Shown here: piece after piece, positions 1-64,000 of the stretch | How the letters are laid out: every line of letters begins with the position of its first letter | Numbering within the stretch: the first letter of the stretch is position 1 | NCBI GenBank assembly: GCA_945863875.1 | Contig: CAMBBS010000002.1 | Coordinates: 1-64,000, forward strand | Reading direction: 5' to 3' | DNA: 64,000 nt | Origin: Desulfopila aestuarii DSM 18488 | GTDB lineage: Bacteria > Desulfobacterota > Desulfobulbia > Desulfobulbales > Desulfocapsaceae | The notes under the pieces: generated by a model | Told to the model about the DNA's origin: nothing | What the model saw: only the letters and a program-made list of their open reading frames with translations | Database searches by the model: none | Program-made: the position numbers and the translations under genes

Positions 1-130
1 CAATTATAGAACAAAAAATGCTTCATTTTGCGGTAATAATGCAGAAAAATCAGCAAATATCCGAACTCTGCATGTCCAACTTACATGTTATATTACCTAA
101 TATCAAATAGTTATGAAACTGGAATTACCC

Positions 131-520
131 TCCGTTTACGAGGTCTGGACCTGATGTCGCAAGGGTTGTCGCGCAGGGTCAAGCAAGCCTTGCGCAAGCG
201 GTTGCCGGCAGTGCTCGCAGTTGAGCGGGAAAATATCGTGGATGGCATCCATCTCCTCGGCGGGCAGTAATTGCCGTTTCTTGCCTTTATGGCCCGGTTG
301 GCCGCCCTGACGGCGTTTACCCGGCTTTTTGCTGGTTTTGGGCTTTTTTTTTCAGGCCGGGTGGGTCGGAGGATGGCGGACGGGAGGAGTTAGATGAGTT
401 TATGGTCAGTCGGGCAATGACCTGCTCCATTTCCTTAATGCGGGCATCCATCGTCAGCAGGGCTGCAATCACTGCCACCCGGCCGGCCTCGTAGATTCGT
501 TCGGCTTCCTGTCTATCCAT
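131..520 (-). pseudogene. IS66-family transposase (TnpC) N-terminal fragment, frameshifted and truncated
   Basis: Minus-strand MDRQEAERIYEAG...VIARLTINSSNSSRPPSSDPPGLKKK is the IS66 TnpC N-terminus; after a frame change at an A9 run it continues as KRRQGGQPGHKGKKRQLLPAEEMDAIHDIFPLNCEHCRQPLAQGLLDPARQPLRHQVQTS and then stops. Confidence 0.8.
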
Positions 521-1314
521 GACAGAGCCCCTGGCGGTAATCGCGGGACAAGGGGTAGCCGTAATGGCTTTGACGGAGGTCAGTTGTTTTTTGGTCCTGT
601 TGTATTTGCCGCGACCCGAGGTCAGGCCGAGTTGGCAGCTTTGTAGCAGACACTGTTGAAGAGATTGCATTCCACAAAAGTCCACCATGTGGATCGGATC
701 GGCGTATTTGTTGGTCCAATCCTGCTGGATGCGACGCATGATGCCGCCAAGGATATGGCTGGCGAGAAAGGGAACGCGTACTTGGGTAGAATGAGAAACC
801 GTGTATTATTGGTGAGAAAGTTGATGTTTGCTTTACGTGTTTCTTTATCCCATCCGATAAAAGCATCCCGAGGTGCTGTCTTCCAGGCCGCAGAACCGAA
901 GAGAAGACAGGCAAGACCTTGGCCGGATCGATCACGAACCAGGTATTTTATATTTTCGCCTACGGCTCGGTTAAATCCAAGATAGTGATGACGGCGGAGA
1001 TAATACCCCACACAATACTGTTCATAGGAATTTGAGGTTGGGATCTGGAGAGATAATAGGGTAAGTTTTGCAAGAGGTTGATCGATCAATTTCAGATCAG
1101 GAACAATAAATCCGTCTGGAAAAGCCAGTCGTGGCTTGCGCCTAAAAGAAACACGGATCGGCGGCGGGCCAAGAAGGCCTCGTTGCTCAAGCTTGTCGAT
1201 CATACTTCGAGCAGCAAAGGTTTTTGGTTGACCGGAATGGGTATACCATCCCCATTGACTGCAAATACGCTTGGTTATTTTATGTCGACTCCAGTCCGGA
1301 TGATCTTGAGTCAC
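513..1314 (-). pseudogene. DUF4338 (DruA-like) protein, multiply frameshifted, directly upstream of the IS66 fragment
   Basis: HHYLGFNRAVGENIKYLVRDRSGQGLACLLFGSAAWKTAPRDAFIGWDKETRKANINFLTNNTRFLILP matches my memory of DUF4338; the remainder (LASHILGGIMRRIQQDWTNKYADPIHMV / TFVECNLFNSVCYKAANSA / LGLTSGRGKYNRTKKQLTSVK / YPLSRDYRQGLCHG) is spread over three frames. Confidence 0.75.
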
Positions 1315-1573
1315 ATTGCGTAACCAGCAGAGATCTCATTTTGGGATGAGTCGACCTTGGCATCTGATTGCTTCCTTCATGCCAAGAATATGACCATAGA
1401 AAAAGCAGTTAGTTCCGACAAAATCAGATTATATTAAAAGGACCTGAACAGTTTCGTTTTTTGAAAATAATTTTGTCGTTTATGACCATCAGGTCTTATA
1501 TTTTCCTTGTTAGACGGATCCGTTTCCTGACATAATACACCTGACCAGAATATTTTCACCCAAGGGCGACCCC

Positions 1574-2383
1574 ATGAAAAAACTGTTCATACTCCTAGTT
1601 CTGCTGACCCTGTCGGCCTGCGCCACCAGCCCCACGGGGAGATCACAACTGATGCTCGTTTCCCCCGAACAGGCCATCAGCTCTTCCCGCGAGGCATATG
1701 TGCAAACCCTTTTGCCGCTGGAAAAAGAGGGCAAGGTCGACTCCAACCCGACAACCTCGAAACGGATCAGGCTCATTACCGGTCGGATTATCGCCCAGGC
1801 GATACAACTTTATCCGCATACACGGAACTGGCAATGGAGTATCAAGGTCATTGATGATCCGGAAATGGTCAATGCCTGGTGTATGGCCGGAGGCAAGATG
1901 GCGATTTATACCGGACTGATCGATAAGCTGCAGGCCACCGACGACGAGATCGCCCAGGTCATGGGCCATGAAATCTCCCACGCGCTGGCCAATCATACCG
2001 CGGAACGAATGTCCATTGCTCTGGCCACCCAGCTTGGCCTGTCCGGGGTGGCCATTGCCGCTGGAGATAATCAATACAAAGGTGCCGTCCTGAGCGGCAC
2101 CTCCCTGGCCGCGGCCACAGCCATCACCCTGCCGAACAGCAGAACCTCCGAAAGCGAAGCAGACCGGATGGGTATAGAACTGGCGGCGCGGGCCGGCTAT
2201 GATCCCCGTGCGGCGGCAGCACTGTGGCAGAAAATGGCCAGGGTCGGCGGCAGCGGGCCGCCACAATTCCTCAGCACCCACCCGTCTCCGGCAAATCGCC
2301 AGGAAACACTCCAGGCGCTCGCCGGGCAGATGATGGGCTATTACCTCGATCCATCGCCGCGCCCGGTCTACAACCTCCAATAA
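1574..2383 (+). CDS. M48 family metalloprotease, lipoprotein
   Basis: Lipobox-like LLTLSACATS; HEISHALANHTAERM zinc motif; ESEADRMGIELAARAGYDP. Confidence 0.9.
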   Translation: MKKLFILLVLLTLSACATSPTGRSQLMLVSPEQAISSSREAYVQTLLPLEKEGKVDSNPTTSKRIRLITGRIIAQAIQLYPHTRNWQWSIKVIDDPEMVNAWCMAGGKMAIYTGLIDKLQATDDEIAQVMGHEISHALANHTAERMSIALATQLGLSGVAIAAGDNQYKGAVLSGTSLAAATAITLPNSRTSESEADRMGIELAARAGYDPRAAAALWQKMARVGGSGPPQFLSTHPSPANRQETLQALAGQMMGYYLDPSPRPVYNLQ

Positions 2384-2423
2384 TTGCAGGCAAGAACCCT
2401 ATCACCTTTGGTCTCTTTAACTA

Positions 2424-3725
2424 ATGCTCATTGCAACGACCCATAAAAACACCGACTTCGACGGCCTGGCCTCGGTTATTGCCGCAACCCTCCTCTACCC
2501 CGGCTGCGTCGGCGTGGTCCCGAAAATGACCAACAAGAATGTCGAGCAATTTCTCTCAACCCACAAGACGGCCTTCAACCTCATCCTGCCCCATGAGGTA
2601 CCCCACGATGAGGTAAAAAAACTGATCGTCGTTGATACCAACCAGTGGCAGCGGCTCGATCGACTGGAAAAACTGGCCGGCCGGAACGACCTGGAGATTG
2701 ATCTCTGGGACCACCATATGATGGGGAGCGGCGACATCAAGTCGTCCTGGTCCTGCAGAGAACAGATCGGCTCGACGGTGACCCTGCTCGTTCGTGAAAT
2801 GCAGAGGCGCGGCATGACACTCAACCCGCTCGACTCCACCGTCATGCTCATCGGGCTCTACGAGGACACGGGGCATCTCTCCTACCCTTCAACGACTGGG
2901 GAAGATGCCCGGGCTGCGGCCTATCTCCTCGAGAACCGAGCGGATCTCAATGTTGCCGCGTTCTTCCTCAACCCGCCTTACGAAGAGAACCAAAAGGAAA
3001 TTCTCTTTGAGATGATGAAAGAGACGGAAAAAGTTACCATCAACGGTTACACCATCGGCTTCAACTGTATCGGTCTTGACAAAAAAGTAACCGACCTGGC
3101 GTCAATCGTGAACATGTACCGGAAGATTGTCAATGTCGATGCTCTTTTTGTGATTTTCACCAGTGACAACAGGAATACCATCATTGGCCGGAGCGGTACG
3201 GAAAAAATCCATATCGGCGCGGCGCTGGCCGGCCTCGGTGGCGGCGGACATGCCGGAGCCGGTTCGGCAACGGTAAAAACCAGCGCCATGTCGGCGCAGC
3301 AGATCAAGGAACATATCGTCGTCGGACTTACGGCCGACAAAACGGAAAGCATCCGCATCTCCGATATCATGTCCTTTCCGGTCATCTCCGTTCCCCCGGC
3401 GACGCCCATGCGAGACGTGCAGAACTTGATGGCCAAGAAAAAGATTCGAGGCATCATGGTCATGGAAGATGATACAATCCATGGTATAATTGTCCTATGG
3501 GATCTCAAACGGGTTAAAAAAGAAGAGCATTGGGACAGCCCGGTGAAAGCCTTCATGTCCAGAAACATTATTACCATCGAACCGGGTGTCTCCCCTTCGA
3601 TTGCCGCCGGGTTGATGATTGAAAACGATGTCGGCTATCTTCCCGTGGTTGAAAACAACAAGGTGATCGGTATTGTTACCCGGACGGATATTCTTACCTA
3701 CTATTACGATCTGCTGCCGGAATAG
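2424..3725 (+). CDS. DHH-family phosphoesterase with C-terminal CBS pair
   Basis: N-terminal TTHKNTDFDGLASVIAA, VVDTNQW, WDHH and GGGGHAGAG motifs of DHH/DHHA1; two CBS repeats at the C-terminus. Confidence 0.85.
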   Translation: MLIATTHKNTDFDGLASVIAATLLYPGCVGVVPKMTNKNVEQFLSTHKTAFNLILPHEVPHDEVKKLIVVDTNQWQRLDRLEKLAGRNDLEIDLWDHHMMGSGDIKSSWSCREQIGSTVTLLVREMQRRGMTLNPLDSTVMLIGLYEDTGHLSYPSTTGEDARAAAYLLENRADLNVAAFFLNPPYEENQKEILFEMMKETEKVTINGYTIGFNCIGLDKKVTDLASIVNMYRKIVNVDALFVIFTSDNRNTIIGRSGTEKIHIGAALAGLGGGGHAGAGSATVKTSAMSAQQIKEHIVVGLTADKTESIRISDIMSFPVISVPPATPMRDVQNLMAKKKIRGIMVMEDDTIHGIIVLWDLKRVKKEEHWDSPVKAFMSRNIITIEPGVSPSIAAGLMIENDVGYLPVVENNKVIGIVTRTDILTYYYDLLPE

Positions 3726-3809
3726 TCTGAACAGCTGTTCTGCACCCGCAGAAATATGGGCTGCGAGTGCAGGAACTGTTCAATGAGCGAAGAAAAGAGC
3801 AAAAAAATA

Positions 3810-3838
3810 TTGACTTCGCCGGGCCGTTCTGCTAAAAA
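3810..3838 (+). promoter_or_regulatory. Candidate sigma-70 promoter for tRNA-Gly
   Basis: TTGACT (3810-3815), 17-nt spacer, TAAAAA (3833-3838), about 25 nt before the tRNA. Confidence 0.5.
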
Positions 3839-3862
3839 ACACTTCCTTTCACGAACAAATGA

Positions 3863-3937
<75 letters not shown>

Positions 3938-3965
3938 TTTTTTCTTGGCTTCCTTTGCGAATACA

Positions 3966-6413
3966 TCAACTCGCCTGTTTAAAACAGATACGTTTCACCT
4001 CATCAAAGGTCGAAACAAAGTGCGGGGTAATGCCTGCCTTGATGTGCTCAGGGAGCATCTCGAAATCTTCCTGATTATCCTTTGGCAGAATAACCTCCTG
4101 CACCTTGGCCCGTTTCGAGGCGATCATCTTTTCCTTCACCCCGCCAATCGGCATAACCAGGCCACTGAGCGTCAACTCCCCGGTCATGGCTATATTCGGG
4201 CGTATTGCCTGATTCATGACCATCGAATAGATCGAACAGGCCATGGTGATCCCGGCCGACGGCCCATCTTTCGGCGTTGCCCCGGCCGGCACATGCAGAT
4301 GCACGAGGTTCTTGTTGAAGAACTCAATTCCCTTGCTGTTTTCTTTCATCAGGGAACGGACATAACTATAGGCAATTTCCGACGATTCCACCATAACCTT
4401 GCCCAGTTGACCGGTCTGTTTGAAGCCGGCCTGCCCCGTGGGAATAGCGATAGATTCAATATACAGGGTTGCTCCACCCATGCTGGTGAAGGCGAGTCCG
4501 GTGATAACCCCGACTCGAGGCTTGGTGAAGGCCTGTTCTTCGGAGAAAACCCGCTTGCCGAGCAGCTCTTTCAATTCATCTTTGTGAATGCGGATATTCT
4601 GCTCCGGATTTTCGATGATCTTGTTCACCGATTTTCTGAGAATTTTTTTGATACAATTCTCCAGACCGCGCACTCCCGCCTCACGGGCATAGCCATCGGC
4701 GATTGCCCCGATCAACCCTTTCGACAGGGTGATCTGTTTCGAAGTCAAACCATGTTCTTTCAGCTGCTTCGGGATAAGATGCCTCCTGGCAATTTCCACC
4801 TTTTCTTCAAGAATATAGCCCGGCAACTCGATACTCTCCATCCTGTCCATCAGCGGAGGGGGGATGGTGTCCAGCTGGTTGGCGGTACAGATAAAGAAGA
4901 TTTTCGACAGATCAAAACGGACATCGAGATAATGGTCTAGAAAATCACGGTTTTGTTCCGGGTCGAGCACCTCGAGGAGGGCCGAGGCCGGATCACCGTG
5001 AAAACTGGCGCCGATCTTATCGATCTCATCGAGCATGATAACCGGATTGGCCGTCTTACAGGTTTTGATGGCCTGAATAAATTTTCCGGGCATGGCGCCG
5101 ATGTAGGTCCGACGATGCCCTTTTATTTCTGCCTCATCGCGCATGCCGCCAAGGGAAAAGCGGAAAAATTCCCGGCCGAGACTCTGCGCGACCGACCTGC
5201 CTATCGAGGTCTTGCCGACACCCGGGGGGCCCTGCAGGAGCAATATTGTTCCAGACAAATCCCCTTTTATCACGCCGACGGAGATCAGTTCCAAAATCCG
5301 ATTTTTGACATCTTGAAGACCATAGTGATCCCGGTCAAGAATTCTCGCCGCCTTCTTCTGATCGTAACTGTCTTGTGAAAAGACACCCCAGGGCAGGATG
5401 GTCAACCAGTCGAGATAGGTCCGCGTGACGTTAAATTCCGGGGAAGACGTGCCAAGAAGTTTCAGCTTTTCCATCTCCTCCCCTATCTTGTCTCTTGTTT
5501 CATCCGGAAGGACAAGTTTTTTCAACCGGTTTTGATATTTTTCCAGTTCAGCCTGGGTATCATCTTTGGCCAGTCCCAGCTCCTTTTTAATCTCCTGCAG
5601 CTGCTGTTTTAAGAAGAATTCCCGTTGTTGCTTAGAGAGCTGTTCCTCAATCCGCTTGGATATTTTAGCCTTCAGTTTGGAAATTTCCACCTCGTTTTTC
5701 AGAAGAATCAATACTCTTTCCAGCCGTTCGCGTACCTTCTGCGTCTCGAGAATTTTTTGGATTTCCGTCCCGGAAGAGGTGGTCATCGACGCGGCGAAAT
5801 CGGCCAATGAGCCGGGATCACTCAGATTGATTCGCTCAATGAGCAAACTCAAACCCTCTTTAAACAAGGGGTTCATATTGACCAGATCCTTGATGCAATC
5901 GATAATCGCCACCGAATAGGCTTTCAGTTCATCAGTATTTTCCTGAATATTTTCAAACCAGTAATTCACCTCGGCGGTAAATATGGAATCGGTTTTCATC
6001 ATAGCGACGATATCGAACCGTTCCAGGGCCTGGACCAGTACCTGCAAAGGCTCGCCTGGCTTGAAGGGTGACACCTGGATCACTCTGGCAACCGACCCCA
6101 CCTTAAAAAAATCGTCGCCACTCTCCGCGGCATGGGCAAGACCATCTTCTTTGGGCTTTTGCAGGACAAGGCCAAAATAGAGCGGGGTATTCTGGTTGAC
6201 GTGTTTCATTACCGCCTGTTGCAAAACCATGTCGTCAATAATGATCGGCCCCATCATCTTCGGAAACATCGGCCGGTCGTGCAGCGGAATGACCATCAAC
6301 CTTTCCGGCAACAGATCTTTAGCCAATACTAATGATTTTGAAGATTCATTCTCCTTTTCATCCCCGGGAGATTCTATGCCGTCAGGGGTCAAAACAGTTG
6401 TTTCTTCTGCCAT
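3966..6413 (-). CDS. lon: ATP-dependent endopeptidase La (Lon)
   Basis: 815 aa; [15 protein letters not shown] Walker A; catalytic [15 protein letters not shown]; Lon N-terminal domain. Confidence 0.97.
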
Positions 6414-6655
6414 TCCTTCTCTCCTGTTTTTTTATAACTGGATTTAAAAAATCTTTTTACACCCTAAATATCCATTGAGCTTCAACAAGCTTGCATTATG
6501 TAAATAAGTATTAGTATTCTAGGTCGGATAACCACAGGAGTCAATCCGCGCCAGTCATCATTGATCTCTCTGAAAGCGGTATTATTCTACAGAGATGCAC
6601 TATTGCAAGGTGTCTTCGGTAAAACACACGAAAATAATTTTATAGAGGACAGACA

Positions 6656-6829
6656 ATGGCATGCAAAATTCATAGGATTATACTCGAGGAAGAATTTAAA
6701 ATCTGTCCCCTGTGCAATTACCCAGACGGCTTTCATTCGATGCTGCAACGTGATGGAGAAGAGATACGGTGGTTATTTATCTGTCCCTCCTGCCATGAAG
6801 TTTTCGATATTAACCACACCCTGAAATAA
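6656..6829 (+). CDS. 57-aa zinc-ribbon-like small protein (below the ORF-track length cutoff)
   Basis: Manual translation MACKIHRIILEEEFKICPLCNYPDGFHSMLQRDGEEIRWLFICPSCHEVFDINHTLK*; two CPxC knuckles; AGAGGAC upstream of the ATG. Confidence 0.6.
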   Translation: MACKIHRIILEEEFKICPLCNYPDGFHSMLQRDGEEIRWLFICPSCHEVFDINHTLK

Positions 6830-6840
6830 AACTGAATGAG

Positions 6841-7506
6841 ATGAATATAATAGATGCCCTGTGCCACCGTAAATCCACCCGTGCTTTTCTCGATAAAGCG
6901 GTCAGCAGGGAGAAAATTGTCAACATCCTGCAGGCTGCACGTCATGCCCCATCGGGAACCAATGCCCAGCCATGGCAGGTGGCCGTTGTCAGCGGCAAAA
7001 AAAAGGACGAACTGACCAGGGCAATGGAAAACGCCTTCCGCAAAGACGGCATCGGCAGCATGGACTACCTCTATTACCCGCTCGAATGGCATGAACCATA
7101 CAAAAAGCGGCGGGTCGCCTGTGGGGCCCAGCTGTATGGCGCGCTGAAGATAGAACGACGGGACAAGGCACGAAGGATGGAGCAATGGATTGCCAATTAC
7201 CGGGCTTTTGGTGCACCGGTCATTCTCTTTTTTTTCCTTGATTCGGCAATGCAGAAAGGGTCTTTTCTCGATTACGGCATGTTCCTGCAGTCGGTGATGC
7301 TGGCTGCTCTTGCAGAGGATCTGGCCACCTGTCCCCAGGCCGCTCTCGGCCAATACCCGGATCTGGTAAAGGATGCACTCGGTTACAGCCGGGATACCGT
7401 CCTCCTCTGCGGTATGGCCCTTGGCTATGAGGACAAGGAAGCACCGGTCAACAGCTACCGGACGCCGAGGGAGGAAGTGCAAACCTTTACCACCTTTTTT
7501 GACTGA
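6841..7506 (+). CDS. Nitroreductase family protein
   Basis: CHRKSTRAFLDKAVSREKIVNILQAARHAPSGTNAQPWQVAVV and GMALGYEDKEAPVNSYRTPREEV. Confidence 0.9.
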   Translation: MNIIDALCHRKSTRAFLDKAVSREKIVNILQAARHAPSGTNAQPWQVAVVSGKKKDELTRAMENAFRKDGIGSMDYLYYPLEWHEPYKKRRVACGAQLYGALKIERRDKARRMEQWIANYRAFGAPVILFFFLDSAMQKGSFLDYGMFLQSVMLAALAEDLATCPQAALGQYPDLVKDALGYSRDTVLLCGMALGYEDKEAPVNSYRTPREEVQTFTTFFD

Positions 7507-7649
7507 AATGACCGGCGAGGTACCCCAAAAGGCGGCATCTCTTTCTGAAAAAATCAGAAAATAATTTGTAAGGCACACAAAAACCTGTACAATAGAGAAA
7601 AACATATCCCTTAACATAATGGATATACTCAAAAAAACAGGAGGGATCA

Positions 7650-8144
7650 ATGTTTACTATCGGTGATATTCGCAACATAGCCATACAAATTGAAAGAAAC
7701 GGCGAAGAAACTTACCGCAGGGCGGCGAAAGCAGCCAAAGATCCTCAGGTGGCGGAAGTACTGGCATGGATGGCGGAGGAGGAGGGTCGCCATGCAAAAT
7801 GGTTTACCAAGCTGAAATCAAGCAAACCTTTAACTGCAGAACAACAGGAGATGGAGTCGGTTGGTCGCTCACTGCTGCAGGAAATGGTCAAAGGAAACAC
7901 TTTCTTGCTTGACGAAAATGAGCTAAAGAATGCCAGGAATGTCGAAGAAGTGATATCCAGGTCGATAGCCTTCGAGCTGGATACCATTTTATTCTACGAA
8001 TTTCTCATCGGCTTTCTCGACGACCAGGAGACCATTGAACAGCTGAGCAGAATTATCAAGGAAGAACGTAATCACATACAACAACTCGAATACCTCGAAG
8101 CCCCCGCGGGATGTGATCCCCATGACTCTCTCTCCTGTCGATAA
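7650..8144 (+). CDS. Ferritin-like / rubrerythrin-family protein
   Basis: ERNGEETYRRAA...EEEGRHAKWF and IIKEERNHIQQLEYL ferritin-like metal-binding helices. Confidence 0.85.
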   Translation: MFTIGDIRNIAIQIERNGEETYRRAAKAAKDPQVAEVLAWMAEEEGRHAKWFTKLKSSKPLTAEQQEMESVGRSLLQEMVKGNTFLLDENELKNARNVEEVISRSIAFELDTILFYEFLIGFLDDQETIEQLSRIIKEERNHIQQLEYLEAPAGCDPHDSLSCR

Positions 8145-8178
8145 CTGCTCTTTACAACTCAAAAAAAATGGTTGAACC

Positions 8179-8670
8179 ATGCGACAAATAAGATCTCTGC
8201 CACTGCTCTTTATCATCTTCCTTGTGCTGCTCTGTCTACAAACACCATCTCTTTGGGCCGCGGAACACCTGCAATTAACCAAAGGGCAGACGGTGTATAT
8301 TCCCGCCTATTCACATATTTATCATGGCAACAGAGAAGCCCCGCTTCTACTGTCGGTTACCCTCAGTATCCGCAACACCGATCCGGCCAATGCCCTCACC
8401 GTCACTGCGGTGAACTACCATGAAACCGAAGGTGCGCTCCTCAAGGAATACATAAAAGAGCCCATTGTCCTCGGTCCCCTCGGTACGGAGCGTTACATCG
8501 TTCCGCAAAGAGACAGCAGCGGCGGTTCCGGGGCAAATTTTATCGTCGAGTGGCATTCAGAAAAACCGATAAACCCGCCTATTATGGAAACGGTTATGAT
8601 CAGCACCCAATCACAGCTGGGTATTTCGTTTACCTCAAGGGGCCAGGCAATTTTGCCACAGCATGAATAG
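8179..8670 (+). CDS. DUF3124-like secreted protein
   Basis: N-terminal signal peptide (LLFIIFLVLLCLQTPSLWA); TVYIPAYSHIYHGNREAPLLLSVTLSIRNTDP resembles DUF3124. Confidence 0.65.
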   Translation: MRQIRSLPLLFIIFLVLLCLQTPSLWAAEHLQLTKGQTVYIPAYSHIYHGNREAPLLLSVTLSIRNTDPANALTVTAVNYHETEGALLKEYIKEPIVLGPLGTERYIVPQRDSSGGSGANFIVEWHSEKPINPPIMETVMISTQSQLGISFTSRGQAILPQHE

Positions 8671-8775
8671 CTTCTTTCCCCCTCCCCCATAACAGATCTC
8701 ACGTTTTTTTTTCAGACCGGCACACTGCTTCTTTTCCCATTCGTCTACAATTGCCAATATCAAGAAGAGGATATC

Positions 8776-11520
<2,745 letters not shown>

Positions 11521-11536
11521 CGAAGACCAGGCGCAC

Positions 11537-11567
11537 GGCCCCGACAAGAGCAATTCCTGTCGGGGCC
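11537..11567. terminator. Strong hairpin between convergent genes, no clear U-tract
   Basis: GGCCCCGACA / TGTCGGGGCC 10-bp perfect stem, 11-nt loop. Confidence 0.5.
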
Positions 11568-11576
11568 GGAGGATGG

Positions 11577-12455
11577 TCAAGTTTTTTCTGTATCAAACAA
11601 TTTTTTCAGCTCAGGCTTACGTTCCAGAACCAGTCTTTTCATTTCCCCGACAAGAGGATGATCGGGATACATTTTTACGAAATCGTAGGCCTTGACGTAA
11701 TTACTTTCCACCAGGGCCTCAATCATCTTGAGCACCTTTGGGTGATCAGGCGCCACATCAAGGATGAAGATGATGGCATTGGGCGTTAATTTTTTGATGT
11801 CGGAATTTTTAGTGATGTTATAGATCCCATCAAAGATACTGCTCACCTGCGGATGATCCATCTTTTCCTGAAGAAGCAGAATGGCAATATTTGGATCCCT
11901 GTCGAACATTGCCTTGATGATTTTTTTGGTATAGACATTGTCTGGATTGGCGGTGACAAAATCATAGGCATTGGTAAGATTTTTCACGGAAAGGGCGGTG
12001 GTCAGCTCTTCCGTCAGCGGGTGATCGGGGATGACTTTGAGCATATGGGCGATAACGTCCGATCGCAGCTCTTTGATGTAATCCCTTTCAATCGCATACA
12101 TTCCCTTGATAATGGACGGGATACCGGCATGACCGGGCATCCGCTCGAGTACTTTTACCGCACTGGCGTAACTCAGTCCCTTCAGCGCCTGGCCATTGGT
12201 GGCATACATCTGGCCGATGAGAATTTCCGACTGGGGCGCATCGGGATATCGCTCAATGAAGTCAAAGGCCCGATCAAAATCCCACCCGGTCAGCTGGCCG
12301 GGATTTTTCTTCACGGCCTCGAATTCTTCCATCATCCGATGGGTTTCGTCTTCGGGGCGTGGCTGTTCCTGTTCGGCCTCACTTTCATCATGTCCAGCTG
12401 ATATCTTTGCCCTAATCTTGCGAAAAAGCCCACCATTTGATTTTTCACTTTTCAT
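11577..12455 (-). CDS. Uncharacterised alpha-helical repeat protein
   Basis: 292 aa with recurring PDHP-type motifs (IPDHPLTEEL, KMDHPQVSSI, APDHPKVLKM, YPDHPLVGEM) spaced by helical segments. Confidence 0.7.
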   Translation of the reverse strand: MKSEKSNGGLFRKIRAKISAGHDESEAEQEQPRPEDETHRMMEEFEAVKKNPGQLTGWDFDRAFDFIERYPDAPQSEILIGQMYATNGQALKGLSYASAVKVLERMPGHAGIPSIIKGMYAIERDYIKELRSDVIAHMLKVIPDHPLTEELTTALSVKNLTNAYDFVTANPDNVYTKKIIKAMFDRDPNIAILLLQEKMDHPQVSSIFDGIYNITKNSDIKKLTPNAIIFILDVAPDHPKVLKMIEALVESNYVKAYDFVKMYPDHPLVGEMKRLVLERKPELKKLFDTEKT

Positions 12456-12722
12456 GTCTTCAATCCACTTCAGATAGTTACCTCATCCACACAGTAGCCG
12501 GTCCGGAGGAGAAGCTCTTCCCCCTCTGGACCACCCCCGACGTCAATCACTGTATACTACAATCAGAGGTGAGTTGCCAACCACTGTTTGTCTGGCAATG
12601 TCTGCACCCGAGGTATTTTATTGAACCTTGACAAACAGCTGTGCGCAGGTCACCATGTTTCTGGTTGGCCGCTTGGGCACTAGTGCCGTCAATTCTCCTC
12701 ATCTAGCCCTGGAAAGAGCGTC

Positions 12723-13607
12723 ATGAAAAATACCATAGTTTATGATTTACTTCAGACATATGCGCAGCAGCGGTATCGTCCGGATCAAGCACCGTACAAG
12801 GCCCTTCTCTTGAGTGATGCCGGTGTAATAGCCGAAAAAACCGGCTTATCGCTAGGAACAGTCGAATGTATCGCCCTGGAAGAAGGCATAGTTCCCGAAA
12901 GATACTGCCGCAACCAGAACTCTTTCTCCAATAAAGACCAGCTTCGATTGCTGCGCTCTCACGTGGCGATTATCGGCCTCGGCGGCCTCGGCGGCGCGGT
13001 CACCGAAATTCTCGCTCGAATCGGGGTCGGCCGGCTCACTCTGGTTGATGGCGACTGCTTTGAGGAAAGCAACCTGAACAGGCAACTCTTGAGCAGCCCT
13101 GACGCCCTCGGCAAATCAAAAGCGGCAGCAGCCGAGCAGCGCGTCCGGCATATCAATCCATCGGTCGAGGTGCGGATGGTAGCTGAATTTTTCCGGGCCG
13201 ACAACGGCCGGGCAATCCTCCATGACGCCCTGCTGGCCATCGACTGCCTTGACTCCATTGCCGACCGTTTCGTCCTTGAAGCTGAATGCAAAAAGGCCGC
13301 CATTCCGCTCATTTCTGCGGCTATTGGCGGCAGCAGCGGTCAGGCAACGGTGATTTTTCCGGAGGATCCCGGGCTACAGAACATCTACGGGCCGGCGAAA
13401 AAAGCGCAAAAAAGAGGGATGGAGCGGTCGGTGGGGACCTTGCCTTTTGCGGCCATGTATATGGCCGCCGTTGAATGTGCGGCGGCAACAACCCTGTTAC
13501 TCGGCAGACCCCCTGCTCTCAGAAACAGGCTGTTTATGGCTGAGGTAGGCGACCATACGACAGAACTCTTCAGGTTGCCCGGGCTGCCTGAAGAGTCCTT
13601 GGAATAA
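12723..13607 (+). CDS. ThiF/MoeB/HesA family E1-like adenylyltransferase
   Basis: VAIIGLGGLGGAVTEILARIGVGRLTLVDGDCFEESNLNRQLL nucleotide-binding motif. Confidence 0.88.
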   Translation: MKNTIVYDLLQTYAQQRYRPDQAPYKALLLSDAGVIAEKTGLSLGTVECIALEEGIVPERYCRNQNSFSNKDQLRLLRSHVAIIGLGGLGGAVTEILARIGVGRLTLVDGDCFEESNLNRQLLSSPDALGKSKAAAAEQRVRHINPSVEVRMVAEFFRADNGRAILHDALLAIDCLDSIADRFVLEAECKKAAIPLISAAIGGSSGQATVIFPEDPGLQNIYGPAKKAQKRGMERSVGTLPFAAMYMAAVECAAATTLLLGRPPALRNRLFMAEVGDHTTELFRLPGLPEESLE

Positions 13608-13624
13608 CCCCGGCAGGAAGTTTT

Positions 13625-14467
13625 TTACTTGACGTCAATATTATAGAAAGGGTTGACATAATCTTTTTTTGCTTTGATGGACTCGGCAAAAACAACATCT
13701 TTTACGCCGAAGGTCCGGATGAGCCTTTCTGCTGTCTTCCCGCGCAGATCAAGGTCATTTTTCAGACTACCGCTAAGGTGTCCGAGGGTGACCACCCCGT
13801 CCTCGATGTCGACCGTTGCCCGGGGGGCAATGTTGACGATATTGGCATGGATGTTGGCCAGTAAAGCATTTGCCTGAATACGTTGAAGGGACTCCGGCGT
13901 CGCATTGAATCTTCCTTTTTCAACCATGGCAGCCAGGATATCGACAACATCGTCGACAGTCATGGTGCCGATGTGCAGGACCATGTCATAAAGATTACAA
14001 TCCCAGGTGTCCTTTCCATAGAGGGCCATACTCCACCTGTTCCTTTCCGCGTCATCTTTTTTCAGTATGTAGCGGGCTTCTTCCTCTGAACAGTTTTCCC
14101 GTTTCATCTCCTCTTTTACCCGATCCTCCATACCGGCGATTATCCTCACCTTCAAGACATGCGAGATATCCTGCAGGAAAAAATGGCCGGCCAGACCATG
14201 ATAAACAATATTATCTTTGCTCATATGATTGAGAAAGGCGGCGCGAAAATAGCTTATGTACCGTTCTTTCCCATGACTGAAACGTTCCAGGATAGACGGT
14301 GCGTCGTGCAGAGCCTTGACCATCTTGATTTCGGGAATGGAAAACTCTTCGCAGGTTTCCAGCAGGATATCCCGGGAAACGCACTCATATCCAAGACGTT
14401 GGGCCAGAGCTTCCGCTACATCCTTACCTCGACTGTAGGACCCTCTTGAAATGGTTATAATGGCCAC
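13625..14467 (-). CDS. Cytidylate-kinase-like protein with C-terminal BON-like domain
   Basis: MAIITISRGSYSRGKDVAEALAQRLGYECVSRDILLE P-loop kinase start; C-terminal ANIHANIVNIAPRATVDIEDGVVTLGHLSGS...GVKDVVFAESI resembles BON. Confidence 0.75.
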   Translation of the reverse strand: MAIITISRGSYSRGKDVAEALAQRLGYECVSRDILLETCEEFSIPEIKMVKALHDAPSILERFSHGKERYISYFRAAFLNHMSKDNIVYHGLAGHFFLQDISHVLKVRIIAGMEDRVKEEMKRENCSEEEARYILKKDDAERNRWSMALYGKDTWDCNLYDMVLHIGTMTVDDVVDILAAMVEKGRFNATPESLQRIQANALLANIHANIVNIAPRATVDIEDGVVTLGHLSGSLKNDLDLRGKTAERLIRTFGVKDVVFAESIKAKKDYVNPFYNIDVK

Positions 14468-14634
14468 ATTTACCCCCTCATGTACTAATTGTAATTATTG
14501 ATTAATGGCGCACAGATTTACGCGAAGGCTGTAAAGTACCCCTCGACAAGAAGATTGTAAAGCTCCCCTCCATCTGACCTATACGGTAACCATTTTACAT
14601 TTTTTTGACCGAAGTAAATACAATGATGAAAATT

Positions 14635-15378
14635 TTATTTGAAAAATTGCAACAGGGCGTGCAGCGTTGTCAACGGATGGGGTGGACAGCCAGGAATATA
14701 GAGATCCACCGGGATAAGGCTGTTTAAGTCGCCGACTATCTCAGGGCTGCCGAAAAAGGGTCCGCCGGAAATGGCACAACTCCCCGAGGCTATCACCACC
14801 TTCGGCGAAGGAACCGCCTCAAAGGTCGAGATGAGCGCCGAGCGCATGTTTTTTGAAATCGGGCCGGTAACATGTATTCCGTCCGCGTGGCGCGGAGAGG
14901 CGACAAAATCAATGCCGAATCTGCCCAGGTCGAAAAAGGGCGTGGCAAGGACGTTGGTGTCCGCTTCACAGGCATTGCATCCACCGGCGGACACCTGGCG
15001 CAACTGGAGCGATCGGCCGAAGAGCTTGCGAAAATGTTTTTTCGCATGTGCCGCAAGCGCCGGCAAAGATCCATCGGAGACGAGGGCCTCCCGGGTCGCC
15101 GTGCCCATACCGAAATCCTGGCTAAAGGTCACAAAGGCGCCTTCTGATACATTCTCACACCGTCCGCAGAAGGTGCATTTGCCGAGATCGATCTTTCGTT
15201 CCGCACCCAGAATGGCGTCCTGGGGGCAGATTGCCTCGCAGAGACTGATAATCGACGGATCACAGTCACTGTTGATCTTTGGCAGCCCGCGGTATCGCCG
15301 ATACAGATTAATCGGTTCTTTCGGGTAGCTGGAGGTCTTGCACCCCTGCTCAATCCTGTTTCTGATGATTTTCAACAT
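14635..15378 (-). CDS. Hyf/NuoB-like small subunit with N-terminal ferredoxin-like domain (Ehr-like complex)
   Basis: SAGGCNACEADTN, ASGSCAISGGPFF, IPGCPPHP N2-type cluster ligands; upstream CDPSIISLCEAICP and CTFCGRCENVSEGA. Confidence 0.85.
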   Translation of the reverse strand: MLKIIRNRIEQGCKTSSYPKEPINLYRRYRGLPKINSDCDPSIISLCEAICPQDAILGAERKIDLGKCTFCGRCENVSEGAFVTFSQDFGMGTATREALVSDGSLPALAAHAKKHFRKLFGRSLQLRQVSAGGCNACEADTNVLATPFFDLGRFGIDFVASPRHADGIHVTGPISKNMRSALISTFEAVPSPKVVIASGSCAISGGPFFGSPEIVGDLNSLIPVDLYIPGCPPHPLTTLHALLQFFK

Positions 15379-15397
15379 ATGGTTTTACCTTCGTTTT

Positions 15398-16924
15398 TCA
15401 AAGATCAAAGCCGCAATAGGAGAGATTAAAGCTCTTATTACAAAGAGGGAAATCGGAGATCTCCTGATTTCTCAGAGCCATGGCCAGCCCGGTCCAGTTG
15501 TGAAAAGAAGGGTCCTTCACCTTATAGCGAACGATTCTGCCGTTGCCATCGGTCAAGAGACAGTGCGACAACTCTCCCCGCCAGCCCTCATTGACGGTCA
15601 CCACGAATGCATCCGGTTCAAGAGATAGTTCATGCATGGTGGTCTTTGCACTGCGCTCCCCCGATCTGTTTAAGAATGTTCTGATCAGATAAATGGCATG
15701 AAATATCTCCTCACGACGCACCATGGCCCGGCTGTAGACATCACCGTTGACCATTTCGTTTCTATTTGCCGGCAGCGGTTCGTAGGCCTCGGTGGGAAAG
15801 GATACCCGCGCATCATATTCAATTCCCGACGCCCTGCCGCAGTAACCGACCAATCCAAGGTCTTCCGCCATCTGCCTGGCTACCGTGCCGGTATGTTCAA
15901 ACCGAGCCTGTACCGTGTGGGCGGTAAAGAGCAGGTCACAGACGTGTCGTATCTCCGGTTCTAACTCTTTCAACTTATCTTCGATTATTTTCACCTGCTC
16001 CACATTCATGGTCTTCGACACCCCCCCCGGCAGCACGAGACTTTTGCCAAACCGATTGCCGGACAGGACCTGGAGCAGATTGAGAAACTCTCCCCGGATC
16101 CTGCCGAAATAGGCCGCCGGCGGATTAAAGGCGACATCACCGCTCAAGGCGCCCAGATCACCGATATGGTTGGCGATACGTTCCAGCTCAAGGGCTATCG
16201 AACGAACAAGCCTGGCCCCGGGGTCAACCGAGAGACCGGCCAGAGACTCAAGGGCCTGACAGCAGCAGAGAGCATGGCCGATACTGGTATCTCCGGCAAT
16301 GCCCTCGCAAATAACCGGCAGCCGTTTCAGGGGGACCTGGGTCAAGAGATTTTCCACTCCGCGATGCTGATAGCCGAGCTGAATTTCCAGGGAAAAGACC
16401 TCTTCTCCGGCACATTGAAAACGGAAGTGTCCCGGCTCGATAATACCCGCATGAACCGGACCAACCGCCACCTCATGGATGGCTTCTCCCTCGATTTGAA
16501 AGTAAGGGTAGTTCCCCGGGATCTCTTCCCGATAATTATTGCCGAAGACATCCGGGACCTTACGATAATTCTCATGATAGCGGACCATCTTCAACCAGGG
16601 GTGATTGAGCGGCGTAATACCGTATTGTTCGGCTATTTCCCGCTCAAACATATGGAATTTTTCACTGCAGGCCATGGTCAGCGACCGAAACTCCTCCCCC
16701 ACCTCGGTGCCCAGGACATAGAGGTCCTTATTGCGTACAACGGCCAGCAGCCGGTTTTTTTCACCGTCAACAAAGGCAAAAAACTGGACGACGAAGCCGT
16801 TATTACTGACAAAATCGGCCATTACTTCGGCAAAACGATTAAAGGGAACGCAGGGGATGGCCGATCGTTTGACCGCTTCGCCGTTCTTTATCCGCAGGAG
16901 GTTATCCATGAATCGTGCCTCCAA
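15398..16924 (-). CDS. HyfG/NuoCD-like large subunit lacking canonical [NiFe] ligands (Ehr-like)
   Basis: N-terminal NuoC-like domain, EIQLGYQHRGVENLL; L1 region ICEGIAGDTSIGHA, C-terminus DFPLCNKSFNLSYCGFDL. Confidence 0.88.
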   Translation of the reverse strand: MEARFMDNLLRIKNGEAVKRSAIPCVPFNRFAEVMADFVSNNGFVVQFFAFVDGEKNRLLAVVRNKDLYVLGTEVGEEFRSLTMACSEKFHMFEREIAEQYGITPLNHPWLKMVRYHENYRKVPDVFGNNYREEIPGNYPYFQIEGEAIHEVAVGPVHAGIIEPGHFRFQCAGEEVFSLEIQLGYQHRGVENLLTQVPLKRLPVICEGIAGDTSIGHALCCCQALESLAGLSVDPGARLVRSIALELERIANHIGDLGALSGDVAFNPPAAYFGRIRGEFLNLLQVLSGNRFGKSLVLPGGVSKTMNVEQVKIIEDKLKELEPEIRHVCDLLFTAHTVQARFEHTGTVARQMAEDLGLVGYCGRASGIEYDARVSFPTEAYEPLPANRNEMVNGDVYSRAMVRREEIFHAIYLIRTFLNRSGERSAKTTMHELSLEPDAFVVTVNEGWRGELSHCLLTDGNGRIVRYKVKDPSFHNWTGLAMALRNQEISDFPLCNKSFNLSYCGFDL

Positions 16925-18329
16925 TTATTTTGATTGTATTCATTATGGCGGTGTACATCGCACTCGGCATCCAGACACAGAGGGTAATAGATGCAAGCAG
17001 CAAAATATAAGGCGGTACGATGCGCAGCACGTTCTCCCGCACCAGGACTTCGTGCTCGCGCACACCAAAAGACATATTCGTGAAAATCTGCGCGGCGCCG
17101 GCCAGCACCAGCAGCATACTGAGCATAAAGAGGATTGCACTGACCGGATGGCCGGTCTGAAAGGCACCAATCAGGATAAACAGCTCGCTGATAAAAATGC
17201 CGAACGGCGGCAAGCCGGAAATGCCGACGAAGCCGGCAAAAAAGGACAGAAATGTTTTTGGAAAATATTTGATCAAGCCCCCTATTCGATTGATAATTTT
17301 GGTGTCAAATCCAAGATGAATATTGCCGGCGGAGAGGAAGAGCGACGACTTGATGAGCGAATGATGAATCATATGCAAAATCGCCCCATAGAGAGCAAAC
17401 CCACCGATGCCTACGCCAAAGGCAATGATGCCCATATTCTCGATGCTCGAATAGGCGAGCAGGCGCTTGTAATCCGGCTGCCGGAGGATAAATACTCCGG
17501 CGACAAACATCGACAGCAGCCCGAAGCCAATGAGGATATTGCCGGAGAACTCTCCGAGCCCCGCCAGGTACATCACGGTATGCACTTTATAGATGCCAAG
17601 GAAGGCACAGTTGAGCAGTGCCCCCGACAACAAGGCCGAAGCCGGACAGGGCGCCTGGCTGTGGGCATCGGGAAGCCAGGTATGCATGGGCGCCAGACCC
17701 ATTTTCGTACCAAAACCAATGACCACGAAGATGAATCCAACTTTGAGCCACATGGGATCCAGCTGTGTGGCGACCTGATTCAGGAAGGTAAAGCTGAGAG
17801 AAATTTCTATCTCGGCAATATCAATGGACAGGGTGATAAAGAAACAACCGAGTAAGGCTAACGCAATGCCCACGGAACAGATCAGGACATATTTCCAGGT
17901 CGCTTCGAGTGCCTCTTTAGAGTGGTGCAGGAAAATAAGCGGGGCACTGACCAGCGTTGTTGCCTCGATGGCGATCCACAGGACAATCGGATGATCGGCG
18001 AGGGTTACCATACTCATGGTGCCGAGAAAAAGCAGCATGCACCCGGGAAACACCGTGCCATTACTCAGCCCTGTCTCCTCCATGTAACGCATGGAATAGC
18101 AGGCAATGCAGAGAAAGATGAAGGAGGTCACCAGGAGCACCAGCATCCCCTCGGGGGTCTCTGAAAAAAATCGCTCGGCATAGACCGGCAGCTTGCCGAG
18201 CCAGGCCATGATCGTGAGCTGAAAATGAAGAATGGCCGTGACAAGCAGCACTCCCCGCCCGAGATAAGGAGGGACAGCCAGGGTGACCAGACCCGTCAAC
18301 ATCGGCAGTATAAAAATGAGCTCTAACAT
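16902..18329 (-). CDS. HyfF/MrpD/NuoN-like proton antiporter subunit
   Basis: 475-aa multi-TM; LAPMHTWLPDAHSQAPCPASALLSGALLN and RQPDYKRLLAYSSIENMGII. Confidence 0.9.
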   Translation of the reverse strand: MLELIFILPMLTGLVTLAVPPYLGRGVLLVTAILHFQLTIMAWLGKLPVYAERFFSETPEGMLVLLVTSFIFLCIACYSMRYMEETGLSNGTVFPGCMLLFLGTMSMVTLADHPIVLWIAIEATTLVSAPLIFLHHSKEALEATWKYVLICSVGIALALLGCFFITLSIDIAEIEISLSFTFLNQVATQLDPMWLKVGFIFVVIGFGTKMGLAPMHTWLPDAHSQAPCPASALLSGALLNCAFLGIYKVHTVMYLAGLGEFSGNILIGFGLLSMFVAGVFILRQPDYKRLLAYSSIENMGIIAFGVGIGGFALYGAILHMIHHSLIKSSLFLSAGNIHLGFDTKIINRIGGLIKYFPKTFLSFFAGFVGISGLPPFGIFISELFILIGAFQTGHPVSAILFMLSMLLVLAGAAQIFTNMSFGVREHEVLVRENVLRIVPPYILLLASITLCVWMPSAMYTAIMNTIKIIGGTIHG

Positions 18330-18333
18330 TTTT

Positions 18334-18987
18334 TCAGTCCTTTAAACGATTGAGGAGATCGGTATCTATATCATCAAACGCATGGTTGATATTGTGCAGA
18401 ATAATCCCCATGACCATGACCCCGACGAGCAGGTCGAGCAGCAAGCCGAATTCAACCATATAAACGGTGTGGAAGTGTTTAATAAGTGCAGTGCCTATCA
18501 GAAATATACCGTTTTCCAGCATCAGGTAGCCGATGACCTGGGTTATGGCCTTTTTCCGACCCATCATCAGAAAGAAGCCGGCGGACATGGTGGTAATAGC
18601 CGTTGTCAGTATCAGTTCCTGTCCGCTGGGCACGGCGAGATGCAGCCTGTCGGTAATAAAAACCGACAGCAGGATGATTATCAGGCCGGCAAACAGCGAG
18701 GCGTGGTAGCCGATGATCGGCTCTATCTCCCGCTGAATTGCAATACGTTTCAGGGCAACATAGAGCAGGACCGGGATGAGAATGCCTTTCGTCAGGATCA
18801 TCACCTGAAAGAAGATCAGCCCACCGCTGCCCATACTGCTGTGATGTTCAAGCAGAAGAGGAAGAAGAGAGACGAGAAACCCCTGCACCGCCATGATCTT
18901 GATCAGGGTGATGAGCCTGCTGGAGGCCAGTGACAACAACACGGAGAGCAGGATAACCACCATGATCATGTCATTTATATTTTTCAT
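18334..18987 (-). CDS. HyfE-like membrane subunit
   Basis: 217-aa multi-TM in conserved position; overlaps the upstream gene. Confidence 0.85.
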   Translation of the reverse strand: MKNINDMIMVVILLSVLLSLASSRLITLIKIMAVQGFLVSLLPLLLEHHSSMGSGGLIFFQVMILTKGILIPVLLYVALKRIAIQREIEPIIGYHASLFAGLIIILLSVFITDRLHLAVPSGQELILTTAITTMSAGFFLMMGRKKAITQVIGYLMLENGIFLIGTALIKHFHTVYMVEFGLLLDLLVGVMVMGIILHNINHAFDDIDTDLLNRLKD

Positions 18988-19919
18988 TAGATAAATCCCA
19001 TGGTAAGAATTGCCGCAAAAACCACCAGGATGGAGGAGGCCAGGACAAATTTGGGTACCAGGCTCATCTGAAATCGAGCCATTGTCGATTCCACCAGGCC
19101 GATGGTTACATAGATCAGCACCAGCACCCCGTAAAAAATCGGCAGATTCAGCAAGCCGCCGGCAGGGTTAAGCGGACAGACAATCAAGGTAAGAAAGGCC
19201 GCATAAAAATACAGCTTATAAAAGGAACCAAGTTCTATCAGGGCCAGATCGGGGCCGCTGTGGTCGAGGATCATCACTTCATGAATCATCGTCAGTTCCA
19301 GGTGGGTCGCCGGATCATCGACCGGGACTCTTGAGTTCTCGGTAAGCAGCACCATAAACAGCGCAACAATGACAAGGAGCAACAGCGCTCCCGAAGGACC
19401 AGTCAGGCTGATCGGCGTTGCTCCGGTAAAATATTCGCCAAAACTCAGCGCGCCGGTCATGCGGTAAAAGAGGATGAGGATGGCAAAAATGGACGCCTCG
19501 GCCAAGGTGCCGAAAAACGCCTCGCGGGCCGCCCCCATGCCCTGAAAAGGCGACCCGGTGTCGAGGGCTGCAGCGATGGTAAAGAACCGTCCGGTGGCCA
19601 TGATATAAAACAGCACCAGCACATCTCCATGAAAGGAGAGTACCGGGACAACGGCCGCCAGCGGGAAAAACAGCAGAATCATGATTCCCCCGGCACAAGA
19701 GACAAGCGGGCCCAATTTGAAGACAAAAGTCGTGGTGCTACTGTACACCGAGCCCTTACGCAGGAGTTTCAGCAAGGTGTAATACTTGATCAACAGCGGC
19801 GGGCCTTTCTTCCCGGCAAAGAGTGCCTTCACCTTTAAAATTATTCCCGGGAATAAGGGTGCCGACAGAAGAGCTATGCCGATTGAGACGAGAGATTCCA
19901 TATGCATTCCTTTGAACAT
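18987..19919 (-). CDS. HycD/HyfC/NuoH-like membrane subunit
   Basis: GPPLLIKYYTLLKLLRKGSVYSSTTTFVFKLGPL, ENSRVPVDDPATHLELTMIHEVMILDHSGPDLALIE. Confidence 0.92.
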   Translation of the reverse strand: MFKGMHMESLVSIGIALLSAPLFPGIILKVKALFAGKKGPPLLIKYYTLLKLLRKGSVYSSTTTFVFKLGPLVSCAGGIMILLFFPLAAVVPVLSFHGDVLVLFYIMATGRFFTIAAALDTGSPFQGMGAAREAFFGTLAEASIFAILILFYRMTGALSFGEYFTGATPISLTGPSGALLLLVIVALFMVLLTENSRVPVDDPATHLELTMIHEVMILDHSGPDLALIELGSFYKLYFYAAFLTLIVCPLNPAGGLLNLPIFYGVLVLIYVTIGLVESTMARFQMSLVPKFVLASSILVVFAAILTMGFI

Positions 19920-19952
19920 CAGCTCATAAATTACGCGTCCCGTTTGTCGGGA

Positions 19953-21914
19953 TCAAATAAAGAGGACCAGCAGCAGAACCAGTATTGCCACAATGATGTA
20001 GCCGATATACAGCTGGACATTTCCATGCTGTATCCAGCGGAGTTTTCTCAGCACAGCAAGCAGGGGAAAGGCCACGCCGTAAATCATGGCAGCCTCGGCG
20101 ATATCATCGACCCGGCTTGTATATGCGGTCCGTTTCGGAAAGATCTTCTGCAATCGAACCTCTGTCTCTCGTATCAGCACGAACGGCCGGAAAAAATCAA
20201 CCACGCTCCGGGCGTAGGAGGTACCGGTATACTGAATTCTGGCGGTAGGCCTGGTGAAACCGCAGCCCCAGGTCGGCCCCTCGGTGATCTCCTTGCCCCG
20301 GTAGAGAAGTTTTCGGCAAAGGACGACAAAGAAGATAATCGCCAGAAAGAGACGGGAACCCAGTGCAAGATGAGCGCCGATGGTTGCAACAAGCACGGTA
20401 TTGACCTGGCCGAGAAGAGTGATATCCGCCAGGCCGGCAAAAGCGAGCTTGATAAAACTTGCGGGAAAGATGCCGATCACCAGACACGCACCGGCCAGAA
20501 GGACCATTGGTACGGTCATCGCCCAGCCTCCCTCGGTTGCCCGCCGTGCATTTTCGGTACGAGGTTCGCCAAGAAAGACAATGCCGACGACCTTGGTGAA
20601 ACAAAAAGAAGCCAGGCCGCCGATTACCGCCAGGGAAATTATCGCTATCATCGTCAGCAACAAGGTTGACTGGCTATACTGCAGGCCCTGGAAGGCGGCA
20701 AAATAGACTAAAAACTCACTGACAAATCCATTAAAAGGCGGCAGGCCGGAGATAGACACAGAACCAACCAGAAAGGTTTTCCCGGTAACGGGCATCCTCT
20801 TCATCAGCCCGCCCAGCTGGTCGACATGGCTGGTGCCGGTTCTTCGAATGACTGCCCCGGCGCCAAGAAACAGCAGTGACTTGAAGATGGAGTGATTCAG
20901 CACATGCAGCAGACAGCCGGCAAAACCAAAACCCGCCATGACCGCATCTCCCTGCGCAACACCAATCATGCCAAGGCCCGCTCCCATGAGAATGATGCCG
21001 ATGTTTTCGACACTATGATAGGCGAGCAGCCTTTTTATGTTGTGCTTGCCAAGGGCATAGAGAACGCCGAGCAGTCCTGATATTATGCCAAACACAAGCA
21101 CGGTCTGGCCCAGGCGGATGTCTGTTGCACCAAGAACGAAATAAAATCGGAGAATGCCGTAGATACCCATCTTGATCATCACCCCGGACATGATGGCCGA
21201 GATATGGCTCGGGGCAGCAGGGTGCGCATGGGGCAGCCAGATATGCAGGGGAAAGATGCCGGCCTTTGAACCAAAACCAAGAAAGGCGAGCAAAAAGACC
21301 ATCAGCTTGACAGATTCAGGAATGGTGGCCGCCTGGGCAAAATCAAAACTGCCGCTATGGCTGAAGATAACCCCAAAAGAGGCAAAGATAAGCAGGGCCC
21401 CGGCCTGGGCAAAGAGAAAATAGAGATATCCCGCCGCTCTGGTCGTCGTCTTCTCATAATCGTACATCACCAGGAAATAGGAAGAAATGGACATAATCTC
21501 CCAGACAAGCGCAAAGGTAGGCATGTTCGCAGCAGCCGTCACCAGGGCCATGGAGACGATAAGAATGTTCGTGAAGAAGTAACTGATTGCCGTCCGGAGG
21601 GAATTCTCGGCACGCTCGAAATAGAAACAACTATAAATGGCCGCCAACGGACAGATAAGAAAAATCGGCAGCAGAAAAAAGAAGCTGAGCGAATCAAAGG
21701 TAAAGGCCAGAGTAAAGACATGCAGCCACGGCCAGGACCAGGCGAGACTGGCCGGATCAGCGTTTGCGGAAAAGATCGAATAAAATCCTGTGATACAGCC
21801 GATTGTGGTCACACCGACAGAAAGGCATTTGGTCAGCATAAACCAGCGGTAGGTCAAGAGGGGTAACGCTCCCCCCACGAGGATCATTGCCAGGGCCAGG
21901 AGAAAAATATTCAT
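19953..21914 (-). CDS. HyfB/NuoL-like antiporter subunit
   Basis: FPLHIWLPHAHPAAPSHISAIMSGVMIKMGIYGI, LLAYHSVENIGII; start placed at MNIFLLALAMILVGG rather than the longer ORF start (22025). Confidence 0.9.
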   Translation of the reverse strand: MNIFLLALAMILVGGALPLLTYRWFMLTKCLSVGVTTIGCITGFYSIFSANADPASLAWSWPWLHVFTLAFTFDSLSFFFLLPIFLICPLAAIYSCFYFERAENSLRTAISYFFTNILIVSMALVTAAANMPTFALVWEIMSISSYFLVMYDYEKTTTRAAGYLYFLFAQAGALLIFASFGVIFSHSGSFDFAQAATIPESVKLMVFLLAFLGFGSKAGIFPLHIWLPHAHPAAPSHISAIMSGVMIKMGIYGILRFYFVLGATDIRLGQTVLVFGIISGLLGVLYALGKHNIKRLLAYHSVENIGIILMGAGLGMIGVAQGDAVMAGFGFAGCLLHVLNHSIFKSLLFLGAGAVIRRTGTSHVDQLGGLMKRMPVTGKTFLVGSVSISGLPPFNGFVSEFLVYFAAFQGLQYSQSTLLLTMIAIISLAVIGGLASFCFTKVVGIVFLGEPRTENARRATEGGWAMTVPMVLLAGACLVIGIFPASFIKLAFAGLADITLLGQVNTVLVATIGAHLALGSRLFLAIIFFVVLCRKLLYRGKEITEGPTWGCGFTRPTARIQYTGTSYARSVVDFFRPFVLIRETEVRLQKIFPKRTAYTSRVDDIAEAAMIYGVAFPLLAVLRKLRWIQHGNVQLYIGYIIVAILVLLLVLFI

Positions 21915-22089
21915 TGGTTCTTGATTGTCGTTTTTCTTGTTGTCCGCAAGAACAGGCAAACCGATTTCCAGCACAATTGCTGTGTTCAAGCGGGCTTTCA
22001 CACTGGGCGCGATGCCCCAAAACATTGCAGCACATATTTCTTACAGCTGGTCATTTACCCCTGGGCTAAAATAATTCGCCCCCCTTGCA

Positions 22090-23241
22090 TCAAACATTTT
22101 TTTCCTGCGCCATCAGGGCGACAAAGAGATCATCCTGCTCCAGTTGATGTGTGAGCGCGTCATCGGTACCAGCCCGGTGTAAGCAGGCGGCCCATGGAAC
22201 AAAATATCTTTTTCCGCTTCCCCCGAAAGAGCCGAAGTCAATATCCAGTCCGGCAACGCACAGTAAATTTTCTGAGTCTTTTCCCCCGTGGAAGTGATGC
22301 ATTTCGTCAACAGCGTGGGAAAATTCACTTTGCAGGTGGATCATCGCCGCCAGCAGTTGGGGATGAGCATCTGTTACAATGTGACCGATTACCGGCAGAA
22401 GAATCTCGGCAAATGGGCTTGTGGTACGGTTACGACCACTGCTGCCGTCCTTGCCGTTTACCTGCCGGGTGGATGCAAAAACAAACAGGTCAGGGGTAAG
22501 GAATCTGCCGATTCGCTGTTTTTTTACGCTACTCCAGGGAAAATCGTTTTCCCGGAGAAGATGTAAAAATTGTGCGGAGAGCCGGTAGGAGACAAAAGAA
22601 TCGGAAACACTGTGGGGGGAACAATGACCTTTTCCGTCGAGTTCGACCATTTTGTCGAGAAGGATCTTCAACTTTTGGTCGGCATTCTCTTGTCCACTGT
22701 TTATGAGGTCCGGCGGCAGGATAACAAGGTACTGGTCTGCTGCATGGCAGGCTAGATATATATGATTTTGGGCAGATTGATACTGCGCCAGATATGGGGC
22801 AATAAAATTGGCTATCGTGCCTTCCGTCCGGCAGTCCGACGTCTCATGGATAAGCGGACGAGGCAGACCGCCATACACCCCCCAGTTCGGATTATAGGAT
22901 ACCCTGGCTGCAAGGAGAGTGACTGAATCATTTCCCGAGCCGATACCATTTTTTGCCGCGAAAAGAGAAGCGGCATGGTCATCACCGTGCATATCCAGAG
23001 CGGCGGATGGTTCAGGGGTCAGAACAATCGGCTTTCTGAATCCAAGGGAAAGACAATAATTTTTCAACCGGGGCAGAAACTCCCGGCTGGAGATCATCCG
23101 TCCCCTGATGTGACAGGACGGTGTTCTTCCAGCGAAAATGGACAGGAAATGCGAGTTATCGGTTAAAATATGTGCGGACATTTTTTGATCAACTCCCATG
23201 GCAGACAGAAAAATCTTTTCATTCCTCAAAGGTAAACCCAT
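22090..23241 (-). CDS. Uncharacterised 383-aa protein upstream of the Ehr-like operon
   Basis: Long uninterrupted ORF with no competing long ORF; no family recognised. Alternative start at MGVDQKMSAHIL (~23199). Confidence 0.65.
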   Translation of the reverse strand: MGLPLRNEKIFLSAMGVDQKMSAHILTDNSHFLSIFAGRTPSCHIRGRMISSREFLPRLKNYCLSLGFRKPIVLTPEPSAALDMHGDDHAASLFAAKNGIGSGNDSVTLLAARVSYNPNWGVYGGLPRPLIHETSDCRTEGTIANFIAPYLAQYQSAQNHIYLACHAADQYLVILPPDLINSGQENADQKLKILLDKMVELDGKGHCSPHSVSDSFVSYRLSAQFLHLLRENDFPWSSVKKQRIGRFLTPDLFVFASTRQVNGKDGSSGRNRTTSPFAEILLPVIGHIVTDAHPQLLAAMIHLQSEFSHAVDEMHHFHGGKDSENLLCVAGLDIDFGSFGGSGKRYFVPWAACLHRAGTDDALTHQLEQDDLFVALMAQEKNV

Positions 23242-23542
23242 ACCATTTCAGGGTATCGTCACCGTCCTGGGGTGTATAGGCAATCTCACTGTTCTCAATC
23301 TTGCCGTGCAATTCTTTCATCCAGGAAAGAGCCTGGTTTTTCGAAAAAAACGGTCCCACTTCCGTCAGCGAGGTGATATCGAGCATGCGATGCCGGTGAA
23401 AGCTGGTCACGTCTTCTTTCTTCTGGAAAATTCCAATTATTATTTTCACCGTGGCTATCCCGGAAAATGGTTTGTTCTTTGCTCCTGTTCTCTCCAGGCC
23501 TGCAATTTTCGGCTTGAGCTGCATACGGCGTGCCATTGCCAC
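23219..23542 (-). CDS. Small uncharacterised protein (107-aa ORF; start uncertain)
   Basis: MLDITSLTEVGPFFSKNQALSWMKELHGKIENSEIAYTPQDGDDTLKWYGFTFEE looks protein-like, but there is no clear Shine-Dalgarno at the annotated start. Confidence 0.35.
   Translation of the reverse strand: MAMARRMQLKPKIAGLERTGAKNKPFSGIATVKIIIGIFQKKEDVTSFHRHRMLDITSLTEVGPFFSKNQALSWMKELHGKIENSEIAYTPQDGDDTLKWYGFTFEE
23520..23535 (-). promoter_or_regulatory. Candidate sigma-54 (-24/-12) promoter
   Basis: Minus strand TGGCACGCCGTATGCA: GG-N10-GC, close to TGGCAC-N5-TTGCA. Confidence 0.5.
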
Positions 23543-23684
23543 AGAACATATATAATATTTATATTATTATATATTTTTTCACCAAAGAGGCTTGGACGTA
23601 TCGAACCGAAGAGGATCATGCGGGGCAAAATGCCCCAGGCGGGCATTGTGCCCCGGGGGAAAAGGTCGGACAGGATGTTGCGGG

Positions 23685-25040
23685 TTAATCAATCAGTTTC
23701 TGCAGTTTCCTATACAGTGTTTTTCGATCAATCTGCAGAATGTGTGCGGCAACGGACTGGTTGCCCTTTACCGTTTTAAGGACATGGGCGATATACCGTC
23801 TGCTCATCTCCTCGAGAGATATCAACTCGATCGGGTCGGCCGTTTCAAGAAAGAGCGCGTTTCCGGCATGGCTACGAATTTTCTGCGGCAGATCTTCCGA
23901 GACTATCCTGTCAAACAGGGTCATGGCCACCCCGTGCTCCATGGCATTACGGAGTTCCCTGACGTTTCCCGGCCATGCATAACCGAGCAGTCTCTTGGCG
24001 GTTGATTCGGCCAGTCCGGTGACCTTTTTCCCCTGCTTCCCGGCGAAATCCCGGACAAACTTATCGGCCAGGAGAAGGATATCCGTCCCGCGCCTGCGTA
24101 ATGGAGGGACATCCACTTTGATCACATTGAGCCGATAGTATAAATCCTCGCGAAACAGCCCCTCGGCAACCGCCCGTTCAATATCAATATTCGTCGCGGC
24201 TATCACCCGCACATCAAAAGGTATTTCCCTGTTCCCGCCTACCGGTCGGACGGTACGCTCCTCGAGGGCCCGCAGCAGTTTCGGCTGCAGGGACAATGGG
24301 ATATCGCCGATCTCATCGAGAAACAGGGTACCGCCATCCGCCTCCAGTAACAAACCCTTGCGGTCCTGCCAGGCATCGGTAAAAGACCCTTTGATATGGC
24401 CAAAGAGCTCACTTTCCAGCAGGTTGTCAGGAAGGGCGGAACAGTTTATCGCGACAAACGGTTTTTCTTTTCTGCGGCTGTATGCATGCAGCGCCCTGGC
24501 GGTGATTTCCTTTCCCGAGCCGCTTTCTCCGGTAATGAGTACCGAGGTCTCGGCATCGGCAATGCGCTCCAGGCGGGAAAAGAGATCTTTCATGACCTGA
24601 CTCTCCCCGACCATCCCGGAGAAGGAATGAATCCGCGCAAATGCCTCACTGAGCACCTGCACCTGCTGCTTGAGCTTTCGGTGATCGACGGCCCGTTGCA
24701 GGGCAACGGCGAGGATATCGAGATCCAGCGGTTTGGTGATAAAGTCATAGGCACCGACCCGTATCGCTTCGATGGCGGTTTCCATCGATCCGAAAGCGGT
24801 CATCATCACCACGGGGATCTCCGGCCACGTGGCAACCACCTCCCGGCAGACCTGCACGCCGCTCACATCGGGCAGATTAATATCGGTGAGGATCACATCC
24901 GGCTGTTCCCGGTCAATGACGGCCACCGCTTTCAGGCCGTGCACACAGGCATAGGTACTGAACCCGCGTCTTGCCAACCCGACATCGAGCATCTCACACA
25001 TATCTTGATCATCTTCAATGATGAGGATATGACCGATCAT
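23685..25040 (-). CDS. Sigma-54-dependent response regulator (NtrC/AtoC type)
   Basis: Receiver domain (IIEDDQDMCEM...VILTDINLPDVSG), AAA+ GESGSGKEITARALH, FLDEIGDIPLSLQPKLLRALEE, Fis-type HTH. Confidence 0.94.
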   Translation of the reverse strand: MIGHILIIEDDQDMCEMLDVGLARRGFSTYACVHGLKAVAVIDREQPDVILTDINLPDVSGVQVCREVVATWPEIPVVMMTAFGSMETAIEAIRVGAYDFITKPLDLDILAVALQRAVDHRKLKQQVQVLSEAFARIHSFSGMVGESQVMKDLFSRLERIADAETSVLITGESGSGKEITARALHAYSRRKEKPFVAINCSALPDNLLESELFGHIKGSFTDAWQDRKGLLLEADGGTLFLDEIGDIPLSLQPKLLRALEERTVRPVGGNREIPFDVRVIAATNIDIERAVAEGLFREDLYYRLNVIKVDVPPLRRRGTDILLLADKFVRDFAGKQGKKVTGLAESTAKRLLGYAWPGNVRELRNAMEHGVAMTLFDRIVSEDLPQKIRSHAGNALFLETADPIELISLEEMSRRYIAHVLKTVKGNQSVAAHILQIDRKTLYRKLQKLID

Positions 25041-26512
25041 TGTTCTTTCTCCACAAGGCCAAGAAAAATGGAAAACTGAGCCCCCCTGACCGGACGGTTC
25101 AGAACTTCAATCCATCCGCCGTGCTCTTCAAGAAGTTCCCGGGTGATGGACAGGCCGAGCCCCGTGCCCAGACCTATCTGTTTCGTCGTGAAAAAGGGGG
25201 TGAAAATTTCCTGCAGTTTATCTTCGGGAATACCCTCTCCTTCATCAATGACGTCGATGCGGATAAATTTTTCCAGTTGATCATCGGTGTGCAACATCGA
25301 TTTGAGTTTGGTGTTGGATATATCTACCTGCACATTCTTACCCTTCGGGGTTGCCTGAATCGAGTTCAGAATAACATTCATGAACACCTGTTGAATCTGT
25401 TGCGTGTCCATACGGCAGGCCAGCTTCGTTCTGGGGGCGATGTTTAAAACAAGGGGAATACCCTGCTTGGCGGCAATGGGTGAGAGAAGATTAAAGACCT
25501 GACGCATGATCGTCTCGACACTCTCGAGGATTTTCGGCTGGGATTTTTTCTTTCGCGAATAATCAAGCAGTTGCCGGATGATGAGAGTCATCCTTTCCGC
25601 CTGGTTTTTGATAATCCTGGCACAATCGACTATTTCATCGTGGACCAGGGGTTCGGCAATGATCATTTTCGCTCTTCCGTCGACAACATTGAGCGGGGTA
25701 CCGATTTCATGAGCGATGCCGGCGGCGATCTGGCCCACGGTCGACAATTTTTCGGTATGCCGCAGTTGTTCCAGGGTTTTCAATCGGGCCAGATGTTCAA
25801 AGTGAATCTTTTCCTTGGCGATCAGCAGCCTGGTGCACATATCGTTCATGATTCCGGCCAGCCCGGCCAGCTCGTCTTCTCCCTTTATTTCCAGATCCGG
25901 AATCAGGTTCCCCTTGCCTATCTCTATCGCCTTTCGCGAGAGTTTCTCCAGGGGTTTTCTGATTTTTACATGGATGAGAAAATAGACGATAATACTCGCG
26001 ACAAAGGCGAGCAGGGTGGTGATTGATAAGGAACGAATGAGCATTTTCTGCGTGAATTCGGCCCGGGGCAGGAGCGACTGGGTGAGCTGGATGGCCCCGG
26101 ACCGCTCGCCTGGAATGGCCACGGGCATGAGGGTATAGCGCTGTTTCAGGCGCTGTTCATCAAGAGCAGTAAAAGAAACCGGCGCCACTGTTTCGGCCGG
26201 CCTGAGGCTGTGCAGCTCGGGATGGGCCGCGCCATGCACCGGCAGAATTTCATCCAGCCAGACCCAGCGAATATCAATTAACCGGTTGGCGTGATTGGCA
26301 TCTTCGATAAGATGGATCGCCGTTTCGGGACCACTCTCCTGCCAGGTATGGGAGATCATTCCTGCCATAATCCAGGCGATCTGTCCGGCATTATCAGCCA
26401 TATCAGTATCAAACTGCTGTATTTCTGCCTCATAATTGAGATTACCGTGAATAATCAACATGCTGAGTATTCCCAGGAGCAGGATGGTATATATTTTTGA
26501 AAACAGTCTCAT
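25037..26512 (-). CDS. Membrane sensor histidine kinase
   Basis: N-terminal TM, HAMP, AAGIAHEIGTPLNVV H-box, GEGIPEDKLQEIFTPFFTTKQIGLGTGLGLSIT; overlaps the response regulator start by 4 nt. Confidence 0.93.
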   Translation of the reverse strand: MRLFSKIYTILLLGILSMLIIHGNLNYEAEIQQFDTDMADNAGQIAWIMAGMISHTWQESGPETAIHLIEDANHANRLIDIRWVWLDEILPVHGAAHPELHSLRPAETVAPVSFTALDEQRLKQRYTLMPVAIPGERSGAIQLTQSLLPRAEFTQKMLIRSLSITTLLAFVASIIVYFLIHVKIRKPLEKLSRKAIEIGKGNLIPDLEIKGEDELAGLAGIMNDMCTRLLIAKEKIHFEHLARLKTLEQLRHTEKLSTVGQIAAGIAHEIGTPLNVVDGRAKMIIAEPLVHDEIVDCARIIKNQAERMTLIIRQLLDYSRKKKSQPKILESVETIMRQVFNLLSPIAAKQGIPLVLNIAPRTKLACRMDTQQIQQVFMNVILNSIQATPKGKNVQVDISNTKLKSMLHTDDQLEKFIRIDVIDEGEGIPEDKLQEIFTPFFTTKQIGLGTGLGLSITRELLEEHGGWIEVLNRPVRGAQFSIFLGLVEKEQ

Positions 26513-26849
26513 GGCCAAGACAACGCTGCATGCAGTGCAGCTTTCAGGGGGGTATGGCTCGACGCCGGGCGATAACCGCAAAAGTTAAAGCGATGAAACG
26601 GAGATATAATAGACAAGCGAAGATATTGTCAAACCGAAAACAGTGGTCGACCCGTTTTCCCCCATGGCCTTGCAACATTGTATCCGCAAGGGGCAAGGCG
26701 GCGGCAGCACCTTTGTCAGGTTTACCGTATCGCCATAGTATGGGAAAAATTGTGCTGGAGATTCAGGTTGTTCAGGACTATACTGGGGGTATAATCCGAC
26801 AGACTCCATAGGCGCCATAGATGAGCAGGTTTACCACTGGACTAGACCA

Positions 26850-27329
26850 ATGAACAGCACCGACTATAGTATAGAACCAGCGACACTGGCCGATGTCAAC
26901 CAGCTTGTTGTCCTTGAACAGACTCTGTTCCTGACGGATTGTTGTTCGCGCAAGAATTTCAGATATCTCATTCAGCACGCCACTGTTATCGTCGTCAGAA
27001 CTGAAAAGACCAGCACAATAATTGGCTACGCCATTTTGCTGAAGAGAAAAAACAGTCGAAAAATGCGCATATACTCCCTCGGTGTCGCCCCATCGACGAG
27101 AAACACCGGCATCGGCGCTAAATTAGTTGCCGCTCTCGAGGCCATTGCCTCGAAGGCTACCTGTACCACGCTTACCTTGGAGGTAAGCGACAACAATAAG
27201 GATGCCATCAGACTCTACACGAACTTTGGCTTTGAACAGTATGGCTTCCGCTATGGCTATTATGAAGACGGCGGCCATGCAATCCTGATGCGGAAAAACC
27301 TGCCCGGGCCTCCGCCTCAAACCTCATAG
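26850..27329 (+). CDS. GNAT family N-acetyltransferase (RimI-like)
   Basis: IYSLGVAPSTRNTGIGAKLVAALEAIA and LEVSDNNKDAIRLYTNFGFEQYGFRYGYY. Confidence 0.88.
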   Translation: MNSTDYSIEPATLADVNQLVVLEQTLFLTDCCSRKNFRYLIQHATVIVVRTEKTSTIIGYAILLKRKNSRKMRIYSLGVAPSTRNTGIGAKLVAALEAIASKATCTTLTLEVSDNNKDAIRLYTNFGFEQYGFRYGYYEDGGHAILMRKNLPGPPPQTS

Positions 27330-27622
27330 TCGATCATTTTTCTGTCACAGGTCGCGGGTCGGACGATTTCCCTGCCCACCCGCACATGTTCCGGATGATT
27401 CTGGTAGTTTTCAAGCGCCTCTCTCGAGGCAAACTCCGAGTACAGGACAATATCCCCGGAGCTCTCTTTCCCGCGAAAATCAATGCCGACCTCCGCCTTC
27501 AGCAGGCCGGGAATTTTACCCACGAGACCCTGCAACGCGGCTCTTATTGCCAGAGCATCGGCGCATTCATCAAGGGGCATGGTTTTGTTTTTCAGCTTCC
27601 AAATGACAATATGCTTTATCAT
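27317..27622 (-). CDS. Dabb (stress-responsive A/B barrel) domain protein
   Basis: MIKHIVIWKLK...VGKIPGLLKAEVGIDF...DIVLYSEFASREALENYQNHPEHVRV. Confidence 0.88.
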   Translation of the reverse strand: MIKHIVIWKLKNKTMPLDECADALAIRAALQGLVGKIPGLLKAEVGIDFRGKESSGDIVLYSEFASREALENYQNHPEHVRVGREIVRPATCDRKMIDYEV

Positions 27623-27661
27623 ATCAAATACCTTTATTATATATTTTTATCCAGAGGGCGG

Positions 27662-28603
27662 TCATACGGCAGGGAGGTTAAGACAATAAAATTCGGCGGC
27701 ATTTTCACGAGCTATCCTCATCAACGTATCATGCGGGATTTCCGCTGCCTGTAATTCCCGCAGTTCTCTGTCCCAGGCATAGGGAATATTGGGAAAATCC
27801 GAGCCGTACATAACCCTGTCCGGTCGGTAACGGCGAAGATCGATTTTTTCCTGCAAGGGAAAATAATCTGTAATGACCATGGTGGTATCCAGCCAGAGAT
27901 TATCATATTTCTCGATCATTGTTCTGTACGCCGATGTCTCATCAAAACCCAGGTGGGGAACACAGATTTTCAGATCGGGGAACGCCCGGACAATGCGCTC
28001 GACTTTCTCGGCACAGCAGAGTTCATAGGGATCACAATTGTAAGCGGTACTTTTCGGCTCCCTGCCGACATGCATGACTATTGGTTTGTTATTTCTGCGG
28101 CAACATGCATACAGAGGCTGCATATGCTCGGCGTTCATGTCGAAGCACTGGACATGGGCATGCAGTTTCACTCCGCCCAGACCAACATCAAAGGCCTGCT
28201 GTAAAATTTCTTCCGCCTTGTCCTCACCAGGAAATACGGTTGCCAGTCCCGTAACCCGATTGTCGAATTCTGCACATTTTTCAGCCATATACCGGTTCAG
28301 CCCGGCAGCGATCCCTGGCTTATGCGCGTACTGCAGGGCGATGACATGCCCTATGCCGCGCGACAAAAGAAATGCCAATATCCGTGATGAGGTCAACTGA
28401 TATCTGATCGGCCAGGCGTTTTTATCAAACCATTTTTGAATGGCGGCGGAAATATTACCGGGAAAGATATGGACATGGGCATCGATCACCGCAGGAAGAT
28501 TGTAAGGAATTCTTGCACCTTCCCGGTCATTGACCGCCGGCATATTTGGTCGCAGCATTATGACACCAATTGCTCCTTTGTAACGGGGGCGAACAGAACA
28601 CAT
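27662..28603 (-). CDS. Amidohydrolase-family TIM-barrel hydrolase
   Basis: VIDAHVHIFPG, GVKLHAHVQ, PIVMHVGREP, VMYGSDFPNIPY. Confidence 0.85.
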   Translation of the reverse strand: MCSVRPRYKGAIGVIMLRPNMPAVNDREGARIPYNLPAVIDAHVHIFPGNISAAIQKWFDKNAWPIRYQLTSSRILAFLLSRGIGHVIALQYAHKPGIAAGLNRYMAEKCAEFDNRVTGLATVFPGEDKAEEILQQAFDVGLGGVKLHAHVQCFDMNAEHMQPLYACCRRNNKPIVMHVGREPKSTAYNCDPYELCCAEKVERIVRAFPDLKICVPHLGFDETSAYRTMIEKYDNLWLDTTMVITDYFPLQEKIDLRRYRPDRVMYGSDFPNIPYAWDRELRELQAAEIPHDTLMRIARENAAEFYCLNLPAV

Positions 28604-28815
28604 GCACCTGCGAATCTTCCCTGGCCATGTTATCTGTTTACAACGGCTTGCCTGTTTCCCTGTGCATACAAATCTTTTCGGAAGAATTCAATGATAACCT
28701 TGCCGGCACCAACCTGTTCTTTCGCGCCATCGTGCTTATTCTGTACAGACGGGAACAGGACGGATGGCCAGGTAAGGGCCTGTCATCAATAGCATTGATC
28801 CACTGGAGATCAGAA

Positions 28816-30090
28816 ATGAAGCTCATTCAGGCAAGAATACGCGGGATCGGCGCACTCAAGGAAAGCCGGTGGTTTGAACTGAGCCCGCACCTGAACCTGT
28901 TTCAGTTCCCTCAGCAGCAATATGGCGGGAATTTTCTGCGGATCCTGCAAACCATCAACCCACCTTATGCAATAGAAACCGTCAAACCGTTTGCTGATTT
29001 CCCTGCATATATCAAACAGGACGGCCAGACGAAACGTGTCCACCCAAGCAAACGGACGGTCGCCCTTGCCGTCTTCAGCGCCACGCCCGCTCTGGTAAAA
29101 GAGCTGGCGACCATAAGTCCGGTGCTCTATGAGACCGACCGAATCGAGGTCGGCAGACGCCTCGATTATTCCCACTGGATCAATTTCGTCGAACTGGCCG
29201 CCTCGACCCGCTGGAGCGAGATTTCAGACAATATACGGATCTTGCTCGATGAAGCGCAGCGTTTTGCACCGGAGCGCAGGCACCCGCTCGCCGACATCAT
29301 CCGCGGCCTGAAACCGGCAGACCGCATCAAGGACACCCTCCAGGGCCTGCTGGCACACTGGCTGGACGACCTGCCGCCCGAGCTCTGGCACAGCTCCCGA
29401 CAACGCATCGAAACGACAAGGGCAGCCGTTTTCCGCGCCGATCATTTCCAATCCGCACGGGATAATATTCGCTCCCGGTTGCCACTCCTTGTCGTCCTCG
29501 GCGGTTGCCCTTCTTCCGTCAAGAAACCTGGCCGGCAGACAGCCGCTGAGGCGGAGCAAGACTTTGCCTCCCATCAGCACCTTGTGCATTTGATCTCCGA
29601 ACACAGCAAAGCCATCGGCAATACCTCGGCGGCTGCAGCACGCGCATTCTTTGATGAACTGAACGACCAGTTGGCAGCATGGCGATTTTCCTCGATGAGG
29701 CTGCGCTGCGACAGGTCTGCAACCGGGGTGCTGCGGCTGCTCAATGACCAGCCGGTGCAAAAGGCGACAGATGGACCTCTTTTAATGCTTAGACAGCTGC
29801 AGGCAAATGCCGGTCTGGCCATCGCCTTCAGCCGGGTGGTCGACAGGGCCGAGCCGATGCTCCTCTTTGATGCGCCCGAGCGGCATCTACCGACGACACT
29901 CCAGGATGAACTTGTCGATTTCATAATTAAAATTTCAAAGACCAGTCAATGTCTGTACAGCCTCGCAGCTGTCGATATTTTTCCAAAAGATCTAGCCGGG
30001 AGGCGCTACAATGGGGAATCTTTAGCAATGAAGGAGCCGGATGAGGAGCAACGCAAAGCCGATGGACGGACAGAGCTGAACGTTGTATAG
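28816..30090 (+). CDS. Uncharacterised protein resembling a degenerate ABC/OLD-type ATPase
   Basis: 424 aa from MKLIQARIRGIGAL; C-terminal GLAIAFSRVVDRAEPMLLFDAPERHLPTTLQDELVDFI resembles Walker B/D-loop; no Walker A. Confidence 0.6.
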   Translation: MKLIQARIRGIGALKESRWFELSPHLNLFQFPQQQYGGNFLRILQTINPPYAIETVKPFADFPAYIKQDGQTKRVHPSKRTVALAVFSATPALVKELATISPVLYETDRIEVGRRLDYSHWINFVELAASTRWSEISDNIRILLDEAQRFAPERRHPLADIIRGLKPADRIKDTLQGLLAHWLDDLPPELWHSSRQRIETTRAAVFRADHFQSARDNIRSRLPLLVVLGGCPSSVKKPGRQTAAEAEQDFASHQHLVHLISEHSKAIGNTSAAAARAFFDELNDQLAAWRFSSMRLRCDRSATGVLRLLNDQPVQKATDGPLLMLRQLQANAGLAIAFSRVVDRAEPMLLFDAPERHLPTTLQDELVDFIIKISKTSQCLYSLAAVDIFPKDLAGRRYNGESLAMKEPDEEQRKADGRTELNVV

Positions 30091-30165
30091 TCGGTTGGAG
30101 TAATTTAACAATGAAACTGTTCGAACTGCCAAGCAAAGACTTCCAACCGAGGCCAGCAACTCCTG

Positions 30166-30678
30166 ATGTCTGATTTTCTTCTCTCGCAGATCCTCATCGG
30201 CATCGCCATCTGCACCGACACCCTGTCCTTTCAGTTTAAGGAACGAAAAAAGATCGTCGCCTGCCTGCTCATTTCCTGCACGTTGATCTCCCTCCATTTC
30301 ATGCTGCTCGGCCACTGGACAGCTGCCGGTCTCGGTCTGATTGCGGCCATTCGCTTCACGACGAGTATTTTCAGCACCTCAAAAAAACTGATGGGCCTCT
30401 TTCTTTGTGCGACAATTATTATCTCAATATGCACCTATGCCGGATTGCTGTCCATCCTCGGCTGCGCCGGAGGCCTTTTCGGCACCGTCGCCTCCTTCTG
30501 TAAAGAGGATAAACTCCTCAGGCAATTGATGCTCATCGGCACAAGTCTGTGGCTCGTGCACAACTTTCTTGCCGGCTCACCGGGGGCCGTACTGATGGAG
30601 GCAATTTTTATCAGCAGCAACGTTGTCGGCTATTTTCGTTTCTATATCCTACCGAAAAAACAGGCACTTCACCCCTGA
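30166..30678 (+). CDS. YgjV-family membrane protein
   Basis: 170-aa multi-TM, QFKERKKIVACLLISCTLISLHFMLLGHWTAAGLG, LSILGCAGGLFGTVASF. Confidence 0.7.
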   Translation: MSDFLLSQILIGIAICTDTLSFQFKERKKIVACLLISCTLISLHFMLLGHWTAAGLGLIAAIRFTTSIFSTSKKLMGLFLCATIIISICTYAGLLSILGCAGGLFGTVASFCKEDKLLRQLMLIGTSLWLVHNFLAGSPGAVLMEAIFISSNVVGYFRFYILPKKQALHP

Positions 30679-31094
30679 ACCGGGCCACCCGTCCCGACCA
30701 CCATTTTTCTGTTAAATGGACAATAGCCGGGTCGAGGCCCGACCTGCGGATGATTGCGACAGGTCTCCGGCCGCGTGGCATAGATGGTGCATCGACGGGT
30801 TCGGCCATCCAGAAAGGCACAGTCGCCACTGGCCATTCTGGCGAGGGTAAAAGTTTGGCTTTTCGCATGAAAATGTTCGACAACCTGTTGTTTCATTAAT
30901 TTTCTGGCTATGTACTTGAGGTCTTCCTCCAGCTCAAACTCGTCCATCAACTGCATGCGCACCAGATCCGCCGGCCTCACCTCCACCGGCAGACTGCAAC
31001 AGCATGCGGCACAGTGGTCACAGAGTCTCTTGTTGTACTTGGCCCAGGTTGCGGTATTGTCGATATCTGCCGGGGCGGCAGGTAAATGTATCAT
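30669..31094 (-). CDS. YkgJ-family cysteine cluster protein
   Basis: CDHCAACCCSLPVEV, DCAFLDGRTRRCTIYATRPETCR. Confidence 0.85.
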   Translation of the reverse strand: MIHLPAAPADIDNTATWAKYNKRLCDHCAACCCSLPVEVRPADLVRMQLMDEFELEEDLKYIARKLMKQQVVEHFHAKSQTFTLARMASGDCAFLDGRTRRCTIYATRPETCRNHPQVGPRPGYCPFNRKMVVGTGGPVQG

Positions 31095-31259
31095 CGCTTA
31101 AGGCTCCGATCGTTTAACGCTTTGGTTTTTGGGAAAAAAAGGCGATTTATTACCACAGCCTAATCGATTATGCGATATTTTTTTGAAATCTTTGCTTGTC
31201 GAGTGCTGGGGGCTTATCTTTTTATCTCGATTCTGCGCTTAATCCGAAAGAACCTGAAT

Positions 31260-32036
31260 ATGAATGATATAAATGTAGACCGATTTATACGCACACAACG
31301 ACTCCTCGGGGAGGAACGTTTTCAGCTCCTGCAAAGCAAAATGGTGACGCTTGTCGGGCTGGGGGCGGTGGGCGGTTATGTCATGGAAGGGCTGGTGCGT
31401 GCCGGGGTCACTCGCCTGCGGCTGGTCGATTTTGACACCATCCAGCCGAGTAACCTCAACCGCCAGATTCTTGCTCTGGAAACCACCCTCGGCCGGCCCA
31501 AGGCCGAAGTTGCCGGAGAGAGGGCGCTGGCCATCAATGGACAATGCTGCGTTGAGGTCCTGCAGCTTTTTGCCGGCGACGACACCATGGAGCAGATTCT
31601 TGATCCGGAGCCCGACCTGCTCATCGATGCCATCGACTCCCTCAACCCTAAAACGCAGCTGCTGCAGGCAGCATATGAGCGCCGAATCCCCACCATCAGT
31701 TCGATGGGCGCCGCCCTGCGCACCGATCCCACCCTTATACGCTCCGGCGACCTGTTTGCCACATCCAACTGTCCGTTGGCCAGGCACTTGCGCAAACGCC
31801 TGAGAAGAAGGGGCGTCGGGGGAGGCATTTCCTGTGTCTACTCGATTGAAACAATTGATTTTGACTACCGCTTGCCCGAAGCAGAAACACAGCTAGGCGA
31901 AACCCCCTATGCCGACCGTGGCCGGCAACGAAATGTTCTGGGCAGCCTGCCGACGATTACCGGGATTTTTGGTCTGACCATCGCCAATCAGGCGATTATG
32001 CGGCTTGCTCAATTGACAAAATATCCAAGCGATTAG
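31260..32036 (+). CDS. tcdA: tRNA threonylcarbamoyladenosine dehydratase (TcdA/CsdL-like)
   Basis: RFIRTQRLLGEERFQLLQSKMVTLVGLGAVGGYVMEGLVRAGVTRLRLVDFDTIQPSNLNRQ; start taken at MNDINVDRF. Confidence 0.85.
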   Translation: MNDINVDRFIRTQRLLGEERFQLLQSKMVTLVGLGAVGGYVMEGLVRAGVTRLRLVDFDTIQPSNLNRQILALETTLGRPKAEVAGERALAINGQCCVEVLQLFAGDDTMEQILDPEPDLLIDAIDSLNPKTQLLQAAYERRIPTISSMGAALRTDPTLIRSGDLFATSNCPLARHLRKRLRRRGVGGGISCVYSIETIDFDYRLPEAETQLGETPYADRGRQRNVLGSLPTITGIFGLTIANQAIMRLAQLTKYPSD

Positions 32037-32157
32037 CTCTTCGCAGACTTACAGGGAGGCACCACTCTTCCACGGAACAGTGGTGCCATGGAAAGTCATT
32101 TATCCCTGGGGTATTTTGACAAAAGCACGACCAATGCCTGTAGCGGCGTAAGGTACA

Positions 32158-32349
32158 CTAACCCTCTCTGGTAATACATTCGCTGGGGCAGGATGCGATG
32201 GCCTCTTCGACGCAATCCGCATCCGCATCCGACCCATCGATCACATAGGCTTTTTCTTCATCATCATGAAAGGCAAAAACTTCCGGACAGGTTTCGACAC
32301 ATGCTTGACAGCCAACGCATTCATCCGTGTCGATTACTATTTTGGACAT
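32158..32349 (-). CDS. Ferredoxin (63 aa), probable internal start
   Basis: AAAGGAGATGGTTATG provides a strong RBS for MSKIVIDTDECVGCQACVETCP. Confidence 0.8.
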   Translation of the reverse strand: MSKIVIDTDECVGCQACVETCPEVFAFHDDEEKAYVIDGSDADADCVEEAIASCPSECITREG

Positions 32350-32808
32350 AACCATCTCCTTTAAGAAAACAGATTGAGTTGTTAATTTATTCCACCTTTT
32401 TTCCCTGCTGAAATGCAGCAGAAACCCTTTTTTGCCAACGGGAATGACCCGCCTGTCAGGGCCTCGATTCTTGCCGTCGAACCTTCCAATGGCTTCGATC
32501 AGTCCATTGGGACCATACGCTGCATCTATCAGCATATCATAGATTCGGATACAGGCGCACAATACGTTCGGCGAAGTCTGCCGAACGGCATCTATTTTCC
32601 ACTGCAGCTGGCGGCTGCGGTGCCGGCACCGAGCCGGCTGGCTCATGATAAATTCTTCGATGACGGCGGCCCTCTCCTGTTCAAACTTTTCCGGATCCTT
32701 ACCGGCAAGTGCGACCCATTTTTCCCAGTCGGCCATGGTGTTCATTTCCATATCGGTTCCATCCCTCGGCAAGAGTTGCTCCATGATAAAAAATAGAGCA
32801 AAAACCAT
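32158..32808 (-). CDS. DUF3135-like protein in frame with a C-terminal 4Fe-4S ferredoxin
   Basis: Single ORF; N-terminal part RQLQWKIDAVRQTSPNVLCACIRIYDMLIDAAYGPNGLIEAI is DUF3135-like; C-terminus CVGCQACVETCP...CVEEAIASCP. Confidence 0.6.
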   Translation of the reverse strand: MVFALFFIMEQLLPRDGTDMEMNTMADWEKWVALAGKDPEKFEQERAAVIEEFIMSQPARCRHRSRQLQWKIDAVRQTSPNVLCACIRIYDMLIDAAYGPNGLIEAIGRFDGKNRGPDRRVIPVGKKGFLLHFSREKRWNKLTTQSVFLKEMVMSKIVIDTDECVGCQACVETCPEVFAFHDDEEKAYVIDGSDADADCVEEAIASCPSECITREG

Positions 32809-32941
32809 GCCGTTGCAAGCAGTGCCAGAAGGGGCGGGAAACTGGACGCGTCATGCGATCCGGCAACCGATTCCTCTCCCTTTTTTCCTGTTGTTCAGGA
32901 CTTTTTCCGGTTAAAGAGGACGATTCTATGCCGATGGACGT

Positions 32942-33712
32942 TCACAATTTACTCAACTCCTTCGCATCGTAGAAGGCCCTCTCAAAAAACAGCCCCGCCG
33001 GCGGCGCCGTATGATTGAACGGCACCGTTGACGGCGCTTGCAAAAAATGGCGGATATCTTCTTTAGTCAGTCGGTGGGAGCCGACCTCGACCAGCACCCC
33101 GACCATCCGGCGCACCATCCGCCAGAGAAAATGCGAGCCGATTACCCTGACGATCAGGACGTTTGCCTCTTCAACCAGCTGCACCCTATGCACGAGCACC
33201 CTGGTCGACTTTTTCAACTCCTGCTTTTCGGCGAAGGCGGCGAAGTCATGCATGCCGACCATCACCTCGGCGGCGCGCCGCATGGCCGCGACATCGAGCT
33301 CTTCGCGCACCCACCAGTTATAGCGTTTGGCAAAGGCGGATTTGCGCCGTTGAATCTGATAGATATAGCTTCTGGCCAGACAGTTGTGCCGGGCATGAAA
33401 GCGTGCATCGGCCGGCTCCACCGCCAGAACGGCGAGATCCTTGGGCAGGGTATCGTTGAGCAGCGTTGCCACCGTTTCCGGTTCCAGCGCGCTTGCAACC
33501 TCCAGATGGGCGGCATATTGCAGGGCATGGACTCCGGCATCGGTACGACCGCAGCCCTGAATATCCATCGCCACCGGACCAAAGACCCGCTCGGCACCTT
33601 TCAACAGGTCGCCCTGCACGGTTCGTGCATCGTTTTGTTTCTGCCAGCCGCTGAAATTGGTGCCGTCGTACTCGAGGATAAGCTTATAACGGCGTGCTGC
33701 TGTTGTCACCAT
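32942..33712 (-). CDS. truA: tRNA pseudouridine synthase A
   Basis: LEYDGTNFSGWQKQ, GCGRTDAGVHAL, SHFLWRMVRRMVGVLVEVG. Confidence 0.95.
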   Translation of the reverse strand: MVTTAARRYKLILEYDGTNFSGWQKQNDARTVQGDLLKGAERVFGPVAMDIQGCGRTDAGVHALQYAAHLEVASALEPETVATLLNDTLPKDLAVLAVEPADARFHARHNCLARSYIYQIQRRKSAFAKRYNWWVREELDVAAMRRAAEVMVGMHDFAAFAEKQELKKSTRVLVHRVQLVEEANVLIVRVIGSHFLWRMVRRMVGVLVEVGSHRLTKEDIRHFLQAPSTVPFNHTAPPAGLFFERAFYDAKELSKL

Positions 33713-33727
33713 GATCCGTGGTTCTCC

Positions 33728-35857
33728 TTACTTTTTCTCTGCGGCTGTCTTCTGCCAGACGGTCAGCTGGCTGATGGAATGCTGGAATTTCCGCCCCGTC
33801 TCCCTGATGACGAATTCTATGTCACGTGGTTCGGCGATCAGGATAAAATGATGCTGCAGATGATCCCGCAGTCCCTCCAGAGTTGTATAAGGCTCGCCAT
33901 CCTTTCTGAAGCCGCCGATCCAGTCTTCTCGGCGGGTAAATTCTTCCAGCCAGGTATATGGCGAGGCAATGACCAGCAGTCCTCCTTCGTTGAGACGCTC
34001 ATGGATGGTGGCCAAGAATTTTGCCGGCTTTGACAACCGGTCAAGCAGATTAGCGGCGAGGATGAGATCATATTCTTTAAATTGCGGCTTCAGATTCAGC
34101 GCATCGGCCTGGTAAAATTCGACCCGACCAACAGTTTGTCTCAGATTGAGGTCGGTGAGCCTCCTCTCGTGGTAGGAGACAATCTCACCATCTTCGTGAA
34201 GTTCGTAGCGCAGCAGCCCTTTCTCCTGCATCTGATAGGCGATTCGGATAAACCTCGCGGAAAAATCGAGCCCGTGCACGAAACGAAATTCCCTGGCCAG
34301 TTCAAAGGCGGCCCGTCCCACGGAACAGCCGAGATCAAGGGCCCTGTTTTTCGCTTTGCCCTGCATATGCTCAAGGCAGATGGCCGCACAGGCTGCCGGA
34401 AAATTGGCCACATCAAAAAAGGTCCGGCCATAATGCGCCTCACAGTATTGTGAAACTGCCCCATCGGTTTCATACGTCGCCTGGGGTACAGCCAGGGGCT
34501 GTTCCGCCTCGACGTAACGAAAGCCCGCATGCTGAAAAAAATGCCGCCGAAAGGCGTAACGGGCATCGCGGCTGGCCTCGTTACCGGTGGAAATCCACGA
34601 GCCGCCCTTGATGAGATTATGCTGGGTGTCAAAGGTGGGTGTTGAAAAATCATCATAGCAAGGATGCACCTCAAAGCCTTCAAAACCGCTGATCGGCGTC
34701 TCGGTCCACTGCCAGACATTGCCGATGATATCGCAGAATTCGTTGAACTGAAAATGGTCGACCGGACAGGATGACGCCCAGTATTCCAGGTTGATATTGC
34801 CAGGCGCCCCTCGATCCCCTGGCCAGTAGGGCTGATCCGCTAAGTCGTGCAGCTCGCGCAGACGATACCATTCATCCTCGGTCGGCAAACGGATGGCAGC
34901 TCCTTTTTTCTCCGCCAGCCAGTTGCAGAAGGCCTTCGCCTCCAGATAGTTGACCTCCACCGGCCAGTTCCAGGCCATATCGATCACGGCGGCTAGGGTT
35001 CGGAGCCGGTATCCCTGCACATCCTTGATCCAGAACAACGGCTGGTGCGCTTTGCTGAACCCGACCCACCGCCGTCCCTCTTCCGTCCAGTATTGCCCTT
35101 TTGCATAACCGTCATCTTCGACAAAAGCGAGAAACTCATTATTTGACACCAAATATTTGGCTGCCTTAAAATCCCACACCTCGAACTCATGCCGGCCGAA
35201 CTCATTGTCCCAGCCGTACAGGGGGTGGTCTTTGCTCTTACCAAGGACGACCTTTCCCCCCGGCACAAAGAGCAACTGGTTGTCCGGAGCCGTCCCCTGC
35301 AGCGGACAGATATCCCACCCGACAAGGGGCCGAACCTCTTCAATCGGCAGGCGACGGATAATAACCGAGGAGGTTTCGAGATGAATCCGCTGATGCTCAA
35401 TGCCCATCATAATCACCCAGAAGGGACCGTCCCAGGTTATCGGCATCGACAGAGGCATCTCCCCTATGACCCTGGTGACAAAATCGCGCACTTCCCTGCG
35501 GTAGGCCCGGACCTCGTCGACTGTCGGCCAGTCATAGTTCTGCTCGTTCAGATCATCCCAGGACATTTCGTCCACCCCAATAGCGAACATCGATTCAAAG
35601 GCAGGATTGATCCGCTGATCAATCAACCGGGCAATATGCAGCTTGTTGATATAAAAAGAGGCGGTATGGCCAAAATAAAAAATCAGCGGATGCCGGAGTG
35701 GTTCGGGCCGCAGGTAGAAGGCTTTGTCCCTGGCCAGGTGGTCGTACAGCTGTTCGTCCAGATCGAAGGTCTCGTGAAAGTAGCGCAGTATCTCATGTCG
35801 CTTTTCTTCTTCGCTGCCTTTATTAAGAACGATGGTGCGGCTTTTTTTCAAATCCAT
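33728..35857 (-). CDS. ovoA: 5-histidylcysteine sulfoxide synthase / mercaptohistidine N-methyltransferase (OvoA-like)
   Basis: 709 aa: N-terminal DinB-like domain with HQRIHLE (HX3HXE), FGE-sulfatase domain (IKGGSWISTGNEASRDARYAFRRHFFQHAGFRYVEAE), C-terminal SAM methyltransferase (ALDLGCSVGRAAFELA). Confidence 0.88.
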   Translation of the reverse strand: MDLKKSRTIVLNKGSEEEKRHEILRYFHETFDLDEQLYDHLARDKAFYLRPEPLRHPLIFYFGHTASFYINKLHIARLIDQRINPAFESMFAIGVDEMSWDDLNEQNYDWPTVDEVRAYRREVRDFVTRVIGEMPLSMPITWDGPFWVIMMGIEHQRIHLETSSVIIRRLPIEEVRPLVGWDICPLQGTAPDNQLLFVPGGKVVLGKSKDHPLYGWDNEFGRHEFEVWDFKAAKYLVSNNEFLAFVEDDGYAKGQYWTEEGRRWVGFSKAHQPLFWIKDVQGYRLRTLAAVIDMAWNWPVEVNYLEAKAFCNWLAEKKGAAIRLPTEDEWYRLRELHDLADQPYWPGDRGAPGNINLEYWASSCPVDHFQFNEFCDIIGNVWQWTETPISGFEGFEVHPCYDDFSTPTFDTQHNLIKGGSWISTGNEASRDARYAFRRHFFQHAGFRYVEAEQPLAVPQATYETDGAVSQYCEAHYGRTFFDVANFPAACAAICLEHMQGKAKNRALDLGCSVGRAAFELAREFRFVHGLDFSARFIRIAYQMQEKGLLRYELHEDGEIVSYHERRLTDLNLRQTVGRVEFYQADALNLKPQFKEYDLILAANLLDRLSKPAKFLATIHERLNEGGLLVIASPYTWLEEFTRREDWIGGFRKDGEPYTTLEGLRDHLQHHFILIAEPRDIEFVIRETGRKFQHSISQLTVWQKTAAEKK

Positions 35858-35979
35858 GGTCTCTTCCTCGTTGGCAAACCCGTGGGCGATAGTTACATTT
35901 GTTGATAAACAAGATAAGCATGCAAAGAATAATAGTGACGCAAATTTACGTCATTTTTCGCTGACCAGGTACTCTGCCA

Positions 35980-36516
35980 ATGATTCGGTTATTTATCGCC
36001 ATAGACGTCCCCGAAGCTGTCCGCAAGGAAGTGGCAGGAATGGGCAGGGCGATCGCCAATACACGTCCTGTTCCGGCGGATCAGCTGCATCTCACCCTGA
36101 AATTTATCGGCGAGGTGGAGGGCAGCAGATCGCTTGATATCCGCGATGCCCTGACAGAAATTTTTCTACCAAAATTCTCCATAGCACTGAAAGGCATCGG
36201 CACCTTTCCACCCCGGGGTATTCCGCGCATCCTCTGGGTCGGCGTCGAAGCTGGAGAACACATACTGCCGCTGCGAAACTCCATTGAAAGAACTCTTGCG
36301 GTCATCAATATTCCACGAGATAAAAAGAAGTATATCCCCCACTTAACCATCGCCCGGCTCAAAAACTGCTCCATCCACCACCTGCAGCAGTTCCTGGCCG
36401 GGAATGCCTTTTTCCAGACGGCAGAGTTTCCGGTGGAAAGCTTCCATCTCTATAGCAGCCGGTTGACGCAAAAAGGTGCGCAGCATACTGTTGAACGTTC
36501 TTATCCGCTCATCTAG
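35980..36516 (+). CDS. thpR: RNA 2',3'-cyclic phosphodiesterase (ThpR)
   Basis: LHLTLKFIGEV and PHLTIARLK (two HxT/S motifs). Confidence 0.9.
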   Translation: MIRLFIAIDVPEAVRKEVAGMGRAIANTRPVPADQLHLTLKFIGEVEGSRSLDIRDALTEIFLPKFSIALKGIGTFPPRGIPRILWVGVEAGEHILPLRNSIERTLAVINIPRDKKKYIPHLTIARLKNCSIHHLQQFLAGNAFFQTAEFPVESFHLYSSRLTQKGAQHTVERSYPLI

Positions 36517-36533
36517 CTCGCAGATCTGAAGTA

Positions 36534-38672
<2,139 letters not shown>

Positions 38673-38708
38673 TTATTCTCTCAACCACTTACGTCATCAA
38701 AGAAAACC

Positions 38709-39578
38709 ATGCATTATCAAGGAAATATTTTTCGACCGCCGAGTGAAGCGTACTCTATTTTATTGCAGATAACCACCGGCTGTTCGCACAACAAATGCAC
38801 CTTCTGCGGTATGTACAAAGGAAGCCGGTTTTCCATAAAGGACGACCGGACGATCATGGCCGATATCGATTTTGCCGCCGCCCACTGCCGCCGGCAGGAG
38901 CGACTGTTCCTCTGTGACGGCGACGCCCTGATTATCCCCCAGGAGCGACTGCTGACTATCCTGTCGGCCATCCGCACGAGACTGCCCTGGGTGACGAGAA
39001 TCGGCACCTACGCCAACACCAAGAGCATCATGCGCAAGAGTCCTGAGCAGCTGCAAGAGCTCCATGAGCATGGACTGCAGATCGCCTATATGGGCCTCGA
39101 GTCCGGCGATGACGTCACCCTGCAAAATATCAAAAAGGGCGCCGATGGTGCGCGGATGATTGACATGGGCAAAAAAATTCGCACCTCGGGGATCAAGCTG
39201 TCCGTCACCGTCCTGCTTGGTATCGGCGGCAAAGAACGCTCCCATATCCATGCCCGGGAGACCGGCCGCGTCCTGACGGCCATCGATCCGGAATATGTCG
39301 GCGCCTTGAGTCTTATGCTGACGCCGGGCACGCCGCTTTCCGACGCCGCGGAAAAGGGCGCGTTCCTCCTGCCGTCAGCCACGGAGATGCTGGAAGAACT
39401 GGCCATCATGTTCACCCATACCGAACTCTCCGATGGGTATTTTCATGCCAATCATGCCTCGAACTATCTGCCGATAAAAGCCAGGCTGCCGCAGGATAAG
39501 GCGGCGACCCTGGAACGTATTGCCGGCGCGTTGGCGGGCAAGGTCAGCCTCAAACCGGAATATATGCGCGGGTTGTAG
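38709..39578 (+). CDS. Radical SAM protein
   Basis: TTGCSHNKCTFCGMYK (CxxxxCxxC-type cluster motif); start at MHYQGNIFRPP. Confidence 0.87.
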   Translation: MHYQGNIFRPPSEAYSILLQITTGCSHNKCTFCGMYKGSRFSIKDDRTIMADIDFAAAHCRRQERLFLCDGDALIIPQERLLTILSAIRTRLPWVTRIGTYANTKSIMRKSPEQLQELHEHGLQIAYMGLESGDDVTLQNIKKGADGARMIDMGKKIRTSGIKLSVTVLLGIGGKERSHIHARETGRVLTAIDPEYVGALSLMLTPGTPLSDAAEKGAFLLPSATEMLEELAIMFTHTELSDGYFHANHASNYLPIKARLPQDKAATLERIAGALAGKVSLKPEYMRGL

Positions 39579-39596
39579 CCTGTGCCCAGAAAAGAC

Positions 39597-39630
39597 AAAA
39601 ACCCCTTGCTGCCGGGCAACAAGGGGTTTT
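39597..39630. terminator. Bidirectional intrinsic terminator between convergent genes
   Basis: AAAACCCCTTG ... CAAGGGGTTTT stem with T-rich flanks on both strands. Confidence 0.85.
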
Positions 39631-39654
39631 CTCTTTCACTTGACAACTACTTCT

Positions 39655-40881
39655 CTAAAACCTGTAATTCATGCCGACGCTGAGGAGAAATGCCGAAGCA
39701 TTGGTGAATTCACCATTGATTCTCCCATCCTCACTTACCGCCTCACGGGATTCTTTATAGTCGTAGAGAGCTGCAACACCGACATCCATCTTGTCACTTA
39801 CCTTATACTGTGCACCAAGTGAATAGATCCAGGCATCGGAATCAGGCAGTTCAAAGCTGATAGTTTCTGTCGGAACCGGGGTTTCATCATAGGCAAAGCC
39901 GCCCATAAGCGTCCAGGTATCGTTCAAGGCATAGGTCAGGCCGATACGAAAGGCGTTAGCATCGTCCCAGTCTTTGGGAAGGGGGTCTTCAAATGAAGCC
40001 ATGGCCGCAGGAGTGAAATCAAAATCAAGGTCGTCATATTTCGACCAGAAGGTTCTGTCCCAGGTAAGCTCCACGTTCAAATTCTCCAACACATCGTAGG
40101 CAACCGAAAGAGCAACGACTGCGGGGACCGGAACAGAGACTTTCGCACCGAAAGTGCCGATTCTGCCGAATTGGTTCAGCACAGCCTCGTCTTTAAAATC
40201 GAGATCAACATGGGAGCGATAGGTAGCCGAGATATTCAGAGCATCAACAGGTTTTACGGCGAGGGCCACATTCCAGCCCCATTCCGTCGTATCTCCTTCC
40301 ATCTCCCGTGACAGCGGACGATAAACACCCGGAGCCACCTGAACCATACCATCGCTCTCCACCGTGGCATCGGCATACAGCATCCGTATACCGCCGGAAA
40401 TGGAGACCATATTTTTAAAACTGTAGGCGACAGTGGGGTTCGCCTCAATGACCGCAAGTGAGAATTCTTCGGCAAACGTTTTCGGGAAAGGATCCTTCCA
40501 GCGTTTGGACAAACCGGCGGGTGCAGTTATGGACATACCAAAGCGCGTACCACCGTAAGAGGGAGAAACGAAAAACCCGGTGGGTACAAAGAAATTTTCT
40601 TCCTCTGAACTCCCGTCAAGCGTGGCAGCACGGGCATCTTCATAATCGATTTCAGAAAGAAAAATGTAGGTGGCGTCAACCTCCAGATGATAGCGATCTT
40701 CCAGCCAGGCCATATTGGCGGGGTTATAATAGGCGGTGTCGGCTCGGGTGGATGATGCGATGTTCGCACCGGCCTTGGCCGTTGAATCAACCGACTGCTC
40801 CGGGATACGCCATCCGGATGCCAATGCGGACCCCGCAACAAATAATGATGCCAGGGCCAATACAGAAATCTTTTTCTTCAT
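39655..40881 (-). CDS. OmpP1/FadL/TodX family outer-membrane transporter
   Basis: Signal peptide; ASGWRIPEQSVDSTAKAGANIASSTRADTAYYNPANMAWL; C-terminal GMNYRF. Confidence 0.9.
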   Translation of the reverse strand: MKKKISVLALASLFVAGSALASGWRIPEQSVDSTAKAGANIASSTRADTAYYNPANMAWLEDRYHLEVDATYIFLSEIDYEDARAATLDGSSEEENFFVPTGFFVSPSYGGTRFGMSITAPAGLSKRWKDPFPKTFAEEFSLAVIEANPTVAYSFKNMVSISGGIRMLYADATVESDGMVQVAPGVYRPLSREMEGDTTEWGWNVALAVKPVDALNISATYRSHVDLDFKDEAVLNQFGRIGTFGAKVSVPVPAVVALSVAYDVLENLNVELTWDRTFWSKYDDLDFDFTPAAMASFEDPLPKDWDDANAFRIGLTYALNDTWTLMGGFAYDETPVPTETISFELPDSDAWIYSLGAQYKVSDKMDVGVAALYDYKESREAVSEDGRINGEFTNASAFLLSVGMNYRF

Positions 40882-41006
40882 ACCTTTTCTCCCCTCGGTC
40901 TTGAAAATTACTCAGATCTGCCAACCGCGCCGACAGACGCCTCATACCCTCTATTTCACAGAATCTTCTGGAAAAGAATTCCCCCTCCAACAACCCACAT
41001 TACATC

Positions 41007-41021
41007 TTACGTTCAGGTAAA
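41007..41021. promoter_or_regulatory. Operator-like box TTACGTTCAGGTAAA upstream of the FadL-like gene
   Basis: Matches the boxes at 46865 and 46991; see findings. Confidence 0.55.
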
Positions 41022-41096
41022 CCGCCACGACGAGGTTTATCTTTGTCAACTTCCCTTCGCTTGTAATATATAACTACAATGAATGTCAACCGTAAA

Positions 41097-41549
41097 TCAT
41101 ACTGGCTCGATTTGACGCAGTTTTTCTATCTGCTGCAGCATCTCCCCTTCCATCGATACCGCCCGGCCGCTTTTGTCGGCTATGACAAAGGTGATAAGCG
41201 CATCGGCGGCCACTTTTCGCGATTCTTTCAGAAGAATTTTCTGTTGCAGAACAACACTTCTCTTGCCGATTTTTTCAACATCGGTGGTCACAAGCAGCGT
41301 CTCGCCAACCGGTACGGCCAGGCGATAATTGACATTGATATTAACCACCAGAAAGATGATCCCCTGGGCCGCCCATCTTTTCAGATCGATTTTTGATTCC
41401 AGCTGGGCCCATCGGTCTTCTTCAAAAAACTCCAGATACCTGGCGTTATTCACATGACCATAAAAATCGGCGTGATACCCACGTACCTTTATTTCCGTCA
41501 AATATTGCACCCCGTTCATTGCATCACTCTCACCACTCAGATTATTCAA
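41097..41549 (-). CDS. Acyl-CoA thioesterase (hot-dog fold)
   Basis: VRGYHADFYGHVNNARYLEFFEEDRW. Confidence 0.88.
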   Translation of the reverse strand: MNNLSGESDAMNGVQYLTEIKVRGYHADFYGHVNNARYLEFFEEDRWAQLESKIDLKRWAAQGIIFLVVNINVNYRLAVPVGETLLVTTDVEKIGKRSVVLQQKILLKESRKVAADALITFVIADKSGRAVSMEGEMLQQIEKLRQIEPV

Positions 41550-41857
41550 CCGTCTTTGCCGAAGCTGCGTAAAAAATCCTGCAGCGCACCTGGATTGTTC
41601 GACTTAATGGTTCCGGCCATGAAATCCTTCATCCCCGGTCGGTAATTATCTTCCCAGATCTTCAGAAAAAATTCCGGGCTGGTCTTGCAGACACAGTCGG
41701 CATTGTCGACAGTACGGCCGTCACTGACCACGCAGCTGTCCGCGCTGCATTGCACCGATTTTTTCAGATCTCCCAGCGAAAAATAAAAACTCGTCGGTTT
41801 TGCAAAAACTCCGCCAACAAAAGATTCGGGAAGTCTGTTGAATATTGCCTCCAGCAT
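41546..41857 (-). CDS. SCP2 sterol-binding-domain-like protein
   Basis: 103 aa with ...DNADCVCKTSPEFFLKIWEDNYRPGMKDFMAGTIKSNNPGALQDFLRSF. Confidence 0.75.
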   Translation of the reverse strand: MLEAIFNRLPESFVGGVFAKPTSFYFSLGDLKKSVQCSADSCVVSDGRTVDNADCVCKTSPEFFLKIWEDNYRPGMKDFMAGTIKSNNPGALQDFLRSFGKDG

Positions 41858-41880
41858 AGCCTGCTCCTTTTGCCTCGTGC

Positions 41881-42798
41881 CTATAAAGCCTGGATCTTTT
41901 CAGTAAGAAGAGGGACAAACTGCTTCAGATCCGCGACCACCAGCACATCGGCCACATCGCCGATGGGTGCATCCTTATCGGTATTGACGGCAACGATAAA
42001 TTCCGACTTCTTCATGCCGGCAAGATGCTGGATAGCCCCGGAAATACCGCAGGCAATATACAGTTTTGGGGCCACTGTCTGTCCCGTCGTGCCGACCTGA
42101 CGATTATGCTCGACCCACTCGGAATCGACCACCGGTCGGCTGGCGCCGTATTCCCCGCCAAGGGCCTTGGCCAGAGCGGCGATCATCGCCACATTTTCCG
42201 GCTTGCCGATACCCCGCCCGGCACTGACGATGATCTTGGCCTTGCCTAAATCGACGCCGCCGATTTCCGCCTGCTCGTAGCCGGTAAAACGAACCTTGCC
42301 GCCAGCCTCGACCCTGATAGGCTCAACGGTTGGCGCAGCGGTCGGCTCCTCGGCCAGACCGAAGGCCCCGGCCTGCAGGGTCACCACCGTCTTTGCCGTT
42401 TTCACCGTCACATCCCTGCGCAGTTTGGCATTGCAGACGGGGACGACCATGGTGCCGTCAACCACGTCGACCACTTCGGAAATCTGCGCCGCCTTCATGG
42501 CAAAGGCAATACGCGGCGCGAGATCCCAGCCATAGGAGGAGTGGGAGAAGACGACCATGTCCGCCTGCTCTTTGGCCACAACGTCGAGGATCAGCTGTTT
42601 ATGTGCATCCGGATTGTATTCACCGACAGCGGTCGCATCGGCCAGATAGAGTTTACCGGCGAACCGCGGCAGGGCGCTGTCGCTGCCGACGAGTACCATT
42701 GCCGTCTCGGCGGCCATTTTCTCGGCAAAGGCCATCAGTTCATAACAGCTTCCAAGCAGTTTTCCTTCTCTACTTTCAGCAATAAGCAATATTTTCAT
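41881..42798 (-). CDS. etfA: Electron transfer flavoprotein alpha subunit
   Basis: GRGIGKPENVAMIAALAKALGGEYGASRPVVD, GQTVAPKLYIACGISGAIQHLAGMKKSEFIVAVNTDKDAPI. Confidence 0.95.
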   Translation of the reverse strand: MKILLIAESREGKLLGSCYELMAFAEKMAAETAMVLVGSDSALPRFAGKLYLADATAVGEYNPDAHKQLILDVVAKEQADMVVFSHSSYGWDLAPRIAFAMKAAQISEVVDVVDGTMVVPVCNAKLRRDVTVKTAKTVVTLQAGAFGLAEEPTAAPTVEPIRVEAGGKVRFTGYEQAEIGGVDLGKAKIIVSAGRGIGKPENVAMIAALAKALGGEYGASRPVVDSEWVEHNRQVGTTGQTVAPKLYIACGISGAIQHLAGMKKSEFIVAVNTDKDAPIGDVADVLVVADLKQFVPLLTEKIQAL

Positions 42799-42812
42799 TA
42801 TCGTCTCCTCCC

Positions 42813-43586
42813 CTAGCTCAAAACAGCGGTTTTTTCTTTCAAGATCTTGATCAACTGATCAGCCAATGCCGCGGCGTCTCCCTCAAGAACCAGCCCACCG
42901 CCTTTCTTTTCCGGAAAGTACATTTTGGCGGTTTCCTGCCGGGCCTCGACTTTTAAGAGCTCCTGCACCGGAGTGGAAAGCAGCTCTTTTTTCTTCGCCT
43001 TCATGATATTGGGCAGGGTCGGATAGCGCGGGGTATTCAGCCCCAGCTGACAGGTGATAACCGCAGGCGCGTTCACGCTGACACAGGCTTTGATACCTCC
43101 TTCGAGTTCGCGTTTAACATCAACGACGCCATCCTTAAAGGCAAAACGAACCACGGTGGTAATCCCCGGTATGCCGAGCATTTCGGCGACTAAAATTCCC
43201 ACCTGGGCGCTGCCCCGGTCCTGGGACTGCATGCCGGTGAAGATCAGGTCAAAATTTTTATCCTTGGCATATTCAGCGATGATACCGGCAATCTGATACG
43301 GTTCCTTGCCGCTGACCTCCTCATCGGTGATATGCGCGCCCCGGTCACAGCCCATCGCCAGGGCCTTTTTCATGGTTTCCTTGACCTTCTCGGAGCCGAT
43401 ACACAGAACCGTCAGGTCGCCATCTTTCTCCTGTTCTTTCAACTGAACCGCCTGCTCGACGGCGTATTCGTCGTATTCATTCATTCGCCAGGCCAGATCG
43501 GTTTTCGCATACCAGGTACCCCCGGCATCGACCTTGAATTTAGATTCCATATCGGGAACCTGTTTTATGCAAACGAGAATTTTCAT
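42813..43586 (-). CDS. etfB: Electron transfer flavoprotein beta subunit
   Basis: MKILVCIKQVPDMESKFKVD...MNEYDEYAVEQAVQLKE; start adjusted from the ORF start 43658. Confidence 0.95.
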   Translation of the reverse strand: MKILVCIKQVPDMESKFKVDAGGTWYAKTDLAWRMNEYDEYAVEQAVQLKEQEKDGDLTVLCIGSEKVKETMKKALAMGCDRGAHITDEEVSGKEPYQIAGIIAEYAKDKNFDLIFTGMQSQDRGSAQVGILVAEMLGIPGITTVVRFAFKDGVVDVKRELEGGIKACVSVNAPAVITCQLGLNTPRYPTLPNIMKAKKKELLSTPVQELLKVEARQETAKMYFPEKKGGGLVLEGDAAALADQLIKILKEKTAVLS

Positions 43587-43626
43587 ACTTTTCCTCCGGT
43601 AGTCATGGATATTATTTTTACGTTCC

Positions 43627-45612
43627 TCAAACGATTCTTTCGGCAAGGATCTCGGCAATATCCCTCGGTTTCAGTGTCTCTTCCACCTCGGCGCCCTTCA
43701 CCCCATCTTCAAACATGGTCAGGCAAAACGGACAGTTGGACAGCAGGGTTGCCGCCCCGGTCTCGGCGGCCATTTTCACCCGCTTGATGTTTATCCGTTC
43801 GCCGATTTTCTCCTCGGCGAGAATCCGCCCGCCACCGGCGCTGCAGCAGAATGCCTCGGCCCGGTTCTTCTCCATCTCCACCAGCCTACCGCCGGCCGCC
43901 TTGATAAGCGCTCTCGGGGCATCATAGATATCATTGTGCCGTCCAAGATAACAGGAGTCATGGTAGGTGCAGGAAAGTTCCCGGGCATCGATGCGCAGCT
44001 TGCCGGAAGCAAGGAGTTTTTCCAGAAAGACGAGGTAGGTTTCCACTTCGACGTTCAGGCCTAAATCGCGGTAGTCTTTTTCCAGGGTATTGAAACAGTG
44101 CGGACAGGTGGTGACGATTTTTTTGACCCCATAGGATTTTATCACCTCGATATTCTCGACGGCCAGGCTCTGGTAGAGATACTCGTTGCCCATCTTGCGC
44201 ATCGGCTCGCCACAGCATTTTTCTTCCTTGCCGAGAATACCGACTTTTACCCCGGCGGCCTGACAGAGCTTGATAAAACTCTTGGCAACGGCGATATTGC
44301 GCTTGTCAAAGGAGGCGTAGCAGCCGACAAAATAGAGCACATCGACCTCGGCATCCTCGGCCAGCGGCTTGATGCCCAGCTCCGCCGCCCAGTCGGCCCG
44401 TTCGGCGTAACCGATGCCGAGCGGATTACCGTTTACCTCGGTTGCCTCCATGGCGGTCATCACTTCCTCGCCCGGGAATTCCCCTTCCATAAGGACCATG
44501 GCCCGGCGACAGTCAATAATCTTGTTCACATGTTCAATAGCCGCGGGACAGATTTCCTGACAGGCCCGGCAGGTGGTGCAGGCCCAGAGGACATCTTTAC
44601 CAAAGGTGTCGATCAGGCTGGCTTCAGGGTTGTTGAAGGCGACCTCGCCCAGTTGATTGACTACCTTCATCGGCGAAAGCGGCTTGCCGGTATTAAAGGC
44701 CGGGCAGCGATCCTGGCAGCGCATGCACAGGGTACAGGCATCCGCATCGAAGATATCTTTCCAGGTCATTTGCTTTACCTGGGTGGTTCCGAAGGTCTCG
44801 ACATCCTCATTTTCCATATCGATATTGACGAGCTTGCCCTTGGGCCCGAGATCATCAAAGAGATAATTGGTACTGGTGGTGAAAATATGTCTGAATTTGG
44901 TCAAGGGAATGAGGACAAAAAAGCCCATGACGAGCAGAAGATGGAACCACCAGATCACCTTGTGCAGTGCCCGCAGGCCACCCTCGCCCATGCCGGAGAT
45001 GGTGTTCGCCACCAGAAGGCCGATCGGCGACCAGAAAGACAGCGGTGTACCGAGCTCGGTGACGGCTATCCGCGCCCCTTCGACAAGAAAGCCGGTAAAG
45101 AGAATGGCGAGAAGCAGCGCATGCATGATTGCGTCATCATTTCTCGTCTCCAGGCCTTCCGGGGCAAAAAAATAACGCCGGACCAGCAGACCGGCCAGCA
45201 TCACGATACAGACCAGGCCGGCAACATCAAGTATGATCGAAAACAGCAGGTAAAAGGTGCCTTTCAAAAACTTTACATCAAACAGCAGATCGGTAAAATC
45301 GGCCTGGATAACGATAAGGGTCGTGCCGATAAACAGCAGGCCGAATCCCCAGAAAAAGAGGCCATGCAGTAGACCCGGCCAGCGGACCCTGGCCACCTTT
45401 TTCTGCAGCAGGACGTTTTCCACCATATGGCGAATCCGTTTGCCCAGATGATCGGTTCGGTTTAGCGGCAGACCTTGTTTGTACACCTTGACTCTCTGCA
45501 GAAATCCTCGCACCAAGAGCCCGATTGCGGCAAAGGCGAACAGGTACATGGGCACGAGAGTTTCTGCGCCATGGCCGACATTCCAGTAAATTTCTCGAGT
45601 AAATTCCATCAT
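43627..45612 (-). CDS. Membrane Fe-S oxidoreductase, HdrD-like with N-terminal heme-b type membrane domain (EtfAB:menaquinone oxidoreductase, EMO-like)
   Basis: N-terminal TM segments, CTLCMRCQDRCP, CTTCRACQEICP, two CCG domains (EEKCCGEPM; AFCCSAGGG). Confidence 0.87.
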   Translation of the reverse strand: MMEFTREIYWNVGHGAETLVPMYLFAFAAIGLLVRGFLQRVKVYKQGLPLNRTDHLGKRIRHMVENVLLQKKVARVRWPGLLHGLFFWGFGLLFIGTTLIVIQADFTDLLFDVKFLKGTFYLLFSIILDVAGLVCIVMLAGLLVRRYFFAPEGLETRNDDAIMHALLLAILFTGFLVEGARIAVTELGTPLSFWSPIGLLVANTISGMGEGGLRALHKVIWWFHLLLVMGFFVLIPLTKFRHIFTTSTNYLFDDLGPKGKLVNIDMENEDVETFGTTQVKQMTWKDIFDADACTLCMRCQDRCPAFNTGKPLSPMKVVNQLGEVAFNNPEASLIDTFGKDVLWACTTCRACQEICPAAIEHVNKIIDCRRAMVLMEGEFPGEEVMTAMEATEVNGNPLGIGYAERADWAAELGIKPLAEDAEVDVLYFVGCYASFDKRNIAVAKSFIKLCQAAGVKVGILGKEEKCCGEPMRKMGNEYLYQSLAVENIEVIKSYGVKKIVTTCPHCFNTLEKDYRDLGLNVEVETYLVFLEKLLASGKLRIDARELSCTYHDSCYLGRHNDIYDAPRALIKAAGGRLVEMEKNRAEAFCCSAGGGRILAEEKIGERINIKRVKMAAETGAATLLSNCPFCLTMFEDGVKGAEVEETLKPRDIAEILAERIV

Positions 45613-45640
45613 CTTCTCCAGTAACAGTGGCTGCTTTTTC

Positions 45641-46786
45641 TCATCGTGTCAGTGCGCTGCCGATAACCAGACGCTGCACTTCACTGGTCCCTTCATAAAT
45701 TTCGGTAATTTTCGCGTCCCGCATCATCCGCTCTACGGGAAAATCCCGCGTATAACCGTAACCGCCGAGGATCTGCACGGCCTGGGTCGTCACCCGCATG
45801 GCCGTCTCGCTGGCCATCAGTTTGGCCATGGCCGACTGCTGGGAATAGGACAGGCCGTTACTCGCGCGGTAGGCGGCGTTGTAGACGAGCAATCTTGACG
45901 CCTCTATCTGGGTGGCCATATCGGCCAGCTGAAACTGCACACCTTGAAAGCGGCCGATCGCGGTACCGAACTGCTGCCGCTCTTTCGCATAGTTGACGGC
46001 AGCGTCCAGTGCCCCCTGGGCAATCCCCAGGGCCTGGGAGGCGATACCGATGCGACCTCCATCGAGAGTCTTCATGGCCACCTTAAACCCCTCGCCTTCC
46101 CGGCCGAGCAGGTTGGCCGCGGGAATTCGGCAATCCTGAAAAATGAGTTCCATGGTAGGAGAGGAGCGAATGCCCATCTTCTGCTCTTTTTTACCAAAGG
46201 AAAAGCCTGCCGTGCCTTTTTCGACGATAAAAGCACTGATGCCGTGATGTTTCTTGGCATCCTTATCCGTCCTGGCAAAAACGATATAGACCTCCGCCTC
46301 GCCGGCATTGGTGATGAATATTTTTGTGCCGTTCAGAATCCAGGAATCACCATCGCTGACCGCCGTGGTCCTGGTCCCTCCGGCGTCCGAGCCGGCGGAG
46401 GGTTCGGTCAACCCAAAGGCGCCCATTTTCCGACCTTCGGCCAGGGGAACGAGGAACTGTTGTTTTTGTGTCTCGCTGCCAAAGAGATAGATCGGATTGG
46501 AACCAAGAGATAAATGGGCGGAAAGGGTTACTCCTGTGGAGGCACAGACCCTCGACAATTCTTCGACGGCGATGGCGTAGCTGATATAGTCGGCACCCGC
46601 ACCACCATATTCCTCTGGAAAAACAATGCCCGTCAGGCCAAGCTCGGCGAGTCGGTCAAACATCAAACCGCGATCAAACCGCTCTTCTTCATCCCGTTCA
46701 GCGGCGGAGGGGGCGACTTCCTTCTCGGCGAAATCGCGGACCATGTCGCGCAGGAGACTCTGCTCTTCAGTGGGTTCAAAATTCAT
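45641..46786 (-). CDS. Acyl-CoA dehydrogenase
   Basis: [58 protein letters not shown]. Confidence 0.95.
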
Positions 46787-46850
46787 ATTATATCCTCCAA
46801 CAAGGGATCGAGGCCTTCATACTCCACGTCCTGAATGTTTTGCATTCCCC

Positions 46851-46879
46851 TTTATAAATAATGTTTACGTTAAGGTCAA
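46851..46879 (-). promoter_or_regulatory. Candidate sigma-70 promoter of the acyl-CoA dehydrogenase gene
   Basis: Minus strand TTGACC (46879-46874), 17-nt spacer, TATAAA (46856-46851). Confidence 0.6.
46865..46879. promoter_or_regulatory. Operator-like box TTACGTTAAGGTCAA
   Basis: Overlaps the -35/spacer of the acyl-CoA dehydrogenase promoter. Confidence 0.6.
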
Positions 46880-46990
46880 GTTTTTTCAGCCGCATTATCA
46901 AATCCTTCGCAAACCCCTATAACACTGCATTGTAATCTATTTTTTCATTTGACAGAGGCGGGGCCGACATGATACTTTGACGAAAACATA

Positions 46991-47005
46991 TTACGTAAAG
47001 GTAAA
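46991..47005. promoter_or_regulatory. Operator-like box TTACGTAAAGGTAAA
   Basis: About 110 bp upstream of the merR-type gene. Confidence 0.6.
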
Positions 47006-47116
47006 TGTTTTTTCTTCTCCGAAGAATAGATTCGGCGAAGAAGAGCAGACCGCGCCTGGCGGCCTTTGAAATGGAGCACCAGCCGCGCTCGCGGTTCTTA
47101 AACAAAGGATGACACC

Positions 47117-47524
47117 ATGAACAATCCCGTGTCCAAACTGGTACAGATTGGCGAATTAGCTAAGAGCCTCGGCATTACCACACGGACGATCCGCTACTAC
47201 GAAGAGATAGGCCTGATGGGTAAAAGTGAACGGCTCGGTGGCAGCACCCGCACCTATACGAATGACGACGTCCTCAGACTGAAATTCATCCTGAAACTGA
47301 AAACAATGGGAATCTCCCTGAAAGAGATTGAGCAACTCTCCGATATATTTGATATTAACGAGAGAGACTTCAACAAGATCACGCCAAAACTCATTGAGAT
47401 CCTCGACAATCACATCGCCAAAGTCGATGAAAAAATGGCCAACCTCTCCTCACTCCGCAAAGATATCGTCGAGTACCGCATACGCATGACCGAGTTCCTC
47501 ACCCACAACGGCAAGGAAAAATAA
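47117..47524 (+). CDS. MerR family transcriptional regulator
   Basis: VQIGELAKSLGITTRTIRYYEEIGLM. Confidence 0.95.
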   Translation: MNNPVSKLVQIGELAKSLGITTRTIRYYEEIGLMGKSERLGGSTRTYTNDDVLRLKFILKLKTMGISLKEIEQLSDIFDINERDFNKITPKLIEILDNHIAKVDEKMANLSSLRKDIVEYRIRMTEFLTHNGKEK

Positions 47525-47570
47525 AAAAGGCGGGCCAAGGGGGCCGCCAGGCGTTTCTTCAATGCCTGAC

Positions 47571-48029
47571 CTATTTCCTGCTTACCTGGGTTAAAAATCT
47601 ATCCAGCTGATTGGCAAAATTTTGCCGATCATTTTTATGTAACACCGGCGGGCCACCGGTATCTATTCCGGTGGCCCGCAGCGTCTCCATAAAATCTCTA
47701 ACACTCAAGCGTGCCCTGACATTCTCGGCAGAATACAGCTCGCCGCGTGGATTAAGCGCAGCACCTCCCTTTTCAATAACATTTGCGGCGAGCGGGATAT
47801 CTGCCGTGATAACCAGATCCCCGGCCACAAGTCTTTTGACGATCTCGTTGTCGGCGACATCCAGGCCGGCAACCACCCGAACGAAGGTTATATAGCGAGA
47901 AGAAGGGATTCGTACCGGTCGATTGGCCACCAGCGTCACCACTACCCTGGTACGTTCCGCCGCTTTGAATAAAATTTCTTTAATGACCACCGGACAGGCG
48001 TCGGCGTCCACCCAGATTTTCATCGTCAT
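47571..48029 (-). CDS. YaiI/YqxD (DUF188) family protein
   Basis: [51 protein letters not shown]. Confidence 0.92.
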
Positions 48030-48035
48030 CCAACT

Positions 48036-48341
48036 TTAAGCCCTTTCGAGCACCTTTACCGTTACCTTTTCGACAATATCCTTCACTTTCTTATGGTATG
48101 CCTGCATATGCGGCGCCGCCAGATGCGCCCGCAGAGCGTCCAGATCGTCCCACTTCTCAACTATTGTGACAACATCCGCGTTCAGTTCCTGTGCAGCCAG
48201 GCCTGTGGGGACGTCGACGGTCGGGGCATATTCTATACATCCTTGTTCCCCGAGGACATCGGCCATGTTGGCTTTAAAAATAGCTATGAATTCAGCAAGG
48301 TGACCTTCTTCAATCTGTATCGAGGCAATGACATGTATCAT
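48036..48341 (-). CDS. Antibiotic biosynthesis monooxygenase (ABM) domain protein
   Basis: MIHVIASIQIEEGHLAEFIAIFKAN...EQGCIEYAPT...EKWDDLDALRAHLAAPHMQAY. Confidence 0.9.
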   Translation of the reverse strand: MIHVIASIQIEEGHLAEFIAIFKANMADVLGEQGCIEYAPTVDVPTGLAAQELNADVVTIVEKWDDLDALRAHLAAPHMQAYHKKVKDIVEKVTVKVLERA

Positions 48342-48377
48342 CTGATTCTTTCCTTTAGAATAACAGGTTGTTACACC

Positions 48378-50540
48378 TTATCGATGGATGGTGACGGCAA
48401 ATTTCTCAAACTGGATCGTCGAATCGCGACCTTCCCCCACCAGGTGAAATGAAAATGCCTGCCGTGCCTCGGGATTTTCGAAATCAAACTCGATGTGGCT
48501 CTCTTCACCGGTGTGCAGGAGAGGAAACGGCGGATAATCAATTGTCGTAACCTCCTTTTCAAAGACACGAAGGGTGAGCTTCAGCTGAACCCCCTCTTCC
48601 TGTACGGCCACGGCTTTCAGCCGGATATCCACATGGACTGTGGATTTTGGCGGGAAAGCGAGATACTGCGCACCAATCAGGTTATCCGTCCATTCACTTT
48701 TGATCTTTTCCGGAAGTTGCCGGATCTCGCCATTGGCAAACTGCAGTACCTGCTGTTCTTTCTGGCTGGAAACCTTATGATCGAGAACAGTTGCCAGCCC
48801 AAACAAACGCCCGGCACTGTTTGCCGTATCCTCTTCGAATACCTCCGGCCGCGGACCAATAATCCCTCCCTTCATTTTTCTACAGTTACCGTCCCGGCCA
48901 CACTCAAAAAGAGTGTTATCTGCCGTCTGCCAGCGCAATTTATTGTTGGTATAGGATACCATGTCACGCCCGGAGCTATAGTCGCGAAAGATACTTCGAC
49001 CGATAATAGATGGCGGCATCGCCAGGTTAAAATAGTCGAGAACCGAGGCCTCCATATCCACCAGACCGTAGGAACCCTTTTTGATGCGCGGCAGATTTTC
49101 CTGCTCCGGCGCGAGGACAATGGCAAAACCCCAGCAGCTGTACCAGTCGGCACCGTCTTCCCCATGGGATTCATCGGAGGTAATGATCACCAGCGTGTCA
49201 TCGAGTACCCCATCCTGCCGCAGTCCCTCGATAAATGCCGCGACCGCCTCATCGAGAAGGGCGACGGTGGCAATTTTTCGTGAACCGTACTTTGCCGCCT
49301 CGGCTTCAGTTGCCGCAAACGGCTGGTGGGTGGCAACAGTCAGCAATGACAACAACCATGGTTTATCCACCGCCTGCAGGGCACCAATGTATTTTCTCGC
49401 CCCTTTAAAAAAGTCAGCATCACTTGTTCCCCAGATAAAATCGGACTGGGTTCGCTCGGTAAACCACTCAACGCCGTGGACTTGTTGAAATCCCATGGTC
49501 GGCATGGCTCGTTCCTTATTCATGAACTGCAGCCCGGCTCCCTGCAGATAATGGCTCTGCCATCCCTGCTTGCTCATTTGCGCAGGCAGGCATTCGGCGG
49601 CCCTTTCCGGATTGCCCTGCAGTTCCATGGCCTTGGGCATCTCATAGGATAACTTACTGAAATCGCCGCAATGCAGGGCATACAGGCCACGAATGGTCTG
49701 ATGACTATGAACGGCAAAATCCGGTACCAGCATGCCCTCCGAGGTACTTGCGGCGAGCTTTTCCATCTGATACATCGCGCCGGTAACATGCATCGCCTCT
49801 CTGATCTCCCGAAGAGAAATGCCCGGGATACCCTCAAGGGTTACAATAAGGACATTCTTTGCCCTGCCCTTTTGCCCTGGCAGCAGTTTTTTGCCATCCA
49901 GTGCGACAGTTCGAAGACTTTGCGGCAGGTCCGCTGCGCTCAGCCCTGTTACCTTGTCGGAAAACAACTTGACCGAGGCATCGGTAAGGAGCCAGTGCAG
50001 GGCGTTATAACGGGCGGCAACGCTCTGGCCGCTCAAGGCTCGGTTGACGGGAGAGTGCAGGCCGAGCAGGAGAAGGCCCGTGACGAGCATGGCTAGCATC
50101 TTTCCCCGGATGGGGCGGTGTAACGGCAGCACTAGGGCAATAACCGTCACCAGAAAAAAGGCCAGGACGAATGCAGGAGAGGCCAGATGAAAACCCGCCG
50201 TGGTATTCCTGACAAAAGTCGGATCAAGCAGATACTGCAGGTCCTGCCAGGAGGGCAGACGCTGCATCGCCGCCATCAGTTCCTGCGCCATGATCTGCAT
50301 GAGTGTCCAGATTATGAGCAGCACCGCCCTCAACCAGCGGGGACTTTGATACGCTATGGCAGAGAGGACCAAGGCAACACTGACGTCTGACAGAAGTCCG
50401 GCCGGTTGGGTAAAGGTGTGGTTAAATAGTCGCCAGCCAACAGGGAAAAACCAGGGCAGGGCAAGAAAGATCGGAAAGAAGATGGACCTCAAGGTAATAC
50501 GCTCCGAAGGAAAGAAGGGCCAGATCTCAACATCTGACAT
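48378..50540 (-). CDS. LTA synthase/phosphoglycerol transferase-like sulfatase-family membrane protein
   Basis: N-terminal TM region; LIVTLEGIPGISL, SHQTIRGLYALHC, DTLVIITSDESHGEDGADWYSCWGF. Confidence 0.85.
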   Translation of the reverse strand: MSDVEIWPFFPSERITLRSIFFPIFLALPWFFPVGWRLFNHTFTQPAGLLSDVSVALVLSAIAYQSPRWLRAVLLIIWTLMQIMAQELMAAMQRLPSWQDLQYLLDPTFVRNTTAGFHLASPAFVLAFFLVTVIALVLPLHRPIRGKMLAMLVTGLLLLGLHSPVNRALSGQSVAARYNALHWLLTDASVKLFSDKVTGLSAADLPQSLRTVALDGKKLLPGQKGRAKNVLIVTLEGIPGISLREIREAMHVTGAMYQMEKLAASTSEGMLVPDFAVHSHQTIRGLYALHCGDFSKLSYEMPKAMELQGNPERAAECLPAQMSKQGWQSHYLQGAGLQFMNKERAMPTMGFQQVHGVEWFTERTQSDFIWGTSDADFFKGARKYIGALQAVDKPWLLSLLTVATHQPFAATEAEAAKYGSRKIATVALLDEAVAAFIEGLRQDGVLDDTLVIITSDESHGEDGADWYSCWGFAIVLAPEQENLPRIKKGSYGLVDMEASVLDYFNLAMPPSIIGRSIFRDYSSGRDMVSYTNNKLRWQTADNTLFECGRDGNCRKMKGGIIGPRPEVFEEDTANSAGRLFGLATVLDHKVSSQKEQQVLQFANGEIRQLPEKIKSEWTDNLIGAQYLAFPPKSTVHVDIRLKAVAVQEEGVQLKLTLRVFEKEVTTIDYPPFPLLHTGEESHIEFDFENPEARQAFSFHLVGEGRDSTIQFEKFAVTIHR

Positions 50541-50596
50541 GCTGCTGATGGCTCAACAGGTTTACACATTTTTTTGAAAACGGGGTTTTGCTCCTG

Positions 50597-51523
50597 TCAA
50601 GAGGTGTGATCTGCCCCCTGCTCTTGCATTTTCTCCAGCAGTTGCACATGGAATGCTTTGCTTTTCTCACCAAAATACACCGATCGATGCGGAAAAGGTA
50701 TCTCAATATTATTTTTATCAAAGGCGTATTTAATTCTTCGCAGGAATTCACGGCCGACATCCCACTGTCGGATCGGTTTTGTTTTTATCCGACCTTTGAT
50801 AATAACTGCGGATTGATCAAATTTGTCTACGCCAAAAATTTCCAAAGCCTCGATCATATATTTGCCGAACTTACTGTCCTGCAGCATATCACTGCCAACT
50901 TCCTGCATTATTTCAATAACATGATCAGTATTTTCCGCATAAGCAATGCCTATATCAAAAACGTATGCGGACCACTCACTCGTCAGATTACTGAGGGTGG
51001 AGATACTGCCGTTAGGAAAGATATGTACCACCCCGGCCTGATCCCGGAGCACTGTCGTACGAAAATTAATTCTTTCGACAAGACCACCGGTTCCATTGAT
51101 AATGGCCACGTCACCGACGCGTATCTGGTTTTCCAGAATAACAAAAAAGCCGGCAATAACATCACGAACCAGGTTTTGCGCCCCAAAACCGACAGCAAGA
51201 CCGACAACCCCGGCACTGGCAAGAATCGGCGCAACTTCCACACCAAATTCTTTTAAGATTACTAAACCAATTGTCAGCCATAAGGCCAGGAACACACCTT
51301 GCTTTATCAAACGGACAATCGTCTCGATGCGTTTTTGCGATTCCGAAGGCGGTTCTCCTTCTTCGACGCTTTTTATGATCAGACGGTTTTCCAGGCGATG
51401 CAGCGATTTTTGCAGCACCTTCATGGCAATCCAGGCAAAGACCATCATAACAAAGACACGCAATCCGGTCTTGATTATGACTTCCCAGTGAAACTCTCTT
51501 AAGAATTCTTCAACAATATTCAT
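50597..51523 (-). CDS. MscS-family mechanosensitive channel
   Basis: ASAGVVGLAVGFGAQNLVRDVIAGFFVILENQIRVGDVAIINGTGGLVE. Confidence 0.94.
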   Translation of the reverse strand: MNIVEEFLREFHWEVIIKTGLRVFVMMVFAWIAMKVLQKSLHRLENRLIIKSVEEGEPPSESQKRIETIVRLIKQGVFLALWLTIGLVILKEFGVEVAPILASAGVVGLAVGFGAQNLVRDVIAGFFVILENQIRVGDVAIINGTGGLVERINFRTTVLRDQAGVVHIFPNGSISTLSNLTSEWSAYVFDIGIAYAENTDHVIEIMQEVGSDMLQDSKFGKYMIEALEIFGVDKFDQSAVIIKGRIKTKPIRQWDVGREFLRRIKYAFDKNNIEIPFPHRSVYFGEKSKAFHVQLLEKMQEQGADHTS

Positions 51524-51779
51524 GAGATTCCTCCTCGCAGTTAATTATTCAGGTCGCCGGCACCGCTGCAAGGCAAGGCGTTATTCTCCCTGCATAACCA
51601 AAAGCGAAAAGCATACCTTGAGAAGAGCACAGAACTGCAGAACTGCCCATCTTGGCTCTATGGGTTGATAGAAATAAATCTCTGGCCCAACCGCCATGCC
51701 AGCCGAGAGTTGCCAGACGCGGGAGTTTACCGGCACTCGCTCCATGCGCTTCCGGTCGAACACTTTATATGGTGAGATT

Positions 51780-52097
51780 TCACCGTGAATGCAAAAGGTT
51801 TGAAGATAATGGCTTTACCGTCTTCCATGCGCTGGATGAATTTTCGGCCCGCCATAAATCATAGTTCTTTTGCAGATTCATCCAAAGATCGGCTGTAGTA
51901 TCAAAAGCTCTGGATAGACGGAGCGCCATTTCCGGGGTTATCGAACCTCTTTCATTAACAATTTTTGAGAGGGTTTTCCTTGAAACTCCAAGGGCAGAAG
52001 CCATATCCTTTATGCTAATAGATAATGGTGCAAGATAATCTTCTTTTATAATATTGCCCGGATGGGTGGGTTGCCTTGTCATTCTATTCCTTTGCAC
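51780..52097 (-). CDS. higA: HigA-family antitoxin
   Basis: MTRQPTHPGNIIKEDYLAPLSISIKDMASALGVSRKTLSKIVNERGSITPEMALRLSRAF. Confidence 0.92.
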   Translation of the reverse strand: MQRNRMTRQPTHPGNIIKEDYLAPLSISIKDMASALGVSRKTLSKIVNERGSITPEMALRLSRAFDTTADLWMNLQKNYDLWRAENSSSAWKTVKPLSSNLLHSR

Positions 52098-52100
52098 CCC

Positions 52101-52304
52101 TCAATGAGAGTCGCCATAATCTACAATATACGCGTCTCCATCTTTAAATTCGAAAAAAACCCTCCAGTTGCCGGAAACTCGAACTGAATGCTGCCCTTCC
52201 TTATCTCCTTTCCACTGATGAAGAAAGGCTCCAGGGTAGTTCGTATCTTTGATGTCACCGTAGAAAAATTGTTCTAAGCCTTTGTCATTCAATGATTTTA
52301 TCAT
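52101..52304 (-). CDS. higB: HigB/RelE-like toxin, short (67 aa)
   Basis: MIKSLNDKGLEQFFYGDIKD...KGDKEGQHSVRVSGNWRVFFEFKDGDAYIVDYGDSH, upstream of higA. Confidence 0.8.
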   Translation of the reverse strand: MIKSLNDKGLEQFFYGDIKDTNYPGAFLHQWKGDKEGQHSVRVSGNWRVFFEFKDGDAYIVDYGDSH

Positions 52305-52604
52305 AATGCCTAATCGTAACCCGTTCAGTTACGTGTGTCAACGCATCTTCCTCTTGCAGCGTGCGTTGGGCTCAGCGAAAGGCGCGCAGTTTGCGGCTTC
52401 CGCTGGAACGGTTGATGAAGAAAGTTTGATGAACCCACAAAGAGGGGTTACAGGTTTAACGCAGACAGTATGATGAGAAAAACAGGTCGGTTCTTTATTC
52501 GGAAATCCGTCAACCAGGCGTCATCGGAGTTGGGTCGCAAGGTTGTAAAATGGTAACAACTACCTCTTGACAGCTCTCTACATGCGATTCGGGCAGTGTA
52601 AAAA

Positions 52605-52643
52605 AATAGCGTCTCGGACCGTCGCGAAGTCCGAGACGCTATT
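52605..52643 (-). terminator. Intrinsic terminator of the beta-oxidation operon
   Basis: 15-bp perfect stem AATAGCGTCTCGGAC/GTCCGAGACGCTATT followed on the minus strand by a T-run. Confidence 0.92.
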
Positions 52644-52669
52644 AAAGGTAGATAAACCCCAGTTGTTAT

Positions 52670-53848
52670 CTACCCCATTCTTAATGCGCGGCGGATCCTG
52701 TTTTTCATGCCGCTGATGACAAAGGGTGTCAACCGTTTTTTTTCTTTGAGGATCTGTTGAAAGAGATCCTTTTTTTTCTCGGGAATCTGCGGACGCTGCG
52801 CGGGGATGAGGGACAAGGAGCCGGTCGGGCAGCTGCTGATACAGGCGCCGCAGCCGAGGCAGTTGTCGAAAAGGACCTGCATCCGCTTCTTTTTTCGACC
52901 ATTTTCAGCGTCGAGCAACTCCAGCGCGGTAACGTTGCAGGCCTTTTTGCAGAGCCCGCAGCCGATACAGGTCTCGCTGTTGATCTGCAGGGTATAGTTG
53001 GTCTTGGCTATGCCCATGGGAAAGCCCTGCTTCACCCCGCCGAGCAGCTCGCAGCAACAGGAGCAGCAGTTACAGATAAACGACGGCTTGTGGCGGATAT
53101 TGTCGGTGATATGGGTCAACTTCAGATCTCTGGCCTGGGCAAGGATAACCAGCAACTGCTCCTTGCTGCGGTGTTCGGCAAAGCCCCGGCGCACCATGAA
53201 TTTGGCGGCGGTGCCAAGGGATATGCAGATCTCCCTGGTCGGGGCGTTTTTGTCGCAACTCTGGTTAAGATGCTCCTTCTTGTGCCGGCAGTAGCACATG
53301 CCGATGGCACCATAACTTGCACCCTTGATTATCTCCCTGGCACTTTCATAGGTCGCCACCTGGGAGTCGACCGGAATATGCTCCTCATACGGCAAGGTGC
53401 GGGTGAGCGGCGTCTTGCTGCCGAAAAACTCCCGGCCCATCTGCTGATCGGGGTCGCCGTAGAGATATTCGTGCATGAGCTGGGCCAGCTCGGCCACCGG
53501 CAGATCGTTACGCTGCTTCATAAAGCTGAATTCAAAAAAACCGATCAGCCCGGGCATCAGCAGATAGTAGGTTTTGCCGCCGTAGGCGGTGTCCATCACC
53601 AGACCCTTTTCGGCCATCGCCTCAAGCTGGTTCTTCAGCCTTTCGGGTTCCCAGGCGGTGGCCTTGACGAGCTCCGGCAGGGTGGCTTCGGTAAGCGGAA
53701 AGCGGGAAGCGACATAGGCCTCATCTTCGGAAAATAGAATTGCGAGAATTTGGCGCAGCGTATCGGTATCGGGCAGACCGATGGGATACTTATTCAGCCG
53801 GTCGATGAGTGGTACGATGTTGCTTTTTCCGTCGAGGTGATGCCCCAT
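52670..53848 (-). CDS. Multi-cysteine 4Fe-4S protein
   Basis: CIGCGLCKKACN, CLGCGACISSCP, ICNCCSCCCELL, MCYCRHKKEHLNQSCDKNAPTREIC. Confidence 0.85.
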   Translation of the reverse strand: MGHHLDGKSNIVPLIDRLNKYPIGLPDTDTLRQILAILFSEDEAYVASRFPLTEATLPELVKATAWEPERLKNQLEAMAEKGLVMDTAYGGKTYYLLMPGLIGFFEFSFMKQRNDLPVAELAQLMHEYLYGDPDQQMGREFFGSKTPLTRTLPYEEHIPVDSQVATYESAREIIKGASYGAIGMCYCRHKKEHLNQSCDKNAPTREICISLGTAAKFMVRRGFAEHRSKEQLLVILAQARDLKLTHITDNIRHKPSFICNCCSCCCELLGGVKQGFPMGIAKTNYTLQINSETCIGCGLCKKACNVTALELLDAENGRKKKRMQVLFDNCLGCGACISSCPTGSLSLIPAQRPQIPEKKKDLFQQILKEKKRLTPFVISGMKNRIRRALRMG

Positions 53849-53878
53849 TTTTATTCCTTTACTCCAAAACGTTTACAT

Positions 53879-55615
53879 TTACCCGTTCATAACATACTGG
53901 TCTTTCAGGGCATGAACATTATCCCATACCCGCTGAAATCCGTCACCATCTTTAACAGGTTTTTTAATCATTTTTTGGAAAATGTCTTCCTGCTCGGCGG
54001 AATTATCATGGCTGAGAATCATCTGCAGGGCAAAGGCCGAATAATCTTTGACCAGGAAGGCAAAGATCTGCTCCAGCACATCTTTGCCGGTGCCATAAAT
54101 CCTGCTGTTTTCCAGAATCAGCTGGGCGTAGACAATAAGGGTGAACAGCTCGCCCGCGGCGAGCATATAATCTATATTTTCCGCCTGTTCCCTGCTCGGC
54201 GGGGCACTGATCAACAGAGCGCGAAACAGTTCCATCTGCTCTTTGAATACCAGGACATTTGCCCCATCAACATCTGTATAGGCCAGACGATACTCCGGAA
54301 AACGGATACTCGCCAGGCTGCCGGTCTTCTGATGAAAAAGATAGGCATCATCCCCGGCCTCTTTTCTCTGGGGGATCTCGGCATAGTCGACCGGCTCAAA
54401 GAAGTAGTTTTTAACAAACTTGATGATCAGCGCCATGTTGACATGCTCGGTCCCTTCCAGTTTCGGCAGCATGCCGATGTCTCTGAGGGCCATCTCGAAA
54501 TAGGTATCCTGTTCATAGCCCTTGGCGGCAATGACCTCATGCAGCAGCGCCACCACCTTCTCACCCTGACCGGTCACCTTCATCTTCACCACCGGATTAA
54601 AGAGCAGATAGCGGCGATCCTCATCGGAGGCGCTGCGCATATAATCAGCCGCCCGAAAGGCAAAGAGTTTCATGCCGATCAGCCGGGCGTAACTCTCGGT
54701 AAAGAATTTTTTCACATGGGGGAAATCGGTGACATAGCGACCATAGAGACTGCGGGCCGCCGCATGGTTCAAGGCCTCATAGAAACAGTGGGTGCCGATG
54801 CCGATGGAGGCGCAGCCCAGCTCAAACTTGCCGATATTAATGGTATTGAGTGAGGAGTTCCAGGCATGCTCGCCCCGGGACAGAATGTCGTCCTCGGTGA
54901 TCGGGTAGTCGTGCAGGGCGTATTCCGCGACATAGGCCTGGCGCACGCCGGAGGTGTCGATCTTCTTGACACATTCATACTTCTCATGTTGCGGGTCGAC
55001 GACAAAGAAGACATACTCGCCGGTTCCGGCAATCTTGGCAAAGGTCGAAACCAGGGCGGCGCAATTGCCGTTGCCGATATAATATTTGGAGCCCCGGGCC
55101 CGATAGCTGCCGTCATCCTGGGGGATGAGCAGCATCTCACTGGAATAGAGGTCGGCGCCGTGGGTCTTTTCGGAAAGTCCGAAGGCAAATATTCCACCTT
55201 CGGCGAGCAGCCTGGCGGTCTTTTTCTTCACCGCTTCGTTGTTGCCCATCCAGATCGGCCCAAGCCCGAGGATGGTCACCTGCCAGGCATACCAGTAGCA
55301 GAGCCCGTAGAATCCGAGGATTTCATTGAACTCGCTGATGCGGTACATGTCCCAGCGGCCGCCGTCCCTGCTGTACGCTGCAGGCGTAAGAAAGTGGGCA
55401 AAGATTTTTTCTTTTTTGATGAATTCGAGAAAATCGTCATACCAGATCATCGACTGATCGTCTTCCTTGATCTTTTTCAGCCCCTTCTTTTCAAAAAACT
55501 CGATCGTCTTCAGAACGAGGTCCCGCGATACTGCATCGGCATGGAATCGTGCATATTTTTTCGGGTTGAGTAAGAGCACCTGTATCCTCCTTATTACGAT
55601 ACCGCGTTGCGGCAC
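53879..55615 (-). CDS. Acyl-CoA dehydrogenase family protein
   Basis: FGLSEKTHGADLYSSEM...RGSKYYIGNGNCAALVSTFAKIAG; GCASIGIGTHCFYEALNHAAARSLYG. Confidence 0.85.
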   Translation of the reverse strand: MPQRGIVIRRIQVLLLNPKKYARFHADAVSRDLVLKTIEFFEKKGLKKIKEDDQSMIWYDDFLEFIKKEKIFAHFLTPAAYSRDGGRWDMYRISEFNEILGFYGLCYWYAWQVTILGLGPIWMGNNEAVKKKTARLLAEGGIFAFGLSEKTHGADLYSSEMLLIPQDDGSYRARGSKYYIGNGNCAALVSTFAKIAGTGEYVFFVVDPQHEKYECVKKIDTSGVRQAYVAEYALHDYPITEDDILSRGEHAWNSSLNTINIGKFELGCASIGIGTHCFYEALNHAAARSLYGRYVTDFPHVKKFFTESYARLIGMKLFAFRAADYMRSASDEDRRYLLFNPVVKMKVTGQGEKVVALLHEVIAAKGYEQDTYFEMALRDIGMLPKLEGTEHVNMALIIKFVKNYFFEPVDYAEIPQRKEAGDDAYLFHQKTGSLASIRFPEYRLAYTDVDGANVLVFKEQMELFRALLISAPPSREQAENIDYMLAAGELFTLIVYAQLILENSRIYGTGKDVLEQIFAFLVKDYSAFALQMILSHDNSAEQEDIFQKMIKKPVKDGDGFQRVWDNVHALKDQYVMNG

Positions 55616-55623
55616 CCGGCAGT

Positions 55624-57627
55624 TCAGCCGATATTTTTCCCGGCGTTATAGCCCTGGTGATTCGCCTCAAAGACCGTCCCCGGGGCCAGCGCGTCACCGA
55701 CCACTTGACAGGGAATACCCAGCTCGCCGGCCACTTTTTCCAGGGGATTCGCCGGCCTGGTGCCAACCGCCAGAACAACGCTATCGGCCGGCAGGAATTG
55801 CTCCTCTCCCCCGAGTTCAATCCGCACTCCGCGGTCAAGGATCTCGAGGACCTTGGCCTGCGTCAGGGTTTGTATTCCCAGGCGACTGACATCCTGCAGC
55901 ATGCCCCAGCGGGTTGACTTGCCGAAATTAGCGCCAAGAGTCCCGGCCATCTCGACAACAACCAGTTCCTTTGTGCCCTCGGTGGCCAGTTGATAGAGTT
56001 TTTCCGGGGATACCGCCCCATTGACGAGCAGAAACTTCAGCTCTTCGCCGGACAGGGTGCCCTGTTCAGCGAGCAGCAAGGCGGTTTCGATACCGACGGC
56101 ACCACCGCCGATAATGACCACCTTTCGGCCTGTTTCGACTTTTCCGGCCAGAACATCCCAGGCCTGCACGACCTTGTCACCATCGACCCCGGCAATGGCC
56201 GGAGTCACCGGCTCGCCGCCGGTGGCCAGAATCAGCTGATCCGGCTGCTCGCGGGCAAGCACTTCTCTATCCACCGGACTGTTCAGCAGTACCCTGATAT
56301 CATGACGGGCCAGCCGGCGGGCAAGATCATCGCCGAAAACGACAAACTCTGCCCGGCCGGGAGGCGCTCCGGCCAGACGCAACTGGCCGCCAAGCTGCAG
56401 TCCCTGTTCATGAAGGCTCACCCGGTGCCCCTGTTCCGCGGCGGCAAGAGCAGCGGACATGCCGGCAACCCCGCCGCCGACCACCAGCACTTTTTTTGCA
56501 TGGGCGGTCTTTGGTGGCTGCTCTTCATATTCATGGCCTGCCCGCGGATTGCAGAGACACTCGACCGGCTTCATCTTGAAAAGATTGTCAAAGCACCCCT
56601 GGCCGCAGGCGACACAGTGGACAATCTCATCTTCCCTGCCGGTACGTGCCTTTTCCGGCAACCATGGGTCGGCAATCAGCGCCCGGCCGATGGCCACCAT
56701 GTCACAGAAATTCTGCGTAATGAGCAGCCGGGCAATTTTCGGATCATTAATGCGGTGGCTGGCAATAACCGGGATGGATACCCTTTTCTTCATGTCGCGG
56801 GCCAGATAGGCAAAGGCGCCTCTGGGCACCTTGGTGACAATCTGCGGCACCTGGGCCTCGTGCCAGCCGACATTGACGCACAGGGCATCGACGCCGGCCT
56901 GCTCTAGGGCGACCGCGAATTCGAGCAATTCCGCAGGACCGATGCCCCCTTCCATGAAATCATTCCCGTTGAGGCGCACGAGGATGGGAAACCCGTTGCC
57001 AAGTCTGCTCTTTATCTCGCCGATGACCTCCAGACCGAAGCGCATGCGGTTTTCCAGGCTGCCGCCGTAGGCATCCGTTCTTTTGTTGGTGAGCGGCGAA
57101 AGAAATTCACTGATCAGATAACCGGTCCCGGCGAGAATCTCCACCAGATCAAAACCCGCCTGCTGCACCCGCCCGGCCGCTTCGCCAAAGCGGCGAATGG
57201 TCTCCTCGATCTGCTGCAGAGTAAGCTCTTTGGGGGTTTCCCTGGTCATGCGGCAGGGTACCGGCGATGGAGCGACCGGCTGTTTGCCGCCGAGAAAAAA
57301 GGAGGCATTGTAACGACCGGCATGATTAAGCTGCACGGTGGCCTTCGCCCCGCCATCATGAATGGCCCCGGCAAGCACGGCAAGCCCCGGCACATGGGTA
57401 TCAAGATGGGCGCCGATATTGCCCGGATTGCCGGACAGTTCATCGATGGTGGCATAGCCGACACTGATCAGGCCGGCTCCCCCCCTGGCCCGTTCCCGGT
57501 AAAACTCGATCAACTGCTCGGTGACAAGAAAATTTCTGCACATATTCAGATGCATGGCCGGCATGAAAATGCGATTCTTCAACTCGACCGAACCTATGAA
57601 AATTGATCGAAACAGGGAATCCGACAT
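55624..57627 (-). CDS. NADH:flavin oxidoreductase / 2,4-dienoyl-CoA reductase-like (FadH family)
   Basis: OYE barrel; HCVACGQGCFDNLFKMKPVECLCNPRAG; VLVVGGGVAGMSAALAAAEQGH. Start placed at MSDSLFRSIF. Confidence 0.9.
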   Translation of the reverse strand: MSDSLFRSIFIGSVELKNRIFMPAMHLNMCRNFLVTEQLIEFYRERARGGAGLISVGYATIDELSGNPGNIGAHLDTHVPGLAVLAGAIHDGGAKATVQLNHAGRYNASFFLGGKQPVAPSPVPCRMTRETPKELTLQQIEETIRRFGEAAGRVQQAGFDLVEILAGTGYLISEFLSPLTNKRTDAYGGSLENRMRFGLEVIGEIKSRLGNGFPILVRLNGNDFMEGGIGPAELLEFAVALEQAGVDALCVNVGWHEAQVPQIVTKVPRGAFAYLARDMKKRVSIPVIASHRINDPKIARLLITQNFCDMVAIGRALIADPWLPEKARTGREDEIVHCVACGQGCFDNLFKMKPVECLCNPRAGHEYEEQPPKTAHAKKVLVVGGGVAGMSAALAAAEQGHRVSLHEQGLQLGGQLRLAGAPPGRAEFVVFGDDLARRLARHDIRVLLNSPVDREVLAREQPDQLILATGGEPVTPAIAGVDGDKVVQAWDVLAGKVETGRKVVIIGGGAVGIETALLLAEQGTLSGEELKFLLVNGAVSPEKLYQLATEGTKELVVVEMAGTLGANFGKSTRWGMLQDVSRLGIQTLTQAKVLEILDRGVRIELGGEEQFLPADSVVLAVGTRPANPLEKVAGELGIPCQVVGDALAPGTVFEANHQGYNAGKNIG

Positions 57628-57649
57628 GATATGTGTTCTCCTTGGCAGG

Positions 57650-58597
57650 TTAACGTGAGACAGCGGCATGAAATAATGCGGCAACCTCATCAAATAGACC
57701 GATTTCTTCAAGCGCCCGGCGCAGCAGCTGCGGCTGGTTGAGAAAATCCTTCATAAAGATAATTTCCGAAGCCTTGAGGTAGATGGGAAAGATCTCTTTC
57801 ATCCGCCCCTCAAGAAGGGTATCAATCAGGAGCATGAGATTCTCTTCCGCCCGATAGGGGTACAGCTGTTCAGCCCTGCCGAGCATTTTCGAGACATAAA
57901 AGACCAGCACCTTTTTAACACTGTCGACCCTCTTCCGATGGGCCGGCAGTATGGTTTTTCCCTCCAGCCCGGCAAGCTTGACTATCGATCCGCAGTAGGC
58001 CTCATAATTTTTAAATCGCCCGCTGGTCTCCAGATCCACATCGAGAATCGGCGACTGAAAAAGCCCCCGCAACAGGGTGTCTCCGGTCACCGCCCATTCT
58101 TCACCGACGTAGACCAGATCACTCTGCGAATGGCCGGGACAGGCGAGAACCTCGATGCCCAGCCGCGCCGGAAGGTCGTTTTCCGCCACAAGAAACTGCT
58201 TGGGAAAGGGAGGAAACAGCGCGCCGCTGTCAAAGATCTGCTGCAGGCCATCAAGATATGTTTTGCCAAAGCCCAAATCTGACAGCAGCTGATACATTTC
58301 GCCCATGCGCCGATCATGGCCGGCAATCTTCAGACAATCACGATAGGGCAGATACAGCGCCGCCCGGCAATTTTCTTCCAGCCAGTGGGCCTGGCCGTAA
58401 TGGTCGATATGGCAGTGGGTGATACAGATGTGCCTGAGCTGCGCCAGGTCGATATGTTGCTGCAGATACCGCCGCCCCTCCGGCGTCGGCGGCCCGGTAT
58501 CAAAAAGGACCAGTTCCCCGGCGAACATGCCGGTGTAACAATGGACCGGACCGACCATATAGGGGGTATTGATGGTATGCTGGGTAAGCTTCGTCAT
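57650..58597 (-). CDS. MBL-fold metallo-hydrolase
   Basis: CITHCHIDHYGQAHWLE, LACPGHSQSDLVYV, ILPAHRKRV. Confidence 0.9.
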   Translation of the reverse strand: MTKLTQHTINTPYMVGPVHCYTGMFAGELVLFDTGPPTPEGRRYLQQHIDLAQLRHICITHCHIDHYGQAHWLEENCRAALYLPYRDCLKIAGHDRRMGEMYQLLSDLGFGKTYLDGLQQIFDSGALFPPFPKQFLVAENDLPARLGIEVLACPGHSQSDLVYVGEEWAVTGDTLLRGLFQSPILDVDLETSGRFKNYEAYCGSIVKLAGLEGKTILPAHRKRVDSVKKVLVFYVSKMLGRAEQLYPYRAEENLMLLIDTLLEGRMKEIFPIYLKASEIIFMKDFLNQPQLLRRALEEIGLFDEVAALFHAAVSR

Positions 58598-58650
58598 ATC
58601 GATTTGCGGTACCGCGACGCCGCATAAACTGCCCTGGGTGACAACAGGAA

Positions 58651-58685
58651 CCGGTACCCGCCTGCTTCACGCAGGCGGGTACCGG
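58651..58685. other. Perfect 15-bp stem, 5-nt loop intercistronic hairpin
   Basis: CCGGTACCCGCCTGC-TTCAC-GCAGGCGGGTACCGG, no U-tract. Confidence 0.85.
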
Positions 58686-58699
58686 CGGATTTTCACAAC

Positions 58700-60487
58700 C
58701 TAGAAGACATATTTTTCCGCTTCGCAGGCGGCCTTGGCCAGTGTCCGCTTGGCGACAAGCAGGCCGGTGGCGTCGTACTTGGCAAAACGTCGGATACCGG
58801 AAAGAATCATGGTCAGGGTATCTCCTTCCTCGATAAAGAAGGCGCCCTTTCTTGCTGCACTGCCAGCACTCTCGGAGGCCTCGAAGGCAAAGATTTTCAC
58901 CGCCGCGTCGAGCAGTTGCTGCTTCTTTGCACTGACCTTGCCGTAGCTTTTTTCCGCGCGCAGCACCGTACTCTCCAAAGCAAAGATCTGGATGGCGATA
59001 TCGGCAGCCGCCATGAGAATTTCCTGCTCATTGACCAGCTTATCCATAAATTTCTGCACCCCGGCACCGGACAGGATGAGGAACAGGGTCTTCAGATTTT
59101 TGATCAGGGCCTTTTCCTTGACATAGGGAATCGACTCGTCCAGTTCCTCGAAACTCGGCGTCATCAGCGATTGAAAGGCCTTCATGGCCTCGGCCTGCAG
59201 GGGCAGTTCCCCCTTCATTGCCTTGCGCAGAATCATGCCGGGGATAAGCAGGCGGTTTATCTCATTGGTACCTTCGAAGATGCGGTTGATCCGTTCATCC
59301 CGGTAGAAGCGCTCCGCCGGATAATCGGCGACAAAACCATAGCCGCCATGGATCTGCAGTACCTCATCGACGGTTTTGGCCAGAACCTCACTGCAGAAAA
59401 CCTTGGCGATACCGCATTCCGAGGCATATTCCTCGATGCCTTTCAGGTACTCCTCGTAGTAGTTGTCGATGCCCTTTTCAATGGTGGCTATTTTATCGTC
59501 AAGCAGCCCGGCCAGGCGGTAGACCAGAGACTCCGAGGCAAATATATATGCGCTGAGATCGGCAATCTTCTGGGAAATCGCGCCAAACTGACTGATCGGC
59601 GTGTTGAACTGCTTACGTTCATTGGCGTATTTAATACCTTCGATCAAGGCCATTTTCGACGCGCCGCAGACCCCGGCACCGAGCTTAAAACGGCCGATAT
59701 TCAGGACGTTAAAGGCGATCTTATGGCCCTTGCCCTTCTCGCCGAGCAGATTTTCCACCGGAACCATGCAGTTATCGAGGATGATCTGGGTTGTCGATGA
59801 TCCCTTGATGCCCAGTTTTTTCTCTTCGGCTCCGACAATCAGGCCCGGAAAGCTTCTCTCCACGAGAAAGGCGGTGAAATGTTCCTTGTCGATCTTGGCG
59901 AAGACGGTATACAGCTGGGCAAAACCACCGTTGGTGATAAATTGTTTCGTGCCGTTGAGGATAAAGTGTTTGCCGTCTTCGGAGAGAACCGCCGATGCCT
60001 GGGCGCCAAGGGCGTCACTGCCGGAACCGGGTTCGGTGAGACAATAGGCGGCACACCATTCACCGGAAATGATTTTTCCCAGGTATTGGTCCTTCTGTGC
60101 CGCTGTTCCATAATAGACCAGGGGCAGGGTACCGATTCCCGAGTGAGCGGAGTAGGCCACGGAAAACGAGCCGCCGAAGGAAATTTTCTCACTGACCAGC
60201 ATGGTCGAGGCCTTGTCCAGCTCGAGTCCGCCATATTCCTCCGGGGCATCCATCATGAGCAGGCCAAGCTCGCCGCATTTTTTCATGTTTTCGACAACGA
60301 GATCAAAGTTCTGCTTGTCGATCTCTTCGATGTGCGGCACGATCTCGTTCGTGACAAACTGCTCGGTGGTCTCGCCCATCTGGCGCTGTTCATCGGTAAA
60401 ATCTTCCGGGGTAAAGACATCCGCGCACGGGGTTTCCACAATCAGATATTCACCGCCATTCAATATTTTTTCAGCCATTATCGTCAC
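58700..60487 (-). CDS. Acyl-CoA dehydrogenase with C-terminal extension
   Basis: YCLTEPGSGSDALGAQASAV, QIHGGYGFVADYPAERFYRDERINRIFEGTNEINRLLI. Confidence 0.94.
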   Translation of the reverse strand: MTIMAEKILNGGEYLIVETPCADVFTPEDFTDEQRQMGETTEQFVTNEIVPHIEEIDKQNFDLVVENMKKCGELGLLMMDAPEEYGGLELDKASTMLVSEKISFGGSFSVAYSAHSGIGTLPLVYYGTAAQKDQYLGKIISGEWCAAYCLTEPGSGSDALGAQASAVLSEDGKHFILNGTKQFITNGGFAQLYTVFAKIDKEHFTAFLVERSFPGLIVGAEEKKLGIKGSSTTQIILDNCMVPVENLLGEKGKGHKIAFNVLNIGRFKLGAGVCGASKMALIEGIKYANERKQFNTPISQFGAISQKIADLSAYIFASESLVYRLAGLLDDKIATIEKGIDNYYEEYLKGIEEYASECGIAKVFCSEVLAKTVDEVLQIHGGYGFVADYPAERFYRDERINRIFEGTNEINRLLIPGMILRKAMKGELPLQAEAMKAFQSLMTPSFEELDESIPYVKEKALIKNLKTLFLILSGAGVQKFMDKLVNEQEILMAAADIAIQIFALESTVLRAEKSYGKVSAKKQQLLDAAVKIFAFEASESAGSAARKGAFFIEEGDTLTMILSGIRRFAKYDATGLLVAKRTLAKAACEAEKYVF

Positions 60488-60506
60488 CTTATTTTATGAA
60501 TATTAT

Positions 60507-61679
60507 TTATAATTTCTCGAAGACGCCGGCGGCACCCATTCCCCCGCCGATACACATGGAGACGAGCCCGTACCGTAGTTTCCTGCGGCCCATCTCATGC
60601 AGCAGGGTGGTGGTCAGTTTCGCGCCGGTGCAGCCCAGCGGGTGGCCAAGGGCAATGGCGCCGCCATTGACGTTGATGATGTCTTGATTGAGACCGAGGG
60701 TCTTTATAACGGCGAGAGACTGGGCGGCAAAGGCCTCGTTGAGCTCGATCAGCTCGATGTCTTCCAGATTCAGTCCAGCCAGTTTCAGCGCCGCCGGGAT
60801 GGCGGTAATCGGCCCGATACCCATAACTTCAGGGGCGCAGCCGGTGGCCGAGAAGGCAAGAAAACGGGCCATCGGGCTCTTGCCGAGCTTTTCGAGATAC
60901 TCTTCGGAGACGACCAGGGCAACGGCGGCACCATCGGTCATCTGCGAGGAATTACCCGCGGTTACCGGTCCACCAACCTTGAAGGCCGGCCGCACCTTGG
61001 CCAGACTCTCCAGGGTCGTCCCGGCCCTGACACCGTCATCGACGGTGACCAGCTCTTTCACTCTTTTGATCTTGCCGTCGACCAGCATGTCTTTTTCAAT
61101 TTCGACCGGGATAATCTCATCGGCAAAGCGGCCCGATTCGATGGCGGCCGCAGCCTTGGCGTTACTGGCGACGGCAAAGGTGTCCATGGCCAGTTTGTCA
61201 ATACCGTATCTCTCGGCGACCAGCTCGGCGGTGACCCCCATGGAGGAATAGGCCTCCGGCCAGTCAACCATCATGCCCGGGTTGGCGCTGTACTTCAAAC
61301 CACCAAGAGGCACACAGGACATGGACTCGACGCCGCCGGCGACAATACAGTCGGCAAAGCCGCACATGACCCGCTCGGCGGCCAGGGAGATTGCCTGCAG
61401 TCCGGAAGAGCAGAAACGGTTGATGGTCTGGCCCGGAACCTCTATCGGCAGACCGGCGCGCATGGCGGCAATCCGGCCGATATTCATGCCCTGTTCCGCT
61501 TCGGGAAAGGCGCAGCCTAGATAGACATCGCTGACCGTCGCCGGATCGATCCCGGTGCGCTCAACCAGTCCTTTTATCGCCAGAGCGGCCAGCTCATCCG
61601 GCCGCACGTCCTTAAATTTTCCTTTGTTTGCCCGGCAGCCGGGAGTCCTGTAACTGGCCAGTATATATGCTTTTTTCAT
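60507..61679 (-). CDS. fadA: Acetyl-CoA C-acyltransferase (thiolase)
   Basis: INRFCSSGLQAISLAAE, NVNGGAIALGHPLGCTGAKL, GLVSMCIGGGMGAAGVFE. Confidence 0.95.
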   Translation of the reverse strand: MKKAYILASYRTPGCRANKGKFKDVRPDELAALAIKGLVERTGIDPATVSDVYLGCAFPEAEQGMNIGRIAAMRAGLPIEVPGQTINRFCSSGLQAISLAAERVMCGFADCIVAGGVESMSCVPLGGLKYSANPGMMVDWPEAYSSMGVTAELVAERYGIDKLAMDTFAVASNAKAAAAIESGRFADEIIPVEIEKDMLVDGKIKRVKELVTVDDGVRAGTTLESLAKVRPAFKVGGPVTAGNSSQMTDGAAVALVVSEEYLEKLGKSPMARFLAFSATGCAPEVMGIGPITAIPAALKLAGLNLEDIELIELNEAFAAQSLAVIKTLGLNQDIINVNGGAIALGHPLGCTGAKLTTTLLHEMGRRKLRYGLVSMCIGGGMGAAGVFEKL

Positions 61680-61739
61680 ATCGATTTCCCTTTAGAGACG
61701 TAGAAATGATTTTCTTGTTATTGTCCAAGAATTTCGGGG

Positions 61740-63962
61740 TTAGTTCCGCAGCGGTTTACCGGTCTTCAGCATATGCTGGATACGCTCGGCGGTCTTCTTG
61801 TTGCCGCAGAGTTTCAGGAAATTCTCCCGTTCCAGCTGCAGCAGGTACTCCTCAGTGATCAGGGTACCGGGGTTGACATCGCCGCCACACATAACCTGGG
61901 CAATGATTGTGCCCATTTCCGCTTCATATTCGGTTATAAATTTTCCCATCTGCATATTCCACAGCTGGCTCTTGATAGCGGAGGCAATGCCGCGGCCGGG
62001 AGCGGGAATGTTTTCAACCGGCCGCTTCGGTCGATAATTGACCGCCAGCGCCAGAACCTTCTGTTTGGCATCGCCGATGAGTTTGTCGATATCCATGGTG
62101 ATCGAGTCGCCGTGGCGCATATAGTCCATGCCGAAGAGTTCTGCGGCGCCCATGGACACCTTGGCCATGGCCAGCTGCTCGAAATTTTTGATGATAAACG
62201 GCTGGACATCGGCTTTATTCTGCTGCGCCAGCTGGATGGCCCGCAGACTCATCTCCTTGGTGCCGCCGCCGCCTGGCAAAAGCCCCACGCCGATCTCGAC
62301 CAGGCCCATATAGGTCTCGGCATAGGCGTTGATGGCATCGGAGTGCAGACAGAACTCCGCCCCGCCGCCAAGTGCCATGTTAAACGGTGCGGCAACCACC
62401 GGCACCTTGGCATATTTTACCGCCATGGTCGCCTTCTGGAAGGCCCGAACGGCCATATTGATATCGTCGTAGGCGCCTTCGGCCAGTGCCACAGCCACCA
62501 TCATCAGGTTGGCGCCGACCGAGAAATTGGCACCATGATTACCGATCACCAGGCCGACACCCTCTTCTTCCGCACGCTTGATGGCCTTATGGGTCATGGC
62601 CAGGATGTCGCCGCTGATGGAATTCATCTTCGAGTGGAACTCAAAACCGAAGACGCCGTCGCCCAGATCGACAACCGAGCAGTTGGCGTTCTTCTCGACA
62701 ACCCTGCCACCTTTTTTGAGGATCTGCAGCTGGATCTGTCCCTCTTTCACCGCGACGGGCAGGTATGCTCTGGTGGCGAGATCATAGTATTCTCTCAGCC
62801 CCTTGTCATTGTACCGGTAGAATTGTTCCACACCGACGAGACTTGCCGGCACCTTGACGCCATCCTTTTCCGCCCGTTTGACAAAGGCGGGCACGCCGAT
62901 CGCATCAAGCATTTCAAAGGGACCGATTTCCCAGTTAAAGCCCCAGCGCATGGCATTATCGACATTGACCACGTCGTCGGCGATCTCCGGGATGCGGTTA
63001 ACGGTGTAAATCAAGGTGTCGCGGATACTCTTCCAGGCAAACTCGGCGCCTTTATCTTTTGCGCCGACAACCATTTTTAGCTTCTGGGCCGGATCGTCAA
63101 CCTGCTTGACCATCATTACCGAGGCGAACTTCGGCTTGGCCAGAGGTTTATAGTCACCGGTTAGGTAATCGTAGTAGCAGATTTCCTTCTTGCCGGCGAC
63201 CACATCTTTTTTATAAAAACCCTGCCTGGTTTTATTGCCGAGCTGCCCGGCCTCGATCATTTTTTTCATAAAGGCGGGCAATTTGAACACCTCGCGCTCT
63301 TCATCATCGGGCAGCAGATCGTGGGAATTGTTGCCGACATGGGCCAGCGTGTCCAGACCGACCAGATCGGCGGTGCGAAAGGCCGCACTCTTTGGCCGGG
63401 CGGTGGCCGGACCGGCAACGGCATCCACCTCTTCCACGGTCATGCCCATCTCGACCATATGCTGGATACCCTTATAAATGGCATAGGTGCCGATTCTGTT
63501 AGCGATGAAATTCGTTGTATCCTTGGCGTAGACGATACCTTTGCCCAGCCTTTTGCTGATAAAATCGGCCAGCCCTTTCATGACCACCGGATCGGTTTCC
63601 CGGCAGGGAACGATCTCCATCAACCGCATATAGCGCGGCGGATTGAAAAAGTGCGTGGCGAGGAAATTTTTACGCACCTCGCCGGGCAGAACCGCCGCCA
63701 TCTCGTTCACCGAAAGGCCGCTGGTATTGGTGGTGAGAATGGCGCCTGGGGCAAGGTGCGGCACGAGTTTTTTCAGCAGATCGAGTTTGATCGGCATATA
63801 CTCGACGACGACCTCGATAATCCAGTCACAGCCGGTTAATTTTTCCAGGTCATCCTCTAAATTGCCCACCTTAATCTGTCCGGCATACTCAGTGAGATAA
63901 AAAGGAGCCGGTTTCATCTTCAGCAATCCCTGCAGGCCATTCTGGGCGATGCGGTTGCGCAC
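61740..63962 (-). CDS. 3-hydroxyacyl-CoA dehydrogenase/enoyl-CoA hydratase fusion (5' end outside window)
   Basis: HAD half: ILTTNTSGLSVNEMAAVLPGEVRKNFLATHFFNPPRYMRLMEIVP; ECH half: AAPFNMALGGGAEFCLHSD...LVEIGVGLLPGGGGTKEM. Reading frame stays open toward the window end. Confidence 0.93.
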   Translation of the reverse strand: MRNRIAQNGLQGLLKMKPAPFYLTEYAGQIKVGNLEDDLEKLTGCDWIIEVVVEYMPIKLDLLKKLVPHLAPGAILTTNTSGLSVNEMAAVLPGEVRKNFLATHFFNPPRYMRLMEIVPCRETDPVVMKGLADFISKRLGKGIVYAKDTTNFIANRIGTYAIYKGIQHMVEMGMTVEEVDAVAGPATARPKSAAFRTADLVGLDTLAHVGNNSHDLLPDDEEREVFKLPAFMKKMIEAGQLGNKTRQGFYKKDVVAGKKEICYYDYLTGDYKPLAKPKFASVMMVKQVDDPAQKLKMVVGAKDKGAEFAWKSIRDTLIYTVNRIPEIADDVVNVDNAMRWGFNWEIGPFEMLDAIGVPAFVKRAEKDGVKVPASLVGVEQFYRYNDKGLREYYDLATRAYLPVAVKEGQIQLQILKKGGRVVEKNANCSVVDLGDGVFGFEFHSKMNSISGDILAMTHKAIKRAEEEGVGLVIGNHGANFSVGANLMMVAVALAEGAYDDINMAVRAFQKATMAVKYAKVPVVAAPFNMALGGGAEFCLHSDAINAYAETYMGLVEIGVGLLPGGGGTKEMSLRAIQLAQQNKADVQPFIIKNFEQLAMAKVSMGAAELFGMDYMRHGDSITMDIDKLIGDAKQKVLALAVNYRPKRPVENIPAPGRGIASAIKSQLWNMQMGKFITEYEAEMGTIIAQVMCGGDVNPGTLITEEYLLQLERENFLKLCGNKKTAERIQHMLKTGKPLRN

Positions 63963-64000
63963 GACTGGACTGGCCAGCGTTAACCCCTTTGCTGCTTCCT

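Follow-up and report, generated by a model that had tools for sequence, protein, structure and literature searches.

A predicted Ehr complex of Desulfopila aestuarii in which a conserved pocket appears to replace the [NiFe] site

The ehr locus and its place in the family

Six consecutive genes at positions 14635-21914, on the minus strand of the 64,000-nucleotide stretch analysed here (the window), encode, as judged from their sequences, an energy-converting hydrogenase-related (Ehr) complex, which is neither a hydrogenase nor complex I. In its large subunit, EhrL, the [NiFe] site appears to have given way to a different, strictly conserved pocket. The initial annotation had described a run of six Hyf-type genes, and all six open reading frames were found where it had placed them, as EhrA-B-C-D-L-S in an order matching HyfB-HycD-HyfE-HyfF-HyfG-HyfI, with Pfam and NCBIfam in agreement (Proton_antipo_M, NADHdh, the HyfE model, Complex1_49kDa and Oxidored_q6). 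The operon is not a chance arrangement, because six homologous genes are kept in a fixed order across phyla. The genes and their surroundings are as follows.

13625..14467, minus strand: K, cytidylate-kinase-like protein (PF13189) that lies downstream in some members of the family; its link to Ehr is uncertain
14635..15378, minus strand: ehrS, HycF/HyfH-like ferredoxin domain plus NuoB/HyfI-like N2 domain
15398..16924, minus strand: ehrL, HycE/HyfG/NuoCD-like large subunit; likely start at ATG ~16909
16902..18329, minus strand: ehrD, HyfF-like, antiporter-like
18334..18987, minus strand: ehrC, HyfE-like membrane subunit
18987..19919, minus strand: ehrB, HycD/NuoH-like membrane subunit
19953..21914, minus strand: ehrA, HyfB/NuoL-like, antiporter-like (Pfam/NCBIfam and pumping-residue alignment); the frame opens at 22025, and relatives back the ATG at 21914 as start
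22090..23241, minus strand: U, degenerate LCIB_C_CA homologue (limiting-CO2-inducible carbonic-anhydrase family); start uncertain
23219..23449, minus strand: m, conserved small protein of 76 aa that begins with GTG and opens the operon
23520..23535, minus strand: predicted sigma-54 -24/-12 promoter, TGGCACGCCGTATGCA; in the same place in 15 of 15 loci checked, window included
23685..25040, minus strand: sigma-54 response regulator of the NtrC family, which probably activates the operon
25037..26581, minus strand: sensor histidine kinase (HK), partner of the NtrC-family regulator

The proposed assignment to Ehr was borne out both by the gene order and by a tree in which 87 Ehr rows fall together (SH-aLRT 98), the window grouping with Geobacter and Geomonas Ehr, and HycE/HyfG and Nuo sequences, NuoD included, lying outside. 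The window's Ehr falls in a separate Desulfobacterota clade of 27 rows with full support; all members whose genus is named are sulfur bacteria, including Electrothrix, Desulfocapsa and Desulfosarcina. Overall, at least 564 Ehr relatives were confirmed, in many bacterial phyla. The same genome carries a second Ehr, of an N2-only type, which had escaped the initial annotation.

Remodelled pocket, iron-sulfur clusters and membrane arm

Aligned to MbhL and HycE, EhrL of the window has all four [NiFe] cysteines replaced: the L1 motif R-x-CGIC reads G-x-AGDT (Cys to Ala210 and Thr213) and the C-terminal DPCYSC reads NLSYCG (Cys to Ser502 and Gly505), both losses having been called beforehand. The initial annotation had also recommended this alignment and had named intact, misplaced CxxC pairs as the finding that would speak against it; none is present in EhrL, which is placed with Ehr, and a complete ligand set occurs in none of the 81 aligned EhrL sequences. 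The last residue of EhrL aligns with Arg537 of HycE, where the mature HycE protein ends, and the alignment to HycE contains no C-terminal propeptide of the HycE type, which is cut at maturation. Cys504 was considered as a surviving ligand, but it falls between the two old ligand positions in an ungapped alignment with HycE, and the idea was dropped.

The residues E163, C171, G211, D212, H253, E406, R449, S502, G505 and D507 are present in 81 of 81 EhrL sequences, and C504 in 76. Mapping onto the proton path of HycE (PMC9474812) indicates that the group-4 proton residues E163, N252/H253, R364, E406 and R449 are retained, while the canopy Asp, described as strictly conserved across the superfamily, corresponds to Asn500. 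The quinone ligands of complex I (Nqo4 H38 and Y87) are not conserved, Gly211 taking the position of Y87, which counts against a quinone site; one of the complex I type is ruled out, as the His/Tyr ligands of NuoD are absent. An AlphaFold model of EhrL has pLDDT < 50 exactly at the pocket and thus does not give its geometry.

The small subunit had been read as HyfI with its N2 cysteines kept. The cysteines are indeed present (C134, C137, C201 and C231), but the gene is a HyfH-HyfI fusion rather than HyfI alone, with aa 1-105 of EhrS matching HycF/HyfH/NuoI and aa 133-245 matching NuoB. The N6b-type ligands C51, C68, C71 and C74 are retained, whereas the eight cluster cysteines of the HycF/HyfH 2[4Fe-4S] domain form an incomplete set in 30 of 30 sequences of the Desulfobacterota clade, the N6a-type (outer) ligands being the incomplete ones. 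EhrS of this clade would thereby be left with one N6b-type and one N2-type cluster. Most Ehr outside the clade keep both HycF clusters, and across the family the count runs in a 2, 1, 0 series. In the membrane arm, where two antiporter-like subunits had been taken to suggest ion pumping, the Glu/Lys/His pumping residues are intact in EhrA (E176, K254, H374, H378, K382 and E437, numbered from the frame start at 22025) and in EhrD (E122, K209, H323 and E382).

Operon control and the LCIB-like neighbour

The predicted sigma-54 site lies between the HK/NtrC pair and m-U-ehrABCDLS. It has at most one mismatch in nine of the 15 loci, against ~0.002 expected per locus, and owes its significance to this conservation, not to the scan of the whole window, which alone found 7 sites against 11 expected and was not significant. 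Control of the ehr operon by the HK/NtrC pair at this promoter is well supported. Outside the Desulfobacterota clade, an HTH-PTS-EIIA gene adjoins ehr in 37 loci. Among the first 25 families listed for 80 loci, regulators alone recur upstream, no functional gene is repeatedly seen downstream of ehrS, and no dedicated electron-donor enzyme or formate dehydrogenase (FDH) recurs beside ehr. An Rfam search of positions 8000-30000 gave no match.

Gene U is found close to ehr in 17 loci, and wherever the two share a contig (11 of 11 genomes) it lies immediately upstream of ehrA. By fold and by sequence homology, through relatives, it belongs to LCIB_C_CA: a fold search with U found LCIB/LCIC and PtLCIB4 structures (6kfs, 5b5y, 5k5w and 5b5x) and its homologue at locus L046 has a Pfam match above cut-off (PF18599), although a profile search of U against PDB sequences returned no match. 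Compared with these proteins, the U family is longer and bacterial, and the window copy, like those of six congeners, lacks the Zn-binding Cys-His-Cys triad, which is intact in relatives. A link of Ehr to CO2 is suggestive only. A general beta-carbonic anhydrase link was ruled out, as a Pro_CA gene adjoins ehr only at locus L041 and the window genome has none; the DAB complex was likewise ruled out, DabA (PF10070) being found in 0 of 57 genomes.

Proposed function and comparison with known systems

We propose, with a probability of about 0.5, that Ehr is an ion-pumping oxidoreductase of the complex I superfamily, a membrane-bound complex of six subunits that takes electrons from a low-potential carrier and reduces a new acceptor, perhaps menaquinone, with U as an accessory. 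The donor, assumed from homology, would be ferredoxin or flavodoxin, a soluble one-electron carrier docking straight onto the N6b-type cluster in EhrS; a soluble carrier is favoured by the lack of a recurring donor enzyme at the 80 loci. Electrons would then pass from the N6b-type to the N2-type cluster and on to an acceptor in the remodelled pocket, protonated via E163 and the R449/H253/E406/R364 chain, and the redox energy would move H+ or Na+ by way of EhrB/C, EhrD and EhrA. The most probable acceptor is menaquinone, bound otherwise than in complex I, although Asn500 in place of the canopy Asp counts against an ion-pumping menaquinone reductase. U, degenerate in the window's genus, might tie the pump to the CO2/HCO3- or pH state, a role that is weakly supported.

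Among other readings, reduction or oxidation of sulfur compounds seems unlikely to us. The N2-type cluster would itself reduce polysulfide or persulfide in the emptied pocket, with Cys171 and Cys504 taking part, as in MBS of P. furiosus; the sulfur bacteria of the window's clade, the conservation of both cysteines and the presence of MBS chains among the matches would fit, but MBS is a poorer match than MBH and HycE, Methylococcaceae, Planctomycetota and Verrucomicrobia have Ehr with the same pocket motifs, and no sulfur enzyme recurs in the neighbourhoods listed. We are slightly more doubtful of a pump in which U docks on the membrane arm and redox-driven ion flow either powers the hydration of CO2 or is powered by it, in the manner of cyanobacterial NDH-1MS or the DAB complex. 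The genomic position and LCIB fold of U, the Pro_CA gene at L041 and the DabA/DabB precedent (PMC13144422) speak for it; U is, however, missing at the ehr loci in other phyla and without its triad in the window's genus, intact copies also occur away from ehr, and some LCIB proteins lack activity (PMC5876011). Its bolder form is a long shot: in sulfur-cycling Desulfobacterota, Ehr would be the engine of a CO2/bicarbonate device, an electron-driven pump resembling complex I and coupled to U as an LCIB-type carbonic anhydrase, a non-photosynthetic counterpart of NDH-1MS whose anhydrase has in some genera become a non-catalytic sensor or lid.

A formate-linked FDH-Ehr complex, proposed from gene content for Margulisbacteria/Saganbacteria (PMC6349859), is very improbable here: the HycF domain is the entry point for FdhF-HycB electrons in formate hydrogenlyase (FHL), but the N6a-type cluster, where they would enter, is lost in the clade, and no FDH gene lies beside ehr in the window. 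There is next to no chance that the complex is in truth a [NiFe] hydrogenase 4 whose motifs were misread, even though automatic names and papers on Desulfobulbaceae genomes call it Hyf/Hyc (PMC10052568, PMC6976610), and for the window this reading is ruled out by the lost ligands and the missing tail. The ion-pumping oxidoreductase fed by a soluble carrier remains our preferred reading.

Annotations frequently label Ehr an H2-evolving hydrogenase, and dropping this false reading alters metabolic models of Desulfobulbaceae and perhaps of cable bacteria. The two types of regulator, the 2/1/0 series of HycF-type clusters and the LCIB neighbour make the question of function testable, U in particular, as kin of algal CO2-handling proteins, giving a testable hint at the role of Ehr.

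In Geobacteraceae and in other bacteria, Ehr complexes were reportedly described by Coppi in 2005 and by Marreiros et al. in 2013 (cited through PMC6349859, PMC9474812 and PMC3569383). The Geobacteraceae complexes (Geobacter argillaceus, Geomonas) share with the window the six subunits, their order, homologous EhrL and EhrS and the absence of NiFe ligands, whereas the window's clade lacks the N6a-type cluster and has U and the HK/NtrC-sigma-54 system, in place of which most other Ehr have HTH-PTS-EIIA upstream. The literature searched reports no function for the family.

With E. coli hydrogenase 4 and FHL (HyfBCEFGHI, HycBCDEFG), Ehr has subunit types and proton path residues in common (26% identity of EhrL to HycE, 41% of EhrS to HycG), but the window's complex is without NiFe ligands, propeptide, HycB/HyfA and FDH, has HyfH and HyfI fused and has lost one HycF cluster. 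Complex I (NuoB/D/H/L/M/N) shares the superfamily fold, an N2-type cluster and antiporter-like subunits; Ehr differs in lacking the quinone His/Tyr of NuoD and the N module, and its N2 ligands are of the CxxC type (CNAC), as in hydrogenases, and not tandem Cys. MBS and MBH of P. furiosus are ferredoxin-fed membrane complexes, MbhL of MBH being the top solved match by sequence, but their arm make-up differs and MBH has NiFe. The Ehr family is already known, and what is particular to the window's lineage is the shortened electron wire, the sigma-54 switch and the neighbour related to CO2 proteins.

The ehr operon and its regulators

The six-gene minus-strand run described in the initial annotation lies at window positions 14635-21914 with all six open reading frames present, and domain searches bore out its Hyf-type identity by returning relatives of HyfB, HycD, HyfE, HyfF, HyfG and HyfI. 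For the small subunit, EhrS, the likeness to HyfI stands, but the gene is not a plain HyfI, since it encodes a HycF/HyfH/NuoI-like ferredoxin domain fused to a NuoB-like domain. The motifs of the large subunit, EhrL, had been quoted correctly, and the proposed loss of the [NiFe] ligands was confirmed by alignment to MbhL and HycE, the four cysteines being replaced by A210, T213, S502 and G505. EhrL ends at the equivalent of Arg537 of mature HycE and thus has no propeptide. Among the membrane subunits, EhrA retains E176, K254, H374, H378, K382 and E437, and EhrD retains E122, K209, H323 and E382, all matching NuoL/NuoM/HyfF; judged from these residues, ion translocation by Ehr is likely.

The family gene order is HK - NtrC - m - U - ehrABCDLS, where HK and NtrC are a sensor histidine kinase and a sigma-54 response regulator, and K is found in some members.

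Features of the ehr operon and its neighbours
Window 13625-14467, minus strand: K, cytidylate-kinase-like (PF13189); in several congeners it follows ehrS downstream, and elsewhere it lies near HK
Window 22090-23241, minus strand: U, LCIB-type gene
Window 23219-23449, minus strand: m, conserved 76-aa protein, first gene past the sigma-54 site
Window 23520-23535: -24/-12 element, between ntrC and m
L064 4246-4953, L058 4247-4918 and 35 more loci: HTH_17/PTS EIIA (Ntr-type) gene directly upstream of ehr

The -24/-12 element recurs at the equivalent position in 15 of the 15 loci checked, with at most one mismatch in nine loci against 0.002 per locus from shuffles, and its flanks have diverged among the compared loci. 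Outside the Desulfobacterota-specific clade of the window, the gene adjoining ehr in 37 loci from many phyla instead encodes an HTH_17 and a PTS_EIIA_2 domain. It remains with ehrL in split operons (L071, L087), and its phospho-His motif IAIPH was observed in L064. PTS-Ntr control of Ehr through this gene is possible.

EhrS clusters, distribution and earlier naming

All eight HycF-type cysteines are present in 40 EhrS relatives; the second cysteine of motif 1 and the last of motif 2 are absent in 30/30 window-clade sequences tested. Given ferredoxin topology, we take these losses to break the N6a-type cluster and to spare the N6b-type cluster beside N2. The genome of the window encodes a second Ehr, type B (L002/L149; 36% identical), which adjoins phage-tail-like/contractile-system genes:

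L149 7834-15121 (G000:C4): type B ehr, order A-B-C-D-L-S; also L154, L155 and L157

Type B EhrL reads SGDS at L1 and NGSYSGHDL at its tail, and type B EhrS lacks the ferredoxin domain and has the N2 cluster only; no ferredoxin-type gene was found in this locus or in five related loci read. The eight-cysteine relatives, the window clade and type B thus form a series with two, one and no outer clusters.

Of the 57 related genomes, 29 encode EhrL relatives of the window kind; across the genome collection such relatives were found in at least 564 stretches, the matches listed including Geobacter argillaceus, Geomonas, Anaeromyxobacter, Geothrix, Planctomycetota, Verrucomicrobia, Acidobacteria, Methylococcaceae and Chloroflexi. 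The A-B-C-D-L-S order is near-universal among the loci compared, of which the 80 named are best-scoring matches, skewed to relatives of the window type; a second EhrA is frequent outside the window clade. In a quick EhrL tree with some long branches, Ehr forms one group (87 rows, SH-aLRT 98) with HycE/HyfG and Nuo outside it, and the window falls within a 27-row clade (SH-aLRT 100) whose sister group holds Geobacteraceae. The members of this clade with a genus name are sulfur bacteria, the cable bacterium Electrothrix gigas among them. The 4.7-Mb genome of the window, with Desulfobulbaceae/Desulfocapsaceae as closest named relatives, also carries two complex I loci of the NuoD type, one of them encoding NuoCD together with an E subunit, as well as a group 1 [NiFe] hydrogenase (L003, L004, L005). 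Elsewhere in the window lie a fatty-acid oxidation region (36534-63962; FadL-type porin, acyl-CoA dehydrogenases, ETF, thiolase), containing a membrane Fe-S/CCG protein of the ETF:quinone-oxidoreductase kind (43627-45612), and an ergothioneine/ovothiol-synthase-like protein in which DinB, FGE-sulfatase-like and methyltransferase domains are fused (33728-35857).

The founding papers on Ehr are Coppi 2005 and Marreiros 2013. Ehr with unknown function is described in PMC3569383, PMC4378227, PMC6349859, PMC10284858 and PMC6688271. The window Ehr has the same identities to E. coli (26% and about 40%) as a Desulfobulbaceae MAG cluster interpreted as hydrogenase 3/4 (PMC10052568), so this cluster is probably a misannotated Ehr; the 'Hyf-type hydrogenase' credited to a cable bacterium (PMC6976610) may be Ehr too.

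The LCIB-type gene U

The window copy of U gave no Pfam match. Its ehr-adjoining relatives match PF18599 (LCIB_C_CA), L046 exceeding the curated cut-off, and in a fold search with the modelled U of L044 (modest confidence, pLDDT 65) the first seven matches were 6kfs, PtLCIB4 and LCIB/LCIC structures. C54, H106 and C133 (L044 numbering) are common to intact copies and all lost in the genus of the window. U lies near ehr in 17 loci (15 directly upstream of ehrA; L039 and L046 downstream), and directly upstream of ehrA in 11/11 genomes of the 57-genome set that carry U and EhrL on a single contig, counts that come mostly from one order and are not phylogenetically independent. PF18599 was absent from 14/14 control genomes; intact U also occurs alone, away from ehr (L148), and a beta-CA gene adjoins ehrS at one locus (L041). 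A limited search of open-access papers found no earlier report of the cluster loss in the clade, of control by sigma-54, of an HTH-EIIA gene beside ehr or of the link to LCIB.

The EhrL pocket and its candidate acceptors

Across 81 EhrL sequences E163, C171, G211, D212, H253, E406, R449, S502, G505 and D507 are invariant, and A210, T213, N252, N500 and C504 nearly fixed. Placed on the proton path by the HycE map of PMC9474812, E163 corresponds to Glu193 of the beta1-beta2 loop, N252/H253 to Ser283/His284, R364 to Arg395, E406 to Glu437 and R449 to Arg478; since these counterparts are present, the proton path is kept. EhrL has N500 at the canopy Asp529 of HycE, strictly conserved according to the same paper. 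As read from the alignment, the pocket is a conserved new site rather than decay.

In the best reading, a soluble low-potential carrier would give electrons to the N6b-type cluster of EhrS, from which they would pass through N2 to an acceptor in the new pocket, this transfer being coupled to ion pumping. Menaquinone is the first-choice candidate acceptor, put first solely on the ground that pumps of this type most often work with quinones; sulfur compounds and a CO2-coupled role are the rival readings. The presence of U hints at a link with CO2/HCO3- or pH, which the DAB and NDH-1MS precedents (PMC13144422) render thinkable; however, a required catalytic role of U is opposed by the loss of its zinc ligands in the genus of the window and by its absence elsewhere. 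If menaquinone is the acceptor, it would meet a pocket unlike that of complex I, whose quinone residues are absent from EhrL: Nqo4 Tyr87 is replaced by Gly211, and Nqo4 His38 has no histidine counterpart.
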